Assembly (NCBI RefSeq): GCF_007846095.1
Contig: NZ_VOEI01000001.1
Location: 434,001-498,000, forward strand
From: Mucilaginibacter achroorhodeus
GTDB taxonomy: Bacteria > Bacteroidota > Bacteroidia > Sphingobacteriales > Sphingobacteriaceae
Reading direction: 5' to 3'
DNA: 64,000 nucleotides
Translations under genes and position numbers: made by a program
Notes under the pieces: generated by a model
Database searches by the model: none
Told to the model about the DNA's origin: nothing
What the model saw: the letters and a program-made list of their open reading frames with translations, nothing else
Shown: piece after piece, positions 1 through 64,000 of the stretch
How positions within the stretch are numbered: position 1 is the stretch's first letter
Layout: every line of letters begins with the position of its first letter

Positions 1-878
1 GACTTGAAGTTTTCAACTTTCTTTTCAGCAACCCCTAATTCCTCTTGTAACTTGTTTAACCTATCTGTTATAAAAGATAAGGTTGCAGCGGTAACCTGGT
101 TTTTATCCTCTATGGCAGCTTTATTGTATTCAGCTACTAAACTGTTTAGGATGTCTTTACCTCTTGCAGGTATAGCATCTTCAAGTGTTATGATCAAAAC
201 AGTAGCTTGCTTGCTTACTGGCGATACGTTTATCTTGGCGTTGTAACTTTCAATAATGTATCTTATATCAGTAAACTTAACTTGATATTTATCCTTAAAA
301 ACAGATGGAGGAACGTCAGCGTTAGGGGTTATTAATACCAAACCTGATTTAATAGTTACAGGGGTATTTACCGGATAAGTTTTGCCATCTATTTGAATTT
401 GAGTAGGATTGATCATATTGACGTTGTATATCGTCTTATAATCATCCTCATCGCCACCCGGCTTCAACAATTCGATCTTAAACGGAAGACCCGAGTAAAG
501 CTCCTGCCTTCTGATACTTTTATTTGTGAAGTATGAGGTGGTTAGGTTTAGCTTTTTTGCAACTTTCTCTATCAATGTTCTCGATTTAATGATATTCATC
601 TCATTATCGATGATCTTATCAGATGAGAACATGTCGAGGTCTTTCAACAGATCATTAGAGCCGCCTAAATTGCTCTTGTTATCTTTTATTAAAAGGTCGG
701 TTTCAATTTTATAAACAGGTGTGCTGAATTTAAGGTAAACAACGGCCAGCGCCATCGCAACTACAAATGACAACAAGAACCACTTCCAATATCTAATGTA
801 TTTGAAAAGTATTTCGCGTACGCTCTGCTCATGAACGTCGTTTTCGAAATCAGTAGTTAAACTATCGTTATTTTGCAT
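1..878 (-). CDS. Wzz-like polysaccharide chain-length determinant, partial (3' end outside window)
   Basis: The frame opens with ATG at 878 and stays open to the left edge (292 codons seen), so the C-terminal part is missing. The N-terminal stretch has a cytosolic head of about 30 residues, then a hydrophobic segment beginning WKWFLLSFVVAMAL, as in the Wzz family of inner-membrane proteins that set exopolysaccharide or O-antigen chain length. The periplasmic part ends in a coiled-coil-like run (RLNKLQEELGVAEKKVENFK). In Bacteroidota such proteins often continue into a cytoplasmic tyrosine autokinase; that part would lie outside the window. It follows the Wza-like gene by 18 bases on the same strand, so the two are almost certainly one export operon. 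Confidence 0.85.
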   Translation of the reverse strand, partial: MQNNDSLTTDFENDVHEQSVREILFKYIRYWKWFLLSFVVAMALAVVYLKFSTPVYKIETDLLIKDNKSNLGGSNDLLKDLDMFSSDKIIDNEMNIIKSRTLIEKVAKKLNLTTSYFTNKSIRRQELYSGLPFKIELLKPGGDEDDYKTIYNVNMINPTQIQIDGKTYPVNTPVTIKSGLVLITPNADVPPSVFKDKYQVKFTDIRYIIESYNAKINVSPVSKQATVLIITLEDAIPARGKDILNSLVAEYNKAAIEDKNQVTAATLSFITDRLNKLQEELGVAEKKVENFK

Positions 879-896
879 TTTAAGAACTTGGATCGG

Positions 897-1721
897 TTAT
901 CTTTTACTGTAAACAAATATGATAGATAGGAAAGATAGGGCACTTAAAATTATCGGAAGTATTTGATAAGTTTTATCGGTTTGAGCAATCTTTCCTTTAC
1001 CCGGTTCAACGTAAACAATATCATTTGAATGCAAATAGTAGTACGGAGATGAATATACTTCCCTCGTGTTCAGGTTTATCCGCCCAAACTCCTTCTTTCC
1101 GTTATTGTCCCTTACGATCAGCACGTTGTCACGTTTACCAAAGATTGTGATATCTCCAGCCATACTTAATGCTTCAGGCAAGGTCACTTTCTCATTTGGG
1201 ATCACATAAACAGAAGGCCTGGCAACCTCACCCATTACCGATATTTTATAATTTAGAAAACGAACGTTAACGGTCGGTTCCTTCAAGTAAGTTTTAAGTC
1301 TGTTTTTAATAGTATCCCGCAGCTCAGATGTGGTACGGCCGGCAGCTGTAATTTCACCAACCAAAGGTAACTCGATCCTGCCTTGCGGATCTACCAGAAA
1401 ACCCGGGGCTGAACTGCTTGCAGGTGACTGCTGCCCCACTGAAGGCGTTGAACTGCCCGTGCCTGCTGTTTCAGAAGCTAAGCCGGGTGAAGGAGCGTAT
1501 GGATTGAAAAAACTGCTGGCAACAGGGTTTAACGAACTTACGTAAATTGATAGTATATCGCCCGATTGAATTTTAGGCACATAAGCTTCTGCAACTCTAA
1601 TGGTATCTTTACCATTAATATCTTTTTGAAAGTAAGCTATTTGTTTCTGGCTAACGCATGATGATAACGACGCTATTATGAAAGCAAAGAAAAGTACTTT
1701 AAGGTAGAGCCTTTTTTTCAT
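897..1721 (-). CDS. Wza-like polysaccharide export outer-membrane lipoprotein
   Basis: A protein of 274 residues starting MKKRLYLKV. I chose this internal ATG because it begins a lipoprotein signal peptide with the lipobox LSSC; a longer frame to 1841 runs through the likely promoter. After the signal come the polysaccharide export (Poly_export) domain, seen in the stretch IQSGDILSIYVSSLNP, then a Pro/Ser/Gly-rich insert at about residues 80-110, then SLBB-like segments (VNVRFLNYKISVMGEV and ALSMAGDI). A hydrophobic C-terminal helix ends at YSKR, as in Wza, where the last helix lies in the outer membrane. The product should form the outer-membrane exit channel for capsule or exopolysaccharide and work with the Wzz-like protein encoded just downstream. 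Confidence 0.85.
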   Translation of the reverse strand: MKKRLYLKVLFFAFIIASLSSCVSQKQIAYFQKDINGKDTIRVAEAYVPKIQSGDILSIYVSSLNPVASSFFNPYAPSPGLASETAGTGSSTPSVGQQSPASSSAPGFLVDPQGRIELPLVGEITAAGRTTSELRDTIKNRLKTYLKEPTVNVRFLNYKISVMGEVARPSVYVIPNEKVTLPEALSMAGDITIFGKRDNVLIVRDNNGKKEFGRINLNTREVYSSPYYYLHSNDIVYVEPGKGKIAQTDKTYQILPIILSALSFLSIIFVYSKR

Positions 1722-1741
1722 AGGTTGTGGTATTACGGGCG

Positions 1742-1772
1742 CAAAATTAGATTTTTTTATCGAATAAACTAA
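1742..1772 (-). promoter_or_regulatory. Candidate Bacteroidota promoter for the export operon
   Basis: On the minus strand the sequence TAATTTTG (1742-1749) matches the -7 consensus TAnnTTTG. Nineteen bases upstream is TTAG, one mismatch from the -33 TTTG. Transcription would start about 15 bases before the chosen ATG at 1721, which supports that start over the longer frame. The call is motif-based only. Confidence 0.4.
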
Positions 1773-1944
1773 CGTAAAGTCATGTATGCCAATAACTCCT
1801 AATTGAGATATTGAAAATAATGCAAAAGAATCAAGTTGCAAAATTTTAATTTTATCAACTATTTGCGCATCGCCTATGTAAATTTCCTAATGGGGGTATA
1901 AGGAAGTGCTCATACAAAAACGCGTGCAAGGTAATTGTTTTAAC

Positions 1945-2337
1945 CTAATTAAAAAAATCATCTTTAAGGTCGTCAATCTCCCGCCTGTCGCGTTTTGTAG
2001 GCCTGCCTGCGCCTCTGTCGCGTGTTAAAACGGGTGCATGAAACATTGATTTAAAAGCGGTAGTTTGTTCTACAGGCGTTATATCTTCATAAAAGTTGAC
2101 GGCAGTTTTGGCATCTACCCTGTTCTCCAGTAAGCCGGTTATTTTTATCACTCGCTTCTCCGGGCCTTTTGATACCGTGTATACCTCACCTATTTTTACT
2201 TCGTGAGAGGGTTTGGTATTATTGCCATCCAATTTCACCCTGCCGGCTTTGCAAGCGTCAGCAGCAAGCGTACGGGTTTTAAATATCCTTATTGCCCATA
2301 GGTATTTGTCTATTCTTAATTTGTCTTTCTCCGGCAT
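1945..2337 (-). CDS. hslR: Heat shock protein 15, S4-domain RNA-binding protein
   Basis: A 130-residue basic protein. The N-terminal S4 fold is clear: LRIDKYLWAIRIFKTRTLA followed by ACKAGRVKLDG. Hsp15 binds stalled 50S subunits that carry a peptidyl-tRNA and helps recycle them. The C-terminus is a charged tail (RPTKRDRREIDDLKDDF), as in other Bacteroidota members. It is transcribed divergently from dapD across about 170 bases. ATG at 2337 gives the usual family length. The symbol rests on similarity to HslR of Proteobacteria; a general S4-domain protein is the alternative. Confidence 0.85.
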   Translation of the reverse strand: MPEKDKLRIDKYLWAIRIFKTRTLAADACKAGRVKLDGNNTKPSHEVKIGEVYTVSKGPEKRVIKITGLLENRVDAKTAVNFYEDITPVEQTTAFKSMFHAPVLTRDRGAGRPTKRDRREIDDLKDDFFN

Positions 2338-2508
2338 ATCTTAACATCGATCAGTGCTGCTCATGCTGACACCCAAATAAACTGCGTTGTCACAATTAAA
2401 TTGTTCAATTTTCAAAAATCGCATTCAGGTGCGCTGTCTTTTAGCTTAATGAAGCTAACAAATGTCCCCAAAAATCCTTTAATTTGGCAAAATTTATTTT
2501 TTGTACGA

Positions 2509-3324
2509 ATGCTTAACCTGAAGAAACTTATTGAGGATGCCTGGGAAGACCGCAACCTTTTAAACTTTGGTGAATATACTAACGCCATTGAGTCTGTTAT
2601 TGACCGTTTAGACAAAGGCGAGATACGCGTTGCTGAACTTATCGGCTCTCGTTGGCACACTAACGATTGGGTAAAGAAGGCAGTTATACTATACTTCCCT
2701 ACCCGCGCAATGGAAGAAATTAAAACAGGCCCGTTTGTTTTTCATGATAAAATGAAACTAAAAACAAACTATAAGGAGCTTGGCGTACGCGTGGTACCGC
2801 ATGGTATTGCCCGTTACGGTGCTTACCTGGCCAAGGGCGTTATCATGATGCCATCTTATGTAAACATTGGCGCTTACGTAGATGAAGGCACTATGGTTGA
2901 TACCTGGGCAACAGTAGGCTCATGCGCGCAAATTGGCAAACATGTTCACCTTAGTGGTGGTGTGGGCATTGGTGGCGTGCTGGAGCCTGTTCAAGCTTCT
3001 CCTGTAATTATTGAGGATAACTGTTTCCTTGGTTCGCGCGCCATAGTTGTGGAAGGTGTACACGTTGAATCTGAAGCTGTATTAGGCGCTAACGTAGTTT
3101 TAACAGCATCAACCAAGATCATTGACGTTACAGGATCAACCCCGGTTGAATACAAAGGCCGCGTTCCTGCCCGTTCGGTTGTTATTCCGGGTTCTTATAC
3201 TAAACAATTTGCTGCCGGCGAATACCAGGTGCCATGCGCTTTGATCATTGGTAAACGTAAAGAATCAACCGACAAAAAAACATCTCTTAACGATGCGCTG
3301 AGAGATAATAACGTTGCGGTTTAA
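2509..3324 (+). CDS. dapD: 2,3,4,5-tetrahydropyridine-2,6-dicarboxylate N-succinyltransferase
   Basis: DapD makes N-succinyl-L-2-amino-6-oxopimelate in the succinylase branch of lysine/meso-diaminopimelate synthesis. The protein starts MLNLKKLIEDAWEDR and is 271 residues long, the normal DapD length. The frame is open further upstream from a TTG at 2401, but that extension is not family-like. The C-terminal half is a left-handed parallel beta helix of hexapeptide repeats, visible in the runs VNIGAYVDEGTMVDTWATVG and CAQIGKHVHLSGGVGIGG. The region RYGAYLAKGVIMMPSYVN is strongly conserved in the family. It stands alone between hslR (divergent) and the heptosyltransferase gene, from which it is separated by a heptad-repeat spacer. 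Confidence 0.93.
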   Translation: MLNLKKLIEDAWEDRNLLNFGEYTNAIESVIDRLDKGEIRVAELIGSRWHTNDWVKKAVILYFPTRAMEEIKTGPFVFHDKMKLKTNYKELGVRVVPHGIARYGAYLAKGVIMMPSYVNIGAYVDEGTMVDTWATVGSCAQIGKHVHLSGGVGIGGVLEPVQASPVIIEDNCFLGSRAIVVEGVHVESEAVLGANVVLTASTKIIDVTGSTPVEYKGRVPARSVVIPGSYTKQFAAGEYQVPCALIIGKRKESTDKKTSLNDALRDNNVAV

Positions 3325-3330
3325 ATAGAT

Positions 3331-3427
3331 ATGAGATGTTGGATTTGAGATGTGAGATAAGCTACCGCATGTCTTGTAAAATTTAGATGATGCAGACTGT
3401 CTCAAATCTCAAATCTCAAATCTCAAA
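3331..3427. repeat. Heptad-phased inverted array (GAGATTT type), copy 1
   Basis: The left arm (3331-3358) reads as four degenerate 7-base units of the NNGAGAT kind, for example ATGAGAT and TTGAGAT. The right arm (3400-3427) is four perfect copies of TCTCAAA, the reverse complement of TTTGAGA. About 40 unrelated bases lie between. The arms could pair in DNA or RNA. The right arm lies within the 5' coding part of the next gene. Confidence 0.8.
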
Positions 3428-4412
3428 TTTCCGAATACTTATTCGGCTTCCCAACTGGCTTGGCGATGTGGTGATGGCTACCGCATTTGTTAATGCTGTA
3501 AAAAACCAGTACACCGATGCCACTATTGATGTGATCATCAAAAAAGAGTTGAGTGGCATTGGCGAACTCATACCGGGCATCAATAAACTTCATCTCTTTT
3601 CTAAACAAGATCATCCCGGCTTAGGAGGTGTTTACCGGTTTGGTAAAGCATTACGGCCTGAGCGGTACGATATCGTTTTTAACCTGCCCCATTCGCTTTC
3701 ATCATTTGTGATGGCGTGGGCAACCGGCGCTAAGCAACGCATTGGTTTCCGTAAAGATGGCGGTATTTTCCTGCTTACCAGATCTGTTAAAAAGCCTGCC
3801 GGTGTGCACCGGGTGGATGAATATATCCATCTCCTCGAAGCTTTTACAGGAAAAGCCTCTACCAACAGAAAAGTTGAGTTAAAAGCCAATCCTGCTAATA
3901 TTTCCAATACTGTTATCATCAACTTTAATTCCGAAGCTTCATCCCGTCGTATGCCGGTTGATAAAGGCAGGAATATCATCAATACACTTACAACTCATTT
4001 TGCAGAGTTGAATTTCGCTTTTGTAGGTTCACCTAAAGAAGCAGCTTTTATAGATGAAATACTTACAGGCTTAGATAACCAGCTTCGATTGCAAAATTTA
4101 GCGGGCAAAACTAATTTAAAAGGCTTGGCAGAACTTATGGCAGGCAGTAAGGCGGTATTGACAACAGACTCCGGCCCTGCTCACCTCGCCAACGCGCTGG
4201 GTGTACCTACCATAGTTTTATTTGGCGCCGGGGATGAGAATAACACTGCACCTTACAACAAGGATAACCTGCAGGTAATACGTTACGGGCAACTGGAGTG
4301 TGAGCCCTGCGTGCGTAACACGTGCAAATTGTATTGTTTTCCTAAATGCATGCAGTTATTAGATGAGAAAAGAATTTTAAAAGCCTTAAGTTTGTGCCTT
4401 AATTATGCTTAA
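3387..4412 (+). CDS. Glycosyltransferase family 9, heptosyltransferase II-like
   Basis: GT9 enzymes transfer ADP-heptose to the lipid A/Kdo core. The protein has 341 residues; the GT-B N-terminal half opens RILIRLPNWLGDVVMATAF and the C-terminal half has the donor-site motif TTDSGPAHLANALGVPTIVLFG, split here by no gap. Two Cys pairs near the end (CEPCVRNTCKLYC) are typical of bacterial WaaF-like proteins. Residues 5-15 are encoded by TCTCAAA repeats, so the first 15 residues look like a recent or non-conserved addition; homologues usually begin right at the RILIRLPNW segment. No other ATG, GTG or TTG lies close to that point in frame. It overlaps the next gene by 8 bases, implying translational coupling. 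Confidence 0.85.
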   Translation: MMQTVSNLKSQISNFRILIRLPNWLGDVVMATAFVNAVKNQYTDATIDVIIKKELSGIGELIPGINKLHLFSKQDHPGLGGVYRFGKALRPERYDIVFNLPHSLSSFVMAWATGAKQRIGFRKDGGIFLLTRSVKKPAGVHRVDEYIHLLEAFTGKASTNRKVELKANPANISNTVIINFNSEASSRRMPVDKGRNIINTLTTHFAELNFAFVGSPKEAAFIDEILTGLDNQLRLQNLAGKTNLKGLAELMAGSKAVLTTDSGPAHLANALGVPTIVLFGAGDENNTAPYNKDNLQVIRYGQLECEPCVRNTCKLYCFPKCMQLLDEKRILKALSLCLNYA

Positions 4413-4971
4413 AGACGAAGTTAACAAGGCGCTTAAAATAGTACAGGACGGTGGCATTATCCTTTACCCTACCGATACCATTTGGGGCATTGGTTGTGAT
4501 GCCACTAATACCGATGCCGTTAAACGCATATTTGCGCTTAAACAACGCGAAGAGAGCAAGAGCATGATCATACTGGTTGATGTGGATAACAAACTACAAA
4601 GCTACATACGGGATGTTCCGGATATTGCCTACACATTGATAGAATACGCCGAAAACCCGCTTACACTGGTTATGCCGGGTGCGAAAAACATCTCTCCTGC
4701 CCTTATTGCTGAAGATAGCAGCGTTGGCGTACGCGTTTCAACCCATCCCTTTTGCCAGCAGCTGATACAGCGCCTGCGTAAGCCTTTGGTTAGTACATCT
4801 GCCAACATCAGCGGAGAACCTTCTCCTGAGTATTTTGGCAAGATCTCGCAGGAAATTATTGATGGCGTTGATTACGTGGTTGATGTTGACCAGTATTTAA
4901 CCGAGGTTAAAAAGCCATCAACCATTATGCGGATAGCTCCTAACGGCACTTTTGAATTTATTCGCCGTTAA
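4405..4971 (+). CDS. L-threonylcarbamoyladenylate synthase (Sua5/YrdC/TsaC family)
   Basis: The protein makes threonylcarbamoyl-AMP from threonine, bicarbonate and ATP, the first step of the t6A37 modification of tRNAs that read ANN codons. It has 188 residues and only the YrdC fold. Diagnostic segments are YPTDTIWGIGCDATN near residue 22, the KR...S..MI substrate motif (KRIFALKQREESKSMIILV), and STSANISGEPSP near residue 132. It starts inside the end of the heptosyltransferase gene (8-base overlap). Together with cca and miaA downstream it makes a local group of tRNA-maturation genes. Confidence 0.92.
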   Translation: MLKDEVNKALKIVQDGGIILYPTDTIWGIGCDATNTDAVKRIFALKQREESKSMIILVDVDNKLQSYIRDVPDIAYTLIEYAENPLTLVMPGAKNISPALIAEDSSVGVRVSTHPFCQQLIQRLRKPLVSTSANISGEPSPEYFGKISQEIIDGVDYVVDVDQYLTEVKKPSTIMRIAPNGTFEFIRR

Positions 4972-4983
4972 GAAGTAAAATAC

Positions 4984-4991
4984 TATTTTTG
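4984..4991 (+). promoter_or_regulatory. Candidate -7 box upstream of cca
   Basis: TATTTTTG matches the Bacteroidota -7 consensus TAnnTTTG and lies 35 bases upstream of the cca ATG. I see no good -33 TTTG at the right distance, so this is weak. Confidence 0.3.
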
Positions 4992-5026
4992 CTGCAAATA
5001 CAAGCCTGTTCGCAGCTTAACCCACC

Positions 5027-6433
5027 ATGAAACAACACCTGCAACATCCGGTATTTTCTGTTATTTCTAAATTTGCTGCCGAAAAAAATGTACAGGCTTA
5101 CGCAATTGGTGGTTACGTGCGTGATATTTTCCTTAATCGTCCCTCAAAAGATATCGATGTGGTGATTTTAGGCAACGGTATTGATTTCGCCGAAGCTGTT
5201 GCTGCCCAACTCAACGTAAAACTATCCGTATTTAAAAACTTTGGTACTGCCATGCTGCGCTACCAGGATGTAGAAGTAGAGTTTGTTGGCGCACGTAAAG
5301 AAAGCTACCGGTCTGATTCGCGTAAACCTATTGTAGAAAACGGCACGCTGGATGATGATCAAAAGCGCCGTGATTTTACCATAAACGCGCTGGCTGTCTC
5401 TTTGCACCCTGATAATTACGGTGAATTGATAGATCCTTTCGGTGGTATAGTCGATCTGAATAATAAGTTGATCCGCACACCGCTTAACCCGGTAGAAACT
5501 TTTTCTGATGACCCGCTGCGCATGATGCGGGCCATCCGCTTTGCTTCGCAACTGAGCTTTACCATTGATCCGGTGGCTATTGCTGCCATCAAAAGCAACC
5601 TGCAGCGCATTAAGATCGTATCGCAGGAGCGTATTACCGATGAGTTAAATAAGATCATCCTGTCACCTGTTCCTTCTATTGGGTTTAATTACCTGTTTGA
5701 TACCGGTTTGCTGCACATCATCTTCCCTCAAATGGCTGGGCTGTACGGTGTAGAGATAATTAATGGCAAGGGCCATAAGGACAATTTTTACCACACCCTG
5801 CAGGTTCTGGATAATATCTGCGAAGCTACCGGCGACCTTTGGTTACGCTGGGCTGCCATTTTGCATGATATAGCCAAGCCGGCAACCAAACGTTTTGAAC
5901 AGGGCCACGGCTGGACGTTTCACGGTCACGAGGATAAGGGTGCCCGCATGGTACCTAAGATATTTACGCAGCTTAAGTTGCCTTTAAACGATAAGATGAA
6001 GTTTGTACAAAAGCTGGTGCAATTGCACTTGAGGCCGATCGTTTTGTCGCAATCTATCGTTACTGATTCTGCCGTGAGGCGTTTGCTTTTTGATGCAGGC
6101 GAGGATATTGAGGCGCTAATGCTGTTGTGTAAAGCAGACGTAACTACAAAGAACGAATATAAGGTAAAAAAATACCGGCAGAATTTTGAGCTGGTTCAGC
6201 AGAAACTAAAAGACGTTGAAGAACGCGATAGCATACGCAACTGGCAGCCGCCTGTAACAGGGCTTGATATCATGCAGCTATTTGGCATTAGCGAAGGGCG
6301 CGAAGTGGGCATCATTAAAAATAAAATACGCGAAGCCATACTTGAGGGCGAAATTCCTAATGACAGAGATGCAGCAATCAGCTTCACAATTGAAAAAGGC
6401 AAAGAAATTGGCTTGAAAGTTGTGGAAAACTGA
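5027..6433 (+). CDS. cca: CCA-adding tRNA nucleotidyltransferase with HD domain
   Basis: Class II nucleotidyltransferase that builds or repairs the 3' CCA end of tRNAs. This matters here because none of the six tRNA genes in the window encodes its CCA. The 468 residues have the nucleotidyltransferase head first (GGYVRDIFLNRPSKDIDVV, with the metal-binding DxD in KDIDVV), then RRDFTINALA, then the RNA-binding helices (DDPLRMMRAIRFASQL). The HD phosphohydrolase motif follows near residue 285 (ILHDIAKPATKR), with further His residues in HGHEDKGA. The family is easily confused with poly(A) polymerase; in Bacteroidota it is usually the CCA enzyme. Confidence 0.9.
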   Translation: MKQHLQHPVFSVISKFAAEKNVQAYAIGGYVRDIFLNRPSKDIDVVILGNGIDFAEAVAAQLNVKLSVFKNFGTAMLRYQDVEVEFVGARKESYRSDSRKPIVENGTLDDDQKRRDFTINALAVSLHPDNYGELIDPFGGIVDLNNKLIRTPLNPVETFSDDPLRMMRAIRFASQLSFTIDPVAIAAIKSNLQRIKIVSQERITDELNKIILSPVPSIGFNYLFDTGLLHIIFPQMAGLYGVEIINGKGHKDNFYHTLQVLDNICEATGDLWLRWAAILHDIAKPATKRFEQGHGWTFHGHEDKGARMVPKIFTQLKLPLNDKMKFVQKLVQLHLRPIVLSQSIVTDSAVRRLLFDAGEDIEALMLLCKADVTTKNEYKVKKYRQNFELVQQKLKDVEERDSIRNWQPPVTGLDIMQLFGISEGREVGIIKNKIREAILEGEIPNDRDAAISFTIEKGKEIGLKVVEN

Positions 6434-6480
6434 ATTTGAATTTAACTATCTATTTTTGACAAAAAACTCACTTAAATAAA

Positions 6481-7152
6481 ATGGCACTATACAGGTTCAG
6501 GATCACCTTTGAAGATTACGATGATGTTTCGCGCGATATTGATATCAAATCGAACCAAACCTTCGAAGATCTTCACAATGCAATCCACCAATCTACCGGC
6601 TACAAAGCCGATTACCCTTCGTCTTTTTACGTGAGCAACGATCAATGGACCAAGGGTGATGAAATTACCTATATGCCCAACCAAAAAAGGATCGATAGAA
6701 AGATACCTTTGATGGAAAAAGCAAAATTAAGCAGCTACATTGACGATCCTCACCAAAAATTTTACTACACTTTCAACTTTGATAAGCCCTTTGATTTTCA
6801 TGTGGAACTGATGAAGATCATTTTGGATGAAAATCCAGCTGTAACTTACCCAAGCGTTGTACGAAGCGTTGGTGAAGCGCCTAAACAATTCGGAAACGTT
6901 TTTAATCCTACGGTAATTTCTTCAGCTGACGAGGATTTTGATTTTCTTAATGAGATGCAATTTAACCCGGAGGATGCAGAAGACTTCTCTGAAGTTACCG
7001 ATACCGATTCAGTAAGTCCGCAGAAGGCTCACGGTATAGATGAAGAAGAACACGACGAAGAAGAGGAAAGTGAAGAAGACGAATTTGGCTTTGGAGACGA
7101 TGATAATTTTGAAGAGGACGACCGCCGCAGTGGCCGTAACGATGATTATTAA
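6481..7152 (+). CDS. pRiA4b ORF-3-like protein with long acidic tail
   Basis: Residues 1-120 fit the pRiA4b ORF-3-like fold (MALYRFRITFEDYDDVSRDI, then FEDLHNAIHQSTGY and SSFYVSNDQW), a family of unknown biochemical role often named after an IS1096 passenger protein. Nothing around the gene suggests a transposon. The C-terminal third is extremely acidic (EEEHDEEEESEEDEFGFGDD) and probably disordered. It lies 47 bases after cca and 74 bases before miaA, between two tRNA-modifying genes. That position hints at a housekeeping role with RNA or ribosomes, but this is only inferred. Confidence 0.75.
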   Translation: MALYRFRITFEDYDDVSRDIDIKSNQTFEDLHNAIHQSTGYKADYPSSFYVSNDQWTKGDEITYMPNQKRIDRKIPLMEKAKLSSYIDDPHQKFYYTFNFDKPFDFHVELMKIILDENPAVTYPSVVRSVGEAPKQFGNVFNPTVISSADEDFDFLNEMQFNPEDAEDFSEVTDTDSVSPQKAHGIDEEEHDEEEESEEDEFGFGDDDNFEEDDRRSGRNDDY

Positions 7153-7168
7153 TTAGAAGGTAGTTGGT

Positions 7169-7217
7169 GGTTCATAGTTCATGGCAAAGAACCTATGAAC
7201 CATGAACTATAAACCAT
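7169..7217. repeat. Heptad-phased inverted array (GTTCATA type), copy 1
   Basis: Seven consecutive 7-base units run in one unbroken phase through the spacer. The first are GGTTCAT and AGTTCAT; the last are GAACCAT, GAACTAT and AAACCAT, their approximate reverse complements. The outer arms 7168-7184 and 7200-7216 pair over 17 bases with one mismatch. Confidence 0.8.
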
Positions 7218-7226
7218 TCTCTGCCT

Positions 7227-8153
7227 ATGAACAATACAAGCCCCACATTAATAGTAATAGCCGGTCCTACAGCTTCTGGTAAAACAGCCGCAGCCATCCA
7301 ACTGGCGCAGCATTTAGATACAGTTATCGTATCTGCCGATTCGAGACAGTTTTTCCGCGAAATGTCTATAGGTACGGCTAAACCAAGCGATGCCGAATTA
7401 GCAGCCGTTCCTCATTACTTTATTAATTCACATAGCGTAACAGAACCGTTTTCTGTTGGCGATTACGAACGTGAATGCCTGCACTTATTGGATGAGCTTT
7501 TTAAAGCCAATAAAACTGTAGTTATGGCCGGCGGATCGGGCCTTTACATCAAAGCCGTAACGGAAGGCTTTGACGATATCCCTGCTGCCGACCCGGATAT
7601 AAGAGACCGACTGAATACAGAAATGGCCATAAACGGCATTCACGCGCTTCAGGAGCGCCTGAAAAGTGTTGACCCGGATTACTATCAACTCGTAGACGTG
7701 AACAATCCACAGCGTGTTATACGTGCCTTAGAGGTGTTTGAAGCAACAGGTAAGCCGTTCTCCGCTTACCTCACGGCTAAAGGTAATTCCCGCCCTTTCA
7801 ATATCATCAAACTGGCATTAGATATGCCCCGCGAAACATTGTATGACCGTATCAATAAACGCGTTGATCTGATGATGCAAAACGGCTTGTTGGCCGAGGT
7901 AGAAGCCTTGGTTAAATACAAACACTACAATGCCTTGAACACGGTAGGCTACGCAGAGCTATTTGATTACCTGGCAGGAAAGGTAAGTCTTGATGACGCT
8001 ATTGAACAAATAAAGCAGAATACCCGCCGTTTTGCAAAGCGGCAACTCACCTGGTTCAGAAAGGATAAGGATATTATTTGGTTAGATACCAGTGATATCA
8101 ATCTTACCGAAAATATCATTGCCACCATTGACAGGCTACTGCCTTCATCATAA
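7227..8153 (+). CDS. miaA: tRNA dimethylallyltransferase
   Basis: MiaA adds the dimethylallyl group to N6 of A37 in tRNAs reading UNN codons. The 308 residues carry the P-loop near the N-terminus (AGPTASGKTAAA), the segment SADSRQFFREMSIGTAKPS with the catalytic Asp, and GGSGLYIKAVTEG. The C-terminal KQNTRRFAKRQLTWFRKD motif is nearly invariant in the family. It is the last plus-strand gene of this group and ends 3 bases before a strong bidirectional hairpin. Confidence 0.93.
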   Translation: MNNTSPTLIVIAGPTASGKTAAAIQLAQHLDTVIVSADSRQFFREMSIGTAKPSDAELAAVPHYFINSHSVTEPFSVGDYERECLHLLDELFKANKTVVMAGGSGLYIKAVTEGFDDIPAADPDIRDRLNTEMAINGIHALQERLKSVDPDYYQLVDVNNPQRVIRALEVFEATGKPFSAYLTAKGNSRPFNIIKLALDMPRETLYDRINKRVDLMMQNGLLAEVEALVKYKHYNALNTVGYAELFDYLAGKVSLDDAIEQIKQNTRRFAKRQLTWFRKDKDIIWLDTSDINLTENIIATIDRLLPSS

Positions 8154-8182
8154 AAAGAGCAGGCTGTTAGCCTGCTCTTTCT
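8152..8182. terminator. Bidirectional intrinsic terminator between miaA and rmlA
   Basis: A perfect 10-bp stem (AGAGCAGGCT at 8156-8165 with AGCCTGCTCT at 8169-8178) has a 3-base loop, an A-run on the left and a T-rich stretch on the right. It serves the convergent miaA and rmlA genes. Confidence 0.9.
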
Positions 8183-8194
8183 GTTTAAAATCTT

Positions 8195-9061
8195 TTAACT
8201 ATTGTCTAAAACCGATTGCAGATATGCCCCGTAACCGCTTTTAGCATATTTTTGCGCCAATTCCTTTAATCTGTCAGCATCTATATAGCCCATTAAATAC
8301 GCCACTTCTTCAATACAGCCTATTTTTTTAGACTGGCGTTTTTCAATCACGCGTACAAATTCGGTAGCATCACTCAATGAGTCGAAAGTACCGGTATCTA
8401 ACCAAGCCGTACCGCGGTCCATTACACCAACATGCAGGTTACCTTGCTTAAGGTATTCTTTATTTACGTCGGTTATTTCGTACTCGCCGCGAGGGGAAGG
8501 TGCGATATGTTTAGCTATTTCAACTACGCTGTTGTCATAAAAATACAAACCCGGTACAGCGAATTTCGATTTTGGCTGCTGAGGTTTTTCTTCAATAGAT
8601 ATGGCTTTATTATCGGCATCAAATTCAACAACGCCATAACGCTCAGGGTCGGCAACCGGGTAGGCAAAGATAGCTGCGCCATCTATATTGCTAAAGCTTT
8701 GCAACAACTTACTGAAGCCCGATCCATAAAAGATATTATCGCCCAGCACCAGGGCCACTTTATCTTTACCCACAAACTCGGCACCTATCACAAAGGCTTG
8801 TGCAAGGCCATTTGGTTTCTCCTGCACTGCGTACTCAAATTTACAGCCTAACTCCTCACCCGTGCCCAAAAGGCGTTTAAAACCAGCGTTGTCTTCAGGC
8901 GTAGTGATGATCAAAATTTCGTTTATCCCTGCAAGCATTAATACCGACAGTGGATAATAGATCATCGGTTTATCATAAATAGGCATCAATTGTTTGCTTA
9001 TAGCCTTTGTTATTGGATAAAGCCTTGTGCCCGAGCCACCAGCTAAAATGATACCTTTCAT
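8195..9061 (-). CDS. rmlA: Glucose-1-phosphate thymidylyltransferase
   Basis: RmlA (RfbA) joins dTTP and glucose-1-phosphate to dTDP-glucose, the entry step to dTDP-rhamnose and other dTDP-sugars. The 288-residue protein has the signature [20 protein letters not shown] at residue 8, then [11 protein letters not shown], the metal-binding LGDNIFYG, and [20 protein letters not shown]. Length and motifs are full. It is the last gene of a minus-strand set fcl-rmlD-rmlA. rmlB and rmlC are not in the window. Confidence 0.94.
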
Positions 9062-9103
9062 AGTATAATGAATGTGTGATTTAGTGAATGTAGAATTGCT
9101 TAT

Positions 9104-9961
9104 CTAATTTTCCAGTTTACCGATGCAAACCTTTAAACTATCCTCCCATTGTGGAATATCAAGATTGAATGTTTGTTTGATTTTTGACTTATCCATCACA
9201 GAATACACCGGTCTTTTGGCCGGCGTTGGGTATTCAGTTGTAGGGATAGGTAATACTTTTACGCCGGTACCTGCAAGCTCGTGTATCTGCTTTGCAAAGC
9301 CATACCAAGTGGTACTACCATCATTAGCGTAATGATACAGGCCATATTTGGTTATGCCTGAGCTGATGATTTCGGTTACGGTCTTTGCGAGGTCAATGCC
9401 GTAGGTTGGCGTACCTGTTTGATCACTGATCACTTTTATCTCACCGCGTTCTTTGCCGATGCGCAAAATGGTTTTCACAAAATTGTTGCCGTGCTCTGAA
9501 TACAACCAACCGGTACGGATAATGAAATACTTGTTTAAAACAGTTGGAATAATAAGTTCGCCATCTAATTTAGATTGGCCATATACGCTTACCGGTGCCG
9601 TGCTGTCTTCTTCGTTCAAGGGTGTGTTCCCGTCACCACCAAATACAAAGTCCGTTGAAATATGGATGAGGACCGTATCATAGGAATTGCAAAGATCTGA
9701 AAGGTTTTCTACACCTGTTTTGTTAACAGCATACGCGGTTTCCCGGTCGTTTTCAGCTTTGTCAACCGCGGTGTAAGCTGCGCAATTGATACAGTGAGTT
9801 GGATCATGCTTAGCGAATAGCTTTTCCAATGAATTTACATCAAGAATATTTGCCTCCGATTCATCAGGAAAGACGTAGCCTTCAAGCGCCTTGTCTTCAA
9901 CTACCTCTTTCAGGCAGTTACCTAACTGCCCCGATGCACCAAAAACTAAAATCTTTTTCAT
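9104..9961 (-). CDS. rmlD: dTDP-4-dehydrorhamnose reductase
   Basis: RmlD reduces dTDP-4-dehydrorhamnose to dTDP-L-rhamnose with NAD(P)H. The 285 residues belong to the extended short-chain dehydrogenase class: Rossmann motif GASGQLGNC at residue 8, active-site YGQSKLDGE (Tyr-xxx-Lys), and RTGWLYSEHGNNFVKTI. The segment ISDQTGTPTYGIDLAKT is typical of RmlD. It sits 42 bases upstream of rmlA and 18 bases downstream of fcl, so the three are probably co-transcribed. Confidence 0.93.
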   Translation of the reverse strand: MKKILVFGASGQLGNCLKEVVEDKALEGYVFPDESEANILDVNSLEKLFAKHDPTHCINCAAYTAVDKAENDRETAYAVNKTGVENLSDLCNSYDTVLIHISTDFVFGGDGNTPLNEEDSTAPVSVYGQSKLDGELIIPTVLNKYFIIRTGWLYSEHGNNFVKTILRIGKERGEIKVISDQTGTPTYGIDLAKTVTEIISSGITKYGLYHYANDGSTTWYGFAKQIHELAGTGVKVLPIPTTEYPTPAKRPVYSVMDKSKIKQTFNLDIPQWEDSLKVCIGKLEN

Positions 9962-9979
9962 AAAGTTTCTAAAGAAGCT

Positions 9980-10912
9980 TTAACCTTTGTATTTATTCAA
10001 AAAATCAGCGTAGGCCAATTTAATACCATCAGCCAGTTCGGTTTTATAGGACCAGCCTTTTTCGGCCAGCTTAGAAACATCCATTAATTTACGTGGAGTA
10101 CCATCCGGTTTAGTGGTATCAAATTCAAGTGTGCCGTTATAGCCCACAATATCTTTTATTAACATAGCGAGGTCTTTTATGGAGATCTCTTTACCACTAC
10201 CGATGTTGATGAATCCTGCTTCATCATAATTTTGCATTAAATAGTAGCAGGCCTCTGCCAAATCATCAGCAAATAAAAATTCCCTTAAAGGCGAACCGCT
10301 GCCCCATATGGTAACACTTGGGGCGCCTTGCTCCTTCGCTTCATGAAAACGGCGGATCAACGCCGGCAGCACATGCGAGTTTTGCGGATGGTAATTATCA
10401 TTATAACCGTAAAGGTTAGTAGGCATTACCGAGATAAAATTACAGCCATACTGCGCACGGTAGGCATCGCACATTTTAATGCCAGAGATCTTGGCAATGG
10501 CATAGGGCTCGTTAGTTGGTTCTAACAAACCCGTAAGCAATGCATCCTCGTGCAGCGGTTGTGGCGCCATCTTAGGGTAGATACAGCTCGAACCCAAAAA
10601 CATCAGTTTTTTAACGCCATTAACATGCGACGAGTTGATGATATTATTTTGGATCTGCAGGTTATCATAAAGAAATTCTGCACGGTAAGTGTTATTGGCT
10701 ACTATACCTCCCACTTTAGCAGCTGCCAAGAATACATACTTCGGCTTTTCGGTGGCGAAAAAATCAGCTACTGCCTGTTGGTTACGGAGATCAAGTTCCG
10801 ATGAAGTGCGCGTTATCAGATCAGTAAAACCTTCGTGCTGCAGTTTACGCATGATTGCAGAACCCACCATACCACGATGGCCCGCTATAAATATTTTAGA
10901 ATCTTTGTTCAT
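9980..10912 (-). CDS. fcl: GDP-L-fucose synthase
   Basis: Fcl (WcaG) epimerises and reduces GDP-4-keto-6-deoxy-mannose to GDP-L-fucose. The 310-residue protein has the nucleotide-binding motif [10 protein letters not shown] near residue 12, the conserved [14 protein letters not shown], the catalytic [14 protein letters not shown] (Tyr-xxx-Lys), and [18 protein letters not shown]. The partner enzyme GDP-mannose 4,6-dehydratase (gmd) is not in the window, so it must be encoded elsewhere. Being beside rmlD and rmlA, it fits synthesis of a rhamnose- and fucose-containing surface polysaccharide. Confidence 0.94.
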
Positions 10913-10918
10913 TTTTAA

Positions 10919-11026
10919 AGTTCATTGGTTCATTAGCTCATTAGTTCGTTGGTGGCATAATGGCAAGTGCTATATCTCTAACTTTACCTTAATAAACCAT
11001 TGAATAAGTTAACTAATGAACTATTA
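10919..11026. repeat. Octad-phased inverted array (AGTTCATT type)
   Basis: The left arm consists of 8-base units in phase from 10919 (AGTTCATT, GGTTCATT, AGCTCATT, AGTTCGTT). The right arm (10995-11026) has 8-base units that resemble their reverse complements (AACCATTG, AACTAATG, AACTATTA). It fills the spacer between the DUF3467 gene, whose stop codon it overlaps, and fcl. It is the only array in the window with period 8 rather than 7. Confidence 0.7.
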
Positions 11027-11335
11027 TGCCTGCCCCATTGTGCCGCCGAAATTCATGGGGAATGCCGGCGGATCATTTTGGATCTTGATACGGCCGTGGG
11101 CCTCTTCAAAGCGGTCTATGTTATCTTGCAATGCTCCAACTAATCTTTTTGCATGTTCTGGAGTTAGTACCACGCGCGATTTAACCTTGGCTTTTGGAAC
11201 ACCCGGCATTACACGGATAAAATCGACAACAAACTCTGAGCTTGAGTGCGTAATAATAGCCAGGTTTGAGTAGATACCCTCGGCCATTTCTTCGCTTAGT
11301 TCAATGCTGATTTGGTTTTCGTTCTGTTCTTCCAT
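11024..11335 (-). CDS. DUF3467 family protein
   Basis: A 103-residue acidic protein starting MEEQNENQISIELSEEMAEG. I chose this ATG because the upstream frame runs through the rpoC terminator. The conserved core is GIYSNLAIITHSSSEFVVDF, then PKAKVKSRVVLTPEHAKRL, which is the DUF3467 pattern. The domain has no known reaction. In Bacteroidota the gene is regularly found just after rpoC, as here, though separated from it by an intrinsic terminator, so it may depend on read-through or its own promoter. Confidence 0.85.
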   Translation of the reverse strand: MEEQNENQISIELSEEMAEGIYSNLAIITHSSSEFVVDFIRVMPGVPKAKVKSRVVLTPEHAKRLVGALQDNIDRFEEAHGRIKIQNDPPAFPMNFGGTMGQA

Positions 11336-11349
11336 AGCGCAAAAGTAGT

Positions 11350-11390
11350 TAAAAAAAGCAAAGCCTTCCGTTTGCACAGAAGGCTTTGCT
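11350..11390 (-). terminator. Intrinsic terminator after rpoC
   Basis: On the minus strand a 12-bp stem (11357-11368 with 11379-11390) closes a 10-base loop and is followed at once by a run of seven T. It lies 21 bases beyond the rpoC stop and should end the tuf-rpl-rpo transcript. Confidence 0.9.
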
Positions 11391-11410
11391 AAAGTATTTA
11401 AAAAATCTGA

Positions 11411-14400
11411 TTAAGCTTCTACTTCCTCAGTTTTAGAGGCCATTAAGCGGTCAAACTCTTCCTGAGAACCTACGCGGATATTTTCATAATCGCGCATACC
11501 GGTTCCTGACGGGATCAAGTGACCTACAATAACGTTCTCTTTCAGGCCAAGCATGTTATCGCGTTTACCGGCGATAGCTGCTTCGTTCAGTACTTTTGTA
11601 GTTTCCTGGAACGATGCCGCAGAGATGAACGATTTGGTACCTAACGATGCCCTTGTGATACCTTGAAGCATTGGGCTTGAAGTTGCAGGGATTGCGTCCC
11701 TTACCTCAACCAGTTTCATATCACGGCGTTTCAACATTGAGTTTTCGTCTCTCAGTTTACGCAATGAAATGATCTGACCAGCTTTCAGGTTTGTAGAATC
11801 ACCAGGCTCAACAACAACTTTCTTGTCGTAGATGTCGTCGTTCTCCATCATGAAATCCCAGCTGTCAACAGCTTCTCTTTCAAGGAAACGGGTATCACCT
11901 GCATCCTCAATAGCTACTTTCTGCATCATCTGGTGAACGATAACCTCAAAGTGTTTATCGTTGATCTTCACACCCTGTAAGCGGTAAACCTCTTGTATAC
12001 CGTTTACCAGGTACTCTTGCACGGCAGCAGGGCCTTTAATTGCAAGGATATCTGCCGGAGAGATAGAACCATCAGATAATGGCATACCAGCTTTAACAAA
12101 GTCATTATCCTGTACAAGGATGTGTTTAGACAATGGTACAAGGTATTTTTTAACCTGTCCGTCTTTACTTTCAATGGTTATCTCGCGGTTACCACGTTTA
12201 ACACCACCTAAAGTTACCACACCATCGATCTCAGTTACAACTGCAGGGTTAGATGGGTTACGTGCTTCAAATAACTCGGTTACACGTGGAAGACCACCCG
12301 TAATATCTCGCGTTTTACCGGTTGAACGAGGAATTTTAGCAATAACTTGTCCGGTTTGCAGTTTGTCGCCTTCATCTACAGAAATGTGGGCACCTACCGG
12401 GATGTTGTAGCCTTTAACAACATTACCTTTATTATCTACTATCTGGATAGCAGGGTTCTTGGTTTTGTCGCGTGTATCTATAATTACTTTTTCGCGGTGA
12501 CCTGTTTGCTCGTCGCTTTCCTCACGGAAAGTAACACCTTCTAATACCGACTCAAACTGAGCGATACCTGCAAACTCAGATATAATTACCGCGTTGTACG
12601 GATCCCATGAACAGATACGGTCGCCTTTGGTAACGGTTGCACCGTCTTTAATGTACAGGTATGAACCGTAAGGTATGTTGTTGGTTACAATTACCTTGTT
12701 GGTACCTGCCTCAATGATACGGAACTCGCCAGAACGGCCTAATACCACATCAACAGCGCCATCTTCGGCAGTTTCGTAACTAACGGTACGTACGTTTTCA
12801 AACTCGATAACACCATCAAATTTAGCGTTGATCTGTGATTCAGCCGCGATGTTTGATGCAGTACCACCCACGTGGAAGGTACGAAGTGTTAACTGTGTAC
12901 CCGGCTCACCGATAGACTGTGCAGCAATTACACCTACAGCCTCGCCCATTTGCACGCGTTTACCGCTTGCAAGGTTACGGCCATAACATAATGAACACAC
13001 ACCACGCTTGCTTTCGCAAGTTAACACTGAACGTATTTCAACACCCTCAAGCGGAGAGTTCTCTATTTTCTTAGCGATCTCTTCAGTGATATCTTCACCG
13101 GCAGCTACTAAAAGCTCATTGGTGATAGGGTCATGAACATCATGCAGGGTTGTACGGCCCAAAATACGATCGTATAATGGCTCAACAATATCCTCGTTAT
13201 CTTTTAGTGCAGTTGTGTAGATACCACGTAGTGTACCACAATCAACCTCACCTACGATCATATCCTGTGCTACGTCATGTAAACGACGGGTTAAGTAACC
13301 AGCATCCGCTGTCTTCAACGCCGTATCCGCCAAACCTTTACGCGCACCGTGGGTAGAAATAAAGTACTCCAATACCGACAAACCTTCTTTAAAGTTTGAA
13401 AGGATAGGGTTTTCAATGATCTCACCACCTGAACCTGATTTTTGCGGCTTAGCCATCAAACCACGCATACCTGCAAGCTGACGGATCTGCTCTTTAGAAC
13501 CACGTGCACCAGAGTCAAGCATCATGTAAACAGAGTTGAAGCCCTGGTTATCGTTGCTCAGGATATCCATTACATTCGCAGTTAAGCGATTGTTGATACG
13601 TGTCCAGATATCGATGATCTGGTTGTAACGCTCATTGTTGGTAATGAAACCCATGTTATAGTTATTCATCACTTCCTCAACTTCTTTTGAAGCCTGGTCG
13701 ATCAGTTTAACTTTTTGTTCCGGGATGTTGATGTCTTTAAGGTTAAATGAAAGACCACCACGGAATGCCATCTGGAAGCCTAATTCCTTGATATCATCCA
13801 GGAACTGTGCTGCGCGTGCCATACCGGTAGTTTTCACTACCTCACCAATAATATCACGTAGTGATTTTTTGGTTAACAACTCATTTATATAACCTACCTC
13901 TTCTGGTACGTGCTGGTTAAATAACACTCGGCCTACGGTAGTTTCAATCAATTTAGTAACGATGCTGCCATCGCGCTCTTTAACACGGCCTTTTACTTTA
14001 ATAAAGGCGTGCAGGTCAATTTTCTTCTCGTTGTAAGCGATGATCACCTCTTCTGCAGAGTAGAAAGACAGATCCTGACCTTTAACAACACGGGTCTCAT
14101 CAGTTTTACGGCCTTTGGTTATGTAGTACAAACCAAGCACCATGTCCTGAGATGGTACCGTAATTGGTGTACCATTTGCCGGGTTAAGGATGTTGTGCGA
14201 TGCAAGCATTAATACCTGGGCTTCCAAAATTGCTGCGTTACCAAGCGGTACGTGCACAGCCATCTGGTCACCGTCAAAGTCGGCGTTGAACGCGGTACAG
14301 GTTAATGGGTGCAGCTGGATAGCCTTACCTTCAACCAGTTTAGGCTGAAACGCCTGGATACCTAACCTGTGCAGCGTAGGCGCACGGTTTAGCAATACAG

Positions 14401-15700
14401 GGTGGCCTTTAAGTACGTTCTCCAAAATATCCCAAACTAATGGGTCTTTACGGTCAACTATCTTTTTGGCAGATTTTACTGTTTTAACCACACCGCGCTC
14501 AATCATTTTGCGGATGATAAACGGTTTAAACAGCTCGGCAGCCATATCCTTTGGTAAACCACACTCGTGCAGTTTAAGGTTAGGACCTACAACAATTACC
14601 GAACGTGCAGAGTAGTCAACACGTTTACCCAAAAGGTTCTGACGGAAACGGCCTTGTTTACCTTTCAGGATATCTGAAAGTGATTTCAAAGCACGGTTAC
14701 CTTCAGTTTTAACTGCGTTAACTTTACGTGAGTTATCAAATAACGAATCTACAGCTTCCTGCAGCATACGTTTCTCGTTACGTAAAATTACTTCCGGTGC
14801 TTTTATCTCGATCAAACGTTTTAAACGGTTGTTACGAATAATTACACGGCGGTAAAGGTCGTTTAGATCGGAAGTAGCGAAACGGCCACCTTCCAATGGT
14901 ACTAACGGGCGTAACTCAGGAGGTATAACCGGAACGATCTTAACGATCATCCACTCAGGGTTATTCTCGATACGTGTTTTTGAACCACGGAAAGCCTCAA
15001 CAACCTGAAGACGTTTTAACGCCTCGTTTTTACGTTGCTGCGAAGTTTCGTTAGCTGCCTGGTGGCGCAGGTTGTATGAAAGCTCATCTAAATTGATGCG
15101 TCTTAACAATTCCTCAAGCGCTTCGGCACCCATTTTAGCCACAAATTTTTGTGGGTCTTTGTCATCCAGGTACTGGTTTTCTTTTGGTAAAGTATCCAGG
15201 ATATCCAGGTATTCTTCTTCTGTAAGGAAATCCATTTTAGAGATCCCGTCAGATTCTTTAACACCCGGCTGTATAACTACATATCTTTCATAATAAATGA
15301 TCAGGTCGAGCTTTTTGGTTGGTAAGCCCAGCAGGTAACCAATTTTGTTTGGCAACGAGCGGAAATACCAGATGTGCGCAACCGGAACCACCAGATTGAT
15401 GTGGCCCATACGCTCGCGACGAACCTTTTTCTCAGTTACTTCAACACCACAACGGTCACACACTATACCCTTGTAACGGATACGTTTGTATTTACCGCAA
15501 TGACATTCATAATCTTTAACCGGACCAAAAATACGCTCGCAGAACAAACCATCACGCTCAGGTTTGTAAGTACGGTAGTTAATGGTCTCCGGCTTTAAAA
15601 CCTCACCGCTCGAACGCTCCAGGATAGACTCCGGAGAGGCCAAACTGATGGTAATGGTGGTGAAGTTACTTTTGATTTTATTATCCTTTTTGTAAGACAT
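11411..15700 (-). CDS. rpoC: DNA-directed RNA polymerase subunit beta'
   Basis: The protein of 1429 residues is full length for a Bacteroidota beta'. The N-terminal zinc-binding site is seen at [20 protein letters not shown]. The catalytic motif [12 protein letters not shown] begins at about residue 472, its three Asp holding the active-site magnesium. The bridge-helix and trigger-loop region follows ([20 protein letters not shown], then RTFHVGG), and a second zinc cluster is in [13 protein letters not shown]. It is the last gene of the large operon and is separated from rpoB by 148 bases filled by a heptad-phased repeat array rather than by the usual short gap. Confidence 0.98.
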
Positions 15701-15715
15701 AGCTCTTTTTTTGAA

Positions 15716-15848
15716 GGTGAAAGGTGAAAGGTAAAAGGCGAAAGGCTTTTAAAACCTATCACCCTATATCCTCTTCCTTTTTTATAATGTTTTGTAAATG
15801 GTGAAAAGTGTAGCTAAAGCTTATACCTTTCACCTTTACCCTTTTACC
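15716..15848. repeat. Heptad-phased inverted array (GGTGAAA type) between rpoB and rpoC
   Basis: From 15716 the units GGTGAAA, GGTGAAA, GGTAAAA, GGCGAAA and GGCTTTT follow in exact 7-base phase. The right arm (15824-15851) has TACCTTT, CACCTTT, ACCCTTT and TACCTTA, also in phase and complementary to the left units. It reaches the stop codon of rpoB. Transcription of rpoC must pass through it. Confidence 0.8.
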
Positions 15849-18800
15849 TTATTCCAAGGTGATATCCAAACCTAAACCTCTTAGCTCGTGAACCAATACG
15901 TTGAATGATTCTGGCACTGATGGTGTTGGCAGGTTCTCGCCTTTAACAATAGCTTCGTATGTTTTGGCACGGCCGATGACATCATCCGACTTAACGGTAA
16001 GTATCTCCTGTAGAATGTTTGCTGCACCGAATGCCTCCAATGCCCAAACCTCCATCTCACCAAAACGCTGACCACCGAACTGAGCTTTACCACCCAGCGG
16101 CTGTTGTGTGATAAGCGAGTACGGACCGATAGAACGGGCGTGCATCTTATCATCAACCATGTGGCCCAGTTTAAGCATGTAGATAATACCTACAGTAGTT
16201 TGCTGGTCAAAACGATCGCCGGTTAAGCCGTTGTACAAGTAAGTACGGCCAGATTCCGGTAATTTAGCTTTGCTTATCCACTCTTCTACCTCGCTGTGGC
16301 TTGCACCATCGAAAATAGGCGTAGCGAATTTCATACCCAGCTCTTTACCGGCCCAACCTAATACGGTCTCATAGATCTGACCAAGGTTCATACGTGAAGG
16401 TACACCAAGTGGGTTCAACACAATATCAACCGGGGTACCATCTTCTAAGAAAGGCATATCCTCGTCACGTACAATACGTGCAACAATACCTTTGTTACCG
16501 TGGCGGCCCGCCATCTTATCACCTACTTTAAGTTTACGTTTCTTAGCGATGTAAACCTTAGCCATCTGTACAATACCTGATGGCAGCTCATCACCCACGC
16601 TGATAGCAAACTTATCACGACGGTAAGCACCCAGTTCTTCGTTAACTTTAATACCGTAGTTATGAAGTAACGTTTTTATCTGGTCGTTCTTGTCGTCATC
16701 AGTTGTCCATTTAGTTGGATTGATGTTCTCGTAGTTTAATTCGGCAAGTATTTTTTGAGTGAACTTAACACCTTTAGCTACGTAAAGCTCTTTGTAAACG
16801 TTGTAAACACCTTGTGATGTTTTACCGTTAACTATCTCAAACAACTTATCAACTAAAGTAGCTTTAAGTTCTCTGATCGCTTTTTCGTGTTTAGCATCAA
16901 GTTTCTCAATTTGTGCTTTCTCTTCAGATTTGGTGGTCTTTTTAGCACGGCTGAAAAGTTTGGTATCAATAACAACACCCGCAATTGAAGGCGGAGTTTT
17001 TAATGATGCATCCTTAACGTCGCCTGCTTTGTCACCAAATATGGCACGTAACAGTTTCTCTTCCGGTGAAGGATCTGACTCACCTTTAGGGGTAATCTTA
17101 CCGATAAGGATATCGCCTTCTTTAACCTCGGCACCGATACGGATGATACCGTTCTCATCAAGGTCTTTTGTAGCTTCTTCAGATACGTTAGGGATATCAG
17201 GTGTCAGTTCCTCTTCACCGCGTTTAGTATCACGTACTTCAAGTTCAAACTCTTCAACGTGAATTGAAGTGAATATATCCTGAGACACTACGCGCTCAGA
17301 TATAACGATAGCATCCTCAAAGTTATAACCTTGCCAAGGCATGAATGCCACTTTAAGGTTACGGCCAAGAGCAAGCTCACCATTCTGCGTTGCATAACCT
17401 TCACAAAGTACCTGTCCTTTTTCAACCCGCTGGCCTTTTTTAACAATTGGCTTAAGGTTGATGGTAGTGCTTTGGTTGGTTTTCTTAAACTTGGTTAGCA
17501 AGTAAGTTTTGCTATCACCGTCAAATGATATTAAACGGTCAAGCTCATTACGGTCATATTTAATAGTGATCTGGTTAGCATCAACATACTCAACCACACC
17601 ATTGCCTTCGGCATTGATAAGGGTACGAGAGTCTTTTGCTACACGGCCTTCCAAACCAGTACCTACAATTGGCGCCTCAGGGCGTAAAAGCGGCACGGCC
17701 TGGCGTTGCATGTTTGATCCCATCAATGCACGGTTTGCGTCATCATGCTCTAAGAACGGAATTAAAGATGCAGCGATAGACGTGATCTGGTTTGGAGCAA
17801 TGTCCATCAGATCCAGTCTTTCCGGCTCAATTACCGGGAAGTCGCCCTCGTAACGTGCTTTTACACGCGGAGTAGCAAATTCACCTTTATCATCATATAC
17901 TGCGTTTGCCTGGCCAATGGTTTTACCATCTTCATCTTCTGCAGACAGGTAAATAACCGGCTCATCAACTTGTACTTTGCCATCAACAACACGTTTGTAC
18001 GGTGTTTCGATAAAGCCTAAGTTGTTGATCTTAGCGTGTACACACAAAGAAGAGATCAAACCGATGTTCGGCCCTTCCGGTGTTTCAATGGTACACAACC
18101 TACCATAGTGGGTATAGTGAACGTCACGAACCTCGAAACCTGCACGCTCACGTGACAGACCACCTGGCCCAAGGGCTGACAGACGACGCTTGTGCGTGAT
18201 CTCTGCCAGTGGATTGGTTTGGTCCATGAACTGTGAAAGCTGGTTGGTACCGAAGAACGAGTTGATAACTGATGACAGTGTACGCGCGTTGATCAGGTCG
18301 GTAGGTGTGAACACCTCGTTGTCACGAATGTTCATACGCTCGCGGATGGTACGTGCCATACGCGCTAAACCTACACCAAACTGAGCGTAAAGCTGCTCAC
18401 CAACGGTACGCACACGACGGTTTGATAAGTGGTCAATATCATCCACCTCAGCTTTTGAGTTGATGAGTTTGATCAAATACTTAACAATCGCGATGATATC
18501 CTGCTTGGTTAATACTTTGATCTCGTCAGAAGTATCCAGTTTCAATTTACGGTTAATGCGGTAACGGCCCACATCACCCAGGTCATATCGTTTATCAGAG
18601 AAGAATAACCTGTCAATGATACCGCGTGCGGTTTCCTCATCAGGTGGTTCTGCGTTACGCAGCTGGCGGTAGATGTGCTCAACCGCTTCTTTCTCTGAGT
18701 TTGAAGTATCTTTTTGTAAAGTATTGTATATAATGGTATAATCACCACTGGTAGAGGCATCTTCCTTGTTAAGGATGATGGTTTTAACACCAGCATCGAT

Positions 18801-19652
18801 GATCATATCGATATGGTCATCTTCCAATACGGTCTCGCGCTCAAGGATGATCTCGTTACGGTCGATAGAAACTACCTCACCGGTATCTTCATCTACGAAG
18901 TCTTCAACCCATTTCTTAAGTACCCTTGCGGCAAGCTTACGGCCAATAAATTTCTTAAGGCCAGATTTGCTTACTTTAACTTCGTCTGCAAGTTCAAATA
19001 ACTCCAGGATATCTTTATCAGAGTCATAACCAATTGCACGAAGCAGCGTTGTAACCGGGAATTTCTTTTTACGGTCAATGTATGCATACATCACGTTGTT
19101 AACGTCTGTAGCAAACTCTATCCATGAACCTTTGAAAGGGATAACACGGGCAGAGTATAATTTTGTACCGTTGGTGTGGCGGCTTTGGCCAAAGAACACA
19201 CCTGGTGAGCGGTGCAGCTGTGATACGATCACACGCTCGGCACCATTGATAACAAATGTACCTTTAGGCGTCATATATGGGATGGTACCCAAGTATACGT
19301 CTTGCACAATTGTTTCAAAATCTTCGTGCTCAGCATCGTTACAGCTAAGGCGAAGTTTTGCTTTTAATGGCACACTGTAAGTTAACCCACGCTCAATACA
19401 CTCGCGTATATCATAACGAGGCGGGTCAATAAAATAATCAAGAAACTCTAAAACGAAGATGTTTCTTGAATCTGAGATAGGAAAGTTTTCTGCAAATACT
19501 TTAAACAAGCCCTCTTTGTGGCGGTTGTCTGAAGTAGTTTCTAATTGAAAAAATTCCTGGAAAGATTGTAACTGTACATCCAGGAAATCCGGGTATTCAA
19601 GTACCTTTCTGCTGGTTGCAAAGTTTACTCTTTGGTTATTATCGTTTGCCAA
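15849..19652 (-). CDS. rpoB: DNA-directed RNA polymerase subunit beta (TTG start)
   Basis: The protein of 1267 residues has all beta-subunit landmarks: [20 protein letters not shown] in the rifampicin-binding region, then [20 protein letters not shown], the [11 protein letters not shown]-type region, and the C-terminal [20 protein letters not shown] clamp motif. The start deserves a note. The expected N-terminus [11 protein letters not shown] is read from a TTG at 19650-19652; an in-frame TAA lies five codons upstream and no ATG is available. The spacer to rplL is 192 bases and contains a hairpin. It is followed by rpoC. Confidence 0.97.
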
Positions 19653-19791
19653 GGTGTTATAATTTTAATTTATTAAACCTGTTTTGTATGCGGCTTTTAG
19701 TAACTCAGAAGCCTGTGCTACTGTAATTTAAGGGATGGGATGAACCACAAACCACAACCCTCTTATATAACGACGTATATAAACAGCAATA

Positions 19792-19817
19792 GACCCCGAC
19801 CAAAAATGGTCGGAGTC
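19792..19817 (-). terminator. Hairpin between rplL and rpoB (candidate attenuator)
   Basis: On the minus strand GACTCCGACC and GGTCGGGGTC form a 10-bp stem with one G-T pair around a 6-base loop. No T-run follows (TATTGCTGTTT), so termination would be partial. In E. coli an attenuator and an RNase III site lie in the same place and lower rpoBC expression relative to the ribosomal proteins; the parallel here is inferred. Confidence 0.6.
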
Positions 19818-19844
19818 TGATGCTATTTTGTGCGGAGGGTTAAA

Positions 19845-20228
19845 TTATTTAACCTCAACTACTGCTCCGGCTTCCTCTAATTGTTTTTTCAGAGACTCAG
19901 CTTCTTCTTTAGAAACGCCAGCTTTCAATTCTTTTGGAGCGCCGTCTACTAAATCTTTAGCTTCTTTAAGACCAAGACCAGTTAAGTCTTTTACTAATTT
20001 AACAACTGCTAATTTTTGACCACCAGCTTCTTTCAGGATCACGTCAAATGCAGTTTGCTCAGCAGCAGCAGGAGCAGCATCGCCACCATCACCTGCAGGA
20101 GCAGCAACAGCAACAGCTGCAGCAGCTGGCTCAATGCCATACTCGTCTTTTAAGATTTGAGCTAACTCGTTTACTTCTTTTACTGTTAAGTTAACCAACT
20201 GTTCAGCAAAGGCTTTTAAATCTGCCAT
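19845..20228 (-). CDS. rplL: 50S ribosomal protein L7/L12
   Basis: The 127-residue acidic stalk protein, present as dimers bound to L10, recruits translation GTPases such as EF-Tu and EF-G. It has the N-terminal dimerisation helix ([21 protein letters not shown]), a flexible Ala/Gly hinge at about residues 35-60 ([20 protein letters not shown]), and the C-terminal globular domain ([20 protein letters not shown]). It lies 66 bases after rplJ in the operon. Length and order match the family exactly. Confidence 0.97.
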
Positions 20229-20294
20229 TTTATTTTAAATTTTTACTTTTAAATACTTTGTTTTTTAATGTCCAAACTTTTAAAGGTGTTTGGA

Positions 20295-20813
20295 TTAACC
20301 TCTTTCTTGTAATGTTTTTACAACACCTGCAATAATGCTTCCGCCTGATTGTAGAGCAGAAACAACGTTCTTAGCCGGTGATTGCAGTAAGCCAATGATC
20401 TCGCCTATCAGTTGTTCCTTAGATTTAAGCTTAGTTAAGGTATCTAACTGATTGTCGCCGATGAAAATTGCTGAGTCGATATAAGCTGCTTTTAAAAGCG
20501 GTTTGTCACCTGTTTTTCTCAGCTTCTTGATGAGCTTAGCCGGGGCTGTTGCTGATTTAGAGAAAAGGATCGATGATGAACCTTTTAATACATCGTATAT
20601 CGCATCAAACTCGCCACCTGCAGCTTCCATAGCTTTTTTGATCAAGCTGTTTTTAGCAACCTGCATGGTGATCTCGTTTTCAAAGCACTGACGGCGGATC
20701 GAATTTACTTTTGCAACCGTAAGATCAGCAGTATCAGTAATGTAAAAATTACCGTACTCTTTAATCTGCTCAGTAAGGGCAAGAACAAGGTCGTGTTTTT
20801 CTTCTTTATTCAT
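20295..20813 (-). CDS. rplJ: 50S ribosomal protein L10
   Basis: L10 anchors the L7/L12 dimers to the ribosome at 23S rRNA helices 42-44. The 172 residues begin MNKEEKHDLVLALTEQIKEY, and the conserved RRQCFENEITMQVAKNSLIKKA is the RNA-binding part. The C-terminal helix that holds L7/L12 is present. It starts 2 bases after the rplA stop, so there is no long leader of the type that carries the L10 autoregulatory site in E. coli; any control here must act elsewhere. Confidence 0.96.
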   Translation of the reverse strand: MNKEEKHDLVLALTEQIKEYGNFYITDTADLTVAKVNSIRRQCFENEITMQVAKNSLIKKAMEAAGGEFDAIYDVLKGSSSILFSKSATAPAKLIKKLRKTGDKPLLKAAYIDSAIFIGDNQLDTLTKLKSKEQLIGEIIGLLQSPAKNVVSALQSGGSIIAGVVKTLQERG

Positions 20814-20815
20814 GA

Positions 20816-21514
20816 TTAGATCCCCGCTACTGATTTAGTTTCAATTGTAATTCCTGGCGACATTGTTGAAGATATATGAATACTCTTGAAATATGTGCCC
20901 TTTGCTGCTGATGGTTTTAATTTAGAGATAACCTGCAATACTTCTAATGCATTCTCATAAATTTTCTCAGCAGAGAAAGATGCTTTTCCTATTGAAGTGT
21001 GGATGATACCGGTTTTATCAACCTTGAAATCGATCTTACCACCTTTAACCTCAGTTACAGCTTTACCCACTTCTGGAGTAACTGTACCTGATTTAGGGTT
21101 AGGCATTAAGTTACGCGGACCTAAAACACGGCCCAAACGTCCTACTTTAGCCATAACACTTGGCATAGTGATGATAATATCAACATCAGTCCAACCGCCT
21201 TCAATCTTGGCAATATAATCATCCAAACCTACGTAATCTGCGCCTGCGTCTTTTGCTTCTTGTTCCTTATCTGGAGTACAAAGCACCAAAACGCGTACAG
21301 TTTTACCGGTTCCATGAGGAAGGGTTGCAATACCACGTACCATTTGATTGGCTTTACGTGGGTCAACACCTAAACGTACATCAATATCTACTGATGAATC
21401 AAACTTGGTATTGGTAAGTTCCTTAACCAAAGCAGACGCATCTTGTAATGTGTAAGTTTTGTTCGCCTCAATTTTGGAGAGTGCCGCTTTTTGATTTTTT
21501 GTTAATCTTGCCAC
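20816..21514 (-). CDS. rplA: 50S ribosomal protein L1 (GTG start)
   Basis: L1 forms the mobile stalk at the E site and in many bacteria represses its own rplK-rplA message. The 232 residues include [40 protein letters not shown] (the L1 signature) and the C-terminal domain I part. The start codon read at 21514 is GTG, giving M-A-R-L-T-K-N-Q, the expected N-terminus. The gap to rplK is 23 bases. Confidence 0.96.
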
Positions 21515-21537
21515 TGTCTTAAACTGATTTGTATAAA

Positions 21538-21981
21538 TTAATTGTTCCAGGGTGCTGTACCGCTAACGGTAATCCCCATACTGCGGGCAGTACCTGCCAC
21601 CATTTTCATGGCTGATTCTACTGTAAAAGCATTCAAATCAGTCATTTTATCTTTTGCAATGGTTTCAACTTGTTCCCAATTTACATTGGCAACTTTTTTA
21701 CGGTTTGGCTCGGCCGAACCGCTTTTTAAACCAGTTGCTTCCAACAGTTGTATTGCAACCGGTGGGGTTTTGATGATAAAATCGAATGACTTGTCTACGT
21801 ATACAGTAATAACCACAGGTAACACCTTACCAGGACGATCCTGGGTACGTGCATTAAACTGCTTGCAAAACTCCATGATGTTTACACCTTTTGCACCCAA
21901 TGCAGGGCCAATTGGTGGAGATGGATTTGCAGCGCCGCCTTTTACTTGTAGTTTTACTAACGCACCGACTTCTTTTGCCAT
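21538..21981 (-). CDS. rplK: 50S ribosomal protein L11
   Basis: L11 and 23S rRNA helices 43-44 make the GTPase-associated centre, the site of thiostrepton action and of stringent-response sensing by RelA. The 147 residues show the N-terminal Pro-rich segment [21 protein letters not shown] and the C-terminal signature with [14 protein letters not shown] and [10 protein letters not shown]. It starts 196 bases downstream of nusG. This long spacer holds a heptad-repeat array where an L1 target might otherwise be expected. Confidence 0.96.
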
Positions 21982-22042
21982 TTTTAATTTACTTTATTAT
22001 AACTCAATGTTAGTAAGTGGAAGCTAAGTAACATTTAAGATC

Positions 22043-22177
22043 TTTAGATTTGAGATGTTAGACATGAGATTTGAGACTCTCCTAACCATCTATACAAACC
22101 TGTATATTTTTATATTATTGTTAAACCGGATCATTATGACTTTTAGATGTCTGACATCTAAAATCTCGTATCTCGGT
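22043..22177. repeat. Heptad-phased inverted array (GAGATTT type), copy 2, between nusG and rplK
   Basis: Five consecutive 7-base units are in exact phase at 22043-22077 (TTTAGAT, TTGAGAT, GTTAGAC, ATGAGAT, TTGAGAC). The right arm near 22144-22176, read on the other strand, has units such as CCGAGAT, ACGAGAT, TTTAGAT and GTCAGAC. The right arm runs up to the nusG stop codon. An AT-rich stretch of about 65 bases separates the arms. Confidence 0.8.
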
Positions 22178-22720
22178 CTACTCTTTCTCTACCTGCATGT
22201 AATTCAATTCAAGCGGCGTACGGCGCCCGAATATCTTCACCATTACTTTCAGTTTCTTTTTCTCTTCGTTAACCTCTTCAATAACACCGCTGAAACCGTT
22301 GAAAGGGCCATCCATTACTTTAACATTCTCGCCAACGTAATAAGGCACGTTCATTGTTTCGGCCTGGGTTGTCATCTCGTCAACCTTACCTAAAATGCGG
22401 TTAACTTCTGCCTGGCGCAATGGAATGGCATTACCTGCCTTATCGCCCAAAAAGCCAATAACGCTATTGATGTTCTTGATAACGTGCTCAAGCTCACCAT
22501 CCAACGCTGCTTCCATCAGTACATAACCCGGAAAGTAGTTACGCTCTTTGGCGATCTTCTTTCCATCACGCATCTGGTAATATTTCTCAGTAGGTATTAA
22601 AACCTGCGGTACAAGATGAGTAATACCCAACCTGCTTACTTCCGCATCTATATATTGTTTTACCTTCTTCTCTTTACCACTAATAGCCCTAACTACGTAC
22701 CATTTTAATTGATCACTCAT
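22178..22720 (-). CDS. nusG: Transcription termination/antitermination factor NusG
   Basis: NusG binds the RNA polymerase clamp, raises processivity, links RNAP to Rho or to ribosomal protein S10, and is encoded next to secE in most bacteria. The 180 residues have the NGN domain ([20 protein letters not shown], then [14 protein letters not shown]) and the C-terminal KOW domain ([20 protein letters not shown]). The gene starts 14 bases after secE. Confidence 0.96.
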
Positions 22721-22734
22721 CTATTTACTTATAA

Positions 22735-22929
22735 TTAGGTTAGTGAAGTATAAAACTGATTAAGCAAATAGCCGATTATTTGATCCATACCAAAAATAAC
22801 CATGGCAATAATTAAGGCCGCAACCAATACCAATACAGCACTGTTTTGCAGTTCTCTCCAGGTTGGCCAGGTTACTTTCTCGGTCAACTCGATGTATGAT
22901 TCTTTAATATATTCAGCTACGCCTGCCAT
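22735..22929 (-). CDS. secE: Preprotein translocase subunit SecE
   Basis: A 64-residue single-span SecE that clamps the SecY halves of the translocon in the inner membrane. I chose ATG at 22929 (MAGVAEYIKESYIELTEKV) because the upstream frame would enter the tRNA-Trp gene, whose 3' end is at 22949. The amphipathic helix with TEKVTWPTWREL is the conserved SecE signature, followed by one transmembrane helix (LVLVAALIIAMVIFGM). Confidence 0.95.
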   Translation of the reverse strand: MAGVAEYIKESYIELTEKVTWPTWRELQNSAVLVLVAALIIAMVIFGMDQIIGYLLNQFYTSLT

Positions 22930-22948
22930 TTTATCTGTTCGCTTAAAG

Positions 22949-23019
22949 CACGGGAACAAGGATTCGAACCCTGATCAAAGGTTTTGGAGACCTCTATTCT
23001 ACCATTGAACTATTCCCGT
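22949..23019 (-). tRNA. trnW: tRNA-Trp(CCA)
   Basis: The minus strand folds into a cloverleaf: 7-bp acceptor ACGGGAA/TTCCCGT, D arm with GTTC, anticodon loop CTCCAAA giving CCA, T arm with GGTTCGAATCC. The 3' CCA is not encoded. It lies between tuf and secE, 20 bases before the secE start. Confidence 0.96.
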
Positions 23020-23070
23020 GTATGTAAACCTCTGTGTTACCAGAAATTTATATGTTTTGCTTATTGTGAA

Positions 23071-23101
23071 TAAAGTACCGAGACAATAGCCCCGGTACTT
23101 T
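23071..23101 (-). terminator. Hairpin between tuf and tRNA-Trp (candidate attenuator or processing site)
   Basis: A 10-bp stem (TAAAGTACCG at 23071-23080 with CGGTACTTTA at 23092-23101) lies about 45 bases beyond the tuf stop. No T-run follows on the minus strand, so it is more likely a partial terminator or an RNA-processing site than a full stop, since secE and nusG continue downstream. Confidence 0.5.
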
Positions 23102-23144
23102 ACACAAAAATTAACCGTTAGCTACCCGTTTAAGGGTATTTGGA

Positions 23145-24332
23145 TTATGCTAATATTTCAGTTACCTGACCAGCACCTACGGTTCTACCACCCTCACGGA
23201 TAGCGAAACGAAGACCTTTTTCCATAGCGATAGCGTTAATCAATTTTACAGTGATGGTAACGTTATCACCTGGCATAACCATTTCTACACCTTCAGCAAG
23301 TGAAATCTCACCTGTTACGTCTGTGGTACGGAAATAGAATTGCGGACGGTATTTGTTGAAGAATGGAGTGTGACGGCCACCTTCTGCTTTTGATAATACG
23401 TAAACTTCTGCTTTGAAATCTGTGTGAGGAGTTACTGAACCTGGTTTACAGATAACCATACCACGGCGGATATCAGTTTTCTCAATACCACGTAACAATA
23501 AACCTACGTTGTCACCTGCTTCACCACGGTCAAGGATCTTGCGGAACATCTCAACACCAGTTACGGTTGATTTCAAGTTCTCAGCACCCATACCTAAGAT
23601 ATCTACAGGATCACCAGAGTTGATTACACCACGCTCGATACGGCCAGTTGCTACTGTACCACGACCAGTGATTGAGAACACGTCCTCAACTGGCATCAAG
23701 AATGGAAGCTCTGTCAAACGTGGAGGGATTGGGATGTAGCTATCTACAGCATCCATCAACTCCATAATTTTACCAACCCATTTTGGATCAGCATTTAAGC
23801 CACCAAGAGCAGAACCTTGGATAACTGGGATATCATCACCCGGGAACTCGTAGAATGATAATAACTCACGAACTTCCATCTCAACAAGTTCTAACAACTC
23901 TGGGTCGTCAACCATGTCAACTTTGTTCATGAATACTACAAGTGCAGGTACACCTACCTGACGAGCCAAAAGGATGTGCTCGCGAGTTTGTGGCATAGGA
24001 CCATCAGTAGCAGCAACCACGATGATAGCTCCATCCATCTGAGCAGCACCTGTAACCATGTTTTTCACATAGTCAGCGTGACCCGGACAGTCAACGTGTG
24101 CGTAGTGACGGTTAGCAGTTGAATACTCAACGTGTGCAGTATTGATAGTAATACCACGTTCTTTTTCTTCAGGAGCTGAGTCAATTGAATCGAATGAACG
24201 CGCTTCTGATAAACCAGCGTCAGCTAATACTTTAGTGATAGCTGCGGTAAGGGTTGTTTTACCGTGGTCAACGTGACCGATTGTACCGATGTTTAAGTGC
24301 GGTTTACTGCGGTCAAATTTTTCTTTTGCCAT
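23145..24332 (-). CDS. tuf: Elongation factor Tu
   Basis: EF-Tu carries aminoacyl-tRNA to the ribosomal A site with GTP. The 395 residues have G1 [14 protein letters not shown] at about residue 18, switch [22 protein letters not shown] for guanine recognition, then domains 2 and 3 ending [11 protein letters not shown]. It sits in the ancient order tRNA-Thr, tRNA-Tyr, tRNA-Gly, tRNA-Thr, tuf, the same as tufB in E. coli. No second tuf copy is seen in the window. Confidence 0.98.
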
Positions 24333-24391
24333 GATCTATTTTTGTTTGTAGGTTAATTTATTCTTTAATAAAATACTATTTAAAGTACTTG

Positions 24392-24463
<72 letters not shown>

Positions 24464-24472
24464 TTTTATTTC

Positions 24473-24544
24473 CAGTTTGCAGTTTGTAGTATACAGTTTG
24501 CAGTTTCAAGTATCGACTGCCAACTGCTAATTGCCTACTGCTCA
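24473..24544. repeat. Heptad-phased inverted array (CAGTTTG type) between tRNA-Thr(GGT) and tRNA-Gly
   Basis: Ten successive 7-base units run in one phase from 24473 to 24542. The first half has CAGTTTG (four near-identical units, with TAGTATA among them); the second half has GACTGCC, AACTGCT, AATTGCC and TACTGCT, of the complementary sense. It occupies almost the whole spacer between the two tRNAs. Confidence 0.85.
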
Positions 24545-24553
24545 CCTAAAAAG

Positions 24554-24626
24554 AGCGGAAGACGAGGTTCGAACTCGCGACCTATAGCTTGGAAGGCTAT
24601 CGCTCTACCAACTGAGCTACTTCCGC
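24554..24626 (-). tRNA. trnG: tRNA-Gly(TCC)
   Basis: Minus-strand cloverleaf with acceptor GCGGAAG/CTTCCGC, D arm GCTC...GAGC and anticodon loop CTTCCAA giving TCC. It matches glyT in the E. coli tufB operon. CCA is not encoded. Confidence 0.96.
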
Positions 24627-24634
24627 TTTTAAAT

Positions 24635-24704
24635 CAGTTAGCAGTTCCCCGTTAACAGTTGGCAGATAAACTGCTTACTGCAAACCGAAAACTGCATACT
24701 GAAT
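24635..24704. repeat. Heptad-phased inverted array (CAGTTAG type) between tRNA-Gly and tRNA-Tyr
   Basis: Ten successive 7-base units in unbroken phase fill 24635-24704. Left units are CAGTTAG, CAGTTCC, CCGTTAA, CAGTTGG and CAGATAA; right units are ACTGCTT, ACTGCAA, ACCGAAA, ACTGCAT and ACTGAAT. It begins 8 bases from one tRNA and ends 4 bases from the other. Confidence 0.85.
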
Positions 24705-24708
24705 TGTG

Positions 24709-24789
24709 TGGGGAGAGAAGGATTCGAACCTTCGTAGCCGAAGCAACGGATTTACAGTCCGTCCCATTTGACCGCTCTGGTACCTCCCC
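24709..24789 (-). tRNA. trnY: tRNA-Tyr(GTA)
   Basis: Class II tRNA on the minus strand: acceptor GGGGAGG, anticodon loop with GTA in CTGTAAA, a long variable arm (TTGCTTCGGCTACG region) and T loop GGTTCGAATCC. It matches tyrU in the E. coli order. CCA is not encoded. Confidence 0.95.
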
Positions 24790-24855
24790 ATCGTTTAATT
24801 TCGGAAATAACAATACTCAATTGGAAGCTAAGTATCACACTTCCGAAATAAACTG

Positions 24856-24928
<73 letters not shown>

Positions 24929-24968
24929 TTATTATTTCCGTTACCCTGTTTTACCGGAATAACCGAAG

Positions 24969-24984
24969 CGCAAATTAATTTGCG
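24969..24984. promoter_or_regulatory. Perfect 16-base palindrome in the leader of the tRNA-tuf operon
   Basis: CGCAAATTAATTTGCG is its own reverse complement. It lies 40 bases upstream of tRNA-Thr(TGT), inside the predicted untranslated leader. It could be a protein-binding site or help fold the precursor RNA; nothing in the sequence decides. Confidence 0.4.
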
Positions 24985-25060
24985 ATGTTTTTATTTCTCT
25001 TTTAAAAGAACCACCCTTGGGCTTTGTGCGGTGTGTTTAAGACCTCTCCGAAAGGGATTG

Positions 25061-25090
25061 CAAATCTACAAAAAATTAAACCCCTGCAAA
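25061..25090 (-). promoter_or_regulatory. Promoter of the tRNA-tuf-secE-nusG-rpl-rpo operon
   Basis: On the minus strand a perfect -33 TTTG (25087-25090), an 18-base spacer and a perfect -7 TAGATTTG (25061-25068) match the Bacteroidota housekeeping promoter. It follows directly after the hpf terminator and leaves a leader of about 125 bases before the first tRNA. The bases after the -7 box closely match those at the tRNA-Gln promoter. Confidence 0.7.
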
Positions 25091-25099
25091 ATATTTTTA

Positions 25100-25132
25100 C
25101 AAAAAAAATCGGCAGGCTTTTGGCCTGCCGAT
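25100..25132 (-). terminator. Intrinsic terminator after hpf
   Basis: A perfect 10-bp stem (25108-25117 with 25123-25132) with a 5-base loop is followed on the minus strand by eight T. It lies 30 bases after the hpf stop and ends the rpsU-xerC-hpf transcript just upstream of the tuf operon promoter. Confidence 0.92.
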
Positions 25133-25161
25133 CATAACGAATTTTTCGTTTCTGTATATGC

Positions 25162-25509
25162 TTAAAAATCATCCTCTTCCGAAACAAGCGCTGCTTTTTT
25201 AGCAGCTTCGGCAGCAATAGATTTTTTTGTTTTGTATTTCTCAATTTGCTTCCTCAGGCTCTCAACCGCCAGGTCGGTAGCCTCTTCAAAGGTTTTGCAC
25301 TGCTCCTTAGCAAACATCTGCAAGCCCGGCAGCGTCAGCTTTATTTCCGATATCTTGTTGGCCTCATCATCTACATTTTCCAGTTTTAAATAAACTTCTC
25401 CGCTTACTATCTTGTCAAAAAACGTCTCCAGCTTATCTGCCTTTTTCTGTATAAAGTCCAGTAATTTCTGATCTGCGGTGAAATGAATTGATTGCACTGT
25501 AATTTTCAT
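25162..25509 (-). CDS. hpf: Ribosome hibernation promoting factor, short form
   Basis: A 115-residue protein of the HPF/RaiA (YfiA) family that binds in the 30S decoding centre and stores ribosomes as inactive particles in slow growth. The fold is read from KITVQSIHFTADQKLLDFIQ, then GEVYLKLENVDDEANKISEI and the basic helix ATDLAVESLRKQIEKYKTKK. The dimerisation domain of long HPF is absent; an Ala/Lys-rich acidic-ended tail follows instead. It starts 12 bases after xerC. A strong Shine-Dalgarno (AGGAGG at 25514-25519) precedes the ATG, which is rare in this phylum. Confidence 0.93.
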   Translation of the reverse strand: MKITVQSIHFTADQKLLDFIQKKADKLETFFDKIVSGEVYLKLENVDDEANKISEIKLTLPGLQMFAKEQCKTFEEATDLAVESLRKQIEKYKTKKSIAAEAAKKAALVSEEDDF

Positions 25510-25513
25510 TTTT

Positions 25514-25519
25514 CCTCCT
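25514..25519 (-). promoter_or_regulatory. Strong Shine-Dalgarno of hpf
   Basis: The minus strand reads AAAAGGAGGAAAAATG. The AGGAGG core sits only 4 bases from the ATG, a short but workable spacing. Most genes in this window show no such site. Confidence 0.65.
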
Positions 25520-25521
25520 TT

Positions 25522-26433
25522 TTATGCCTTTGGATGGGCTTGTTTATAAATAGATTTGAGTCTCTCAACAGAATTGTGCGTGTAAACCTGCGTTGCGCTT
25601 AAGTTTGCATGGCCGAGCAGTTCTTTTATTGCATTAAGGTCGGCACCTTTATTTAAAAGGCTGGTTGCAAAAGTGTGCCTAAGCACGTGCGGGCTCTTTT
25701 TATCTTGTGTTGATATGTAGGAAAGATACTTTTGCACGGTTAAATAAATAAACGCCGGATATGCGGCGGCTCCTTTATTTGTAACGATAAAGGTTAAGGA
25801 ATTGTTATTAAAAATTTCACTTTTCTTAACCTCTCTATACCGTTCAATAAGTGCCAATAGTTCGGTATTAAGGGGTATTATCCTCTGTTTGTTGCGTTTA
25901 CCTAAAACTTTAATGGTCTTTTCGCGGGTATCTATGTCCCCGTCCTTTAACCCTAAAAGTTCGGCAAGGCGCATGCCGGTACCAAACAACATTTCAATGA
26001 TCATTTTATCTCGTAAACCGGCAAAGTCATTACTAAATATGGGTGCGGTGCCATCATCCATCCTGCCATCAAGCAAAGCTGTCATTTTATCGGCTTCAAC
26101 AACTACAGGTAAACTCTTAGTTACTTTAGGCGCTGTAACTTTAGCGGTAGGGTTTGCAGTTACCTTCCCGCGTTGCAGTAAAAATTTAAAATACTTACGC
26201 AGCGTAGCCAGTTTACGGTTAACCGAACGCGGGCTGATACCTTCGTCCATTTGCTTAACCATCCAGTTACGAATGTCATGATAAGTTATTTCTGCCGGGT
26301 GTTTGGTGGCAAGATCTTCGCCGGGATGCAAAAATTGGAAAAATTGCTGAAGATCGCCTTCATACGCGGTAACGGTATGCGGTGAGTACCTTTTTTCGTT
26401 ACGGATATATTGTATGAAATCGGCTAAAAACAT
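25522..26433 (-). CDS. xerC: Tyrosine recombinase XerC
   Basis: A 303-residue site-specific recombinase that with XerD resolves chromosome dimers at dif. The N-terminal SAM-like core-binding domain is seen in FIQYIRNEKRYSPHTVTAYEGD. The catalytic residues are present: Arg in GTGMRLAELLGL, the HVLRHTFATSLLNKGADL box with His and Arg, LLGHANLSATQVYTH with the third His and the nucleophilic Tyr. I chose ATG at 26433 because the earlier start at 26454 adds only seven residues before MFLADF. It lies between rpsU and hpf; no phage or integron is near, so this is the chromosomal Xer protein. Confidence 0.92.
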   Translation of the reverse strand: MFLADFIQYIRNEKRYSPHTVTAYEGDLQQFFQFLHPGEDLATKHPAEITYHDIRNWMVKQMDEGISPRSVNRKLATLRKYFKFLLQRGKVTANPTAKVTAPKVTKSLPVVVEADKMTALLDGRMDDGTAPIFSNDFAGLRDKMIIEMLFGTGMRLAELLGLKDGDIDTREKTIKVLGKRNKQRIIPLNTELLALIERYREVKKSEIFNNNSLTFIVTNKGAAAYPAFIYLTVQKYLSYISTQDKKSPHVLRHTFATSLLNKGADLNAIKELLGHANLSATQVYTHNSVERLKSIYKQAHPKA

Positions 26434-26526
26434 AAAAACTATTTGAACACCCAAGTAAATTGAATGTACAAATAGTTTTTTTATGCTGACAAGAAATTTA
26501 TAAAATTCTTTATCTAATGAAAAGAA

Positions 26527-26718
26527 TTAAACAGTTTCTTGGTTTAAACCTTGTTTGTAGATAGCGTGTTTAACCACGTGCCTGCGAGTAACAGATTTCT
26601 TTTCGAAAGCCTGACGACTGCGTAGTTCTCTTAAGACACCAGTTTTCTCAAATTTCTTTTTAAAGCGTTTTAATGCTTTATCTAATGATTCTCCGTCTTT
26701 TACGTTGATAATGATCAT
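26527..26718 (-). CDS. rpsU: 30S ribosomal protein bS21
   Basis: A 63-residue basic protein: MIIINVKDGESLDKALKRFK, then RELRSRQAFEKKSVTRRHV. In Bacteroidota bS21, with bS6 and bS18, holds the 3' end of 16S rRNA so that the anti-Shine-Dalgarno is hidden. The gene itself carries a full Shine-Dalgarno, fitting the published idea that it is controlled by the amount of bS21 on ribosomes. It leads the operon rpsU-xerC-hpf. The xerC start is 93 bases downstream. Confidence 0.95.
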   Translation of the reverse strand: MIIINVKDGESLDKALKRFKKKFEKTGVLRELRSRQAFEKKSVTRRHVVKHAIYKQGLNQETV

Positions 26719-26728
26719 AATCCCAAAT

Positions 26729-26776
26729 ACCTCCTTTCAGGGACGTCAAAGGTAGAAAAATGTTTTTAATATTGAA
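26729..26776 (-). promoter_or_regulatory. rpsU promoter and strong Shine-Dalgarno
   Basis: On the minus strand TACCTTTG (26747-26754) matches the -7 box, with TTTC 19 bases upstream as a near -33 element. Further down, AGGAGGT (26729-26735) lies 10 bases before the ATG and is complementary to the 16S rRNA 3' end. This is the clearest Shine-Dalgarno in the window. Confidence 0.65.
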
Positions 26777-26820
26777 ATACAATATTTTATATTTTTTGAC
26801 GGAAGCAAAATAATCCCGCT

Positions 26821-27190
26821 GTCAGTCTGAGCTTGTCGAAGACTTCATCAAGTGAAGAGTGTGGTTCGACAGGCTTACCATGACTCAAATGGATTATCAG
26901 TCTGAGCTTTTTGAAACGTATAAAAGCGAAAAGTGGTTCGACAAGCTCACCATGACAATAACAAAAATGATCAAAGTGTCAGTGTTATCTTGTCGAAGAG
27001 CTATTGAAGCAAAAAGTGGTTCGACAAGCTCACCATGACTCAAGTAGAGTGTCAGTCTGAGCCTGTTGAAGACCTGTTGAAGCGAAGAGTGGTTCGACAG
27101 GCTCACCATGACAATAAATAATCAAAGTGTCAGTCTGAGCCCGTCGAAGACCTATTGAAGCGAAAAGTGGTTCGACAAGCTCACCATGAC
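26821..27190. repeat. Array of five palindromic intergenic repeats
   Basis: Five units of 59-64 bases (26821-26884, 26897-26955, 26978-27039, 27051-27111, 27129-27190) each begin with a GTCAGTCTGAGC-like end and finish with TTCGACAAGCTCACCATGAC. The inner parts TGAGCTTGTCGAA and TTCGACAAGCTCA are reverse complements, so each unit can fold into a hairpin. This repeat is common in Bacteroidota genomes. Frames through it give the well-known false peptides with MVSLSNH and GELVEP. It fills the gap between rpsU and the gene ending at 27200. Confidence 0.92.
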
Positions 27191-27199
27191 AGACTTAAA

Positions 27200-27895
27200 T
27201 CAATCAGCCGCCGTGGTCTTAAGGCCTTGTGGTGCACGCTTGTCAGCCGGCATTGCCATAAATTTCTTGTAGCTATCATTAATGTAAACAGCCATTGACT
27301 GTCTATCGTTGCTGCGCAGGAACTTATAACTTGGGCGGAACATGGTCATGAAGTTTTCAAGTTCAACACCTTTAAGCGGCACTATGCTACCCACGTAAGC
27401 CGGACTAAAAGCATCGTCGATGGCACGTTGTTCGGCTTCGGTCTGGAAATATTTTTTAAGCCTGCGGGCGCGCTTGCCCTCGCCGCTAAACCATGTTGAG
27501 GGCGATAACACATATACCTTACTTTTCTCGTAAACCTCCGGGTACTCAAGCCTCGGATTAAATGGTGCACGTGTAGCGGTTACATTAACCTCGCTCAATC
27601 TTATCATCTGAGAAGCCATCTCAATGCGTTTTGGCCTCATATCTATCACATACAATGTATCGGCAGTATATCCGGGAGAATTAAAGATCAGGGTATGGCC
27701 TGTTGCTGTCTTGATATCGAAATTCCCGTTCTTATCTGTGATACTCACCTGTTTGGTATTGTTGTCCCTGATAAAAACGTTATCAAGACGGGTACCACGG
27801 CCTGCTTCATAAACAGTTCCTTTAAGGGTGTTTTGGGCTTTAGCCATCTGCACAAATACAATAAGAGCTGCGGCAAGGAATAATATCTTCTTCAT
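27200..27895 (-). CDS. Secreted carboxypeptidase regulatory-like domain protein
   Basis: The 231 residues begin with a signal peptide (MKKILFLAAALIVFVQMAKA); the frame is open upstream but the signal fixes the start. Residues 22-105 form a CarboxypepD_reg-like beta-sandwich (TLKGTVYEAGRGTRLDNVFI, then TDKNGNFDIKT), the same type found at the N-terminus of SusC-like receptors. The rest has no domain I recognise; it contains a conserved-looking AFSPAYVGSIVPLKG segment. Likely periplasmic or outer-membrane attached. It lies downstream of the M1 peptidase terminator, so it probably has its own promoter. Function unknown. Confidence 0.7.
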   Translation of the reverse strand: MKKILFLAAALIVFVQMAKAQNTLKGTVYEAGRGTRLDNVFIRDNNTKQVSITDKNGNFDIKTATGHTLIFNSPGYTADTLYVIDMRPKRIEMASQMIRLSEVNVTATRAPFNPRLEYPEVYEKSKVYVLSPSTWFSGEGKRARRLKKYFQTEAEQRAIDDAFSPAYVGSIVPLKGVELENFMTMFRPSYKFLRSNDRQSMAVYINDSYKKFMAMPADKRAPQGLKTTAAD

Positions 27896-27966
27896 GGCTT
27901 TAAATAATAGCTTATCATATAAACCTGCTAAAGGTTGTAAAGGTTTGCCAATAAACCGCCGTAACA

Positions 27967-27997
27967 CAAAAAAACCCGGCTTTAACCGGGTTTTTGT
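27967..27997 (-). terminator. Intrinsic terminator after the M1 peptidase gene
   Basis: AAAACCCGG and CCGGGTTTT form the stem (27971-27995) around a short loop, with A-rich sequence on the left that reads as T-run on the minus strand. It begins 5 bases after the peptidase stop. Confidence 0.88.
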
Positions 27998-27999
27998 AA

Positions 28000-29970
28000 T
28001 TATTTCTTCCAAACGTTGTTGTCAGAGTTGTAATCAGGAGATGTTTTGTCCGGATCTACCGTTACAGATTTGATCTCTTCTGTTGACGGGAATTTGGTGG
28101 TGAAGGTGGTGTTACGCTCCCATATTTCAACAGGCAGCTTAACGCGCTCAACCTTGCCACTTACAGTTTTCACCTCAAGCGTAGTAGGGAAAGCCATTTT
28201 ATCCAGGTTATCCAAGGTGATCAGTGCACCTTTTGATGGATCGTTATCAACGTACTTAACATCGCGCACGCCAACGTCCAGTCTCCAGTTATTTACAAAC
28301 CAGCCTCTCCAGAACCACTGCAAGCTTTCGCCGCCAACGTTTTCCATAGTACGGAAAAAGTCATCAGGTGTTGGGTGCTTAAACGCCCAGCGTGCAACAT
28401 AGGTGCGGAAGGCATAATCAAAGCGCTCAGGGCCTAAAATGGTTTCGCGCAGCATGGTTAAACCCATACCCGGCTTAAAGTATAACAATATGCCATTGTT
28501 CATTTCTTTAAGGTTTTCAGGATTGCTCATCACCGGCTCCAACTCAGGGCGTGTTAAATACGCGCCAATTTTTTGCATATCACGCCCTTTGCTTGCGTAC
28601 TCGCCGTTATTAAAATCTGCAGTGCTAAGCGTATTGATAAAGGTATTGAAACCCTCATCCATCCAACCATAAAGGCGTTCGTTTGAGCCAACTATCATCG
28701 GGAACCATGTATGGCCAAACTCGTGATCGTTTACACCCCATAAAGAACCTTTAGTTGCTTTCCAGCTACAGAAAACAATCCCAGGATACTCCATACCACC
28801 AACTACACCGGCTACTGCGGTGGCAGCAGGGTAAGGGTATTCAAACCATTTTTTTGAGTTATACTCTATAGATTTTTTTACGTACTCGGTTGAGCGCCCC
28901 CATGCGTTGTTGCCATCGCTCTCAACAGGGTAAGCAGATATTGCAGTAGATTTTTTACCACTTGGCAGGTCCATCTTAGCGGCATCGATAATAAATGATG
29001 CTGATGAAGCCCATGAAGCATCACGTGCATTTTTTATTTTAAAGTGCCAGGTTAATTCTTTTTTACCTGCAGGGCGCGAAGCAGGGTTAGTTACCTCAGA
29101 TGCCGAACGGATAACAACAGTTTGTTCGCTTTTTTCTGCAGCACCCCAACGCTTAATTTGCTCTGGTGTGTAAACCTCCTGTGGGTTTTGCAACTCACCT
29201 GATGCTACCACAATGTGATTGGCAGGTGCGGTAATGCTCAGGTCAAAATCGCCGTACTCCAGGTAAAACTCACTTGGGCCAGTGTATGGCAGCATGTTCC
29301 AGCCTTGTACATCATCATAAACATACATGCGTGGATACCATTGCGCAACGGTGTAGATCTTACCGTTCTTAGTATCCTGAATACCTGTACGATCTGAACC
29401 ATAGTTAGGCACCACAAAAGAATATTCGATAGCCAGCTTAACCTGGCCGCCGTTTGCTGCTACTGCCTGCGGCAGCATTATCTGCATACGGGTATCGTTG
29501 ATGGTGTATTTAAGTTCGGTACCTGCGCCGCCTTTTGCGCCTACAAGTTTCACCGATTTAATGTTATATCCACCTTGCGTAAGATCGCCACGACCGCCAT
29601 TACGGCTACCTGCCGGCGGGATGATAGCTTGGCCGCGTGAGTCTTTTTTGAAAAGATTTTGATCTAACTGCATCCACAAAAAATCAAGCTTCTGCGGGCT
29701 GTTGTTGGTATAACTTAAAACTTCAGAACCGACAACCTCGTTGGTTTGGTCGTTCAATTTTGCTGACAATTGATAGTCGGCACGGTTTTGCCAGTACTTT
29801 GGCCCCGGCTGTCCGTCTGCCGCACGAAAATCCGATCCGTTTTTGGTATAGAAAAATGGCGCGAACGCATCGTGATAATTATAGTTGCTTGCAGGGGCCT
29901 GCTGGGCCTGGGCAACACCACTAACAGCCATAACAGCCAGTATGCTGCCGGCAATCAATTTAAGTTTCAT
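28000..29970 (-). CDS. M1 family zinc metallopeptidase (gluzincin)
   Basis: The 656-residue protein starts with a signal peptide ([22 protein letters not shown]). The zinc site HEFGH is at about residues 416-420 and the third ligand Glu lies 19 residues further in WMDEGF, the exact M1 spacing. The exopeptidase motif appears as [11 protein letters not shown]1 aminopeptidases cleave N-terminal residues from peptides; secreted Bacteroidota members are thought to use external peptides. The start is chosen from the signal peptide, not the longer open frame to 30024. A large palindrome lies 35 bases upstream of the start. Confidence 0.9.
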
Positions 29971-30004
29971 AATGTTTAGTAATGATTTAGTAAAAACAAA
30001 GAGC

Positions 30005-30059
30005 AAGTATACACAAATAAACATTTGTGTATACTTATCAAATACTTGTGTAATAAGTA
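30005..30059. promoter_or_regulatory. Perfect 14-bp inverted repeat upstream of the M1 peptidase gene
   Basis: AAGTATACACAAAT (30005-30018) and its exact reverse complement (30023-30036) are separated by 4 bases. A third, weaker element follows (TACTT and AAGTA at 30043-30059). On the minus strand TTTG then 19 bases then TATTTGTG resembles a promoter overlapping the palindrome, so an operator is likely. A hairpin terminator for the upstream ArsC-like gene is the alternative. Confidence 0.55.
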
Positions 30060-30099
30060 AATTACCTATAATTTAATAGAAGAGATCTTAAGAAGGCCT

Positions 30100-30444
30100 T
30101 TACTTCAATTCGCGCTCATAAACGGCTTCGTCAAAACCGAAAAACAGGAAATCGTCCTTTTCTATAACCGGGCGTTTGATCATGCTGGTTTTCTCCTGCA
30201 GCAGTTTTAATGCATCATCTTTTGTTTTAATACTTTCTTTAACTGGCGGGGCAAGCTGTTTCCAGGTGAGGCCCTGCTTATTTAAAAACTTTTCATAGCC
30301 TGCCTTTGCGTCCCACTCCTCCAGCTTCTCTTTGCTGATGCCCAGTTTTTTAAAATCATGAAACTCGTAGGAAACATGATTAGCCTTAAGCCAATCCAGC
30401 GCTTTTTTTACCGTATTGCAATTGGTTATACCGTATACTTTCAT
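30100..30444 (-). CDS. ArsC/Spx-family protein (YffB-like)
   Basis: A 114-residue thioredoxin-fold protein of the ArsC family: VYGITNCNTVKKALDWLKAN holds the single N-terminal Cys at position 9, followed by the family's HDFKK and the Arg-containing IKRPVIEKDD. The CxxC of Spx is absent (C-N-T-V). Members of the YffB branch have no proven arsenate reductase activity and may act with glutathione or other thiols. The stop is 12 bases from nothing else on its left side except the M1 leader; the receptor gene lies 12 bases upstream on the same strand, so they may share a transcript. Confidence 0.82.
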   Translation of the reverse strand: MKVYGITNCNTVKKALDWLKANHVSYEFHDFKKLGISKEKLEEWDAKAGYEKFLNKQGLTWKQLAPPVKESIKTKDDALKLLQEKTSMIKRPVIEKDDFLFFGFDEAVYERELK

Positions 30445-30456
30445 GCGGCTAAAATA

Positions 30457-32850
30457 TTAATTTTTAGCACCGCCCGATGAATCATCGTTGTTTATTCCGC
30501 GTTGGTTTTTCTTGATGGATGAACTTAATGCACCAAACTTGTAATTAAAGCCGATACCAATTGATCTGAAGTTCTGGTAATTAAAGGTTGTGGTGTTAAA
30601 GGTATTGGTGCGGGTATAAAAATCAAGCTTAATAAATTTGCTGAATGGCCCATTGGCATAAAGTGACAGTGTGGCTTTTTTATTCAGGAATTCTTTTGAT
30701 GCGTTAAAGCCGTAACCCAGGTAATAGTTATCCACGCCCTGTAACAACACATAGCGGCTGTCGAAGCCTACGTTAACCCCTACCCTGTAACCTTTTTCAA
30801 ACTTGTAGCTGCCATTGGTGAACACATGGCCCTGGTAGCCGCTGTTGGTATAAAATTCGTTATCAAAAGTACCTTTAAGCCAAACGCGCATTAGCTCGGC
30901 GTTTACGTTAACGTTGAATTTCGATGTTATAGGATACTGCCAGTTAAGGTCGAGCGCCAGGTTCTTGTTTTTGCCCACGTTGGCAAAGGTAGTGGTGGTA
31001 ACAGTACCATCTACACTGGTTAAATTCTGTATGGTGTTATTGGCAAAGGAATAACTCAGGCTAATATTTAATGATCCCTTTGCAAAGTTGCCATAGCTCA
31101 ATTCAAAATTGTTGTTAACTGCCGGGCGAAGCGCCGGGTTACCTCTGCTGATAAATTTCGTATTGGTGCTATCCACAAAAGGGTTTAACTGAAAAATGCC
31201 CGGGCGTTGGATGCGCTGCGTAAAACCAAAGTTAACGCTGGCATTCTTTAGCGAGCGCTGCATAGAGAACGACGGCACCACATTGGTATAAGACTGATCT
31301 AAATTGGTACCGTTAGAAATGAAGTTCGCATTGATCTCCGTACGTTCATAACGTGCACCTGCTTTGAAGGTCCACTTGGTTAATTTAAGCGTGTAGGAAT
31401 TGTATGCGCTGTAAACATTCTGATGGTAATCAAAATCATTGGCCTGGCCGCTGTTGTCCATGTAGTTCCCGGTTGCATCCTTAAGATCGGTATGGAACCT
31501 GCTAAAGTTTTGGCGGCTAATCATTTTACCACCAACTTCCACATTTAGTTTTGTAAGCGGGTGTACATAATCAAGCTGGGCAGTATGTTCCTTAGCGCCT
31601 GCATCATTCAACTGCCTGAAATCTGTTGTATTGCCCGGCGATACATAGTTTAATGAGTTATTCCTGTTATCGCTGTATTTATAAGATGCGGTTAGCAAAC
31701 GTTCTTTGTTGCCTTTAAAGCCCAACTGGTAGTTTAACCCCGCATCAGCGCCGCGGTATACGCCGTTACCGTTGTTGGTGGTAGTGTAACTATCTGCTAC
31801 ATTATTGTTGGTTTCGGTAGTGTATTGCGTAGAACCATTTTCATTACTGCCGCGGTAGTAGTTAAACGTACCGGTGAAAAGGTTTAAAGTATCTGCCTCA
31901 AAGCTTACCTCGGCGCTTGCGTAGTTATTATTGCCGGTACCATATCTGCTTCCGTTTTGCACAACTGATGATGGCTGTAATAAAAAGTCTGTCTGGTTAA
32001 AGAAATCAGTAGGGCGTTTTGGCCTGTGGCCGGTACCTCCGTAAGCGTTAATACCAAACTTCCCCTTCTTAACGGTAAGGTTTAAGTTTGCCCGTGGCCC
32101 CCATATAGAGTTGTAATTAAGGTTGACAGAACCATTGTAACCCTCATCGCCTTTCTTTTGAGTGATGATGTTGATGATACCTGCCAAACCCTCCGCATCA
32201 TATTTAGCAGGAGGGGTGGTTATCACCTCTATCTTTACGATGTTGGTACCCGGCATGGCCTTCAAAATATCAGATGGGTTGCGCGCCATCAGCGCCGACT
32301 CTTTACCATTCAGCAATATTTTGTAGTTACCGCTTCCGCGCAGTTTAATGTTATCATTACCATCCACAGAAAGCAAAGGCACTTTACGGATCATATCCAA
32401 CGCGGTAACCGACTTTGCTTCCGGGTCTGCCTGCACGTCGTAGCTCAGACGGTCAACCTCTTGCTTCATCAAGGGTTTGGTGGCAACTACCGAAACTTCC
32501 TTAAGCTGATTATGGGTTGGCGCGATCAGGATCCTGCCCAGATCAAGAGCTTTTTTATCCGCAGTAATATTGATGATCTTAGTTGCATAACCTATATAAA
32601 CCAGGTTAAGCTTATAGGCCTTCGGGGCAATACCGGTCAATTCAAAGGTGCCGTCATCCTTACTAAGCATACTTTTGACAGGTGCATTAGTTGCAGCATC
32701 GGTTAATGCAACGGTAACATAGCCGAGCGGTTTATTAACCGCAGAATCAATTACAAGGCCTTTTATAGAAATAATTTGGGTAGCAGACTGTGCGAGTGAT
32801 AAGGTTACACAAAAGCAGCATAACAAAGCTGCCAGAAAGGATTTTTTCAT
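30457..32850 (-). CDS. TonB-dependent receptor-like outer-membrane beta-barrel protein
   Basis: A 797-residue outer-membrane protein with signal peptide MKKSFLAALLCCFCVTLSLA. Residues about 28-115 are a carboxypeptidase-like domain (SIKGLVIDSAVNKPLGYVTV), then a plug-type region (ALDMIRKVPLLSVDGNDNIK, KMPGTNIVKIEVITTPPAKY), then a long barrel rich in alternating aromatic residues that ends FNYKFGALSS before a charged tail. The end is Lys/Asn/Ser-rich rather than closing on an aromatic residue. The substrate cannot be read. Barrels of this type (OMP_b-brl_3) are not always true transporters. Confidence 0.85.
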   Translation of the reverse strand: MKKSFLAALLCCFCVTLSLAQSATQIISIKGLVIDSAVNKPLGYVTVALTDAATNAPVKSMLSKDDGTFELTGIAPKAYKLNLVYIGYATKIINITADKKALDLGRILIAPTHNQLKEVSVVATKPLMKQEVDRLSYDVQADPEAKSVTALDMIRKVPLLSVDGNDNIKLRGSGNYKILLNGKESALMARNPSDILKAMPGTNIVKIEVITTPPAKYDAEGLAGIINIITQKKGDEGYNGSVNLNYNSIWGPRANLNLTVKKGKFGINAYGGTGHRPKRPTDFFNQTDFLLQPSSVVQNGSRYGTGNNNYASAEVSFEADTLNLFTGTFNYYRGSNENGSTQYTTETNNNVADSYTTTNNGNGVYRGADAGLNYQLGFKGNKERLLTASYKYSDNRNNSLNYVSPGNTTDFRQLNDAGAKEHTAQLDYVHPLTKLNVEVGGKMISRQNFSRFHTDLKDATGNYMDNSGQANDFDYHQNVYSAYNSYTLKLTKWTFKAGARYERTEINANFISNGTNLDQSYTNVVPSFSMQRSLKNASVNFGFTQRIQRPGIFQLNPFVDSTNTKFISRGNPALRPAVNNNFELSYGNFAKGSLNISLSYSFANNTIQNLTSVDGTVTTTTFANVGKNKNLALDLNWQYPITSKFNVNVNAELMRVWLKGTFDNEFYTNSGYQGHVFTNGSYKFEKGYRVGVNVGFDSRYVLLQGVDNYYLGYGFNASKEFLNKKATLSLYANGPFSKFIKLDFYTRTNTFNTTTFNYQNFRSIGIGFNYKFGALSSSIKKNQRGINNDDSSGGAKN

Positions 32851-32940
32851 GTAGTGATTTAGGTATATAAGACGCGCGAAGATACACGTCCGTTGCACCC
32901 AAAAACTCACTTTTTTATCAAATATTGTGTAACAAAAATG

Positions 32941-33501
32941 CTACTTGTTAAACTTGGTCATGGTTAGCTCGGTACCAATAGTCACAAAGCTTTTGATCAT
33001 CTCTATCGATCTGTCTATCAGTGCCGGAAGCTCCGGTTTTTCATCATCATCAAAGCCGCTTAGTACATAGTCAACCTGGCGGCCCTTTGGGAAATTATCG
33101 CTGATACCAAAACGAAGCCGGGCGTATTCGTTGTTGCCTAAAATTGCCTCAATGTTTTTTAAGCCGTTATGCCCGGCAGCGCTGCCCTTGGGTTTTAAGC
33201 GAAGCGTACCCAAAGGCAAGGCAAGGTCATCAACAATTACCAGTACATTTTGCACCGGTATTTTTAACTCTTTCATCCAATGGTTTAGCGCCTTACCGCT
33301 TAAATTCATGTAGGTGGTGGGTTTTATCAGATGCAGGCTGCGGCCTTTGTAATTAACCTCGGTGTAGTAAGCCAAACGCATGTTATAGAATTTTGCATTC
33401 TCCTGCTTAGCATACTCATCCAAAACCATGAAACCTATATTATGGCGTGTATCGGCATATTCGGGCCCAATGTTACCGAGACCTACGATCAGATATTTCA
33501 T
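32941..33501 (-). CDS. pth: Peptidyl-tRNA hydrolase
   Basis: Pth splits peptidyl-tRNA that drops off ribosomes and so recycles tRNA. The 186-residue protein begins MKYLIVGLGNIGPEYADTRH, with the catalytic His and Asn in TRHNIGF; further motifs are PTTYMNLSG, DDLALPLGTLRLKPKGSAAG and GHNGLKNIEAILG. The longer frame upstream is translated repeat DNA. The start lies just below a GC-rich hairpin (33512-33525); a GGAGG precedes the ATG closely but is part of that repeat. Confidence 0.94.
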   Translation of the reverse strand: MKYLIVGLGNIGPEYADTRHNIGFMVLDEYAKQENAKFYNMRLAYYTEVNYKGRSLHLIKPTTYMNLSGKALNHWMKELKIPVQNVLVIVDDLALPLGTLRLKPKGSAAGHNGLKNIEAILGNNEYARLRFGISDNFPKGRQVDYVLSGFDDDEKPELPALIDRSIEMIKSFVTIGTELTMTKFNK

Positions 33502-33504
33502 ACC

Positions 33505-33930
33505 CCCTCCGCCCCCTGAAGGGGGAACCTTTTTTAAATATTTACTGAAATAGGGTTTTATACCCATAATTGTGCGCAAAAGTAGTAAAAAACAGGAACG
33601 CTACGTGCGCGATTCTTTCTTCTGCGCAAAGAGGATGATAATATCTTTAAATTACACAACACACCCCTACCCCCTCTAAAGAGGGGATTCTTGTAACCCT
33701 CTTTTCGCGTAGCGAAGAGAGGGTCGTCGAGCGTAGCAATGACCGGGTGAGTCAACAGCGACGAATTTTACTCACCCCGTCCCGATTGCTATCGGGATGC
33801 GCGACCCGCTCTGCTCCGCAAAGATTGTGAAAGAAAGCCTCTCCCCAAACCCCTCTCCAAGGGAGAGGGGCTTTAGAACAATTCTTTCTAAAGTCTCCCC
33901 TTTCGGGGGAGATTTAAAGGGGGCTAAACA
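33505..33930. repeat. Cluster of GC-rich palindromic repeats between pth and rplY
   Basis: About 490 bases without a gene hold at least six hairpins: 33512-33525, 33671-33686, 33696-33724, 33781-33796, 33850-33870 and 33894-33912. Cores include CCCCTCT/AGAGGGG and CCCGAT/ATCGGG. These CCCCT-type palindromes are common intergenic repeats in Bacteroidota. Two open frames in the region (33558-33755, 33772-34032) show no protein-like composition. Confidence 0.85.
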
Positions 33931-33931
33931 A

Positions 33932-33963
33932 AAAAAGCGGTGACAAATGCCACCGCTTTTTCT
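33932..33963 (-). terminator. Intrinsic terminator after rplY
   Basis: AGCGGTG (33936-33942) pairs with CACCGCT (33951-33957); on the minus strand a T-run follows. It lies 30 bases after the rplY stop. Confidence 0.88.
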
Positions 33964-33991
33964 TTCATTTCCCTTTAGAGAACAAGGCAAA

Positions 33992-34570
33992 TTACTTGCC
34001 TCTGTTTTCTTGTTCTGCCTGACGTAGCGCACGTGAAGTAGTTACTGAAACTACAGTATCTTCTTGTGCGTTGGTGATAGTAAGGTTAGGAACTTTGATG
34101 TCGCTAACACGTACTGATTTACCTACCTCTAACGACTCGATGCTAACTTCGATGTTATCCAAGTGATCTTTCGGAAGGGCTTTAACACGCAGTTTGCGTA
34201 ATTTCTGAACTAATTTACCACCCACTTTAACACCCGGAGATGTACCGGTTAATTTAACAGGGATCTCGATAGTTACCGGTTTGTTTTGATCCAGCTCTAA
34301 AAAGTCGATGTGGATAAGTTGCTCAGTTAACGGATGATATTGTGCATCCTTAATAATAGCCTGAGTTTTTTTTCCTGCAACTTCAATGTCGATGAAATGA
34401 ACAACCGGAGTGTAAATTACGGTTCTCAAATCAGCTGCGGACACTGCAAAGTGGGTCTGGGTAGCACCACCGTAAAGTACTGCAGGCACTAAGCCTTGGT
34501 AACGCAGTTCTTTAGCGTCTCTTTTCCCTACGTTCTCTCTTGGAGAACCGCTAATAGCAATTGATTTCAT
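33992..34570 (-). CDS. rplY: 50S ribosomal protein L25/general stress protein Ctc
   Basis: The 192-residue long form binds 5S rRNA with its N-terminal domain (MKSIAISGSPRENVGKRDAK, then LVPAVLYGG) and carries the extra C-terminal TL5-type beta domain (PVTIEIPVKLTGTSPGVKVG, VSIESLEVGKSVRVSDI). It lies downstream of prs, the common prs-rplY(-pth) order in bacteria, here with a repeat array between prs and rplY and a repeat cluster between rplY and pth. Confidence 0.94.
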   Translation of the reverse strand: MKSIAISGSPRENVGKRDAKELRYQGLVPAVLYGGATQTHFAVSAADLRTVIYTPVVHFIDIEVAGKKTQAIIKDAQYHPLTEQLIHIDFLELDQNKPVTIEIPVKLTGTSPGVKVGGKLVQKLRKLRVKALPKDHLDNIEVSIESLEVGKSVRVSDIKVPNLTITNAQEDTVVSVTTSRALRQAEQENRGK

Positions 34571-34600
34571 TTATTTATTTAATTTATTTGTTAAGTCCGT

Positions 34601-34698
34601 GGTTCATAGATCATAGTTCATGGTCTAATTCTCACGAATATTTTTATTTACTTTAATTCAGGCGTCCGGCTATGAAACATTAGCCATGAACTATAACC
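34601..34698. repeat. Heptad-phased inverted array (GTTCATA type), copy 2, between prs and rplY
   Basis: The left arm at 34601 has units GGTTCAT, AGATCAT, AGTTCAT and GGTCTAA in 7-base phase. The right arm (34670-34697) has CTATGAA, ACATTAG, CCATGAA and CTATAAC. It shares unit sequence with the array upstream of miaA 27 kb away. The spacing between arms is about 40 bases. Confidence 0.78.
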
Positions 34699-34702
34699 TT
34701 TT

Positions 34703-35647
34703 CTACTCCACCTTAAACAACTGGCTTATCGAGCCATGTTCATTCACGTTCATTATCGCTTTAGCAAACAGTTCGGCAGTTGATAATACCCTTATCTTAC
34801 TGCTTTGTTGTTTAAGCGGGATGGTATCGGTAACGATCAGCTCTGTTAAAGCCGAGTTCTCGATAGTTTCATACGCTTTGCCTGATAACACCGGGTGCGT
34901 ACAAACTGCCCTTACAGAACGTGCGCCACGCTCCATGATCAAACCTGCAGCTTTTGCCAAAGTACCTGCCGTATCACAAATATCATCGATCAACACAATA
35001 TCCTGGTCGGTAACATCACCAATAACGGTCATGCTTTCTATCTCGTTAGCGCGTTTACGGCGTTTATCGCAAATTACTACCTCTGCATTAAAATACTTGG
35101 CAAAGTTACGTGCCCTGTATGATCCGCCCATATCAGGCGATGCAATGGTGAGGTTTTCTAAACCAAGGCTTTTGATGTAAGGCACAAAAATGATAGAAGC
35201 ATCAAGGTGATCTACCGGTACATCAAAAAATGCCTGTATCTGCGCTGCGTGCAGGTCCATGGTCATGATACGGTGGATACCCGCAGCAACCAACAGGTTG
35301 GCTACCAGTTTTGAACCGATCGCTACACGTGGCTTATCCTTCCTGTCCTGCCTTGCCAAACCAAAATAAGGGATAACCGCAGTGATGTAGTGTGCTGATG
35401 CACGGCGTGCGGCATCAACCATCATTAACAGTTCCATTAAATTATCGGCAGGTGGGTTGGTTGATTGGATAAGGAATACATCACAACCGCGAATAGATTC
35501 ATCAAAATGCGGCTGGTATTCGCCATCGCTGAAACGCGAAATGGTTACGCTACCCAGATCTTTACCGTATGATGCGGCAATGTTTTTAGCAATAGCGGTT
35601 GATCCCGATCCTGCAAATAACTTAACTGTATTAAACTGTAAAGGCAT
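34703..35647 (-). CDS. prs: Ribose-phosphate pyrophosphokinase
   Basis: Prs makes PRPP from ribose-5-phosphate and ATP for nucleotide, NAD, His and Trp synthesis. The 314-residue sequence has the flexible-loop region, DLHAAQIQAFFDVPVDHLDA as the cation/ribose-phosphate site, and the PRPP loop DDICDTAGTLAKAA. The segment GLARQDRKDKPRVAIGSKLV is typical of class I enzymes. It is followed by rplY and preceded by tRNA-Gln 143 bases upstream on the same strand. Confidence 0.95.
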   Translation of the reverse strand: MPLQFNTVKLFAGSGSTAIAKNIAASYGKDLGSVTISRFSDGEYQPHFDESIRGCDVFLIQSTNPPADNLMELLMMVDAARRASAHYITAVIPYFGLARQDRKDKPRVAIGSKLVANLLVAAGIHRIMTMDLHAAQIQAFFDVPVDHLDASIIFVPYIKSLGLENLTIASPDMGGSYRARNFAKYFNAEVVICDKRRKRANEIESMTVIGDVTDQDIVLIDDICDTAGTLAKAAGLIMERGARSVRAVCTHPVLSGKAYETIENSALTELIVTDTIPLKQQSSKIRVLSTAELFAKAIMNVNEHGSISQLFKVE

Positions 35648-35789
35648 TTTGATTATTAGATTAAGATAGTTTCCTAAATAGTTCTGTCTTTAATCGCTTA
35701 GTATATCAACCCCTATAAAAAACTTCGGATTTCTTACTTTCAGTTCGTTTTACCGAAACATGAAAATCAGAAATCCGATTATTCTTAAG

Positions 35790-35860
35790 TTGCCCGACCA
35801 GGATTCGAACCTAGACAAACGGTACCAAAAACCGTCGTACTACCATTATACTATCAGGCA
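35790..35860 (-). tRNA. trnQ: tRNA-Gln(TTG)
   Basis: Minus-strand cloverleaf: acceptor TGCCTGA/TCGGGCA, anticodon stem ACGGT/ACCGT with loop TTTTGGT giving TTG, T loop GGTTCGAATCC. CCA is not encoded. It has its own clear promoter just upstream. Confidence 0.95.
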
Positions 35861-35896
35861 ATCTCCCCCGGTTTGAAACCTCCCCGAAATGGAATG

Positions 35897-35926
35897 CAAA
35901 TATAGGTCGATTTTTGAAAAGTCAAA
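35897..35926 (-). promoter_or_regulatory. Promoter of tRNA-Gln
   Basis: On the minus strand a perfect -33 TTTG (35923-35926), an 18-base spacer and a perfect -7 TATATTTG (35897-35904). The 18 bases after the box (CATTCCATTTCGGGGAGG) closely match those after the -7 box of the tRNA-tuf promoter, while the spacers differ. Confidence 0.72.
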
Positions 35927-36072
35927 AGCAAAATTTAAAAAAATATTATGCCGGTTTGTAAGTGCCTCATAATCCGTTAAAAATTGTTAAGGTTTTAGCT
36001 TTTACAGGGGATTACATAATGTTTTTACTAATTTCGGCTGCTTAACACCAGTTGTATCTGTAATAATCAGTG

Positions 36073-39000
36073 ATGAACTACAATAAAATTAACAATATCG
36101 TTGGCTGGGCAGCCGGCATTATTGCTTCAATTACCTACATCTTAACGCTTGAACCCTCTACCAGTTTCTGGGATTGCGGCGAATTTATAGCTTGTATCTA
36201 CCGCCTGCAGGTGGCTCACCAACCGGGAGCACCTTTATTTACCATGATAGGCAAAGTTTTTTCGCTCCTTTCAATGGGCGATAATACCAAAGTAGCCTAC
36301 TTTACCAATATGGCTTCGGCCCTGGCAAGTGGCGCAACCATTCTTTTCCTTTTCTGGACCATTACCGCGCTTGCCAAAAAGCTGGTAGCCAAAGCCGGGG
36401 AGGAAATTGATGTAACCAAAACCATCCTTATAATGGGTGGCGGTTTGGTTGGTGCATTGGCTTATACCTGGTCTGATACTTTCTGGTTCTCTGCAGTTGA
36501 GTCTGAGGTTTATGCGCAATCATCACTTTGTACGGCTATCGTATTCTGGGCTATTTTGAAATGGGATGCCCATGCCGATGAGCCTCGCGCCGATAAATGG
36601 ATCATTTTTATAGCCTACATTATGGGTTTATCAATAGGTATCCACCTGTTAAACCTGTTGGTTATACCTGCCATTGCTTTGGTTATTTATTTCCGCAGGG
36701 CAAAAAACGTTTCTACAAAAGGTACCATTGGTTATTTCATTTTAGGTTGTATCACAGTTGCAGGTATCCTTTGGGGTGTTATACAATTTACGGTTAAAGG
36801 TGCTGCTTTCTCAGACTTGTTTTTTGTGAACACCCTGGGCATGAGCTTTAATACCGGTGCTATCATCTTTTACCTGTTGGTAACAGGTGCACTGGCTTTC
36901 GGTATAGTTTATACCATCAACGCAAACAAAACCTACCTGTGGCTGGCAATTGTTTGCTTTATATTGTTGTTAGGTTTTAGCGCCAGCATTATTGGCCTGG
37001 TAGCGGGTATTGCCATACTGGCACTGTTAGAGTATGTTTTAAAAGTACGTACACACCGTGCCATTTTAAACCAGGTGCTCACCTGTGCAGTGTTCATCCT
37101 TTTTGGTTACAGCTCTTTTGTGATGATCGTTATTCGCGCTAAAGCGGGTACGAATTTGAACAACAGCGATCCTGAGGACGCATTTGCCCTTAACAGCTAC
37201 CTTAACCGCGACCAGTACGGAGAAACGCCGCTGTTATATGGCAATTTCTTTGACGCCCAACCTATCGACCAAAAAGAAGGCGCTACCCTGTATCGCCGTG
37301 GCGAAACCAAATATGAAGAGGCCGGTAAAAAACTAACCACCATATATGACCACAATACGCTGTTTCCGCGTATGTTTAGCCAAAAGCCAAGCCACCCAGA
37401 GTTTTACAGGATGTGGAGCAACCTAAGCCCCGACGAGAAGCCTACTATGGCTACCAATATTGGCTTTTTTGCCAGTTGGCAGGTTACGCAGATGTACACA
37501 CGCTATTTTCTGTGGAACTTTGTTGGCCGTGCTAACGACCAGGATGGACAAACCGCGCAGGGACCGGATGGCAGCTGGATAAGCGGATTCGGTTTTAGCA
37601 AACAACTGCCTAAAAGTATCACTGATAGCAAATCATACAATCGTTTATTCTTTTTACCGCTGATAATAGGGATATGCGGTTTGTTCTATCACTTTAAACG
37701 CAACCAGCGCGATGCGGGCGTGGTAACCGTGTTATTCTTCTTTACCGGTTTGGCCATTGTACTTTACCTTAACCAGGACCCGCTGCAACCGCGCGAGCGT
37801 GATTACGCTTATGCAGGATCGTTCTATGCTTTTGCCATATGGATTGGCTTAGGTGTGTTAATGATAGCAGACCTGTTGAGTAAAAAGATCAACGCAAAAA
37901 CAGGCGCCATAATAGCAACCGTTGTTTGTTTATTAGCTGCACCGGTATTGATGGCCAGCCAGGAATGGGACGACCATGACCGCTCAACCAAGCTTACGCC
38001 GCATGACATGGCTTATGATTACCTAAACTCATGCGCGCCAAACGCCATCCTGTTCACTTATGCTGATAACGATACCTATCCGCTTTGGTACATACAGGAA
38101 GTTGAAGGTGTACGCCCGGATGTGCGCATTGTAAACTTAAGCTTGCTGGGTACCGATTGGTATATCCGCCAGATGAAAACCAAGATGAATGATTCGGCAC
38201 CGCTGCCTATCACCATGGACAATAAGAAATTTGAAGCCGGTGTGCGCGATGTGCTTTATTATAATGATGCAAAAATTGCAGGCTCGGTTGAGCTGAAGGA
38301 TGTATTTGATTTCCTTACCTCTGATGACCCAAAATCAATGCTTACCTACCAAAATGGCGATAACAGCAATTACATGCCTACTAAAAGTTTTAAGCTTACG
38401 GTTAATGCAGAGGATGTGCTAAAATCGGGCACTGTACCTGCGGATAAGAAAGACAAAATAATTCCTGAGATGGATTGGACCTACCCCGGTAAATATGTTA
38501 CCAAGGATAACCTTGCCATGATGGATATTATTGCTCACAACAACTGGAAACGCCCTATCTATTTTGCTACAACAGTACCAAGTGATAACATGATGGGCTT
38601 AGACCGTTACCTATATAGCGAAGGTTTCGCTTACCGCTTGATGCCTTACAAGGCGGATACCACCCGCGGCCCGCAGGAGAACAGCAACACGCTGATCATG
38701 TATAACAACATGGTGAACAAGTACAAATACGGCAATTTTAAACACGCCAAATACCTGGACCACGAATCTATTAATTTGTTTTACCCGCTTATTGCACGTT
38801 TGTATAATACCCTTGCCGACAACCTGGTTGCTGAAGGGCATTTAGATCTTGCTAAAAAAGCGATGCAAAAGTATGATAAGGAGATGCCATCTACCATCAA
38901 CTCATCTGAAGTGGCGCTCCGCAAATATTTCATGACCGAAACGCTCTATCGCCTCGGCGATGTAACAACTGCCAACAAGTGGGTAAATGATCTGTCTGAA

Positions 39001-39231
39001 TACGCGGTTGACGGTTTAAAATACAATTACAGCGTTTATCAAAGCAATGATGGCTCGGTTAACAGCAGGGACGTTCAGTTCAATATGTCGATACTGAACA
39101 GCCTGACGCAGGCAGCTAAGGAGCATCATCAAACGGCACTTGCCAATAAACTTGAAGCTCAGCTGAAAGATTACAGCACCAAGTTTGGAGGCTTCCTGCA
39201 GCAACAACAGCAGCAACAGCAAGGGCAGTAA
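36073..39231 (+). CDS. DUF2723 polytopic membrane protein (TMEM260/protein O-mannosyltransferase-like)
   Basis: A protein of 1052 residues. The first 650 residues hold many transmembrane helices and the DUF2723 signature near residue 30: FWDCGEFIACIYRLQVAHQP. The conserved QPRERDYAYAGSFYAFAIW follows at about residue 575. The C-terminal third is soluble and has YADNDTYPLWYIQEVEGVRP. DUF2723 proteins belong to the GT-C class; the animal homologue TMEM260 is a protein O-mannosyltransferase, and Bacteroidota do glycosylate secreted proteins, so a glycosyltransferase role is plausible but not shown. The C-terminus ends in eight Gln. Translation can begin at ATG 36073 (a GTG lies just before). Confidence 0.82.
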   Translation: MNYNKINNIVGWAAGIIASITYILTLEPSTSFWDCGEFIACIYRLQVAHQPGAPLFTMIGKVFSLLSMGDNTKVAYFTNMASALASGATILFLFWTITALAKKLVAKAGEEIDVTKTILIMGGGLVGALAYTWSDTFWFSAVESEVYAQSSLCTAIVFWAILKWDAHADEPRADKWIIFIAYIMGLSIGIHLLNLLVIPAIALVIYFRRAKNVSTKGTIGYFILGCITVAGILWGVIQFTVKGAAFSDLFFVNTLGMSFNTGAIIFYLLVTGALAFGIVYTINANKTYLWLAIVCFILLLGFSASIIGLVAGIAILALLEYVLKVRTHRAILNQVLTCAVFILFGYSSFVMIVIRAKAGTNLNNSDPEDAFALNSYLNRDQYGETPLLYGNFFDAQPIDQKEGATLYRRGETKYEEAGKKLTTIYDHNTLFPRMFSQKPSHPEFYRMWSNLSPDEKPTMATNIGFFASWQVTQMYTRYFLWNFVGRANDQDGQTAQGPDGSWISGFGFSKQLPKSITDSKSYNRLFFLPLIIGICGLFYHFKRNQRDAGVVTVLFFFTGLAIVLYLNQDPLQPRERDYAYAGSFYAFAIWIGLGVLMIADLLSKKINAKTGAIIATVVCLLAAPVLMASQEWDDHDRSTKLTPHDMAYDYLNSCAPNAILFTYADNDTYPLWYIQEVEGVRPDVRIVNLSLLGTDWYIRQMKTKMNDSAPLPITMDNKKFEAGVRDVLYYNDAKIAGSVELKDVFDFLTSDDPKSMLTYQNGDNSNYMPTKSFKLTVNAEDVLKSGTVPADKKDKIIPEMDWTYPGKYVTKDNLAMMDIIAHNNWKRPIYFATTVPSDNMMGLDRYLYSEGFAYRLMPYKADTTRGPQENSNTLIMYNNMVNKYKYGNFKHAKYLDHESINLFYPLIARLYNTLADNLVAEGHLDLAKKAMQKYDKEMPSTINSSEVALRKYFMTETLYRLGDVTTANKWVNDLSEYAVDGLKYNYSVYQSNDGSVNSRDVQFNMSILNSLTQAAKEHHQTALANKLEAQLKDYSTKFGGFLQQQQQQQQGQ

Positions 39232-39246
39232 ATTGTCTTAAATAGA

Positions 39247-39276
39247 GAAAAGCGGCTAATGGCCGCTTTTTTTGTT
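39247..39276 (+). terminator. Intrinsic terminator after the DUF2723 gene
   Basis: AAAGCGGC and GGCCGCTTT pair around TAAT, followed by T-run (39268-39273). The same AGCGGCTAATGGCC core occurs again at 40879-40891. Confidence 0.9.
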
Positions 39277-39381
39277 TGATTTAATTTCGTATGTGATGCC
39301 GAACCGTCAACCGACGGACGGCATCACATAGTATTGGTATGGCATCTGTAACAATCACACCCGTCAGCCTCTCTAATCCTC

Positions 39382-40754
39382 ATGAAAAACACCTGCCTTA
39401 CCCTCCTGCTTGCTGCAGCTTCGCTTGTTGCCACAGCGCAAAATAAAACCGCCACTATCGATTCATTGATACGCCGCAGTAACCGCATTGGTGTGTTCAA
39501 AGGAAATGTTCTGGTAATGGATAAAGACAAGGTGGTGTACAAAGCTGCTATTGGTTATACCGATGCTACAGAGAAGCAAGCGGTAACCAACGCCTACCGC
39601 TTCCACATCGGCTCTATAGCCAAGGAGTTTAACGCGATGGCAATTATGATGCTGAAAGAACAGGGTAAACTAAATACCGATGATAAAGTATCCAAATACA
39701 TCACGGGATTACCGGCTTGGGCAGATAAGATAAGCATTAAAAACCTACTACAATACACCAGCGGGTTGCCCAACCTAAAATGGGGCGAATTAACGTCTGA
39801 TGCAGAAGCTATGGCCGCCCTTAACGCTTTCAATAAGCTCGATTTTGAGCCGGGCACACGATACGCTTACAACAATAGCAATACTTTATTGCAGAGGCAG
39901 ATCATAGCCAAAATAACGGGCCGCAGCTTCGCGGATTTTGTGAAAGAGAAGATGCTGAAACCCTGCGGCATGACCAACTCCATTGTTGATCCTACTGACG
40001 AACCGCTGGTAGCAAAATCATACAATAACGATAAGGTACAATCTCCCATGCAATACCCCATCACCGGCTGGACGGCAGTTACCCTTGATGATTTTTACAA
40101 ATGGGAAAAAGCGTTAGAGAGTTTCAAGCTCATCGGCCCGCAATCAACCCGCGAAATACTTACCCCCTTCGCACCAGGCAAGCAATGCGGACTGGGTGGC
40201 GGCGTTATGGATGGCGATAAGTTAACCTATCATCAGCATGATGGTACCGCGTTAAACTACCAGGCATTGTTAACGGCTTACCCCGCTCAAGGCCGCACCA
40301 TCATCCTGCTCACCAATAACAAGCAAAACACGCTTTACGATGTCGACCATGCCATTGAAGCCATACTGGATGGCAAACCATACCAACAGCCAAAGCGATC
40401 AGTACTAAATGATTTTGCCAAACAACTGGACAGCCTCAAAGGCAACGAGATCATCCCGTGGTATAACAATCTTAAAAGTAAATACGCTGCTGAGTATGGC
40501 TTCGAGAATGAATCGTCATTGAACATGATAGGTTACTACTACAAGGGAAAAACCGCATTGATGATGCCATTACGGTGTTTGATTATAATACTCAGCTATT
40601 CCCGCAATCAGGCAATGTTTTTGACAGCTTGGGCGATGCCTACAATGCCAAAGGTGATAAAGAGAAAGCCCTGCTTAACTATAAACGCTCCGTTGCTTTA
40701 GACTCTACTAACGAAATGGGTAAGAAGATAATTGAGGGCTTGGAGAAGAAGTAG
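39382..40754 (+). pseudogene. Serine hydrolase (class C beta-lactamase fold) with TPR tail, frameshifted
   Basis: The first frame has a signal peptide (MKNTCLTLLLAAASLVATAQ), the nucleophile motif SIAK at residues 78-81 and the YNN motif near residue 163, so the fold is that of penicillin-binding-protein-like esterases and peptidases. After about residue 389 the frame turns into nonsense and stops at 40701. One frame over, the sequence continues as a good TPR-like tail (DDAITVFDYNTQLFPQSGNV, then GDKEKALLNYKRSVALD) to a stop at 40754. Six A instead of five at 40548-40552 would join both into 457 residues. Either the gene lost one A or the read has a homopolymer error; without it the core domain could still be made. 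Confidence 0.85.
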
Positions 40755-40767
40755 GCACTTAAACTCT

Positions 40768-40860
40768 TCATTGCGAGCGATAACGTGGCAATCCTCGATA
40801 TACAGTGCTACTCTTTAAATCGAGGATTGCCACGTCGGCTACGCCTTCCTCGAAATGACG
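40768..40860. repeat. CATTGCGAG-type palindromic repeat, copy 1
   Basis: The element starts TCATTGCGAG and ends CTCGAAATGACG. Inner arms GTGGCAATCCTCGAT (40785-40799) and the exact reverse complement (40819-40833) form a 15-bp stem. The family is common in Bacteroidota intergenic DNA; two more copies are in this window. Confidence 0.88.
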
Positions 40861-40869
40861 TATGGGCTC

Positions 40870-40902
40870 AAAAAAAAAGCGGCTAATGGCCGTTTTTTTT
40901 TG
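40870..40902 (+). terminator. Terminator-like hairpin after the frameshifted serine hydrolase
   Basis: A-run, GCGGC, TAAT, GGCCG and a nine-T run. It nearly copies the terminator at 39247-39276. Confidence 0.75.
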
Positions 40903-40962
40903 TTATCCTTTTATTTCGGATTATAATAGTAATGTTTAGAACAACTGACAAATTCATGTCAG

Positions 40963-41008
40963 CGTTCACGGTGTTCACAAGTGTTCATGCCGTGAACGTG
41001 AACACGTG
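40963..41008. repeat. GTTCAC inverted repeat
   Basis: GTTCACGGTGTTCAC on the left and GTGAACGTGAACAC on the right of a short GTGTTCATGCC centre. The spacing of GTTCAC units is 6-10 bases, so it is not heptad-phased. The gap 40755-41117 has no gene; besides this it holds the repeat and terminator above and three AGTAAG words at 41039-41072. Confidence 0.7.
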
Positions 41009-41117
41009 TGGTGAGGGGTGAATACTTAGAAGTGAGCAGAAAAAGTAAGCCAAAGTAAGGCCATAGTAAGCTGCTTCCGGGCCTTTGTTTATTGTCCTAA
41101 ATCTTTTATCTTAAAGA

Positions 41118-42071
41118 TTATTCCTCTACAACCCCCATGTTGCAGAACTTATCGATACGTTCGGTAACCAGTTCGTCGATATTTTTCTCGCCCAGGGTTT
41201 TAAGGTCTTTTAGCAATTGCTTTTTAAGGATGGCTGCCATAGCAACCGGATCCTGATGCGCACCGCCAAGTGGTTCTTTAATAACACCATCGATCAACTT
41301 GTTCTTCAACATCTCAGATGAGGTGAGCTTCAGCATCTCTGCAGCACGCTCTTTCTGCTCCCATGTTTTGAACAGGATGGTTGAACAGTTCTCCGGCGAA
41401 ATAACCGAATACCAGGAGTTATCCAGCATCATCACTTTGTCGCCAATGCCAATACCCAATGCACCACCAGATGCACCTTCGCCTATGATAACGCAGATAA
41501 TGGGCACTTTAAGTACTGCCATCTCCAACAGGTTACGGGCGATAGCCTCGCCTTGTCCGCGTTCTTCAGCTTCAAGGCCGGGGAAAGCTCCGGGGGTATC
41601 TATTAGTGTAATGATAGGCTTGTTAAACTTCTCAGCCATTTTCATCAGCCTTAAGGCCTTACGGTAACCCTCAGGGTTAGCCATACCAAAGTTACGGTAC
41701 TGGCGCTCTTTGGTGTTACGGCCCTTCTGGTGGCCAATGAACATAGCCGTTTGGCCGTTAATGGTACCAAAACCACCAATGATGGCCTTATCGTCACCTA
41801 CTGTACGGTCGCCATGCAGTTCTATGAAATCATCGCACATCAGCTCCAGATACTGCAGCGTATAAGGGCGCTCAGGGTGGCGCGATATCTGCACTTTTTG
41901 CCAACCGGTAAGGTTATGATATATTTCTTTCTGTGCCTCTTGTAATTTAGCCTCTAATTCAGCTACAGTGGCAGACATATCAAGCTTGTTTTTTTCTTCA
42001 ACCTGCCTAACCTTTTCAATCTGTCCCTCTATCTCGGCAAGAGGTTTCTCAAAGTCAAATGTGATCTTCAT
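41118..42071 (-). CDS. accA: Acetyl-CoA carboxylase carboxyltransferase subunit alpha
   Basis: AccA with AccD moves the carboxyl group from biotin to acetyl-CoA to give malonyl-CoA. The 317-residue protein starts [20 protein letters not shown] and has [40 protein letters not shown] (the oxyanion-type helix region) and [20 protein letters not shown]. Length is as usual. accD is not nearby. It stands alone between the hydrolase pseudogene and GH43. Confidence 0.95.
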
Positions 42072-42185
42072 ACAATTTTCCCGCCGCTAAATTAAAAAAT
42101 TCAATCGGCATATTATTTAATTATGAATTTTTGAAACACTTACCGTGTTTAAACCGGCAATAAACTATAAGGTTTTAGCGAATGA

Positions 42186-43937
42186 TCACTCCACCTTCAT
42201 CACCTTAGTACGCTTGCTTATGCCATTTTCATTAAAGGCTTCTATTTGGAAATAATACGGCGTATCTTTCTCCATCCCGTTAAAGTAGTACTCGTTTGCG
42301 TTATACACCAGAATGTTATTGTACAACTTATCAGGCGCTATACCCATATAAATGGTGTAACCTACCGCGCCATCGGTTTGCTGCCAGCGCAACCACGAGT
42401 TACGGTTTTCGGCCTTGCCGCGCAAAACGATAAAGTTCTTCACCGTATCCGGCACCACTCCCGCACCCTTGCCAAACACCCTGAAACCTGATAACGCAAA
42501 CTTACCCGTAGGCATGTGAAGGTTGGTGATCTTAAGATATCGTGCTTTAACAGGAGTTTTTAACTCCACATAATCATGCGGAACATCGGTTTTGTTGTTG
42601 CTTTTGTCTACAATGGTTCGCCAGGTTTTGCCATCGTTTGAGGCCGTTATTTTATACTGGTGGTAAACGCCTAATGATTTACCCATAAAGGTAGCATCCT
42701 GATCAGCATAATTGATCTGGATAGCGCGTACGGTGCTCACATCGCCCAGATCGGTTTGCAACCATTCGCCGGGGTTGGCGGTTTTAGCGCTCCAGTAGGT
42801 TTTGATATCCTCATCAACGGCGAGGTTCGGTACGTAAGCGCCGAGGGTGGACGATACCTGCACCGGTTTGTTATAGTTCAGCAGCATCCAGCCGGTAAAA
42901 TTGTCGTTGTTTACATGGTCTTCTTTTCCGTTTGGCAAGTAATGCGGATAGTCTCCATAAGATGTATTTGTGAATAGTGTACCATCTGGATCAAAACCAG
43001 CCGGCCAAAAACCGATACGGCGTTCAAAGTTATTTTTCACATCTATCACCATGGTTGAGATATGCCAGTAATTGCCAAATTTATCAGCCCAGGTTGCGCC
43101 GTGGCCAGCGCCTTTGGCAAAGCCCCCCGGTTTGTAGCTGAACGGATTGTGCTTTTGATAAGTGAACGGACCAAGCGGTTTATCCCCTACGTAAACGCCA
43201 TCGCCGTAACCGCGGCCTTCAGTACCGGGGGCGGCATATTGCAGATAATATTTACCGTTATGCTTATTCATCCATCCGCCTTCCATAAACCCGGTGAGGA
43301 ATACGTTATCATTATTTTCGCCAAAGCGTTCCCAGCCGTGCTGCTCCCAGTTAAGCTTTATCATTTCCTTTTTAGGGCCGATCGGGTCGAACGTTTTTCG
43401 GTCTATTTCCTGCCCATACATGGGTAAGGTATTGCTACTGCCATGGTAGATATATACTCTGCCGTCATCATCAGCAAATAACCCCGGGTCCCATGCCCCT
43501 ACTTTGAAGTAATCTTTAGCAGCTTTCCAGGTATCAGTACGCGGGTCGGTGCTCATCCAAAGGGTAAAATCTTTGTTGTAGGTTGAGCCGATCACCAGCA
43601 AGGTATCACCCAAAACCAAAGTACCTGGTGCGCAGAGTTCATCACCCTTTACCTCGTTGTATGGTCGCACAAATTTGCGCGATACAAATTTCCAGTTCAG
43701 CATATCAGGGCTCCACCAGTAACCAAACTGGTTGGTGCTAAAGAGGTAATAGTTGCCCTTAAATAGCGTCATGGTTGGGTCGGCGGTTGCGCGGTGCTTA
43801 CCCCAGGCTGCAAAATTGGCAAATGGGGTGTAACCGTAATCGAGATTAAGCGGATTACAATAGGTTAGCCGCCTGGTTTGAGCAGAAGCATACAATGCAG
43901 ATAGAACGAACACGATTGCCAGGATACGGATTTTCAT
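42186..43937 (-). CDS. Glycoside hydrolase family 43 with F5/8-type C and fibronectin III domains
   Basis: A 583-residue secreted protein. Signal peptide: MKIRILAIVFVLSALYASAQ. The GH43 five-bladed propeller follows, with candidate catalytic residues Asp53 (ATADPTMTLF), Asp150 (GAWDPGLFADDDG) and Glu219 (FMEGGWMNKHNG). A discoidin-like carbohydrate-binding domain comes next (LAVDEDIKTYWSAKTANPGE, about residues 370-490), then an FnIII-like end. GH43 enzymes act on xylan, arabinan or related side chains. It is not in a PUL here; no SusC/SusD is beside it. Start chosen for the signal peptide. Confidence 0.88.
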   Translation of the reverse strand: MKIRILAIVFVLSALYASAQTRRLTYCNPLNLDYGYTPFANFAAWGKHRATADPTMTLFKGNYYLFSTNQFGYWWSPDMLNWKFVSRKFVRPYNEVKGDELCAPGTLVLGDTLLVIGSTYNKDFTLWMSTDPRTDTWKAAKDYFKVGAWDPGLFADDDGRVYIYHGSSNTLPMYGQEIDRKTFDPIGPKKEMIKLNWEQHGWERFGENNDNVFLTGFMEGGWMNKHNGKYYLQYAAPGTEGRGYGDGVYVGDKPLGPFTYQKHNPFSYKPGGFAKGAGHGATWADKFGNYWHISTMVIDVKNNFERRIGFWPAGFDPDGTLFTNTSYGDYPHYLPNGKEDHVNNDNFTGWMLLNYNKPVQVSSTLGAYVPNLAVDEDIKTYWSAKTANPGEWLQTDLGDVSTVRAIQINYADQDATFMGKSLGVYHQYKITASNDGKTWRTIVDKSNNKTDVPHDYVELKTPVKARYLKITNLHMPTGKFALSGFRVFGKGAGVVPDTVKNFIVLRGKAENRNSWLRWQQTDGAVGYTIYMGIAPDKLYNNILVYNANEYYFNGMEKDTPYYFQIEAFNENGISKRTKVMKVE

Positions 43938-43991
43938 AATGGTGTGCAATTGGTGGTAGGCCAAATATCAGGTTTTATAACCAAAATCAAG

Positions 43992-44056
43992 ATGCCATGG
44001 TGAGCTTGTAGAACTACTCGTTGCGCTGCAAGGTCTTCGGCAGGCTTGGATCGACA
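43992..44056. repeat. Decayed copy of the TTCGACAAGCTCACCATGAC palindromic repeat
   Basis: CCATGGTGAGCTTGTAGAAC on the left and GGCAGGCTTGGATCGACA on the right keep the outline of the unit seen five times at 26.8-27.2 kb, with several changes. Confidence 0.55.
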
Positions 44057-44066
44057 ATTTACTCCA

Positions 44067-44102
44067 TAAAAAACGCCGGAACTTTAACAGCCCGGCGTTT
44101 TC
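44067..44102 (-). terminator. Intrinsic terminator after the esterase gene
   Basis: AAAACGCCGG (44070-44079) pairs with CCGGCGTTTT (44092-44101). On the minus strand a T-rich tail follows. It lies about 22 bases after the stop at 44124. Confidence 0.88.
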
Positions 44103-44123
44103 CTCGCATTCACATTTCAGGGA

Positions 44124-45266
44124 TTACATCCCGAAAGCCTTTTTAAGTTGTGCTACAGCGTACTCTTCAGCGTCCTTCGCTTCAGGAACTACTGCTCCCA
44201 TACCAAAGAACTCGTGCGTAACGCCGTCATATTTTTTGCTATCAACGGTTACGCCTGCGGCTTTTAATTTATCCACAATCATCATTCCATCGCTTTGCAA
44301 CGGATCGATCTCTGCATTTATCACAGTAGTCGGTGGCAATCCTTTTAAGTTAGCCGTTACCAGGCTAATGCGCGGATCTTTTGCCTCGGCCATGCTATTC
44401 AAATAGTTTTTCACAAACCAACCCATCATAGCTTTATCAAGTGGTTTGGCATTGCCATACTTAATGTATGAAGTTGTATTCATATCTGATTGTGCAACCG
44501 GGTAAACCGCTAAAATAGCTGTTGGAACCATGGTCTTGCTATCGCGTGCTTTAATGGCAGTTGCTATAGCCAGGTTGCCGCCGGCGCTTTCGCCTGCAAC
44601 TGCAATTTTCTTAGCATCGCCTTTAATTGATGCTGCGTTATTGACTACCCATTTGTAAGCTGCGTAAGCATCGTTATGTGCAACAGGGAATTTATGCTCC
44701 GGTGCTAAACGGTAAGCAACAGACACCACAATTGCACCGGTTTTATCAGCCAATACATTTGCTGAAGCGTCATAAACATCCAAATTAGCTATTACAAAAC
44801 CGCCGCCGTGATAATATACAATTACGGGGTACGATGAAGCATTGGTTTTAGGTGTATAAACACGCAGGTGAATGGTACCGCCATCAACAGGGATGTCTTT
44901 ACCCATAGTGTCTACGTTAAATACTGGTTTAGCAATACCGTGCTCTTTCATCACATCCATTACAGCATCGGTAGGTGTATGATTTTTGCGTGCTTCAACC
45001 GCCGTTAACTCAGGTATTGGTTTGTCGCCATAGCTGGCTAATTTTTCAATCACTACCTGCATTTCAGGTTTCATGGTTGGCGCCCAGCTTGGTGCTGGTC
45101 CGGCCGGCTTTAAAGCTTTTGTTGTATCAGTTGCTGCCATTGCGGCTGTGTCGCCTTTGGCAGAGCTATCTGCTGCTTTTTTTGAGCCGTTACTTGTACA
45201 AGCTGCTACAGACATGCATACGCCTGCGGCTAGTAATAATAAATTAGTTTTCATGTTGTTTTTCAT
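44124..45266 (-). CDS. Alpha/beta hydrolase of the hormone-sensitive-lipase type, lipoprotein
   Basis: The N-terminus MKTNLLLLAAGVCMSVAACTSNG is a lipoprotein signal with Cys at its end (start at 45266 or at ATG 45254; both give the same mature protein). A low-complexity Ala/Lys linker follows. The catalytic domain has HGGG (VIVYYHGGGFVIANLDVYD), the nucleophile elbow GESAGGN, an Asp in INAEIDPLQSDG and a His in THEFFGMG. This is the bacterial HSL (family IV) esterase pattern, acting on short acyl esters. It should be attached to a membrane. Confidence 0.88.
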   Translation of the reverse strand: MKNNMKTNLLLLAAGVCMSVAACTSNGSKKAADSSAKGDTAAMAATDTTKALKPAGPAPSWAPTMKPEMQVVIEKLASYGDKPIPELTAVEARKNHTPTDAVMDVMKEHGIAKPVFNVDTMGKDIPVDGGTIHLRVYTPKTNASSYPVIVYYHGGGFVIANLDVYDASANVLADKTGAIVVSVAYRLAPEHKFPVAHNDAYAAYKWVVNNAASIKGDAKKIAVAGESAGGNLAIATAIKARDSKTMVPTAILAVYPVAQSDMNTTSYIKYGNAKPLDKAMMGWFVKNYLNSMAEAKDPRISLVTANLKGLPPTTVINAEIDPLQSDGMMIVDKLKAAGVTVDSKKYDGVTHEFFGMGAVVPEAKDAEEYAVAQLKKAFGM

Positions 45267-45360
45267 AGTGTTATACACATCCAACACACACCCTACCGAA
45301 ATAGTTGATTTATTTTACTAATAATTTAATTATAACAACTAAATAGAGTGAAAAACTCAA

Positions 45361-45597
45361 TTATGGAGTAGAAAGCTTATCGCCGTCTGCTTTAAGCCCG
45401 GCCTCATTTTTCCTGAGTTGGTAATAAACCACACAAATAAAAACAAATCCGCCGCCAAGGCCGCTTACTAAACTTGCTAATATGGTACGAGTGTTAATCG
45501 GTTCGTTGTTCAGCCATGGCCAAAGCAACCCCATTGTTACAAACATAAATGTAATGTAAAACAAGCCGCTGAGGATTAGCCGTTTTCTTTTAGACAT
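45361..45597 (-). CDS. Small two-helix membrane protein of unknown function
   Basis: A 78-residue protein MSKRKRLILSGLFYITFMFV with two hydrophobic helices (residues about 8-28 and 43-62), a basic N-terminus and a hydrophilic C-terminus. It resembles unnamed membrane proteins of Bacteroidota. It begins 5 bases after the ThuA gene's stop on the same strand, so it is likely co-transcribed. No function can be read. Confidence 0.6.
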   Translation of the reverse strand: MSKRKRLILSGLFYITFMFVTMGLLWPWLNNEPINTRTILASLVSGLGGGFVFICVVYYQLRKNEAGLKADGDKLSTP

Positions 45598-45602
45598 ATT
45601 AA

Positions 45603-46442
45603 TTAGTTTTTGTATGTGCCAAGCCACATTAGGGCATCAATTATTAACCTGTCTTCCACGGGATTGCCGAACGTATGCGACAGATCTTTATTGGTGTGAT
45701 GTTCGTAATCGATATCGTTATGGCCCATGTTGAAGTAGATCATCTTATAATTTTTGTTGGTCCACACCACCGGGTAATAGCCGCTATGCCATATCTCATT
45801 TGGTTTTGGCCCCGTCCCCAGCGGGAAACTCGCCGGATCTATTGAAGCCAGTATGCGGATATTTGGATTTTGGGTAAGATCTTTTTCCCAGCGGTACCAT
45901 TCGTTAGGCTGTGCCTTAAATTTGGCAGGCAGGTTTGTAGTTGCCGGATGTGTTCTGTCTTCAACCTTGAGTATGGCAGATGTTGGTCTCCAGGTATTGC
46001 TGCCGTACTGGCCTGAGCCCAGGAACTCGTTGTGATACCAATCCCAATTGGCGGGTACAGCAGATTTATTTAATTCGAAGGCCGAAAAATGGAAACCCAT
46101 CCAACCGCCTCCGTTTTTCATGTAACGCTCGAAAGATGCACGCTGTGCAGCATCTTCAGGACGGGTATCCAAGAATATCACTACCTGATACTGTGTTAAA
46201 AACTCATCGTTAAGGTTGCTCCAGTTGGCTGTTGAGTCGAAAGTGAAATTGTACTTTTTAGCCATCGCCGGGAACCATTTGGTAGCCTCATGCAGGAAAC
46301 TGATATGTGCCTGATCTTCCTTTCCGGTGTAAAAGCCAATCACTTTGAACAAAGGCTTAGCAGTATTTTTTTGTGCGCTTACCGATTGCAGAAAACCAAG
46401 GCAGAAAAAGCCAAGTAATACAGTTTTTAGTTTGATGAGCAT
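45603..46442 (-). CDS. ThuA domain-containing secreted protein
   Basis: A 279-residue secreted protein with signal peptide (MLIKLKTVLLGFFCLGFLQS). The ATG at 46442 is the first in frame; the longer frame begins with TTG. The ThuA fold, related to class I glutamine amidotransferases, shows in VIGFYTGKEDQAHISFLHEA, then DTRPEDAAQRASFERYMKNG and GWMGFHFSAF. ThuA proteins occur near sugar oxidoreductases and glycosidases; their biochemical role is not settled. Confidence 0.82.
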   Translation of the reverse strand: MLIKLKTVLLGFFCLGFLQSVSAQKNTAKPLFKVIGFYTGKEDQAHISFLHEATKWFPAMAKKYNFTFDSTANWSNLNDEFLTQYQVVIFLDTRPEDAAQRASFERYMKNGGGWMGFHFSAFELNKSAVPANWDWYHNEFLGSGQYGSNTWRPTSAILKVEDRTHPATTNLPAKFKAQPNEWYRWEKDLTQNPNIRILASIDPASFPLGTGPKPNEIWHSGYYPVVWTNKNYKMIYFNMGHNDIDYEHHTNKDLSHTFGNPVEDRLIIDALMWLGTYKN

Positions 46443-46536
46443 AAAGGCAGTTTTCAAATTGGTTTTGGAAAGCTAATGTAAGATATGTAGTACAAATACG
46501 TAAACTGTAACTGAATTATTAAGGTTTATAAATCGC

Positions 46537-46620
46537 GTCATTGCGAGGTACGAAGCAATCTCTATACAGGACAAGACGCCTGATAAGGTCTGGAGATTGC
46601 TTCGTACCTCGGAATGAAGC
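46537..46620. repeat. CATTGCGAG-type palindromic repeat, copy 2
   Basis: CGAGGTACGAAGCAATCTC (46544-46562) and its exact reverse complement (46593-46611) form a 19-bp stem around a 30-base loop. It lies between the ThuA and DUF3037 genes and may act as a transcript end. Confidence 0.9.
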
Positions 46621-46640
46621 GTGGAAATAAAGGGTTTGAC

Positions 46641-47030
46641 TTACTCCTGCAATACCAGTTGCGTATATAACTTGCCTATCACATCTTCCCCATCAACACA
46701 AAAGCCGGGGTGCACTTTTGAGGTTTGCAGAACCGTGCTTCGGGTTGCAGTTAACCACCTGAAACGTGATGGTGCATCCAGTTCACCTATCGGACCAGCA
46801 TCTTTGCCACCAGCAGCTATCCGCTGAAACGATTGCAGATTTTGTTCGATCATCTCAATATCGGCATCCTTTGACAGGGCCAGCAAACGCTCACGATCAA
46901 GTTGGTAGGTCATTTTCAGGAATTTTTGTTTGGCACAGTAAACTACAACGCCTACGTTAATAAACTCCTCGCGCTCTACCCTGGGCATAACGCGTACAAC
47001 GGCATACTCAAATAAGTGTCTGTCTTGCAT
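46641..47030 (-). CDS. DUF3037 family protein
   Basis: A 129-residue protein whose start is MQDRHLFEYAVVRVMPRVER, then EEFINVGVVVYCAKQKFLKM. This is the DUF3037 pattern. Function unknown. Its start lies 23 bases inside the end of the HipA-like gene, so the pair is translated together. DUF3037 and this HipA-type kinase are neighbours in many genomes, which suggests they work as a unit; the role is not known. Confidence 0.82.
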   Translation of the reverse strand: MQDRHLFEYAVVRVMPRVEREEFINVGVVVYCAKQKFLKMTYQLDRERLLALSKDADIEMIEQNLQSFQRIAAGGKDAGPIGELDAPSRFRWLTATRSTVLQTSKVHPGFCVDGEDVIGKLYTQLVLQE

Positions 47031-47802
47031 TTTGTGCTTCCTTTACAAATATTTCTGAGTTTGCTACGCGGTTGTTTAAGAACCTGGAATAGATCTGCCG
47101 TTGGTCGTCCTCGGTTTCAAAAGAACGATCGGTAAGCCAGGCATCGGGAATGATGGATGTAATGGCGTCGATCACTTCCGGCGTCAAAATTTCCCTGAAG
47201 GCTTTATCTACCTCTTCCAGTTTACTTGCGCGTTTTATCAATACATGGTCTTTTATCTGTACAAATGGGCGCAGTGATTGCTCCTCCCAATTATCCATAC
47301 TATGATGAAAATACAGTGCAGCACCATGGTCTATCAGCCAAAGTTCTTTATGCCATATCAGCATATTGGTATTGCGTGCGGTGCGGTCTACATTGGTTAG
47401 CAACGCATCCAGCCAAACTATTTGCGAGGCCAATAGTTCATCCACCACCGTAACCGTTGGATCAAAGGTTATAGCGCCAGATAAGTAATGCAAGGCCAGA
47501 TTTAAGCCAACGCTAAATTTAAGCAGGTCCTGGATCTCCTCGTCTGCCTCGGTACGCCCGAACGCTTCGTCCAGGTTTACAAAAACCAGCTCCGGGATGC
47601 GGAAACCTAATTTACGGGCGATCTCCCCGCCTATCAATTCGGCTATAAGTGCTTTTGGCCCCTGTCCGGCCCCTCTAAACTTAAGCACATACAAAAAGTC
47701 GTCATCCGCTTCAGCGATGGCGGGCAGCGAACCACCCTCCCGCAAAGGCGTTACGTAGCGGGTTACATTAACGGTTCGTAATTCTGGTGGTGTTATGCCC
47801 AT
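47008..47802 (-). CDS. HipA-like kinase, short form
   Basis: A 264-residue protein of the HipA kinase superfamily: a candidate Lys in FLYVLKFRGAGQGPK (about residue 41), the catalytic-loop segment NVDRTARNTNML (Asp139, Arg140, Asn144) and the metal-binding Asp of LIDHGAALYFHH (Asp158). It lacks the N-terminal domain of HipA toxins and no HipB-type antitoxin lies nearby; instead the partner is DUF3037, overlapping by 23 bases. Whether it phosphorylates a tRNA synthetase like HipA or another target cannot be read. Confidence 0.8.
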   Translation of the reverse strand: MGITPPELRTVNVTRYVTPLREGGSLPAIAEADDDFLYVLKFRGAGQGPKALIAELIGGEIARKLGFRIPELVFVNLDEAFGRTEADEEIQDLLKFSVGLNLALHYLSGAITFDPTVTVVDELLASQIVWLDALLTNVDRTARNTNMLIWHKELWLIDHGAALYFHHSMDNWEEQSLRPFVQIKDHVLIKRASKLEEVDKAFREILTPEVIDAITSIIPDAWLTDRSFETEDDQRQIYSRFLNNRVANSEIFVKEAQNARQTLI

Positions 47803-47877
47803 ATTTTGTGATGACTAAGATATAAAATGTTTGGTTACTCACCCCTCTCCGCTCCTAAGCGGCAATATAAAGAGTCT

Positions 47878-50058
47878 TTACAACTTCAATTTAATACCTC
47901 CATTGGCTACAAAGCCATCAAGTGGCGCATAGATGTCTTTAAATACCGGATTAGTTATACTGCCGGTGTAAATAGGCCCAAATTTGGTTTGCCGCGTATC
48001 GGTAAGATTTTCAAAATTTACAAAAACGGATAAACGTTTCCATATTTTTTCGACCATGAGTCCGGTGGTCCAATAGGCCCGCCCTGTTGTGCCATCATTA
48101 AGCCTTTGCGGACTAAAATAATAAGCCTCGGCGCCTATTTTCCAACTATCTTCAATTTCGTAAAAAAGCACATTGTTTAACCGGTGTTTACTCACCAATG
48201 GGTACACGCTAACAGTATTTAAAGTATGCTGGGTTACATCTGCGTAAGTGTAACCGATGTAGAGCTTAAAATTACGGTAGCCAAATTTCAGATTGGTTTC
48301 TGTACCCTTGGTATTCAGGTCTCCGCGCGGTTGCTGATATTGCAGGTTGCCGTTGGGCAGTGATGCTAAAAGAATAGGGTTATTTATTCGTGTGTAAAAA
48401 AACAGTTGATTGATGCTAAAACTTACCTGCTCGTCAAATATACCGGTCCGATAATTAGCGTCAAGATTTACCCCAAGCGAACGCTCGGCCTTTGCCAGGG
48501 ATGCATCCATAGGCAATACGTTCCTGAATTGTATGCGCTCTGCATCTTCGGTAAATACATTTGGTGCCTTGTAACCCAAACCTCCGCCTAAACGGGTAGA
48601 TATCTTGTCTGATATTTTCCATAACGCAGAGATCCTCGGTAAAAACATAAAGCCATATTGATTGTGATGATCGCCTCGCAAACCCGTTTCTAAAATTACA
48701 CGGGGGCTGATATCCCATGTATTTTGCACGAAACCGCCAATTATCTGATGATCGTAATTACGTAGCGGGAACGATGTCTCCCTATTTTCTTCAAACTTAT
48801 CTGTGATATAGTTTAGCCCAAAGATCCATTCGGTTTTGGAATGATTGATAAGGTAATTGGCCTCGCTGTAAGTAGATAACTGCTTGCCGGAAAATATATA
48901 ATCGGGCAATTGTATTTTACGGTTAAACAATCCCACACTGTTTTTCACCGTAAATTTGTGTGTGCTATCTATCTGCAGCGCGTACTTTGCAGTAGTTGCG
49001 TAACGTTCGGTATTGTTTGCTTCGAAATAAGAATGCTGCGTACTTCCATTACCTTCAATATAGTGCATATCCCCACCTATTCGTTTTTCAACGGTGGCAT
49101 TAACGCCAAAATCCAATGTTGCTTTAGGCGTTAGGTAGAAATAGATTTTAGGATTAAGCGTATACCGGTTAAACTTAGGAATTGCCGAAAGATCTATCCC
49201 CGCAGGATCATAAGGGGAGCCGTGGTTGTAAGCTGCATAAACGGTAACCCCCGTTTTTAGAAACTTTTGCCCGTAAAAGCCGCTTAGATCCAAACCTCCG
49301 GCTGATGTCCCATTCAATAGAAAGTTAAGTTGCCGTTTATCTGTTGGTGTTTTTGACACCAGGTTCACTAAGCCTGCTATAGCGCCGCCGCCATACAAGG
49401 TAGACGCCGATCCTTTAATCACCTCTACCTGCTTAAGATCCAATGGTGCAATTTGCAGCAGGCCCAAACCTCCGGCAAAACCGGAGTATAGGGGGAAACC
49501 ATCGCGGATGATCTGGGTGTATTTACCATCCAAACCCTGTATGCGAATGCTGGAATTACCGCTGGTGGCAGAGGTTTGCTGGGTTTGTATACCGGTACTT
49601 TCTGCCAGCAACATTCTAATATCGCCCGGTTTCATATTTCCTTTTTCGTCCAGTTCCTCTCCACTTATCACTTCAACCCTGGTGGGTATATTTGCAATGG
49701 TGCGGCTGCTGCGCGTGGCAGCTACGGTTACCTCTTCCAATTCATTACCTTCATCGTTTTGTTTAAGTAATACTGTAAAGGTTTTACTGATGTCTAAAGG
49801 AAAAGTAAGCGTATCACGGCGGGTGATATATCCTACGTAACTATACTGAACAATTTGCAGTCCACTTGATATGTTACTGAGATAGGCTTTTCCGGAAGTA
49901 TCAGCCATTGCACCTATTGTTGTTCCAACAATGGCGACTGCAGCGCCCGGCAAAGGCTTTTTAGTTTCTGCATCTTTAATAAAAACGGTATATGTATTTT
50001 GAGAAAACGCGGCATAATGGCATAACAATGCTACAAGCAACGCAAGTGATTTTTTCAT
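47878..50058 (-). CDS. TonB-dependent receptor
   Basis: The 726-residue outer-membrane protein has a signal peptide (MKKSLALLVALLCHYAAFS), a carboxypeptidase-like domain (residues 20-105), then a TonB-box-like area (ELEEVTVAATRSSRTIANIP), the plug (IRMLLAESTGIQTQQTSATS, LKQVEVIKGSASTLYGGGAI) and a barrel ending FVANGGIKLKL. This is a full transporter pattern of the siderophore/vitamin/metal type rather than SusC. It lies 53 bases downstream of a small secreted Cys-rich protein, which hints at metal uptake; no ligand can be named. Confidence 0.88.
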   Translation of the reverse strand: MKKSLALLVALLCHYAAFSQNTYTVFIKDAETKKPLPGAAVAIVGTTIGAMADTSGKAYLSNISSGLQIVQYSYVGYITRRDTLTFPLDISKTFTVLLKQNDEGNELEEVTVAATRSSRTIANIPTRVEVISGEELDEKGNMKPGDIRMLLAESTGIQTQQTSATSGNSSIRIQGLDGKYTQIIRDGFPLYSGFAGGLGLLQIAPLDLKQVEVIKGSASTLYGGGAIAGLVNLVSKTPTDKRQLNFLLNGTSAGGLDLSGFYGQKFLKTGVTVYAAYNHGSPYDPAGIDLSAIPKFNRYTLNPKIYFYLTPKATLDFGVNATVEKRIGGDMHYIEGNGSTQHSYFEANNTERYATTAKYALQIDSTHKFTVKNSVGLFNRKIQLPDYIFSGKQLSTYSEANYLINHSKTEWIFGLNYITDKFEENRETSFPLRNYDHQIIGGFVQNTWDISPRVILETGLRGDHHNQYGFMFLPRISALWKISDKISTRLGGGLGYKAPNVFTEDAERIQFRNVLPMDASLAKAERSLGVNLDANYRTGIFDEQVSFSINQLFFYTRINNPILLASLPNGNLQYQQPRGDLNTKGTETNLKFGYRNFKLYIGYTYADVTQHTLNTVSVYPLVSKHRLNNVLFYEIEDSWKIGAEAYYFSPQRLNDGTTGRAYWTTGLMVEKIWKRLSVFVNFENLTDTRQTKFGPIYTGSITNPVFKDIYAPLDGFVANGGIKLKL

Positions 50059-50111
50059 GAAATTTGATGATTAAGTTAGTAAAGAATTGCCCGGTGCGGG
50101 CTCAATGTAAA

Positions 50112-50417
50112 CTAACCTAATTGAGGAGGCTGCCAAATGGCAAGGGTTACTTCTTTAACTGCCGGCTGTTTATAGGGCAGATAATCCTTTTTTAAATGTT
50201 GTTGCAAAGAAAAATATGGCATGAACATCCTTTTGCCAACAACAAACCCGGCACAATTACTACAGGAAAAAAATGGTGAACATCCGGGGCATTTATCCTT
50301 GCCGGCCGAACGTTCTGTTTTGCTGTCAGCTTTAAAGTCACAGTCTTTATCTGCGCAGCATGGCCGTACTGATAAAAACAAAACAATGACTGAAAACAAG
50401 ATGCACAGAAATTTCAC
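50112..50417 (-). CDS. Small secreted Cys-rich protein (DUF6660-like), GTG start
   Basis: A 101-residue protein with signal peptide MKFLCILFSVIVLFLSVRPC and nine Cys in all, including the patterns CCADKDC and CPGCSPFFSCSNCAGF. The start codon read is GTG at 50417. It recalls the DUF6660 family of Bacteroidota, small proteins next to TonB receptors; that name is from memory and not certain. The Cys clusters suggest metal binding or disulfides in the periplasm. It precedes the receptor gene on the same strand. Confidence 0.65.
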   Translation of the reverse strand: MKFLCILFSVIVLFLSVRPCCADKDCDFKADSKTERSAGKDKCPGCSPFFSCSNCAGFVVGKRMFMPYFSLQQHLKKDYLPYKQPAVKEVTLAIWQPPQLG

Positions 50418-50533
50418 GGCTCAAACTTAATAGTTTTAACTCATTTAACAGTTTTTATTCTCATCTGCTATTAAGCACAATCACTCAAAACAAACAAAAT
50501 CATGTATTTAAGCTTTATCAGTAAATTCCTCAT

Positions 50534-52957
50534 ATGCCAAAATGGTTAAAAATATCGCTTAAGATTGTAGGGGGCGTGGTATTGCTGTTTGTGCTGATCA
50601 TTGTTGGTGCTACTGTTTACATCTCGTTCAATAAGGCCAAGGTGTTAAAAATGGTGAATGAGCAGCTAAGCAAAAGCGTTGACGGCACGCTGGTTATTGG
50701 CGATATGAAACCTAATTTCTTTCGCGGATTGCCTAATGTTTCCATCACCCTGCAAAATGTATTGGTACGCGATAAACAATTTGAAAAGCATAAACACACG
50801 CTGCTTAATGCTAAAAGTTTTAACGTATCGCTGAATACGCTATCGCTTTTTAAAGGCACCATCGATATTAACCATATCGCCATAAGCGATGCAGACATAG
50901 ACCTTTTTACCGACAGTACAGGCTACAGTAATACAGCGGTATTTAAAAAAGATAATAAACAAGTAAAAGATAACAAGAGCGAAAGCAGTTCGGCTACGCA
51001 GCTGAAAAACTTCAGCTTTGATGATGTTAACTTTACCGTTGATAACCGTAAAGACAACAAGCTTTTCAATTTCAGCATTAATGATCTGAAAGGCAACATG
51101 GCCTACCCGGATAGCGGCTGGCGAGCCAATTTCCACCTGGACGTTCTGGCAAAAAGCATGGCTTTCAATACTAAAAAGGGCAGCTTCATCAAAAATAAAA
51201 AGCTTAACGGAAATTTCTCTGCCGGATATAATGAGGATAAAGGGATCATCAGTGTTAAGGTAACGCCTTTAAATATCGGCGGAGATCCGTTTATTGTAAA
51301 TGCCGTATTCCGTACCAAAAAAGAGCCTACAACATTTACCATCAATCTTGTAGCCAACCAGCTCTTGTGGAAACACGCCTCAAACTTATTGGCAGCCAAC
51401 ATTCAAACCTCACTTAACATGTTCAACCTGGATAAGCCCATTGATGTTACAGCAGCAATAAACGGCAGCTTTGGTGGCGGGTCCGATCCCCTATTGTATG
51501 TAACAGCTAAGGTTAAAGATAACAAGCTTACCATCCCCGGAGGGATCATTGATAACTGTAACTTCAGCGGTGTATTTACTAACCAATATGCCAAAAACAA
51601 AGAAATTAGTGATGCCAACTCTGTAATTAAGCTAACCAAATTCACGGGGACTTACAATCACCTGCCTTTTACTATCGATACCGGTAGTGTGCTTAATCTT
51701 GAAAAGCCGGTGGCTACCGGTAATTTCCGCTCTAATTTCCCTGCAGCAGACCTTAACTGGTTCCTGGAAGATAATGTGGCTAAGTTTAGCGGTGGCACTG
51801 CAGATATCAATCTGCGTTACCGTGCTGATGTGGTTGACTATAAAATCAACAAGCCCTTTGTAAACGGTTCTATCAATCTTAAAAATACCGATCTGTATTA
51901 TTTGCCACGAGGGCTTAAGCTTACTAATACATCTTTCTCGCTGAACTTTGTAAAAGATGATCTGATCTTAAAGAATATTCACCTGCAAAGCGGTAAAAGC
52001 GTAGTGAATATGGAGGGTAGGGTAAATAACTTTCTGAATCTGTATTATGACGCTCCCGAGAAAATATTGCTTACATGGCAAATACATAGCCCAGCCTTGT
52101 ATCTGGGTGAGTTTATGGGTTTCCTTAGCGAGCGTAAGACTGCGCCTAAAACAAAAAGCCGGGGCAATAGCGGCAACTTTATCGATCAATTGGGCAATGT
52201 ACTGGAAAAAGGCAGGGCCGAAATGCACATGCAGATCAACAAAGTATACTACAAAAAATTTATGGCTACCGATGCTCACGCAGATCTGCTGACGACAGAG
52301 AATGGCATACTGATACAAAACGTGGGTGTTAAACATGCCGGTGGAACACTAAAAATGAACGGCAGGGTGACCCAGGGCGATAAACTTAACCGCTTCGCCG
52401 TTAACACCGTGGTAAGCAATGTGAATATGCCTGAGTTTTTTAGAGCCTTTAATAATTTTGCACTCAAAGATTTCACCGCCGATAACTTGAAAGGATATTT
52501 ATCGGCGAAAACAAATATCAGCGGCAGTGTTACCGATGCAGGTAACCTGGTGCCCCGCTCTTTAAATGGCAATCTGGATGTGAGCCTGCGCGATGCTGCT
52601 TTGCTAAACTTTCAACCTTTGCAGGGTGTAGGTAAGTTTGTATTTCCTTTCCGTGATCTGAAGAATATCCAGATACCAAAACTTGACGCGCATTTTATTG
52701 TAAACGGTGATATGATAACCATTAAACCGATGGAAGTAAGCTCAAGCGTACTGAATGTGGATGTGGAGGGTGTTTACGGTTTAACGCGCGGCACTAATAT
52801 TGCGCTTGATATCCCATTACGCAACCCAAAAGACGACTTTAAAATAACCGACTCTGAAGAACGCCGTAAGAAACGCTTTAAAGGTATTGTAGTACACGTA
52901 CGAGCTCATGAAGAAGACGGCAAAATAAAAATCGGCTGGAATAAGAATCATAAGTAA
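50534..52957 (+). CDS. AsmA-like protein
   Basis: An 807-residue protein with one N-terminal transmembrane helix (SLKIVGGVVLLFVLIIVGAT), followed by long repeated beta structure. The N-terminal AsmA segment is clear (FNKAKVLKMVNEQLSKSVDG, then MKPNFFRGLPNVSITLQNVL). AsmA/TamB/YhdP-type proteins bridge the inner and outer membranes and help move phospholipids or assemble outer-membrane proteins. The gene is alone on its strand, convergent with the next one; their stops share a small hairpin (52954-52970). Confidence 0.85.
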   Translation: MPKWLKISLKIVGGVVLLFVLIIVGATVYISFNKAKVLKMVNEQLSKSVDGTLVIGDMKPNFFRGLPNVSITLQNVLVRDKQFEKHKHTLLNAKSFNVSLNTLSLFKGTIDINHIAISDADIDLFTDSTGYSNTAVFKKDNKQVKDNKSESSSATQLKNFSFDDVNFTVDNRKDNKLFNFSINDLKGNMAYPDSGWRANFHLDVLAKSMAFNTKKGSFIKNKKLNGNFSAGYNEDKGIISVKVTPLNIGGDPFIVNAVFRTKKEPTTFTINLVANQLLWKHASNLLAANIQTSLNMFNLDKPIDVTAAINGSFGGGSDPLLYVTAKVKDNKLTIPGGIIDNCNFSGVFTNQYAKNKEISDANSVIKLTKFTGTYNHLPFTIDTGSVLNLEKPVATGNFRSNFPAADLNWFLEDNVAKFSGGTADINLRYRADVVDYKINKPFVNGSINLKNTDLYYLPRGLKLTNTSFSLNFVKDDLILKNIHLQSGKSVVNMEGRVNNFLNLYYDAPEKILLTWQIHSPALYLGEFMGFLSERKTAPKTKSRGNSGNFIDQLGNVLEKGRAEMHMQINKVYYKKFMATDAHADLLTTENGILIQNVGVKHAGGTLKMNGRVTQGDKLNRFAVNTVVSNVNMPEFFRAFNNFALKDFTADNLKGYLSAKTNISGSVTDAGNLVPRSLNGNLDVSLRDAALLNFQPLQGVGKFVFPFRDLKNIQIPKLDAHFIVNGDMITIKPMEVSSSVLNVDVEGVYGLTRGTNIALDIPLRNPKDDFKITDSEERRKKRFKGIVVHVRAHEEDGKIKIGWNKNHK

Positions 52958-52966
52958 GCTTTCTGC

Positions 52967-53419
52967 TTACAATATCTTTTTACAAACCGCTACTAACGTT
53001 TCGCCATCGTAGATGAGCAGGTTGCCGGTTTTATCTACCTTGTAAACTTCGGTTGGTGAGTTTACACCTACGTATTTATCACCATCTTTTTTAATTTCAG
53101 ATGCCGACGACGTGATAGGCGGCGCATCATTAAGGGTAAGGCTCTTACCTGTAAATGTTATCGCCTGGATATATACTTTATTGCCTTTGCTTATCACTTC
53201 GTAGGCAATGTCTTTACCGTCCTCAGTTTTAATGGCTTCATCGTGCCAGGCTCCTACCAGGTGGCCGGTATCTGCGTGCATGGTTACCACGGTATTTGAT
53301 TTAGCCATGGCTGTGCTGTCGGCCGCAGGCTTTTTCTTTTCTTCGTTACTGCAAGCTGCAATAACGGTTACCACTACAACGGATGCAAACAGTTTAAATA
53401 TGCTTTCTTTTGATACCAT
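52967..53419 (-). CDS. Lipocalin-like lipoprotein of unknown function
   Basis: A 150-residue lipoprotein: signal MVSKESIFKLFASVVVVTVIAAC with lipobox IAAC, then a Lys/Ala-rich linker and a small beta domain (TGHLVGAWHDEAIKTEDGKD, ending VAVCKKIL). The domain resembles lipocalin-like folds of Bacteroidota. ATG at 53419 is the first true ATG; the longer frame begins with TTG. No function is known. Confidence 0.65.
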   Translation of the reverse strand: MVSKESIFKLFASVVVVTVIAACSNEEKKKPAADSTAMAKSNTVVTMHADTGHLVGAWHDEAIKTEDGKDIAYEVISKGNKVYIQAITFTGKSLTLNDAPPITSSASEIKKDGDKYVGVNSPTEVYKVDKTGNLLIYDGETLVAVCKKIL

Positions 53420-53494
53420 AACCGCCAAAGATATAAAATAGCTTAAGGTTTATGCTCGATGTAACCATAGGTTTACTTTTATTATATTCGTTGT

Positions 53495-54481
53495 ATGAAA
53501 AGTACCCTAAACCTTTTTAAACTATTAAGCATTGCCTCAATATTAGTTTTGCAGAGCTGCAGCCAGGAGATAGGCGTTTGGAAAAACGATAAAATTGCCA
53601 AGAGCGAGCGCGAAGAACTGCACGAATTAAACGACGCAGTTTTTAAAACTGTCAGCGAAAACGACGTCAAGAAATTTGGCAGTTATCTTACAAATGAACT
53701 GCTGAAGGATAACTACAGCAACAAGTTGTTTTCCCAACTTTACGGCACCACCCGTAAAGATAGTTTTAAACTTGCCGATGATTTTTACGTGATCAATAAA
53801 TATATTGATAGCGATACAATTAAAGTGGCAAATGGCATCAATTCATATAAATTGATCTACAACGGCGACCCGCAGGAGATGTACATAGCTACCTTTCTGC
53901 CCAAGAGCAGAACGCCTAATCAATCCATGATAACGCTTATTTACGGCCACTATAATTATGGATGGAAAATAAAAGATGTTGATGTTGCCCCTTATACCAT
54001 CAATGGCAAAACAGCACCCGAGTTGTATCAGCAAGCTAAATTGGCATACCGTGCACAAAACCTTTTTGCCGCTGCAAATACCTTACAATTACTGCAAAGC
54101 TGCTCAAGGCCCAATAACGCCTGGCAATATGATAGCGAAGCAGAAATGTACAGTTTTGCAGGTGAAGTGATTAACAAAGTAAATGAAGGTTATAAATTCC
54201 CTTTGAAATTAACATCTGTAGATGGGGCTCCAACCATTATCCGCTTGTATCACACTACCTTTAATGATGGTACTTTCCCCAATATTTGCTACATCACTAA
54301 AAAGAATCTAAAAGATGTAAATGCTGTTGAATGGGAAAATGCCGAGATCAGGAAAACGATAAATACACTTTTACCGGGTGTGGAAAAGAATAGCCCCTAT
54401 ATTGTTTACTCCGCTTATAACGAGATGCCTTCACAAAATGCCGTTCGCGAACATTACGATATGAAGGTGAAAGGATTATAA
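53495..54481 (+). CDS. Lipoprotein of unknown function
   Basis: A 328-residue protein with lipoprotein signal (MKSTLNLFKLLSIASILVLQSCS, lipobox LQSC). The middle contains a TPR-like helical stretch (PELYQQAKLAYRAQNLFAAA, about residues 175-200). I recognise no named family. It is a single gene between two minus-strand genes, read divergently from the lipocalin-like gene over 75 bases. Confidence 0.6.
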   Translation: MKSTLNLFKLLSIASILVLQSCSQEIGVWKNDKIAKSEREELHELNDAVFKTVSENDVKKFGSYLTNELLKDNYSNKLFSQLYGTTRKDSFKLADDFYVINKYIDSDTIKVANGINSYKLIYNGDPQEMYIATFLPKSRTPNQSMITLIYGHYNYGWKIKDVDVAPYTINGKTAPELYQQAKLAYRAQNLFAAANTLQLLQSCSRPNNAWQYDSEAEMYSFAGEVINKVNEGYKFPLKLTSVDGAPTIIRLYHTTFNDGTFPNICYITKKNLKDVNAVEWENAEIRKTINTLLPGVEKNSPYIVYSAYNEMPSQNAVREHYDMKVKGL

Positions 54482-54514
54482 AAAAGGGCAGGCAGCTTAT
54501 CGCTGCCTACCCAC
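54481..54514 (-). terminator. Intrinsic terminator of the CpxP/Spy-like gene
   Basis: Stem GGGCAGGCAG (54486-54495) with CTGCCTACCC (54503-54512), one mismatch. On the minus strand a T-run follows. It also sits just after the plus-strand lipoprotein gene and may serve both. Confidence 0.85.
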
Positions 54515-54535
54515 TCACTTATCCGTCAATCAAAA

Positions 54536-55222
54536 TTATCCTGCGTTTGGAGTTGCAGCTTTAGCACCTCTTTTTGCTTTCATTTTTTCTATCATCTTTG
54601 CTTTCAGGTCAGCATAGTTTTTTTGCTGTTCTGCAGTAAATACTGTTTTTAACTGAGCATCAGCATTAGTCAATATTGCTTTACGTGAGGCCCTTGCTGC
54701 TTTGTAGTCTGCAGGTTTGTTAGCTTTAAGGCTATCCATTTGTGTGGCGCTTTGCAACAAAATGGTATTCACTTTAGCAGATTGGTCTGCACTTAGCGAT
54801 AACTTTTTAGTTAATACACCTGTTAAACGCTGAGCTTTTTCGCCGGGTGTTTTAGCGCCATGGTGCCTGCCGGCAAATTTGCCCTTCATCTCAGTTTTTA
54901 AATTAGCATAAGCATTTTGCTGATCTGGGGTCAAAACGCTTTTCAAATTGGTATCGGTATTGGCAAATATTGCTTTGCGGGCTGCAAAATTAGCCTTGCG
55001 GTCGCCTGTTTTATTGGCTTTAAGGCTATCCATTTGCGATGCCTGCTTGGCAAATATGGCGTTTACTTTAGCAGATTGATCTGCCGTAAGATTAAGCTTT
55101 TTAGATAATGCTGCAGCCCTGTGTTGTGCGCGCTGTTCTGGGGTCTTGGTTACTTTGGTCTGTGCATTTGCCGCAACACCTATGCCGGCAACAAACGCTA
55201 ACATTAAAAATATCTTTTTCAT
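54536..55222 (-). CDS. Secreted Spy/CpxP-like helical protein with internal duplication
   Basis: The 228 residues begin with a signal peptide (MKKIFLMLAFVAGIGVAANA). Two halves, about residues 27-116 and 125-214, repeat one another: both carry a KKL(N/S)L(T/S)ADQSAKVN segment, a QMDSLKANK segment and a final (T/A)xQQxxYAxLK segment. The LT..Q pattern is that of LTxxQ-type periplasmic chaperones (Spy, CpxP). A role in envelope protection is plausible, not shown. The start is set by the signal peptide. It is divergent from the TetR gene over about 150 bases. Confidence 0.75.
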   Translation of the reverse strand: MKKIFLMLAFVAGIGVAANAQTKVTKTPEQRAQHRAAALSKKLNLTADQSAKVNAIFAKQASQMDSLKANKTGDRKANFAARKAIFANTDTNLKSVLTPDQQNAYANLKTEMKGKFAGRHHGAKTPGEKAQRLTGVLTKKLSLSADQSAKVNTILLQSATQMDSLKANKPADYKAARASRKAILTNADAQLKTVFTAEQQKNYADLKAKMIEKMKAKRGAKAATPNAG

Positions 55223-55323
55223 CTTTTTTCTGTTTTTTTGGTGATATGACCCCACAACTGCGCCAATGGTTTAAGTCGCAGTTTGTAACAATTGTCATTA
55301 CATTAACATTTGTAAAAACAGCT

Positions 55324-55355
55324 CTTGCCAAAATAGACCGAACGGTCTACATTTG
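55324..55355 (+). promoter_or_regulatory. Promoter and operator of the TetR gene
   Basis: TAGACCGAACGGTCTA (55334-55349) is a palindrome with 7-bp arms. Its last TA is also the start of TACATTTG (55348-55355), a perfect -7 box, with CTTG 20 bases upstream as a near -33. A repressor bound here would block RNA polymerase, so autorepression is likely. Confidence 0.75.
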
Positions 55356-55375
55356 AACCAGCAAATAAATCATCA

Positions 55376-55963
55376 GTGACAAAGGCAGAACGCACAAGGC
55401 AATTCATTATCGAGCAATCGGCCCCGGTATTTAATACCAAAGGGGTGGCTGGAACAGCCATGAGCGATGTTATGCAGGTCACCAAGATGGCAAAGGGCGG
55501 TTTGTACGGCCACTTTGAAAGTAAGGAAGAGCTTTCATGCGCGGTTGTTGACTACTGCTTAAAAACAATGAGCGATAGTATTTCCTCCGGCTTAAACAGA
55601 AAGAAAACAGCAAGAGAAAAGCTGTTCTATTTTATAGATCACTTTGCCAGGGTTGATAAGCCTATTATAGAAGGCGGCTGCCCGATGCTTAACTTTGGTT
55701 CGGAGGCTGATGATACCAACCCCGCAATTAAAGAACGGGTAAACAAGGGTATCAAAGATTCGCAGGCATTGCTCAGTAGCATATTAGCCTGCGGGCAAGC
55801 CAACAATGAATTTAAAAGCGATTGGCAAATAGAGGATTTTGCTGTAAAGATGTTTGCCATGCTTGAGGGTGGGATGCTAATGGCCAAGGTTGCAGACGAT
55901 AACATGGCAATGAAAAAGATAAGTAAAATGCTCAAAGATGAGATAACTGCTCATACCATTTAA
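55376..55963 (+). CDS. TetR/AcrR family transcriptional regulator (GTG start)
   Basis: The 195-residue protein has the TetR helix-turn-helix at the N-terminus (TAMSDVMQVTKMAKGGLYGH, then FESKEEL) and a variable ligand domain. The start codon is GTG at 55376. The operator palindrome lies over its own promoter and again before the next gene, a short-chain dehydrogenase 67 bases downstream. The natural reading is a repressor released by a small molecule that the dehydrogenase changes; the ligand is unknown. NemR/YxaF-type TetR proteins use related TAGACC half-sites. Confidence 0.9.
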   Translation: MTKAERTRQFIIEQSAPVFNTKGVAGTAMSDVMQVTKMAKGGLYGHFESKEELSCAVVDYCLKTMSDSISSGLNRKKTAREKLFYFIDHFARVDKPIIEGGCPMLNFGSEADDTNPAIKERVNKGIKDSQALLSSILACGQANNEFKSDWQIEDFAVKMFAMLEGGMLMAKVADDNMAMKKISKMLKDEITAHTI

Positions 55964-55981
55964 TTTTTTTTCAAATAAAAA

Positions 55982-55995
55982 AGACCGAACGGTCT
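55982..55995 (+). promoter_or_regulatory. Second TetR-type operator, before the SDR gene
   Basis: AGACCGAACGGTCT repeats the core of the operator at 55334-55349 exactly, including the AA spacer. It lies 35 bases upstream of the ATG of the SDR gene. No clear -7 box is visible after it. Confidence 0.75.
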
Positions 55996-56030
55996 AAAAA
56001 AGATAAACTTAAATAAAACTCCATACAACA

Positions 56031-56771
56031 ATGAAAAATCAAAAAGTAGCACTTATAACAGGTGCAAACAGAGGCATAGGCTTTGAAACTGCAAAACAAC
56101 TTGGCGAGAAGGGCATAACCGTTATCCTTACCGCCCGCAACCTTGATGTGGCAAACGAATCGGCCGAGAAATTAAAGCAACAAGGAATAGACGCTTACGG
56201 GGCCAAACTTGAAGTGACCAGTGCAGACGATAGAAAAGCTTTAGCCGCTTATATAGAAGATAAATTCGGCAAGCTGGATATCCTTATCAATAATGCAGGT
56301 GTTGCACCAAAACGTTCGTTGTTTGTAAAAACAACTGTAGAAACTACCGAAGAAGAATTTGAATACATTTTTCAAACCAACTTCTTCGCTCAGGTTTATT
56401 TAACCAATGCGTTATTGCCGCTGCTTAAAAAGAGTGATGCAGGCCGTATTGTAAACCTATCAAGCATTTTAGGATCGTTAACAATGCATTCTCAACCAAA
56501 TAGCCCGATAGAAGCGATCAAGGTATTATCGTACGATGCATCTAAGGCCGCTTTAAATATGTTTACCAACCACTTAGCTATTGAACTGGCAGATACCAAC
56601 ATCAATGTGAACTCTGCACACCCGGGTTGGGTAAAAACCGAACTCGGTGGTACTGATGTAGCACCTATGGAAATTGTCGACGGCGCCAAAACAAGCGTGG
56701 AATTAGCACTTATCGGCGAAGATGGCCCTAATGGTGGTTTCTACCATTTGGGCGAACAACTGCCATGGTAA
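56031..56771 (+). CDS. Short-chain dehydrogenase/reductase
   Basis: A 246-residue classical SDR: cofactor motif TGANRGIGFETAKQLG near residue 10, NNAG in LDILINNAGVAP, catalytic Ser in LSSILGS and YDASK. The Arg after the Gly-rich loop and TARN suggest NADPH. The sequence resembles plant-type and bacterial carbonyl reductases (SDR family, broad). It is controlled by the TetR-type operator just upstream. The substrate cannot be read. Confidence 0.88.
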   Translation: MKNQKVALITGANRGIGFETAKQLGEKGITVILTARNLDVANESAEKLKQQGIDAYGAKLEVTSADDRKALAAYIEDKFGKLDILINNAGVAPKRSLFVKTTVETTEEEFEYIFQTNFFAQVYLTNALLPLLKKSDAGRIVNLSSILGSLTMHSQPNSPIEAIKVLSYDASKAALNMFTNHLAIELADTNINVNSAHPGWVKTELGGTDVAPMEIVDGAKTSVELALIGEDGPNGGFYHLGEQLPW

Positions 56772-56795
56772 TTATATAAGATATGTTGATTGCTT

Positions 56796-56827
56796 TGCCC
56801 GGTGTAAGTTGCACCGGGCATTGCTTT
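56796..56827. terminator. Bidirectional terminator between the SDR and DUF72 genes
   Basis: TGCCCGGTG (56796-56804) pairs with CACCGGGCA (56812-56820), followed by TTGCTTTTT on the plus strand. The two genes converge here. Confidence 0.8.
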
Positions 56828-56828
56828 T

Positions 56829-57593
56829 TCATCCGGTTGCTTCTGCAACCATGCTGTTAAGCGTGATCAGATTATGCACTGCTTCTCCGGCCGTGTTGTT
56901 AAAGTAACAGTAAACGCGTTTACCATCACTTAACCATTCGGCGATCAGTTGGGCATGTTCCTGTAGAAACGCCTCGCTGTAACTGCCGCGATAACCGCCG
57001 TTTGGCCCATGGAACCGCAGGTAAACAAAATCAGCCGGCGAATCTATCATTGGTGTTATGGCCTTCGGCATGTCCTGTATCACCATTGCGGCTTTGTACT
57101 CATCAAGCAGTCGGTAAACATCTTCATGAAACCAACTCTTGTTGCGGAATTCAACAGCTAAATCCCATTCCGCATCTCCAATATTGACCAGCAATTTCTG
57201 CAGTTGCCTTAGAGAGCCAATATCCGTTTTCCCCGGAAACTGGATCAGCAAGCTCCCTTTTTTATCACCGGCGGCATCCACTACCTGCAGAAACCGGGAC
57301 ACAACATCTGGTTCAAACAACAACTCTTTGTTGTGTGTAATGTCGCGCAGCAACTTGTAAGTAAACCTGAAATCAGCAGGGACTTCTTCCGTCCATTTCT
57401 TTACGGTTGATACCATTGGCAATTTGTAGAATGAACTGTTGATCTCGAGGCTATTGAACAGAGAGCCGTAGTAAGTTAAGCGCGAGCTATCCCGAAACTC
57501 GGGAGGGTAAGCCTGCTTATTGGGCACGGGCAACACCAGTCCGCTTGTCCCTGAGTAAAAATTGTCTGGTAATTGGTAAACGCTATTTTGCAT
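56829..57593 (-). CDS. DUF72 family protein
   Basis: A 254-residue protein (or 259 with the ATG at 57608) of the DUF72 TIM-barrel family. Marks: YSGTSGL near the N-terminus, FNSLEINSSFYKLP, VPADFRFTYKL, LLIQFPGK, LAVEFRNKSWF and FVYLRFHGP, all typical. The family has no proven reaction; a link to sugar or nucleic-acid metabolism is often guessed. It faces the lipoprotein gene at 57667 divergently. Confidence 0.88.
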   Translation of the reverse strand: MQNSVYQLPDNFYSGTSGLVLPVPNKQAYPPEFRDSSRLTYYGSLFNSLEINSSFYKLPMVSTVKKWTEEVPADFRFTYKLLRDITHNKELLFEPDVVSRFLQVVDAAGDKKGSLLIQFPGKTDIGSLRQLQKLLVNIGDAEWDLAVEFRNKSWFHEDVYRLLDEYKAAMVIQDMPKAITPMIDSPADFVYLRFHGPNGGYRGSYSEAFLQEHAQLIAEWLSDGKRVYCYFNNTAGEAVHNLITLNSMVAEATG

Positions 57594-57666
57594 ACTAAAG
57601 GTTAACATGCTTGCATTTACTATTGTTGCACCTATATTAGTGCTAAATCAACAAAACCTCAATCTC

Positions 57667-58137
57667 ATGAAAGTTAAAAACCTGCTACCGCTGGCTGCCC
57701 TGGCATTAGCATCATGCACGCAAAAACCTGCTGACTCTGCTGATAAAGAAATAAAATCGGCGTCGCCAATGTTGGGCACCTGGAAACTTGTATCGGCCAT
57801 TACAGTTACCAAGGGTGATACCGTTAAAGATTACCCGGTAGCCAACCAGGAAATGATCAAAGTTTTAAATGATACTCATTTTGCTTTTATGCGCCATGAT
57901 CTTAGCAAAGGCAAGGGAAAAGACGCCACTTACACAGCGGGCGGCGGTACTTATGATTTTAAGGGCGATAAATATACCGAACATTTAGCCTACCTGAATG
58001 CCCGCGACTGGGAGGGTAAGGATTTTGACTTCACGGTAAAATTTAAAGGTGATACGCTGATACAAAAAGGCATCGAAAAAATTGACAGCCTCAACATCAA
58101 CCACGAAATAATTGAAACATACGTTAAGCAGAAATAA
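57667..58137 (+). CDS. Small lipoprotein of the lipocalin-like type
   Basis: A 156-residue protein with lipoprotein signal MKVKNLLPLAALALASC and a beta domain (MLGTWKLVSAITVTKGDTVK, ending EIIETYVKQK), resembling lipocalin-like or DUF4488-like proteins of Bacteroidota. The longer frame from 57607 lacks a signal. The last codons form the left half of the terminator hairpin. Function unknown. Confidence 0.7.
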   Translation: MKVKNLLPLAALALASCTQKPADSADKEIKSASPMLGTWKLVSAITVTKGDTVKDYPVANQEMIKVLNDTHFAFMRHDLSKGKGKDATYTAGGGTYDFKGDKYTEHLAYLNARDWEGKDFDFTVKFKGDTLIQKGIEKIDSLNINHEIIETYVKQK

Positions 58138-58156
58138 CCTGCTTAACGTATGTTCT
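58116..58156. terminator. Perfect 16-bp terminator hairpin
   Basis: AACATACGTTAAGCAG (58116-58131) pairs exactly with 58139-58154 around a 7-base loop, then CTTTT. The left arm lies in the coding end of the lipoprotein gene; the minus-strand SIP gene ends just to the right, so it may stop both. Confidence 0.88.
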
Positions 58157-58157
58157 T

Positions 58158-58874
58158 TTAAGACCAAAAACCTTGTGTCTTAATTTGAGATGATGGATAG
58201 CCTTGCTGTTTAAGCAATTTACGCAATTGCCCTACCATGGTATTATTTCCGGCGAGGTAAAAAATGGTATTTTCCAGGCTATACTTTTGCCTTAATACCC
58301 ATTCCATCAAACTGTGATGACCGTAAATATCCCGGCGCTCAACAGGCTCTATCGGCGTCCAAAAATATTCGTGGAATTGTTTCCGGTGTTCCTCATTACC
58401 CATCACTATACCGCCTGAAAAACGGGTATGCGGTAATACCATCTTTTGTAACGCCAGCAAATGGCCAACGCTGCTTTCGTCGCCAAGGGCAATAACCGCT
58501 GAGGTTTGATCTGGTTGGTGCTGCGTGTATCCTATCTTTTTAAAATAATTTACCGTATCGTTAGCCTTTAACCCCCGGGCCCATTTTGCGCCGGGGCCAT
58601 TGTGAAGTGCATCAACAAAAATGGTGCAGGTACTTGTTTCTGCATCCCACCCGGATGGCGTGTAATCGCGATAGGTCAGCGAATCAACCTTAAATTTGAT
58701 GTATGGTACCTGCTGCCAATTTTCCATATCGGTAAATGGAAGATGAAGGTCTATCTCTATCATGGTTGAAGGTGACCATGGCCTTACCTCCAGCACCCGG
58801 CCAGTTTGTAATATGCGTGGCTCAAGCAGACTGCCCGCCTTCTGCTTAAATTTTTGAAAAGTAGACGTTTCCAT
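58158..58874 (-). CDS. Siderophore-interacting protein (FAD-binding ferric-siderophore reductase type)
   Basis: A 238-residue protein. I chose METSTFQKFK at 58874 because the longer frame would overlap the AraC gene; ATG 58925 is an alternative. The SIP family uses a FAD domain (RDYTPSGWDAETSTCTIFVD) and a C-terminal NAD(P)H-like domain (ALGDESSVGHLLAL, then IFYLAGNNTMVGQLRKLL). Such enzymes free iron from siderophores in the cytoplasm or act as flavin reductases. An AraC-type regulator is encoded 79 bases upstream on the same strand, a common pairing for iron genes. Confidence 0.85.
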   Translation of the reverse strand: METSTFQKFKQKAGSLLEPRILQTGRVLEVRPWSPSTMIEIDLHLPFTDMENWQQVPYIKFKVDSLTYRDYTPSGWDAETSTCTIFVDALHNGPGAKWARGLKANDTVNYFKKIGYTQHQPDQTSAVIALGDESSVGHLLALQKMVLPHTRFSGGIVMGNEEHRKQFHEYFWTPIEPVERRDIYGHHSLMEWVLRQKYSLENTIFYLAGNNTMVGQLRKLLKQQGYPSSQIKTQGFWS

Positions 58875-58953
58875 AACGTGGGTGTTTTGCTTTGATACAA
58901 AGAAACGTGTAAAAGCAGTCGTCATCAATGGCAAACCCGCGGTAATGATTGGA

Positions 58954-59808
58954 TTATTTACGGTAAGAAGCCCTGAACGATAATGGTGTAATGTTTTCCG
59001 ATTTTTTAAAGATACGAGAGAAATAGGTATGATCATCATAGCCCAATTTATGGGCTATTTCCTTAACATTTAATTCGCTATAGTATAATAAACGCTTAGC
59101 TTCCAGTACAACCTCGTTCAAAATCCAGTAACTAACAGACATGCCGGTAACCTTCTTTAAAGATTCGTTAAGGTAACTTTCAGATACGCGCAGCATATCG
59201 GCATATGCAGACGGGCTTTTTATTGTATGGATATTATCTATCAATACACGCTTAAACTGTTGCACAATTTCCATGGGTCGCGTTGACTGTACAATTGGGT
59301 TAGCAGCACAGCTATAACAACCGGCAACCATTCCTATAAATGCCTGGAGCAAAGAATGCGTCACCGAAAGATTAAAAGGAACACTGTCCTTTTCCTGACA
59401 ACGCTGCAGCAATACTTCAAGCAAACTACGGCACTGTTGCATCTGATCATTGTTGAGTGCATGAGGCTGCTGTAAAGCAAGGCTGCCCTCAAAAACTTTT
59501 CGGTAATCTGGCGGCACAAGCATGGTGTCTACCGCTATGAACCATCCACGAGCCTCGTTGTAGCCTAAACTCTGATGTACCTGGCCGGGCAAAACATAAT
59601 ACAGCGTTTGGTGATGAAACACGACTTCAGTAAAATCGATCATCAGTGATGCCGAACCTTCCTCGATCAAAAAAAATATATAATGATCATCCCGGTGAGC
59701 TCCCAGCGGCGCCTGGTCGTCGTCGTCCATATCGCCGGCATAATAACGCCACATCTCCAGGCCGGTAGTAGCCCGCTCTTTCAGTTGATGTAGTGGGATG
59801 TCTTTCAT
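58954..59808 (-). CDS. AraC family transcriptional regulator
   Basis: A 284-residue regulator with an N-terminal cupin-like sensing domain (DHYIFFLIEEGSASLMIDFT) and the C-terminal double helix-turn-helix (YADMLRVSESYLNESLKKVT, then ELNVKEIAHKLGYDDHTYFS), ending FRASYRK. ATG at 59808 (MKDIPLHQ) fits; the longer frame begins with GTG. It lies upstream of the SIP gene and probably controls it. Confidence 0.88.
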   Translation of the reverse strand: MKDIPLHQLKERATTGLEMWRYYAGDMDDDDQAPLGAHRDDHYIFFLIEEGSASLMIDFTEVVFHHQTLYYVLPGQVHQSLGYNEARGWFIAVDTMLVPPDYRKVFEGSLALQQPHALNNDQMQQCRSLLEVLLQRCQEKDSVPFNLSVTHSLLQAFIGMVAGCYSCAANPIVQSTRPMEIVQQFKRVLIDNIHTIKSPSAYADMLRVSESYLNESLKKVTGMSVSYWILNEVVLEAKRLLYYSELNVKEIAHKLGYDDHTYFSRIFKKSENITPLSFRASYRK

Positions 59809-59872
59809 GGGTAAAGCAAATGTAACGATTTGCACTACCGTATATCAGCAAGGATATCAAATAAGACATAAA

Positions 59873-59978
59873 AAACATGTCATTGCGAGGAACGAAGCAA
59901 TCTCATAGGCAGGAAAATCAAAATTGTTACAAGATTTCCGCACCTTCTATTTCATCGAAGACTCGTAATGACATGTTT
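59873..59978. repeat. CATTGCGAG-type palindromic repeat, copy 3
   Basis: Outer arms AAACATGTCATT (59873-59884) and AATGACATGTTT (59967-59978) pair perfectly. The left part continues GCGAGGAACGAAGCAATCTC as in the other copies; the matching inner right arm is not recognisable. Confidence 0.82.
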
Positions 59979-60008
59979 AAAACGGCATAACTGTGCCTGC
60001 AACCCTAT

Positions 60009-61358
60009 TTAAAACCCGCTATCATCCAAAGCGAAAGTATTTTTGCGCTCTTTCCATTTGCCTTTGGTAAAATCAGGGAATTGTTGTGGTGCGTTGCCTT
60101 CTTTTAATGATTTTTCTGAAAGCGGTGTTATCACGCTCATGGTTAATGAATCATAAACATCAATTGGGGTTTGCTTGCGCTCTTTTACAGCCATTACAAA
60201 AGCGTTAAACACAAACCAGTCCATACCACCGTGGCCTGCACCTTCTGCCAGGTGCTCGTTCTTTTTCCAAAGCGGGTGGTCATATTTTTCAAGCCATGCA
60301 TCAGCTTTGTCCCATACATCATCCTTGGCCGATTTCCCTTCAATATAGATCGAGTTAGCCACATCCATCCAGATACCCTCAGTGCCTTGCACGCGGAAAC
60401 CCAATGAGTAAGGGCGAGGCAAATGCACGTCATGGCTTAAGGTAACGGTTTCACCATTAGCACAATTGATCATGGTGGTGGTAACATCGCCATTTTTGAA
60501 TTTGATCTTGGCATTTTTATTTCCCGGCGATACCTTCTCGATATAATGATTCAACCCAACCGACTTGCTTGAGAATGATACCAGGTTAGTAAAACGGTTA
60601 CCTGCATTGATATCCAGGTAGTGCATTACAGGGCCGGCACCGTGGGTAGGATATATATCGCCATCACGGTCAATGTTCCACTGCGTACGCCATGCCGATT
60701 CGCCCATCGTGCCCGGGCCAAACTCGCCGCCCTTGCCGTAAAAGCTTTTACCATCGTTAAAGAGGATACCGCGCAGATCGTGCTGGTAACCGCCCTCGCA
60801 GTGCACCAATTCGCCAAACAGGTTCTGGCGTACCATGTTTAAAACAGCCATCACATCACGGCGGTAACAAACGTTCTCCAGCGTCATGTAAGGCATTTTG
60901 GTTTCTTCGTGTACTTTCAGGATATCCCAGTGGTCTTCAACCGAAATACCGGCAATAACCTCGCAACCTACGTATTTGCCCGCGCGCATGGCATCAATAG
61001 CCTGGCTTTTATGGAACTGCCACGGTGTGGCGATAATTACAGCATCAACATCCTTACGGGCCAGCAGTTTTTTATAAGCATCTAACCCGCCGGTATATTC
61101 AGTTGGGAGTTTCTTTTTTGCCTTAACAAATTGCTCGCGGCAGTATTTTAGCGAACTTTCCTGTATATCGCAAATGGCTACTATCTCTACGTCATCGCGC
61201 AGCAAACCCTCGCTAATGTGGTTACGGCCACGTAGCCCAACCCCTATGTAACCCAATCTTACCTTATCTGCATTTTTTGCAAATAACAACCCCGAGGGCA
61301 AAATGGTTAATCCTGCAATTCCTACAGCGGTGTTCTTAACAAATTCTCTGCGGTCCAT
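60009..61358 (-). CDS. Gfo/Idh/MocA family oxidoreductase, exported
   Basis: A 449-residue protein with a twin-arginine-like signal (MDRREFVKNTAVGIAGLTIL). The Rossmann domain follows (KVRLGYIGVGLRGRNHISEG), then the family's second domain with AIDAMRAGKYVGCEVIAG. Exported Gfo/Idh/MocA proteins of Bacteroidota, including the GH109 group, act on sugars with tightly bound NAD. It is the last gene of a four-gene set with the transporter 41 bases upstream. Confidence 0.88.
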   Translation of the reverse strand: MDRREFVKNTAVGIAGLTILPSGLLFAKNADKVRLGYIGVGLRGRNHISEGLLRDDVEIVAICDIQESSLKYCREQFVKAKKKLPTEYTGGLDAYKKLLARKDVDAVIIATPWQFHKSQAIDAMRAGKYVGCEVIAGISVEDHWDILKVHEETKMPYMTLENVCYRRDVMAVLNMVRQNLFGELVHCEGGYQHDLRGILFNDGKSFYGKGGEFGPGTMGESAWRTQWNIDRDGDIYPTHGAGPVMHYLDINAGNRFTNLVSFSSKSVGLNHYIEKVSPGNKNAKIKFKNGDVTTTMINCANGETVTLSHDVHLPRPYSLGFRVQGTEGIWMDVANSIYIEGKSAKDDVWDKADAWLEKYDHPLWKKNEHLAEGAGHGGMDWFVFNAFVMAVKERKQTPIDVYDSLTMSVITPLSEKSLKEGNAPQQFPDFTKGKWKERKNTFALDDSGF

Positions 61359-61399
61359 AATTTTCAAATTTATTGATTGTTGATTTTATAATTGTTCTT

Positions 61400-62689
61400 T
61401 CAAATTGCCTTAGGCCGGCCTACTTTGTGCCCGCTGAAAGCGTAATATAAAATGATAAGGTATGATGGTATCAAAATAACGTAAGCGTGTGTAGGGTTAA
61501 TAGCATCGGCCAATGCACCGTAGCCTAGCGGCACAATTGCACCACCGGCTATCCCCATGATCATAAGCGATGAGCCAATTTTGGTAAACCTGCCCAAACC
61601 CGCCAAAGCCATTGGCCATATAGCCGGCCACACTAATGAATTAGCTAAGCCAAGCAGGGCTACACCCAAAACAGAAACATAGCCATGTGTAAAAATTACC
61701 AGATTAGATAAGATCACACCTAAGCCCGCAGAAAGCTTCATAGCTTTTTCCTGTGTAAGATATTTTGGAATGCACACCACCCCTATTCCATAGCCAACAA
61801 GCATACAGCCTAAGGTAAACGAGGTAAAGAATTTGGCACTCTCCATAGCAATGCCCTGCGTGTTGGCATAGTTTATAATTGTATCGCCTGCTATAACCTC
61901 AACGCCAACATAACAAAACAGCGTAAGTACACCTAACAGTAAATGCGGAAACTGCAAAACGCTGGTTTTACCGGTATTGGTTAACGCGGTGGTTTCGTCT
62001 TCCTGGTCGGTATCTATCTCGGGCAGGCTTGAATTGTAAATAACAACAGACAATATCACCAATACTACAAAAATAACCACATAAGGTAATATTACACGTG
62101 ATGCTAATGCATCTAACTCTAACTTTTTTGCTTCAACAGCCATGGTTGCAATGCGGGCTTTTAAACCGTCCACATCTTTAAGAGCAATTGCTCCTAACAC
62201 TATCGGCGCAATTGCACCGGCCACTTTATTACAGATGCCCATAATACTGATACGCCTTGCAGCGCTCTCCGGCGGACCAAGTATGGTGATATACGGGTTT
62301 GATGCGGTTTGCAATAAGGCCAATCCGGACCCTTGTATGAACAAGCCTAACAGGAAAAGGCCGTAAAAGCGTGTTAATGCCGCGGGTATGAAGATCAATG
62401 CACCTACGGCCATTACCGCCAAACCAACCGACATCCCTTTTTTGAAACCGGTTGCATTTAAGATGCGGGCCGACGGGATAGCCAGTACGAAGTAAGAGAT
62501 ATAAAAAGCAGTTGTTACCAAGTAGGCTTCAACATTGTTAAGCTCGCAAGCCAGTTTTAAATACGGTATCAGAACCGAGTTTAACCATGTGATAAAACCA
62601 AAAATAAAGAACAGCATCCCAATGATGAAAATGGGACTCATTGCGCTTTTCTTGTTCTCTGACTGTAATGATACTGCTTGTTGTGCCAT
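61400..62689 (-). CDS. Sugar MFS transporter (FucP/GluP/NagP type)
   Basis: A 429-residue inner-membrane transporter with about twelve helices. The FucP-type marks are present: FIFGFITWLNSVLIPYLKLA at the N-terminus, AYLVTTAFYISYFVLAIPSA, then GLALLQTASNPYITILGPPE. The family carries fucose, glucose/galactose or N-acetylglucosamine by proton symport. Its neighbours (CBM9-like protein and APH-fold kinase) favour an amino sugar, by inference. Confidence 0.9.
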   Translation of the reverse strand: MAQQAVSLQSENKKSAMSPIFIIGMLFFIFGFITWLNSVLIPYLKLACELNNVEAYLVTTAFYISYFVLAIPSARILNATGFKKGMSVGLAVMAVGALIFIPAALTRFYGLFLLGLFIQGSGLALLQTASNPYITILGPPESAARRISIMGICNKVAGAIAPIVLGAIALKDVDGLKARIATMAVEAKKLELDALASRVILPYVVIFVVLVILSVVIYNSSLPEIDTDQEDETTALTNTGKTSVLQFPHLLLGVLTLFCYVGVEVIAGDTIINYANTQGIAMESAKFFTSFTLGCMLVGYGIGVVCIPKYLTQEKAMKLSAGLGVILSNLVIFTHGYVSVLGVALLGLANSLVWPAIWPMALAGLGRFTKIGSSLMIMGIAGGAIVPLGYGALADAINPTHAYVILIPSYLIILYYAFSGHKVGRPKAI

Positions 62690-62700
62690 GCTTTTAAATT

Positions 62701-63354
62701 TTAAACTACCTGTGGACTAAATGTTACTTGTTTGAAAAAATCTGTAAGATGGAACTCCGGTTCGTGATGAACGATGTTGTTCCAGCATAAGTAGTGTGGC
62801 TGTGGCAAGCCGTCGCCGCACTTGAAAAAATTAACTTTTGCCCGGTTGTTTTCTAAGTTTAATTGCGGATGGAACATAAATACAGTTTTGGGGACCACCA
62901 AAGTAAGCTCCCAATAAATATCTCCGCGGCTGGTATTCTTTAGCGTAGTTTGATGTTGTATTGTTTTAATTAAGCCCGCAGGTATAAATGCGCGGTTATA
63001 CTTACCGCTGCCATATTGTACCCTGCCGGTGCCCATGCAATTAAACTCGAGGTTATAGTAGCTGCTATCGCCGTTAAAGGCTATAAAGAACTCAACACAG
63101 CTATCCTCGTAAACCGGATCGTTAAAATTAACATATTCGGCCTTAATTGCAGCTTCTGTTACAAAAAATTTAAGAAAAATATGGTTTTCATTGTAAGTAA
63201 TGCAAAAATCAACCTTTGGCATAGCCATTTCTCCATGCCATGGTGCAAAAGATATTTGCATCCGTTCAACCAGATCCATCAGCGCAGAAACATCCTCAAT
63301 ACGATGAGGTTGCTCATTCACTTCCAGGTATAATATGTTGCTTTCAGTAATCAT
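62701..63354 (-). CDS. CBM9-like domain protein
   Basis: A 217-residue protein without a signal peptide. The fold is read as a carbohydrate-binding module family 9-like beta sandwich (VNFNDPVYEDSCVEFFIAFN, then YYNLEFNCMGTGRVQYGSGK and YWELTLVVPKTVF). Its start shares one base with the stop of the kinase gene (TAATG), so they are translationally coupled. As no export signal is visible, it may work in the cytoplasm or be part of an unknown sugar-handling step. Confidence 0.75.
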   Translation of the reverse strand: MITESNILYLEVNEQPHRIEDVSALMDLVERMQISFAPWHGEMAMPKVDFCITYNENHIFLKFFVTEAAIKAEYVNFNDPVYEDSCVEFFIAFNGDSSYYNLEFNCMGTGRVQYGSGKYNRAFIPAGLIKTIQHQTTLKNTSRGDIYWELTLVVPKTVFMFHPQLNLENNRAKVNFFKCGDGLPQPHYLCWNNIVHHEPEFHLTDFFKQVTFSPQVV

Positions 63355-64000
63355 TAATAATGAGCCGTTTTATAACCGGCCATCTCGTTTAAAATAGTAG
63401 CGTTCATTGCTTCGGCATTGGCATCAAGCATTTTAAGCAGTTGGAACTGCGCCCGGGCCCTTTGCAAATTATGCCCTTCAAACTTGGTTTTAAAATATAC
63501 ATCGCCATTAATATGGTCTGTAAGAAAACGAACGGCTTGCATATACGGCAGTAGCAGTGCACCCTTCATCAGGGATCTCACTTCAGCGTCTGTTAAAAAC
63601 TTCGAAGCTTCCCGCAGATAACCTTGTACATAGGCATCAAACAAAGGCATATTCAACTGTATTTTGCTCAGGTCGGCCTCGTCCTCAGTAGACGTATTGA
63701 TAATGGTACGTATGGCGTCGCCAAAGTCATAGGCTACGTAGCCATCCATTACCGTCTCCAGGTCAATAACGCATTGCGCTTCGTCGTTTTGGTTGAGCAG
63801 CACGTTATTAAATTTAGTATCGTTATGGATAACCCGTTTAGGCAAAGCATTTACCTTATCAGGCTGCTGAAAGTACTGCATAGGCTCAGCATACTTTCGT
63901 ACAATATCTAATTCGGGTTTAACAGAAGAAACGCGACCTGCCATATCTTTCGAAATAGCATCGTTTAGTTGCCTTAAACGATGCTGTATGTTATGGAAAT
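63354..64000 (-). CDS. APH-fold sugar/amino-sugar kinase, partial (5' end outside window)
   Basis: The frame is open to the right edge, so the N-terminal part is missing; 215 codons are seen. The catalytic loop is HNDTKFNNVLL (HxDxxxxN class) and the metal Asp is in VIDLETVMDG, followed by YDFGDAIR. This is the aminoglycoside phosphotransferase fold, used by N-acetylhexosamine 1-kinase (NahK) and AmgK. With the transporter and CBM9-like gene downstream, a sugar kinase is more likely than antibiotic resistance. Confidence 0.82.
   Translation of the reverse strand, partial: FHNIQHRLRQLNDAISKDMAGRVSSVKPELDIVRKYAEPMQYFQQPDKVNALPKRVIHNDTKFNNVLLNQNDEAQCVIDLETVMDGYVAYDFGDAIRTIINTSTEDEADLSKIQLNMPLFDAYVQGYLREASKFLTDAEVRSLMKGALLLPYMQAVRFLTDHINGDVYFKTKFEGHNLQRARAQFQLLKMLDANAEAMNATILNEMAGYKTAHY

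Follow-up and report, generated by a model that had tools for sequence, protein, structure and literature searches.

Genes and promoters at the two loci

The window analysed here, a stretch of 64,000 nucleotides of the Mucilaginibacter achroorhodeus genome, contains two stable-RNA promoters on the minus strand, one for a tRNA-Thr-Tyr-Gly-Thr-tuf operon and one for tRNA-Gln. Their features are, in window coordinates:

25087–25091, minus strand: −33 box TTTTG of the tRNA-Thr-Tyr-Gly-Thr-tuf promoter, 18 bases from the −7 box (sequence)
25061–25068, minus strand: −7 box TAGATTTG of the tuf-operon promoter (sequence)
25055–25060, minus strand: start-site element CAATCC of the tuf-operon promoter (sequence, genome-wide element)
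25043–25055, minus strand: candidate start-anchored hairpin CCTTT-CGG-AGAGG in the first bases of the tuf-operon RNA (predicted weak fold, −2.4)
25000–25012, minus strand: boxA-like GGTTCTTTTAAAA in the tuf-operon leader (sequence)
24855–24928, minus strand: tRNA-Thr(tgt), the first gene 3′ of the tuf-operon promoter
35923–35927, minus strand: −33 box TTTTG of the tRNA-Gln promoter (sequence)
35897–35904, minus strand: −7 box TATATTTG of the tRNA-Gln promoter (sequence)
35891–35896, minus strand: start-site element CATTCC of the tRNA-Gln promoter (CANTCC in 46 of 49 parsed orthologues)
35881–35894, minus strand: candidate start-anchored hairpin TTCC-N6-GGGA at tRNA-Gln (predicted weak fold)
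35789–35860, minus strand: tRNA-Gln(ttg)

The gene order after tRNA-Thr(tgt) is Tyr, Gly, Thr, tuf, Trp, secE and nusG. Rfam models matched nothing but tRNAs in the window and in six loci. Both promoters carry the boxes and the spacing of the Bacteroidota primary sigma factor (−33 TTTG, −7 TAnnTTTG) as given in PMC7366714 and PMC9723704, with the −33 pentamer TTTTG, an 18-base spacer and a TAnnTTTG box in each case. In F. psychrophilum the TAnnTTTG box occupies −12 to −5 (PMC9723704), and by analogy transcription of the tuf operon would start at about 25056 and that of tRNA-Gln at about 35892.

The shared block joins two different things

An earlier note on this DNA had described two promoters with unrelated 18-base spacers that agree at about 21 of 26 positions from the −7 box onward. 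This description held up closely. The 26 bases are TAGATTTGCAATCCCTTTCGGAGAGG at the tuf operon (25043–25068, minus strand) and TATATTTGCATTCCATTTCGGGGAGG at tRNA-Gln (35879–35904, minus strand), and 22 of them are identical, while the two spacers, both of 18 bases, agree at 3/18 positions and the 20 bases 3′ of the block at 7/20. A merged pattern, built from the same two sites, had 2 matches with up to three mismatches in the window versus 0.07 expected; in the whole genome matches with fewer than three mismatches were confined to these two sites, with 4 further matches at three mismatches and 7 matches within three for the reversed control. The block shared by the two promoters is thus real, and by the F. 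psychrophilum analogy it probably covers the start of transcription.

The block consists of two parts, a TAnnTTTG-CANTCC start-site element and the words TTTCGG..GAGG. Its first 14 positions (12 identical) are common to many other translation promoters. Its last 12 positions are identical at 10 places, but among the 378 pairs that can be formed from 28 tRNA starts the best pair reached at least 10 identities in 34 of 1000 composition-preserving shuffles, which puts the second half, taken by itself, only slightly above chance level.

The earlier proposal that the block could be a start-site element of stable RNA applies to one of these parts. The upstream half with CANTCC recurs at 12 of the 28 own tRNA starts and, genome-wide, at 16 sites next to translation genes. 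As a general element the full block had to be rejected: TTTCGG stands in register at the tuf operon and tRNA-Gln and is missing in register from the other 26 of the 28 tRNA starts, and TTTCGG..GAGG is absent from all four own tandem rRNA starts that were read. At a tRNA-Pro(ggg) there is one more TTTCGG, which is shifted out of register and extends into the tRNA itself.

A C-rich start-site element at translation genes

The pattern TANNTTTGCANTCC (TAnnTTTG-CANTCC) has 16 matches across the whole Mucilaginibacter genome and none for the reversed control. Twelve are tRNA starts, and the others precede rpsL, rpsA, rplM and an M24 (map-type) gene, so that all 16 adjoin translation genes, the map-type gene included. 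Of the 28 tRNA starts considered, all with a TAnnTTTG no more than 200 bases away, 12 have the exact CANTCC, 21 have CA, and 21 have CC within positions 4–7 after TTTG; the four own tandem rRNA starts that were read each continue with CAGCC. At other TAnnTTTG sites 5′ of open reading frames CANTCC was found in 0 of 85 cases (400 kb sample plus the window), and at 70 further intergenic TAnnTTTG sites it was found twice, in the tuf-operon and tRNA-Gln promoters themselves. Background promoters were defined by TAnnTTTG alone because a strict search for −33 and −7 boxes gave just 12 sites, too few for a comparison. The matches TAAGCCCTCCCTTTCGGGGAGG (loci L033 and L034) were discarded as −7 promoters, being by eye short inverted repeats of the terminator type.

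In the same class, Bacteroidia, the element had 387 matches in 30 genomes against 47 for the reversed control, with a weaker excess in other classes (192 against 86 in 88 genomes). Starts of rRNA carry CANTCC or the close variant CAnCCC, though not universally. In nine relatives with genomes of 1–2 contigs, one or more CAn[TC]CC starts lie within 900 bases of each of the 26 rRNA operons; of the 45 distinct TAnnTTTG sites upstream of 16S, 33 read CAn[TC]CC and 12 do not. Across the wider class (29 loci besides our own, from 37 genomes with 16S; no promoter was obtained at L338, L351, L359 and L363) CAn[TC]CC follows at 26 of 56 such sites and Cnn[TC]CC at 38. When translation starts were pooled, [TC]CC occupied positions 4–6 after TTTG in 86 of 112 non-redundant starts versus 3 of 61 background sites, with the start position taken by analogy and most component sets picked by TTTGC. 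Related sequences, in this pool and in the other sets, do not count as independent.

One reading of these data is that CANTCC is merely what a very strong primary-sigma promoter looks like, with no link to growth rate or stringent control and no selection for a hairpin. It would fit the looser pattern TANNTTTGCANNCC (41 matches in the own genome, reversed control 6), which also occurs 5′ of non-translation genes resembling HU, carB and ferredoxin by eye. It would also fit the class loci with the strict motif (29 in all, 28 without L217, which belongs to another class): 10 of these 28 precede other genes and 2 lie at contig ends, with L195 and L203 receiving no name in a family search. The confinement of the strict form to translation genes in all 16 own matches speaks against this reading, as does the start-anchored pairing, which exceeds shuffles in three promoter sets and again when 112 starts are pooled, and we consider it possible but not the better account.

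Possible start-anchored pairing behind the second half

The TTTCGG..GAGG half was followed through orthologous loci. For tRNA-Gln these came from 59 of 60 genomes with a match, and 49 could be parsed (L381 and L384–L392 could not). For tuf, 110 loci were scanned and 86 had the promoter motif anywhere in the locus, some genomes being represented twice and L269 possibly not being a tuf promoter; the 24 loci without it come from Sphingobacterium (22) and Mucilaginibacter (2). TTTC[GA]G is kept at 34 of 49 tRNA-Gln loci and at 61 of the 86 motif-picked tuf loci, GAGG at just 6 of 49 tRNA-Gln loci. For the 12-base stretch the mean top-base frequency was 0.77 at tRNA-Gln (48 distinct sequences), where the next 10 bases had 0.58, and 0.87 at tuf (67 distinct sequences, chosen by the motif itself), where they had 0.55; the −7 boxes of the same sequences reached 0.99 and, under the same motif selection, 0.96.

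Taken alone, the TTTCGG..GAGG match is weak evidence. It fits a looser rule, in which the C-run often has behind it a G-run that could pair with it into an RNA hairpin anchored at the start. At tRNA-Gln, 44 of the 49 parsed orthologues have a GG 4–8 bases after CC. The same pairing shape is seen at many tuf-operon starts elsewhere in the class (set of 30 loci from 80 genomes; L311, L315 and L329 were dropped as single tRNAs and L321 for lack of TAnnTTTGC), several of which use other letters, e.g. GTCCGTTAGAAATAGCGGAC in L334. The predicted fold is absent at 11 of the 86 tuf loci, 8 of which represent one Pedobacter variant.

The statistical support for this pairing lies in the promoter sets. 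At the two loci themselves no stable 5′-end hairpin is predicted, the fold being no better than that of shuffled sequences (p = 0.57 at tRNA-Gln; p = 0.79 for the fold of −2.4 at the tuf operon), and folding energies at single loci are mostly non-significant; only pooled tests reached significance. Folding exceeded shuffles for 16 own tRNA starts (those of the 28 whose leaders measure 18 bases or more; p = 0.009), for 8 own r-protein, map and rRNA starts (p = 0.0098) and for 33 rRNA starts of relatives (p = 3e-7), with p = 0.36 for the background. GGG occurs in positions 9–30 of 12/24 own starts and 17/22 rRNA starts of relatives versus 3/61 background sites. When heads and tails were swapped between starts, the original pairs folded better than the swapped ones (p = 0.0125 and 0.003; p = 0.001 over 46; background 0.36), also for class rRNA starts alone (p = 0.026). 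In the own genome the same test was negative for the tRNA leaders (p = 0.44) and for the full collection of starts (p = 0.097); among class sequences it was negative for the tuf-operon starts (p = 0.17) and for these combined with the rRNA starts (p = 0.057). Helices of at least four pairs were predicted at 16 of 22 class tuf-operon starts (mean 9.1 and maximum 14 in 200 shuffles) and at 23 of 45 class rRNA starts (mean 11.1, maximum 18, 200 shuffles), and are missing at the remaining 6 and 22 starts, respectively. Their outermost 5′ base peaks at positions 3–5 after TTTG. The excess of start-anchored pairing is hence significant over promoter sets, is not so at the two loci alone, and is not universal.

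The second half could still be a chance resemblance of two A/T-rich leaders with G-runs, leaving only the promoter half meaningful. The 34 in 1000 shuffles that yield an equally similar pair among 378 and the two non-significant folds are in line with this, whereas the better conservation of the second-half stretches than of the bases that follow, and the CC–GG spacing kept in 44 of 49 tRNA-Gln loci, are not; such a coincidence appears to us the less probable explanation.

Another alternative is taken from ompA of E. coli, whose stable mRNA begins with a 5′-terminal stem-loop. The hairpin might likewise stabilise transcripts against pyrophosphate removal and decay and be unrelated to initiation. 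The two resemble each other in having a stem-loop (here predicted) at the 5′ end or close to it, and predicted hairpins also head the rpsL, rpsA and rplM transcripts. The difference is that candidates here are also found on rRNA and tRNA precursors, where leader stability should matter little, with several tandem rRNA starts having one of their own, and that they are coupled to a promoter element. We regard stabilisation as the sole role as unlikely.

In rRNA leaders, antitermination depends on a boxB/boxA module. A boxA-like GTTCTTT is present in the tuf leader and, by eye, in rRNA leaders, 3′ of the possible start-proximal hairpin, and GTTCTTT[TA] follows within 160 bases of TTTG at 55 of the 86 orthologous tuf loci; its resemblance to boxA suggests a similar function. 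Of the two loci only the tuf leader has such a word, the 36-base tRNA-Gln leader containing none by eye, and possible hairpins differ from the antitermination leader in occurring also without a boxA-like word nearby, as at tRNA-Gln. It is improbable that TTTCGG..GAGG acts by its specific sequence, in RNA or DNA, as an element particular to the tuf operon and tRNA-Gln (for example a protein site or part of a Nus-type leader with boxA), since the retention of TTTC[GA]G, the few tuf-operon starts from other genera with similar words (L306, L312, L331) and the boxA-like element further along the tuf leader are outweighed by the rarity of GAGG at tRNA-Gln loci, the class starts that pair with other letters, the 26 other tRNA starts and the tRNA-Gln leader.

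Interpretation

We favour, as the probable reading, that both promoters belong to a translation-machinery class of Bacteroidota promoters with −33/−7 boxes, a C-rich discriminator-like start element and, frequently, a start-anchored hairpin. The sigma factor and the promoters of Bacteroidota differ from those of model systems. In E. coli, stringently controlled promoters such as rrn P1 have a GC-rich discriminator, and most likely the start element is its Bacteroidota counterpart. The element is G/C-rich, as the discriminator is, and would likewise lie between box and start if the presumed start is right; like the discriminator, it is found on rRNA, tRNA and r-protein genes; they differ in that the element is a C-rich, near-fixed word in another sigma system, for which a response to ppGpp is a candidate property. 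A follow-on RNA hairpin is, to our knowledge, not part of the known discriminator. With respect to the Bacteroidota primary sigma promoter, CAnYCC(C) directly after the −7 box is an addition that the available portions of PMC7366714 and PMC9723704 do not describe, and it could be among the three variants, SM1-3, into which PMC9723704 splits the consensus.

In the mechanism we propose, the primary sigma factor would recognise its ordinary −33/−7 boxes, directly followed by CAnYCC(C) across the presumed transcription start. This word may act as the GC-rich discriminator does at E. coli stable-RNA promoters, giving a short-lived open complex that would be sensitive to nucleotide supply and ppGpp, and these promoters would then be under stringent control. 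In a large share of the transcripts the 5′ C-run is followed by a G-run, and a small start-anchored hairpin could form that might serve promoter escape or 5′-end protection. The shared TTTCGG..GAGG would then be not a separate protein-binding word but a weak version of this pairing, built of a pyrimidine arm, a short loop and a purine arm, which a common constraint produced at both loci. More tentatively, RNA polymerase of Bacteroidia might mark translation-machinery transcripts with a two-part module, in which a C-rich word that renders initiation sensitive to ppGpp and nucleotides has co-evolved with a hairpin, built from that very word, that couples escape or 5′-end fate to growth rate.

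The tuning of rRNA and tRNA synthesis in Bacteroidota is little described as far as our literature search reached (titles and abstract openings, with few subscription journals), and neither a C-rich start element nor a start hairpin was described there for this phylum. With 16 exact copies, all at translation genes, and its enrichment in the class, the element offers a direct way to test growth-rate control in Bacteroidota, and CANTCC could be used in the construction of growth-linked promoters. Should the start-anchored hairpin prove to be under selection, promoter sequence and transcript structure would, unusually, consist of the same bases.

A shared block at two stable-RNA promoters

From the -7 box onward, the minus-strand promoters of the tRNA-Thr-Tyr-Gly-Thr-tuf operon and of tRNA-Gln agree at 22 of 26 bases, which confirms the common block described in the earlier note. 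The flanks diverge (the spacers share 3 of 18 positions, the stretch after the block 7 of 20), and a whole-genome search for the merged pattern found no third place in the Mucilaginibacter achroorhodeus genome at fewer than three mismatches. The proposal that the block is a start-site element of stable-RNA promoters held for its first half, in which the -7 box TAnnTTTG is followed by CANTCC (exact at 12 of the 28 tRNA starts with TAnnTTTG in reach), but not for its second half, TTTCGG..GAGG, which was in register at 2 of these 28 starts and at none of the four tandem -7-like boxes of the own rRNA leader:

L298 (end of contig C10), positions 634-985, upstream of 16S: four tandem rRNA promoters, their -7-like boxes each followed by CAGCC

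A C-rich start word on translation promoters

CA followed the box at 21 of the 28 tRNA starts, and CC lay within positions 4-7 after TTTG at 21. The start-word pattern TANNTTTGCANTCC had 16 exact matches in the genome (4.28 Mb, 14 contigs) versus none for the pattern read backwards. Twelve are tRNA gene starts; the remaining four lie upstream of the genes for ribosomal proteins S12 and L13, for a protein with an S1 domain (assigned as rpsA) and for a peptidase of family M24 (assigned as map). After TAnnTTTG, CANTCC was found at 0 of 85 background sites upstream of other ORFs (400 kb sample plus the window) and at 2 of 70 further intergenic sites, both being the tuf-operon and tRNA-Gln promoters themselves. 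The looser pattern TANNTTTGCANNCC had 41 matches versus 6 reversed and gained rRNA starts and rpsF; non-translation genes also lie behind it and, judged by eye, resemble HU and carB. The gene of tRNA-Ser(tga) (L045, C7:470072-470156) begins five bases after its -7 box TACTTTTG, so the RNA first made from it is perhaps nearly leaderless.

Ribosomal RNA starts of relatives were collected from the 900 bases before 16S in 26 operons of nine genomes with one or two contigs, and none of the 26 lacked a CAn[TC]CC start. Among the 45 distinct TAnnTTTG sites in these regions, the box was followed by C at 35, by CAn[TC]CC at 33 and by CANTCC at 18; some of the 12 lacking CAn[TC]CC were C-rich, e.g. TAACCCC. 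Across the wider class, rRNA leaders contained 56 distinct TAnnTTTG sites, of which 26 were followed by CAn[TC]CC and 38 by Cnn[TC]CC.

A phylum survey of the motif covered 118 genomes, with 387 matches versus 47 for the reversed control in 30 genomes of the class Bacteroidia (one had none) and 192 versus 86 in 88 genomes of other classes (eight had more than five). Gene context was read at 28 class loci, one per genome. Sixteen are at translation genes (eight tRNA or tmRNA, one rRNA, IF-1, L34, RF-1, S8, L21 and two MiaB/RimO-type enzymes), two at contig ends and ten before other genes; a 29th locus, L217, from another class, is at a tRNA. Around the hibernation-factor gene, TAnATTTGCA[ATG]TCC was absent from L221, L227 and 22 Sphingobacterium loci (L273-L282, L284-L286, L288-L292, L294-L297); in these genomes the tuf operon may be located at another place or have a different promoter.

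We regard this start word as the part of the block that carries weight and as most like a GC-rich discriminator. The gene set and the position would fit growth-rate or ppGpp control of these promoters.

The second half and a possible start-anchored hairpin

The 10-of-12 match in the second half was equalled in 34 of 1000 shuffles when all 378 pairs of the 28 tRNA starts were compared. Among 49 parsed tRNA-Gln loci of relatives, CANTCC was present in 46, TTTCGG in 31 and GAGG in 6; among 86 orthologous tuf loci (chosen by the motif, 67 distinct), TTTCGG was present in 34, TTTC[GA]G in 61 and GAGG in 71. What is mostly kept at both is CC and then GG, 4-8 bases apart at 44 of 49 tRNA-Gln loci and 4-11 apart at 84 of 86 tuf loci. 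We read the TTTCGG..GAGG agreement as one loose pairing rule satisfied at both loci, perhaps helped in part by chance.

When many translation starts are compared, a G-run able to pair with the C-run often follows it. GGG occurred in positions 9-30 at 12 of 24 own starts, 17 of 22 rRNA starts of relatives and 3 of 61 background sites; the figures for CCC were 1 of 24, 1 of 22 and 8 of 61. Predicted hairpins include:

rpsL start: GTCCTTA-AAA-TAAGGAT
rpsA start: TCCCAAT-TGT-ATTGGGA
tuf-operon start of another family (L334): GTCCGTTA-GAAA-TAGCGGAC

Pooled folding exceeded shuffles for this genome's tRNA starts (p=0.009), for its r-protein, map and rRNA starts (p=0.0098) and for the rRNA starts of relatives (p=3e-7; background 0.36). 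Exchanging heads and tails between promoters reduced pairing among the r-protein, map and rRNA starts of this genome (p=0.0125), among the rRNA starts of relatives (p=0.003) and in a pool of 46 (p=0.001; background 0.36). This swap test was negative for the tRNA leaders of this genome (p=0.44), for its starts as a whole (p=0.097), for tuf-operon starts across the class (p=0.17) and for the two class sets combined (p=0.057). All these probabilities are rough, since most sets were chosen by TTTGC or the motif and contain sequences related to one another. Class-wide, helices of at least four pairs were found at 16 of 22 tuf-operon starts and 23 of 45 rRNA starts, both above all 200 shuffles, and were missing at the other 22 rRNA starts. 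The predicted fold was missing at 11 of 86 tuf loci, eight of them one Pedobacter variant, and at the tuf-operon and tRNA-Gln loci the hairpin was weak and no better than shuffles.

Over 112 starts, the 5′-most paired base of the helix peaked at positions 3-5 after TTTG (0.21, 0.28, 0.23; shuffle means 0.13, 0.10, 0.08, maxima of 100 shuffles 0.20, 0.17, 0.16; background 0.03, 0.05, 0.02). A study of F. psychrophilum places TAnnTTTG at -12 to -5 (PMC9723704); on that spacing positions 3-5 would fall near -2 to +1, and the hairpin would open with the first bases of the transcript.

Surroundings of the promoters

The tuf-operon promoter comes after a gene whose product is an S30AE protein of the ribosome-hibernation type. 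Judged by eye, that gene is followed by a terminator-like hairpin with a T-run (window about 25110-25140), and about 20 bases separate the end of this hairpin from the tuf -33 box downstream. The operon leader contains:

Window 25000-25012: boxA-like GGTTCTTTTAAAA

In 55 of the 86 orthologous tuf loci GTTCTTT[TA] follows TTTG by no more than 160 bases, and the boxA-like element and its recurrence suggest that the tRNA-tuf operon may be subject to Nus-type antitermination. Downstream of tRNA-Gln, a terminator-like hairpin (by eye) is followed by a ribose-phosphate pyrophosphokinase gene.

Elsewhere in the genome, tRNA genes for Gln(ttg), Ile(tat) and Pro(tgg), two with lower scores, form a tight cluster at C7:671224-671462 (L019, L038) that is possibly carried by a mobile element. 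Further lower-scoring tRNA-Cys(gca)-like genes lie at C9:61656-61814 (L042) and C11:193131-193201 (L046).
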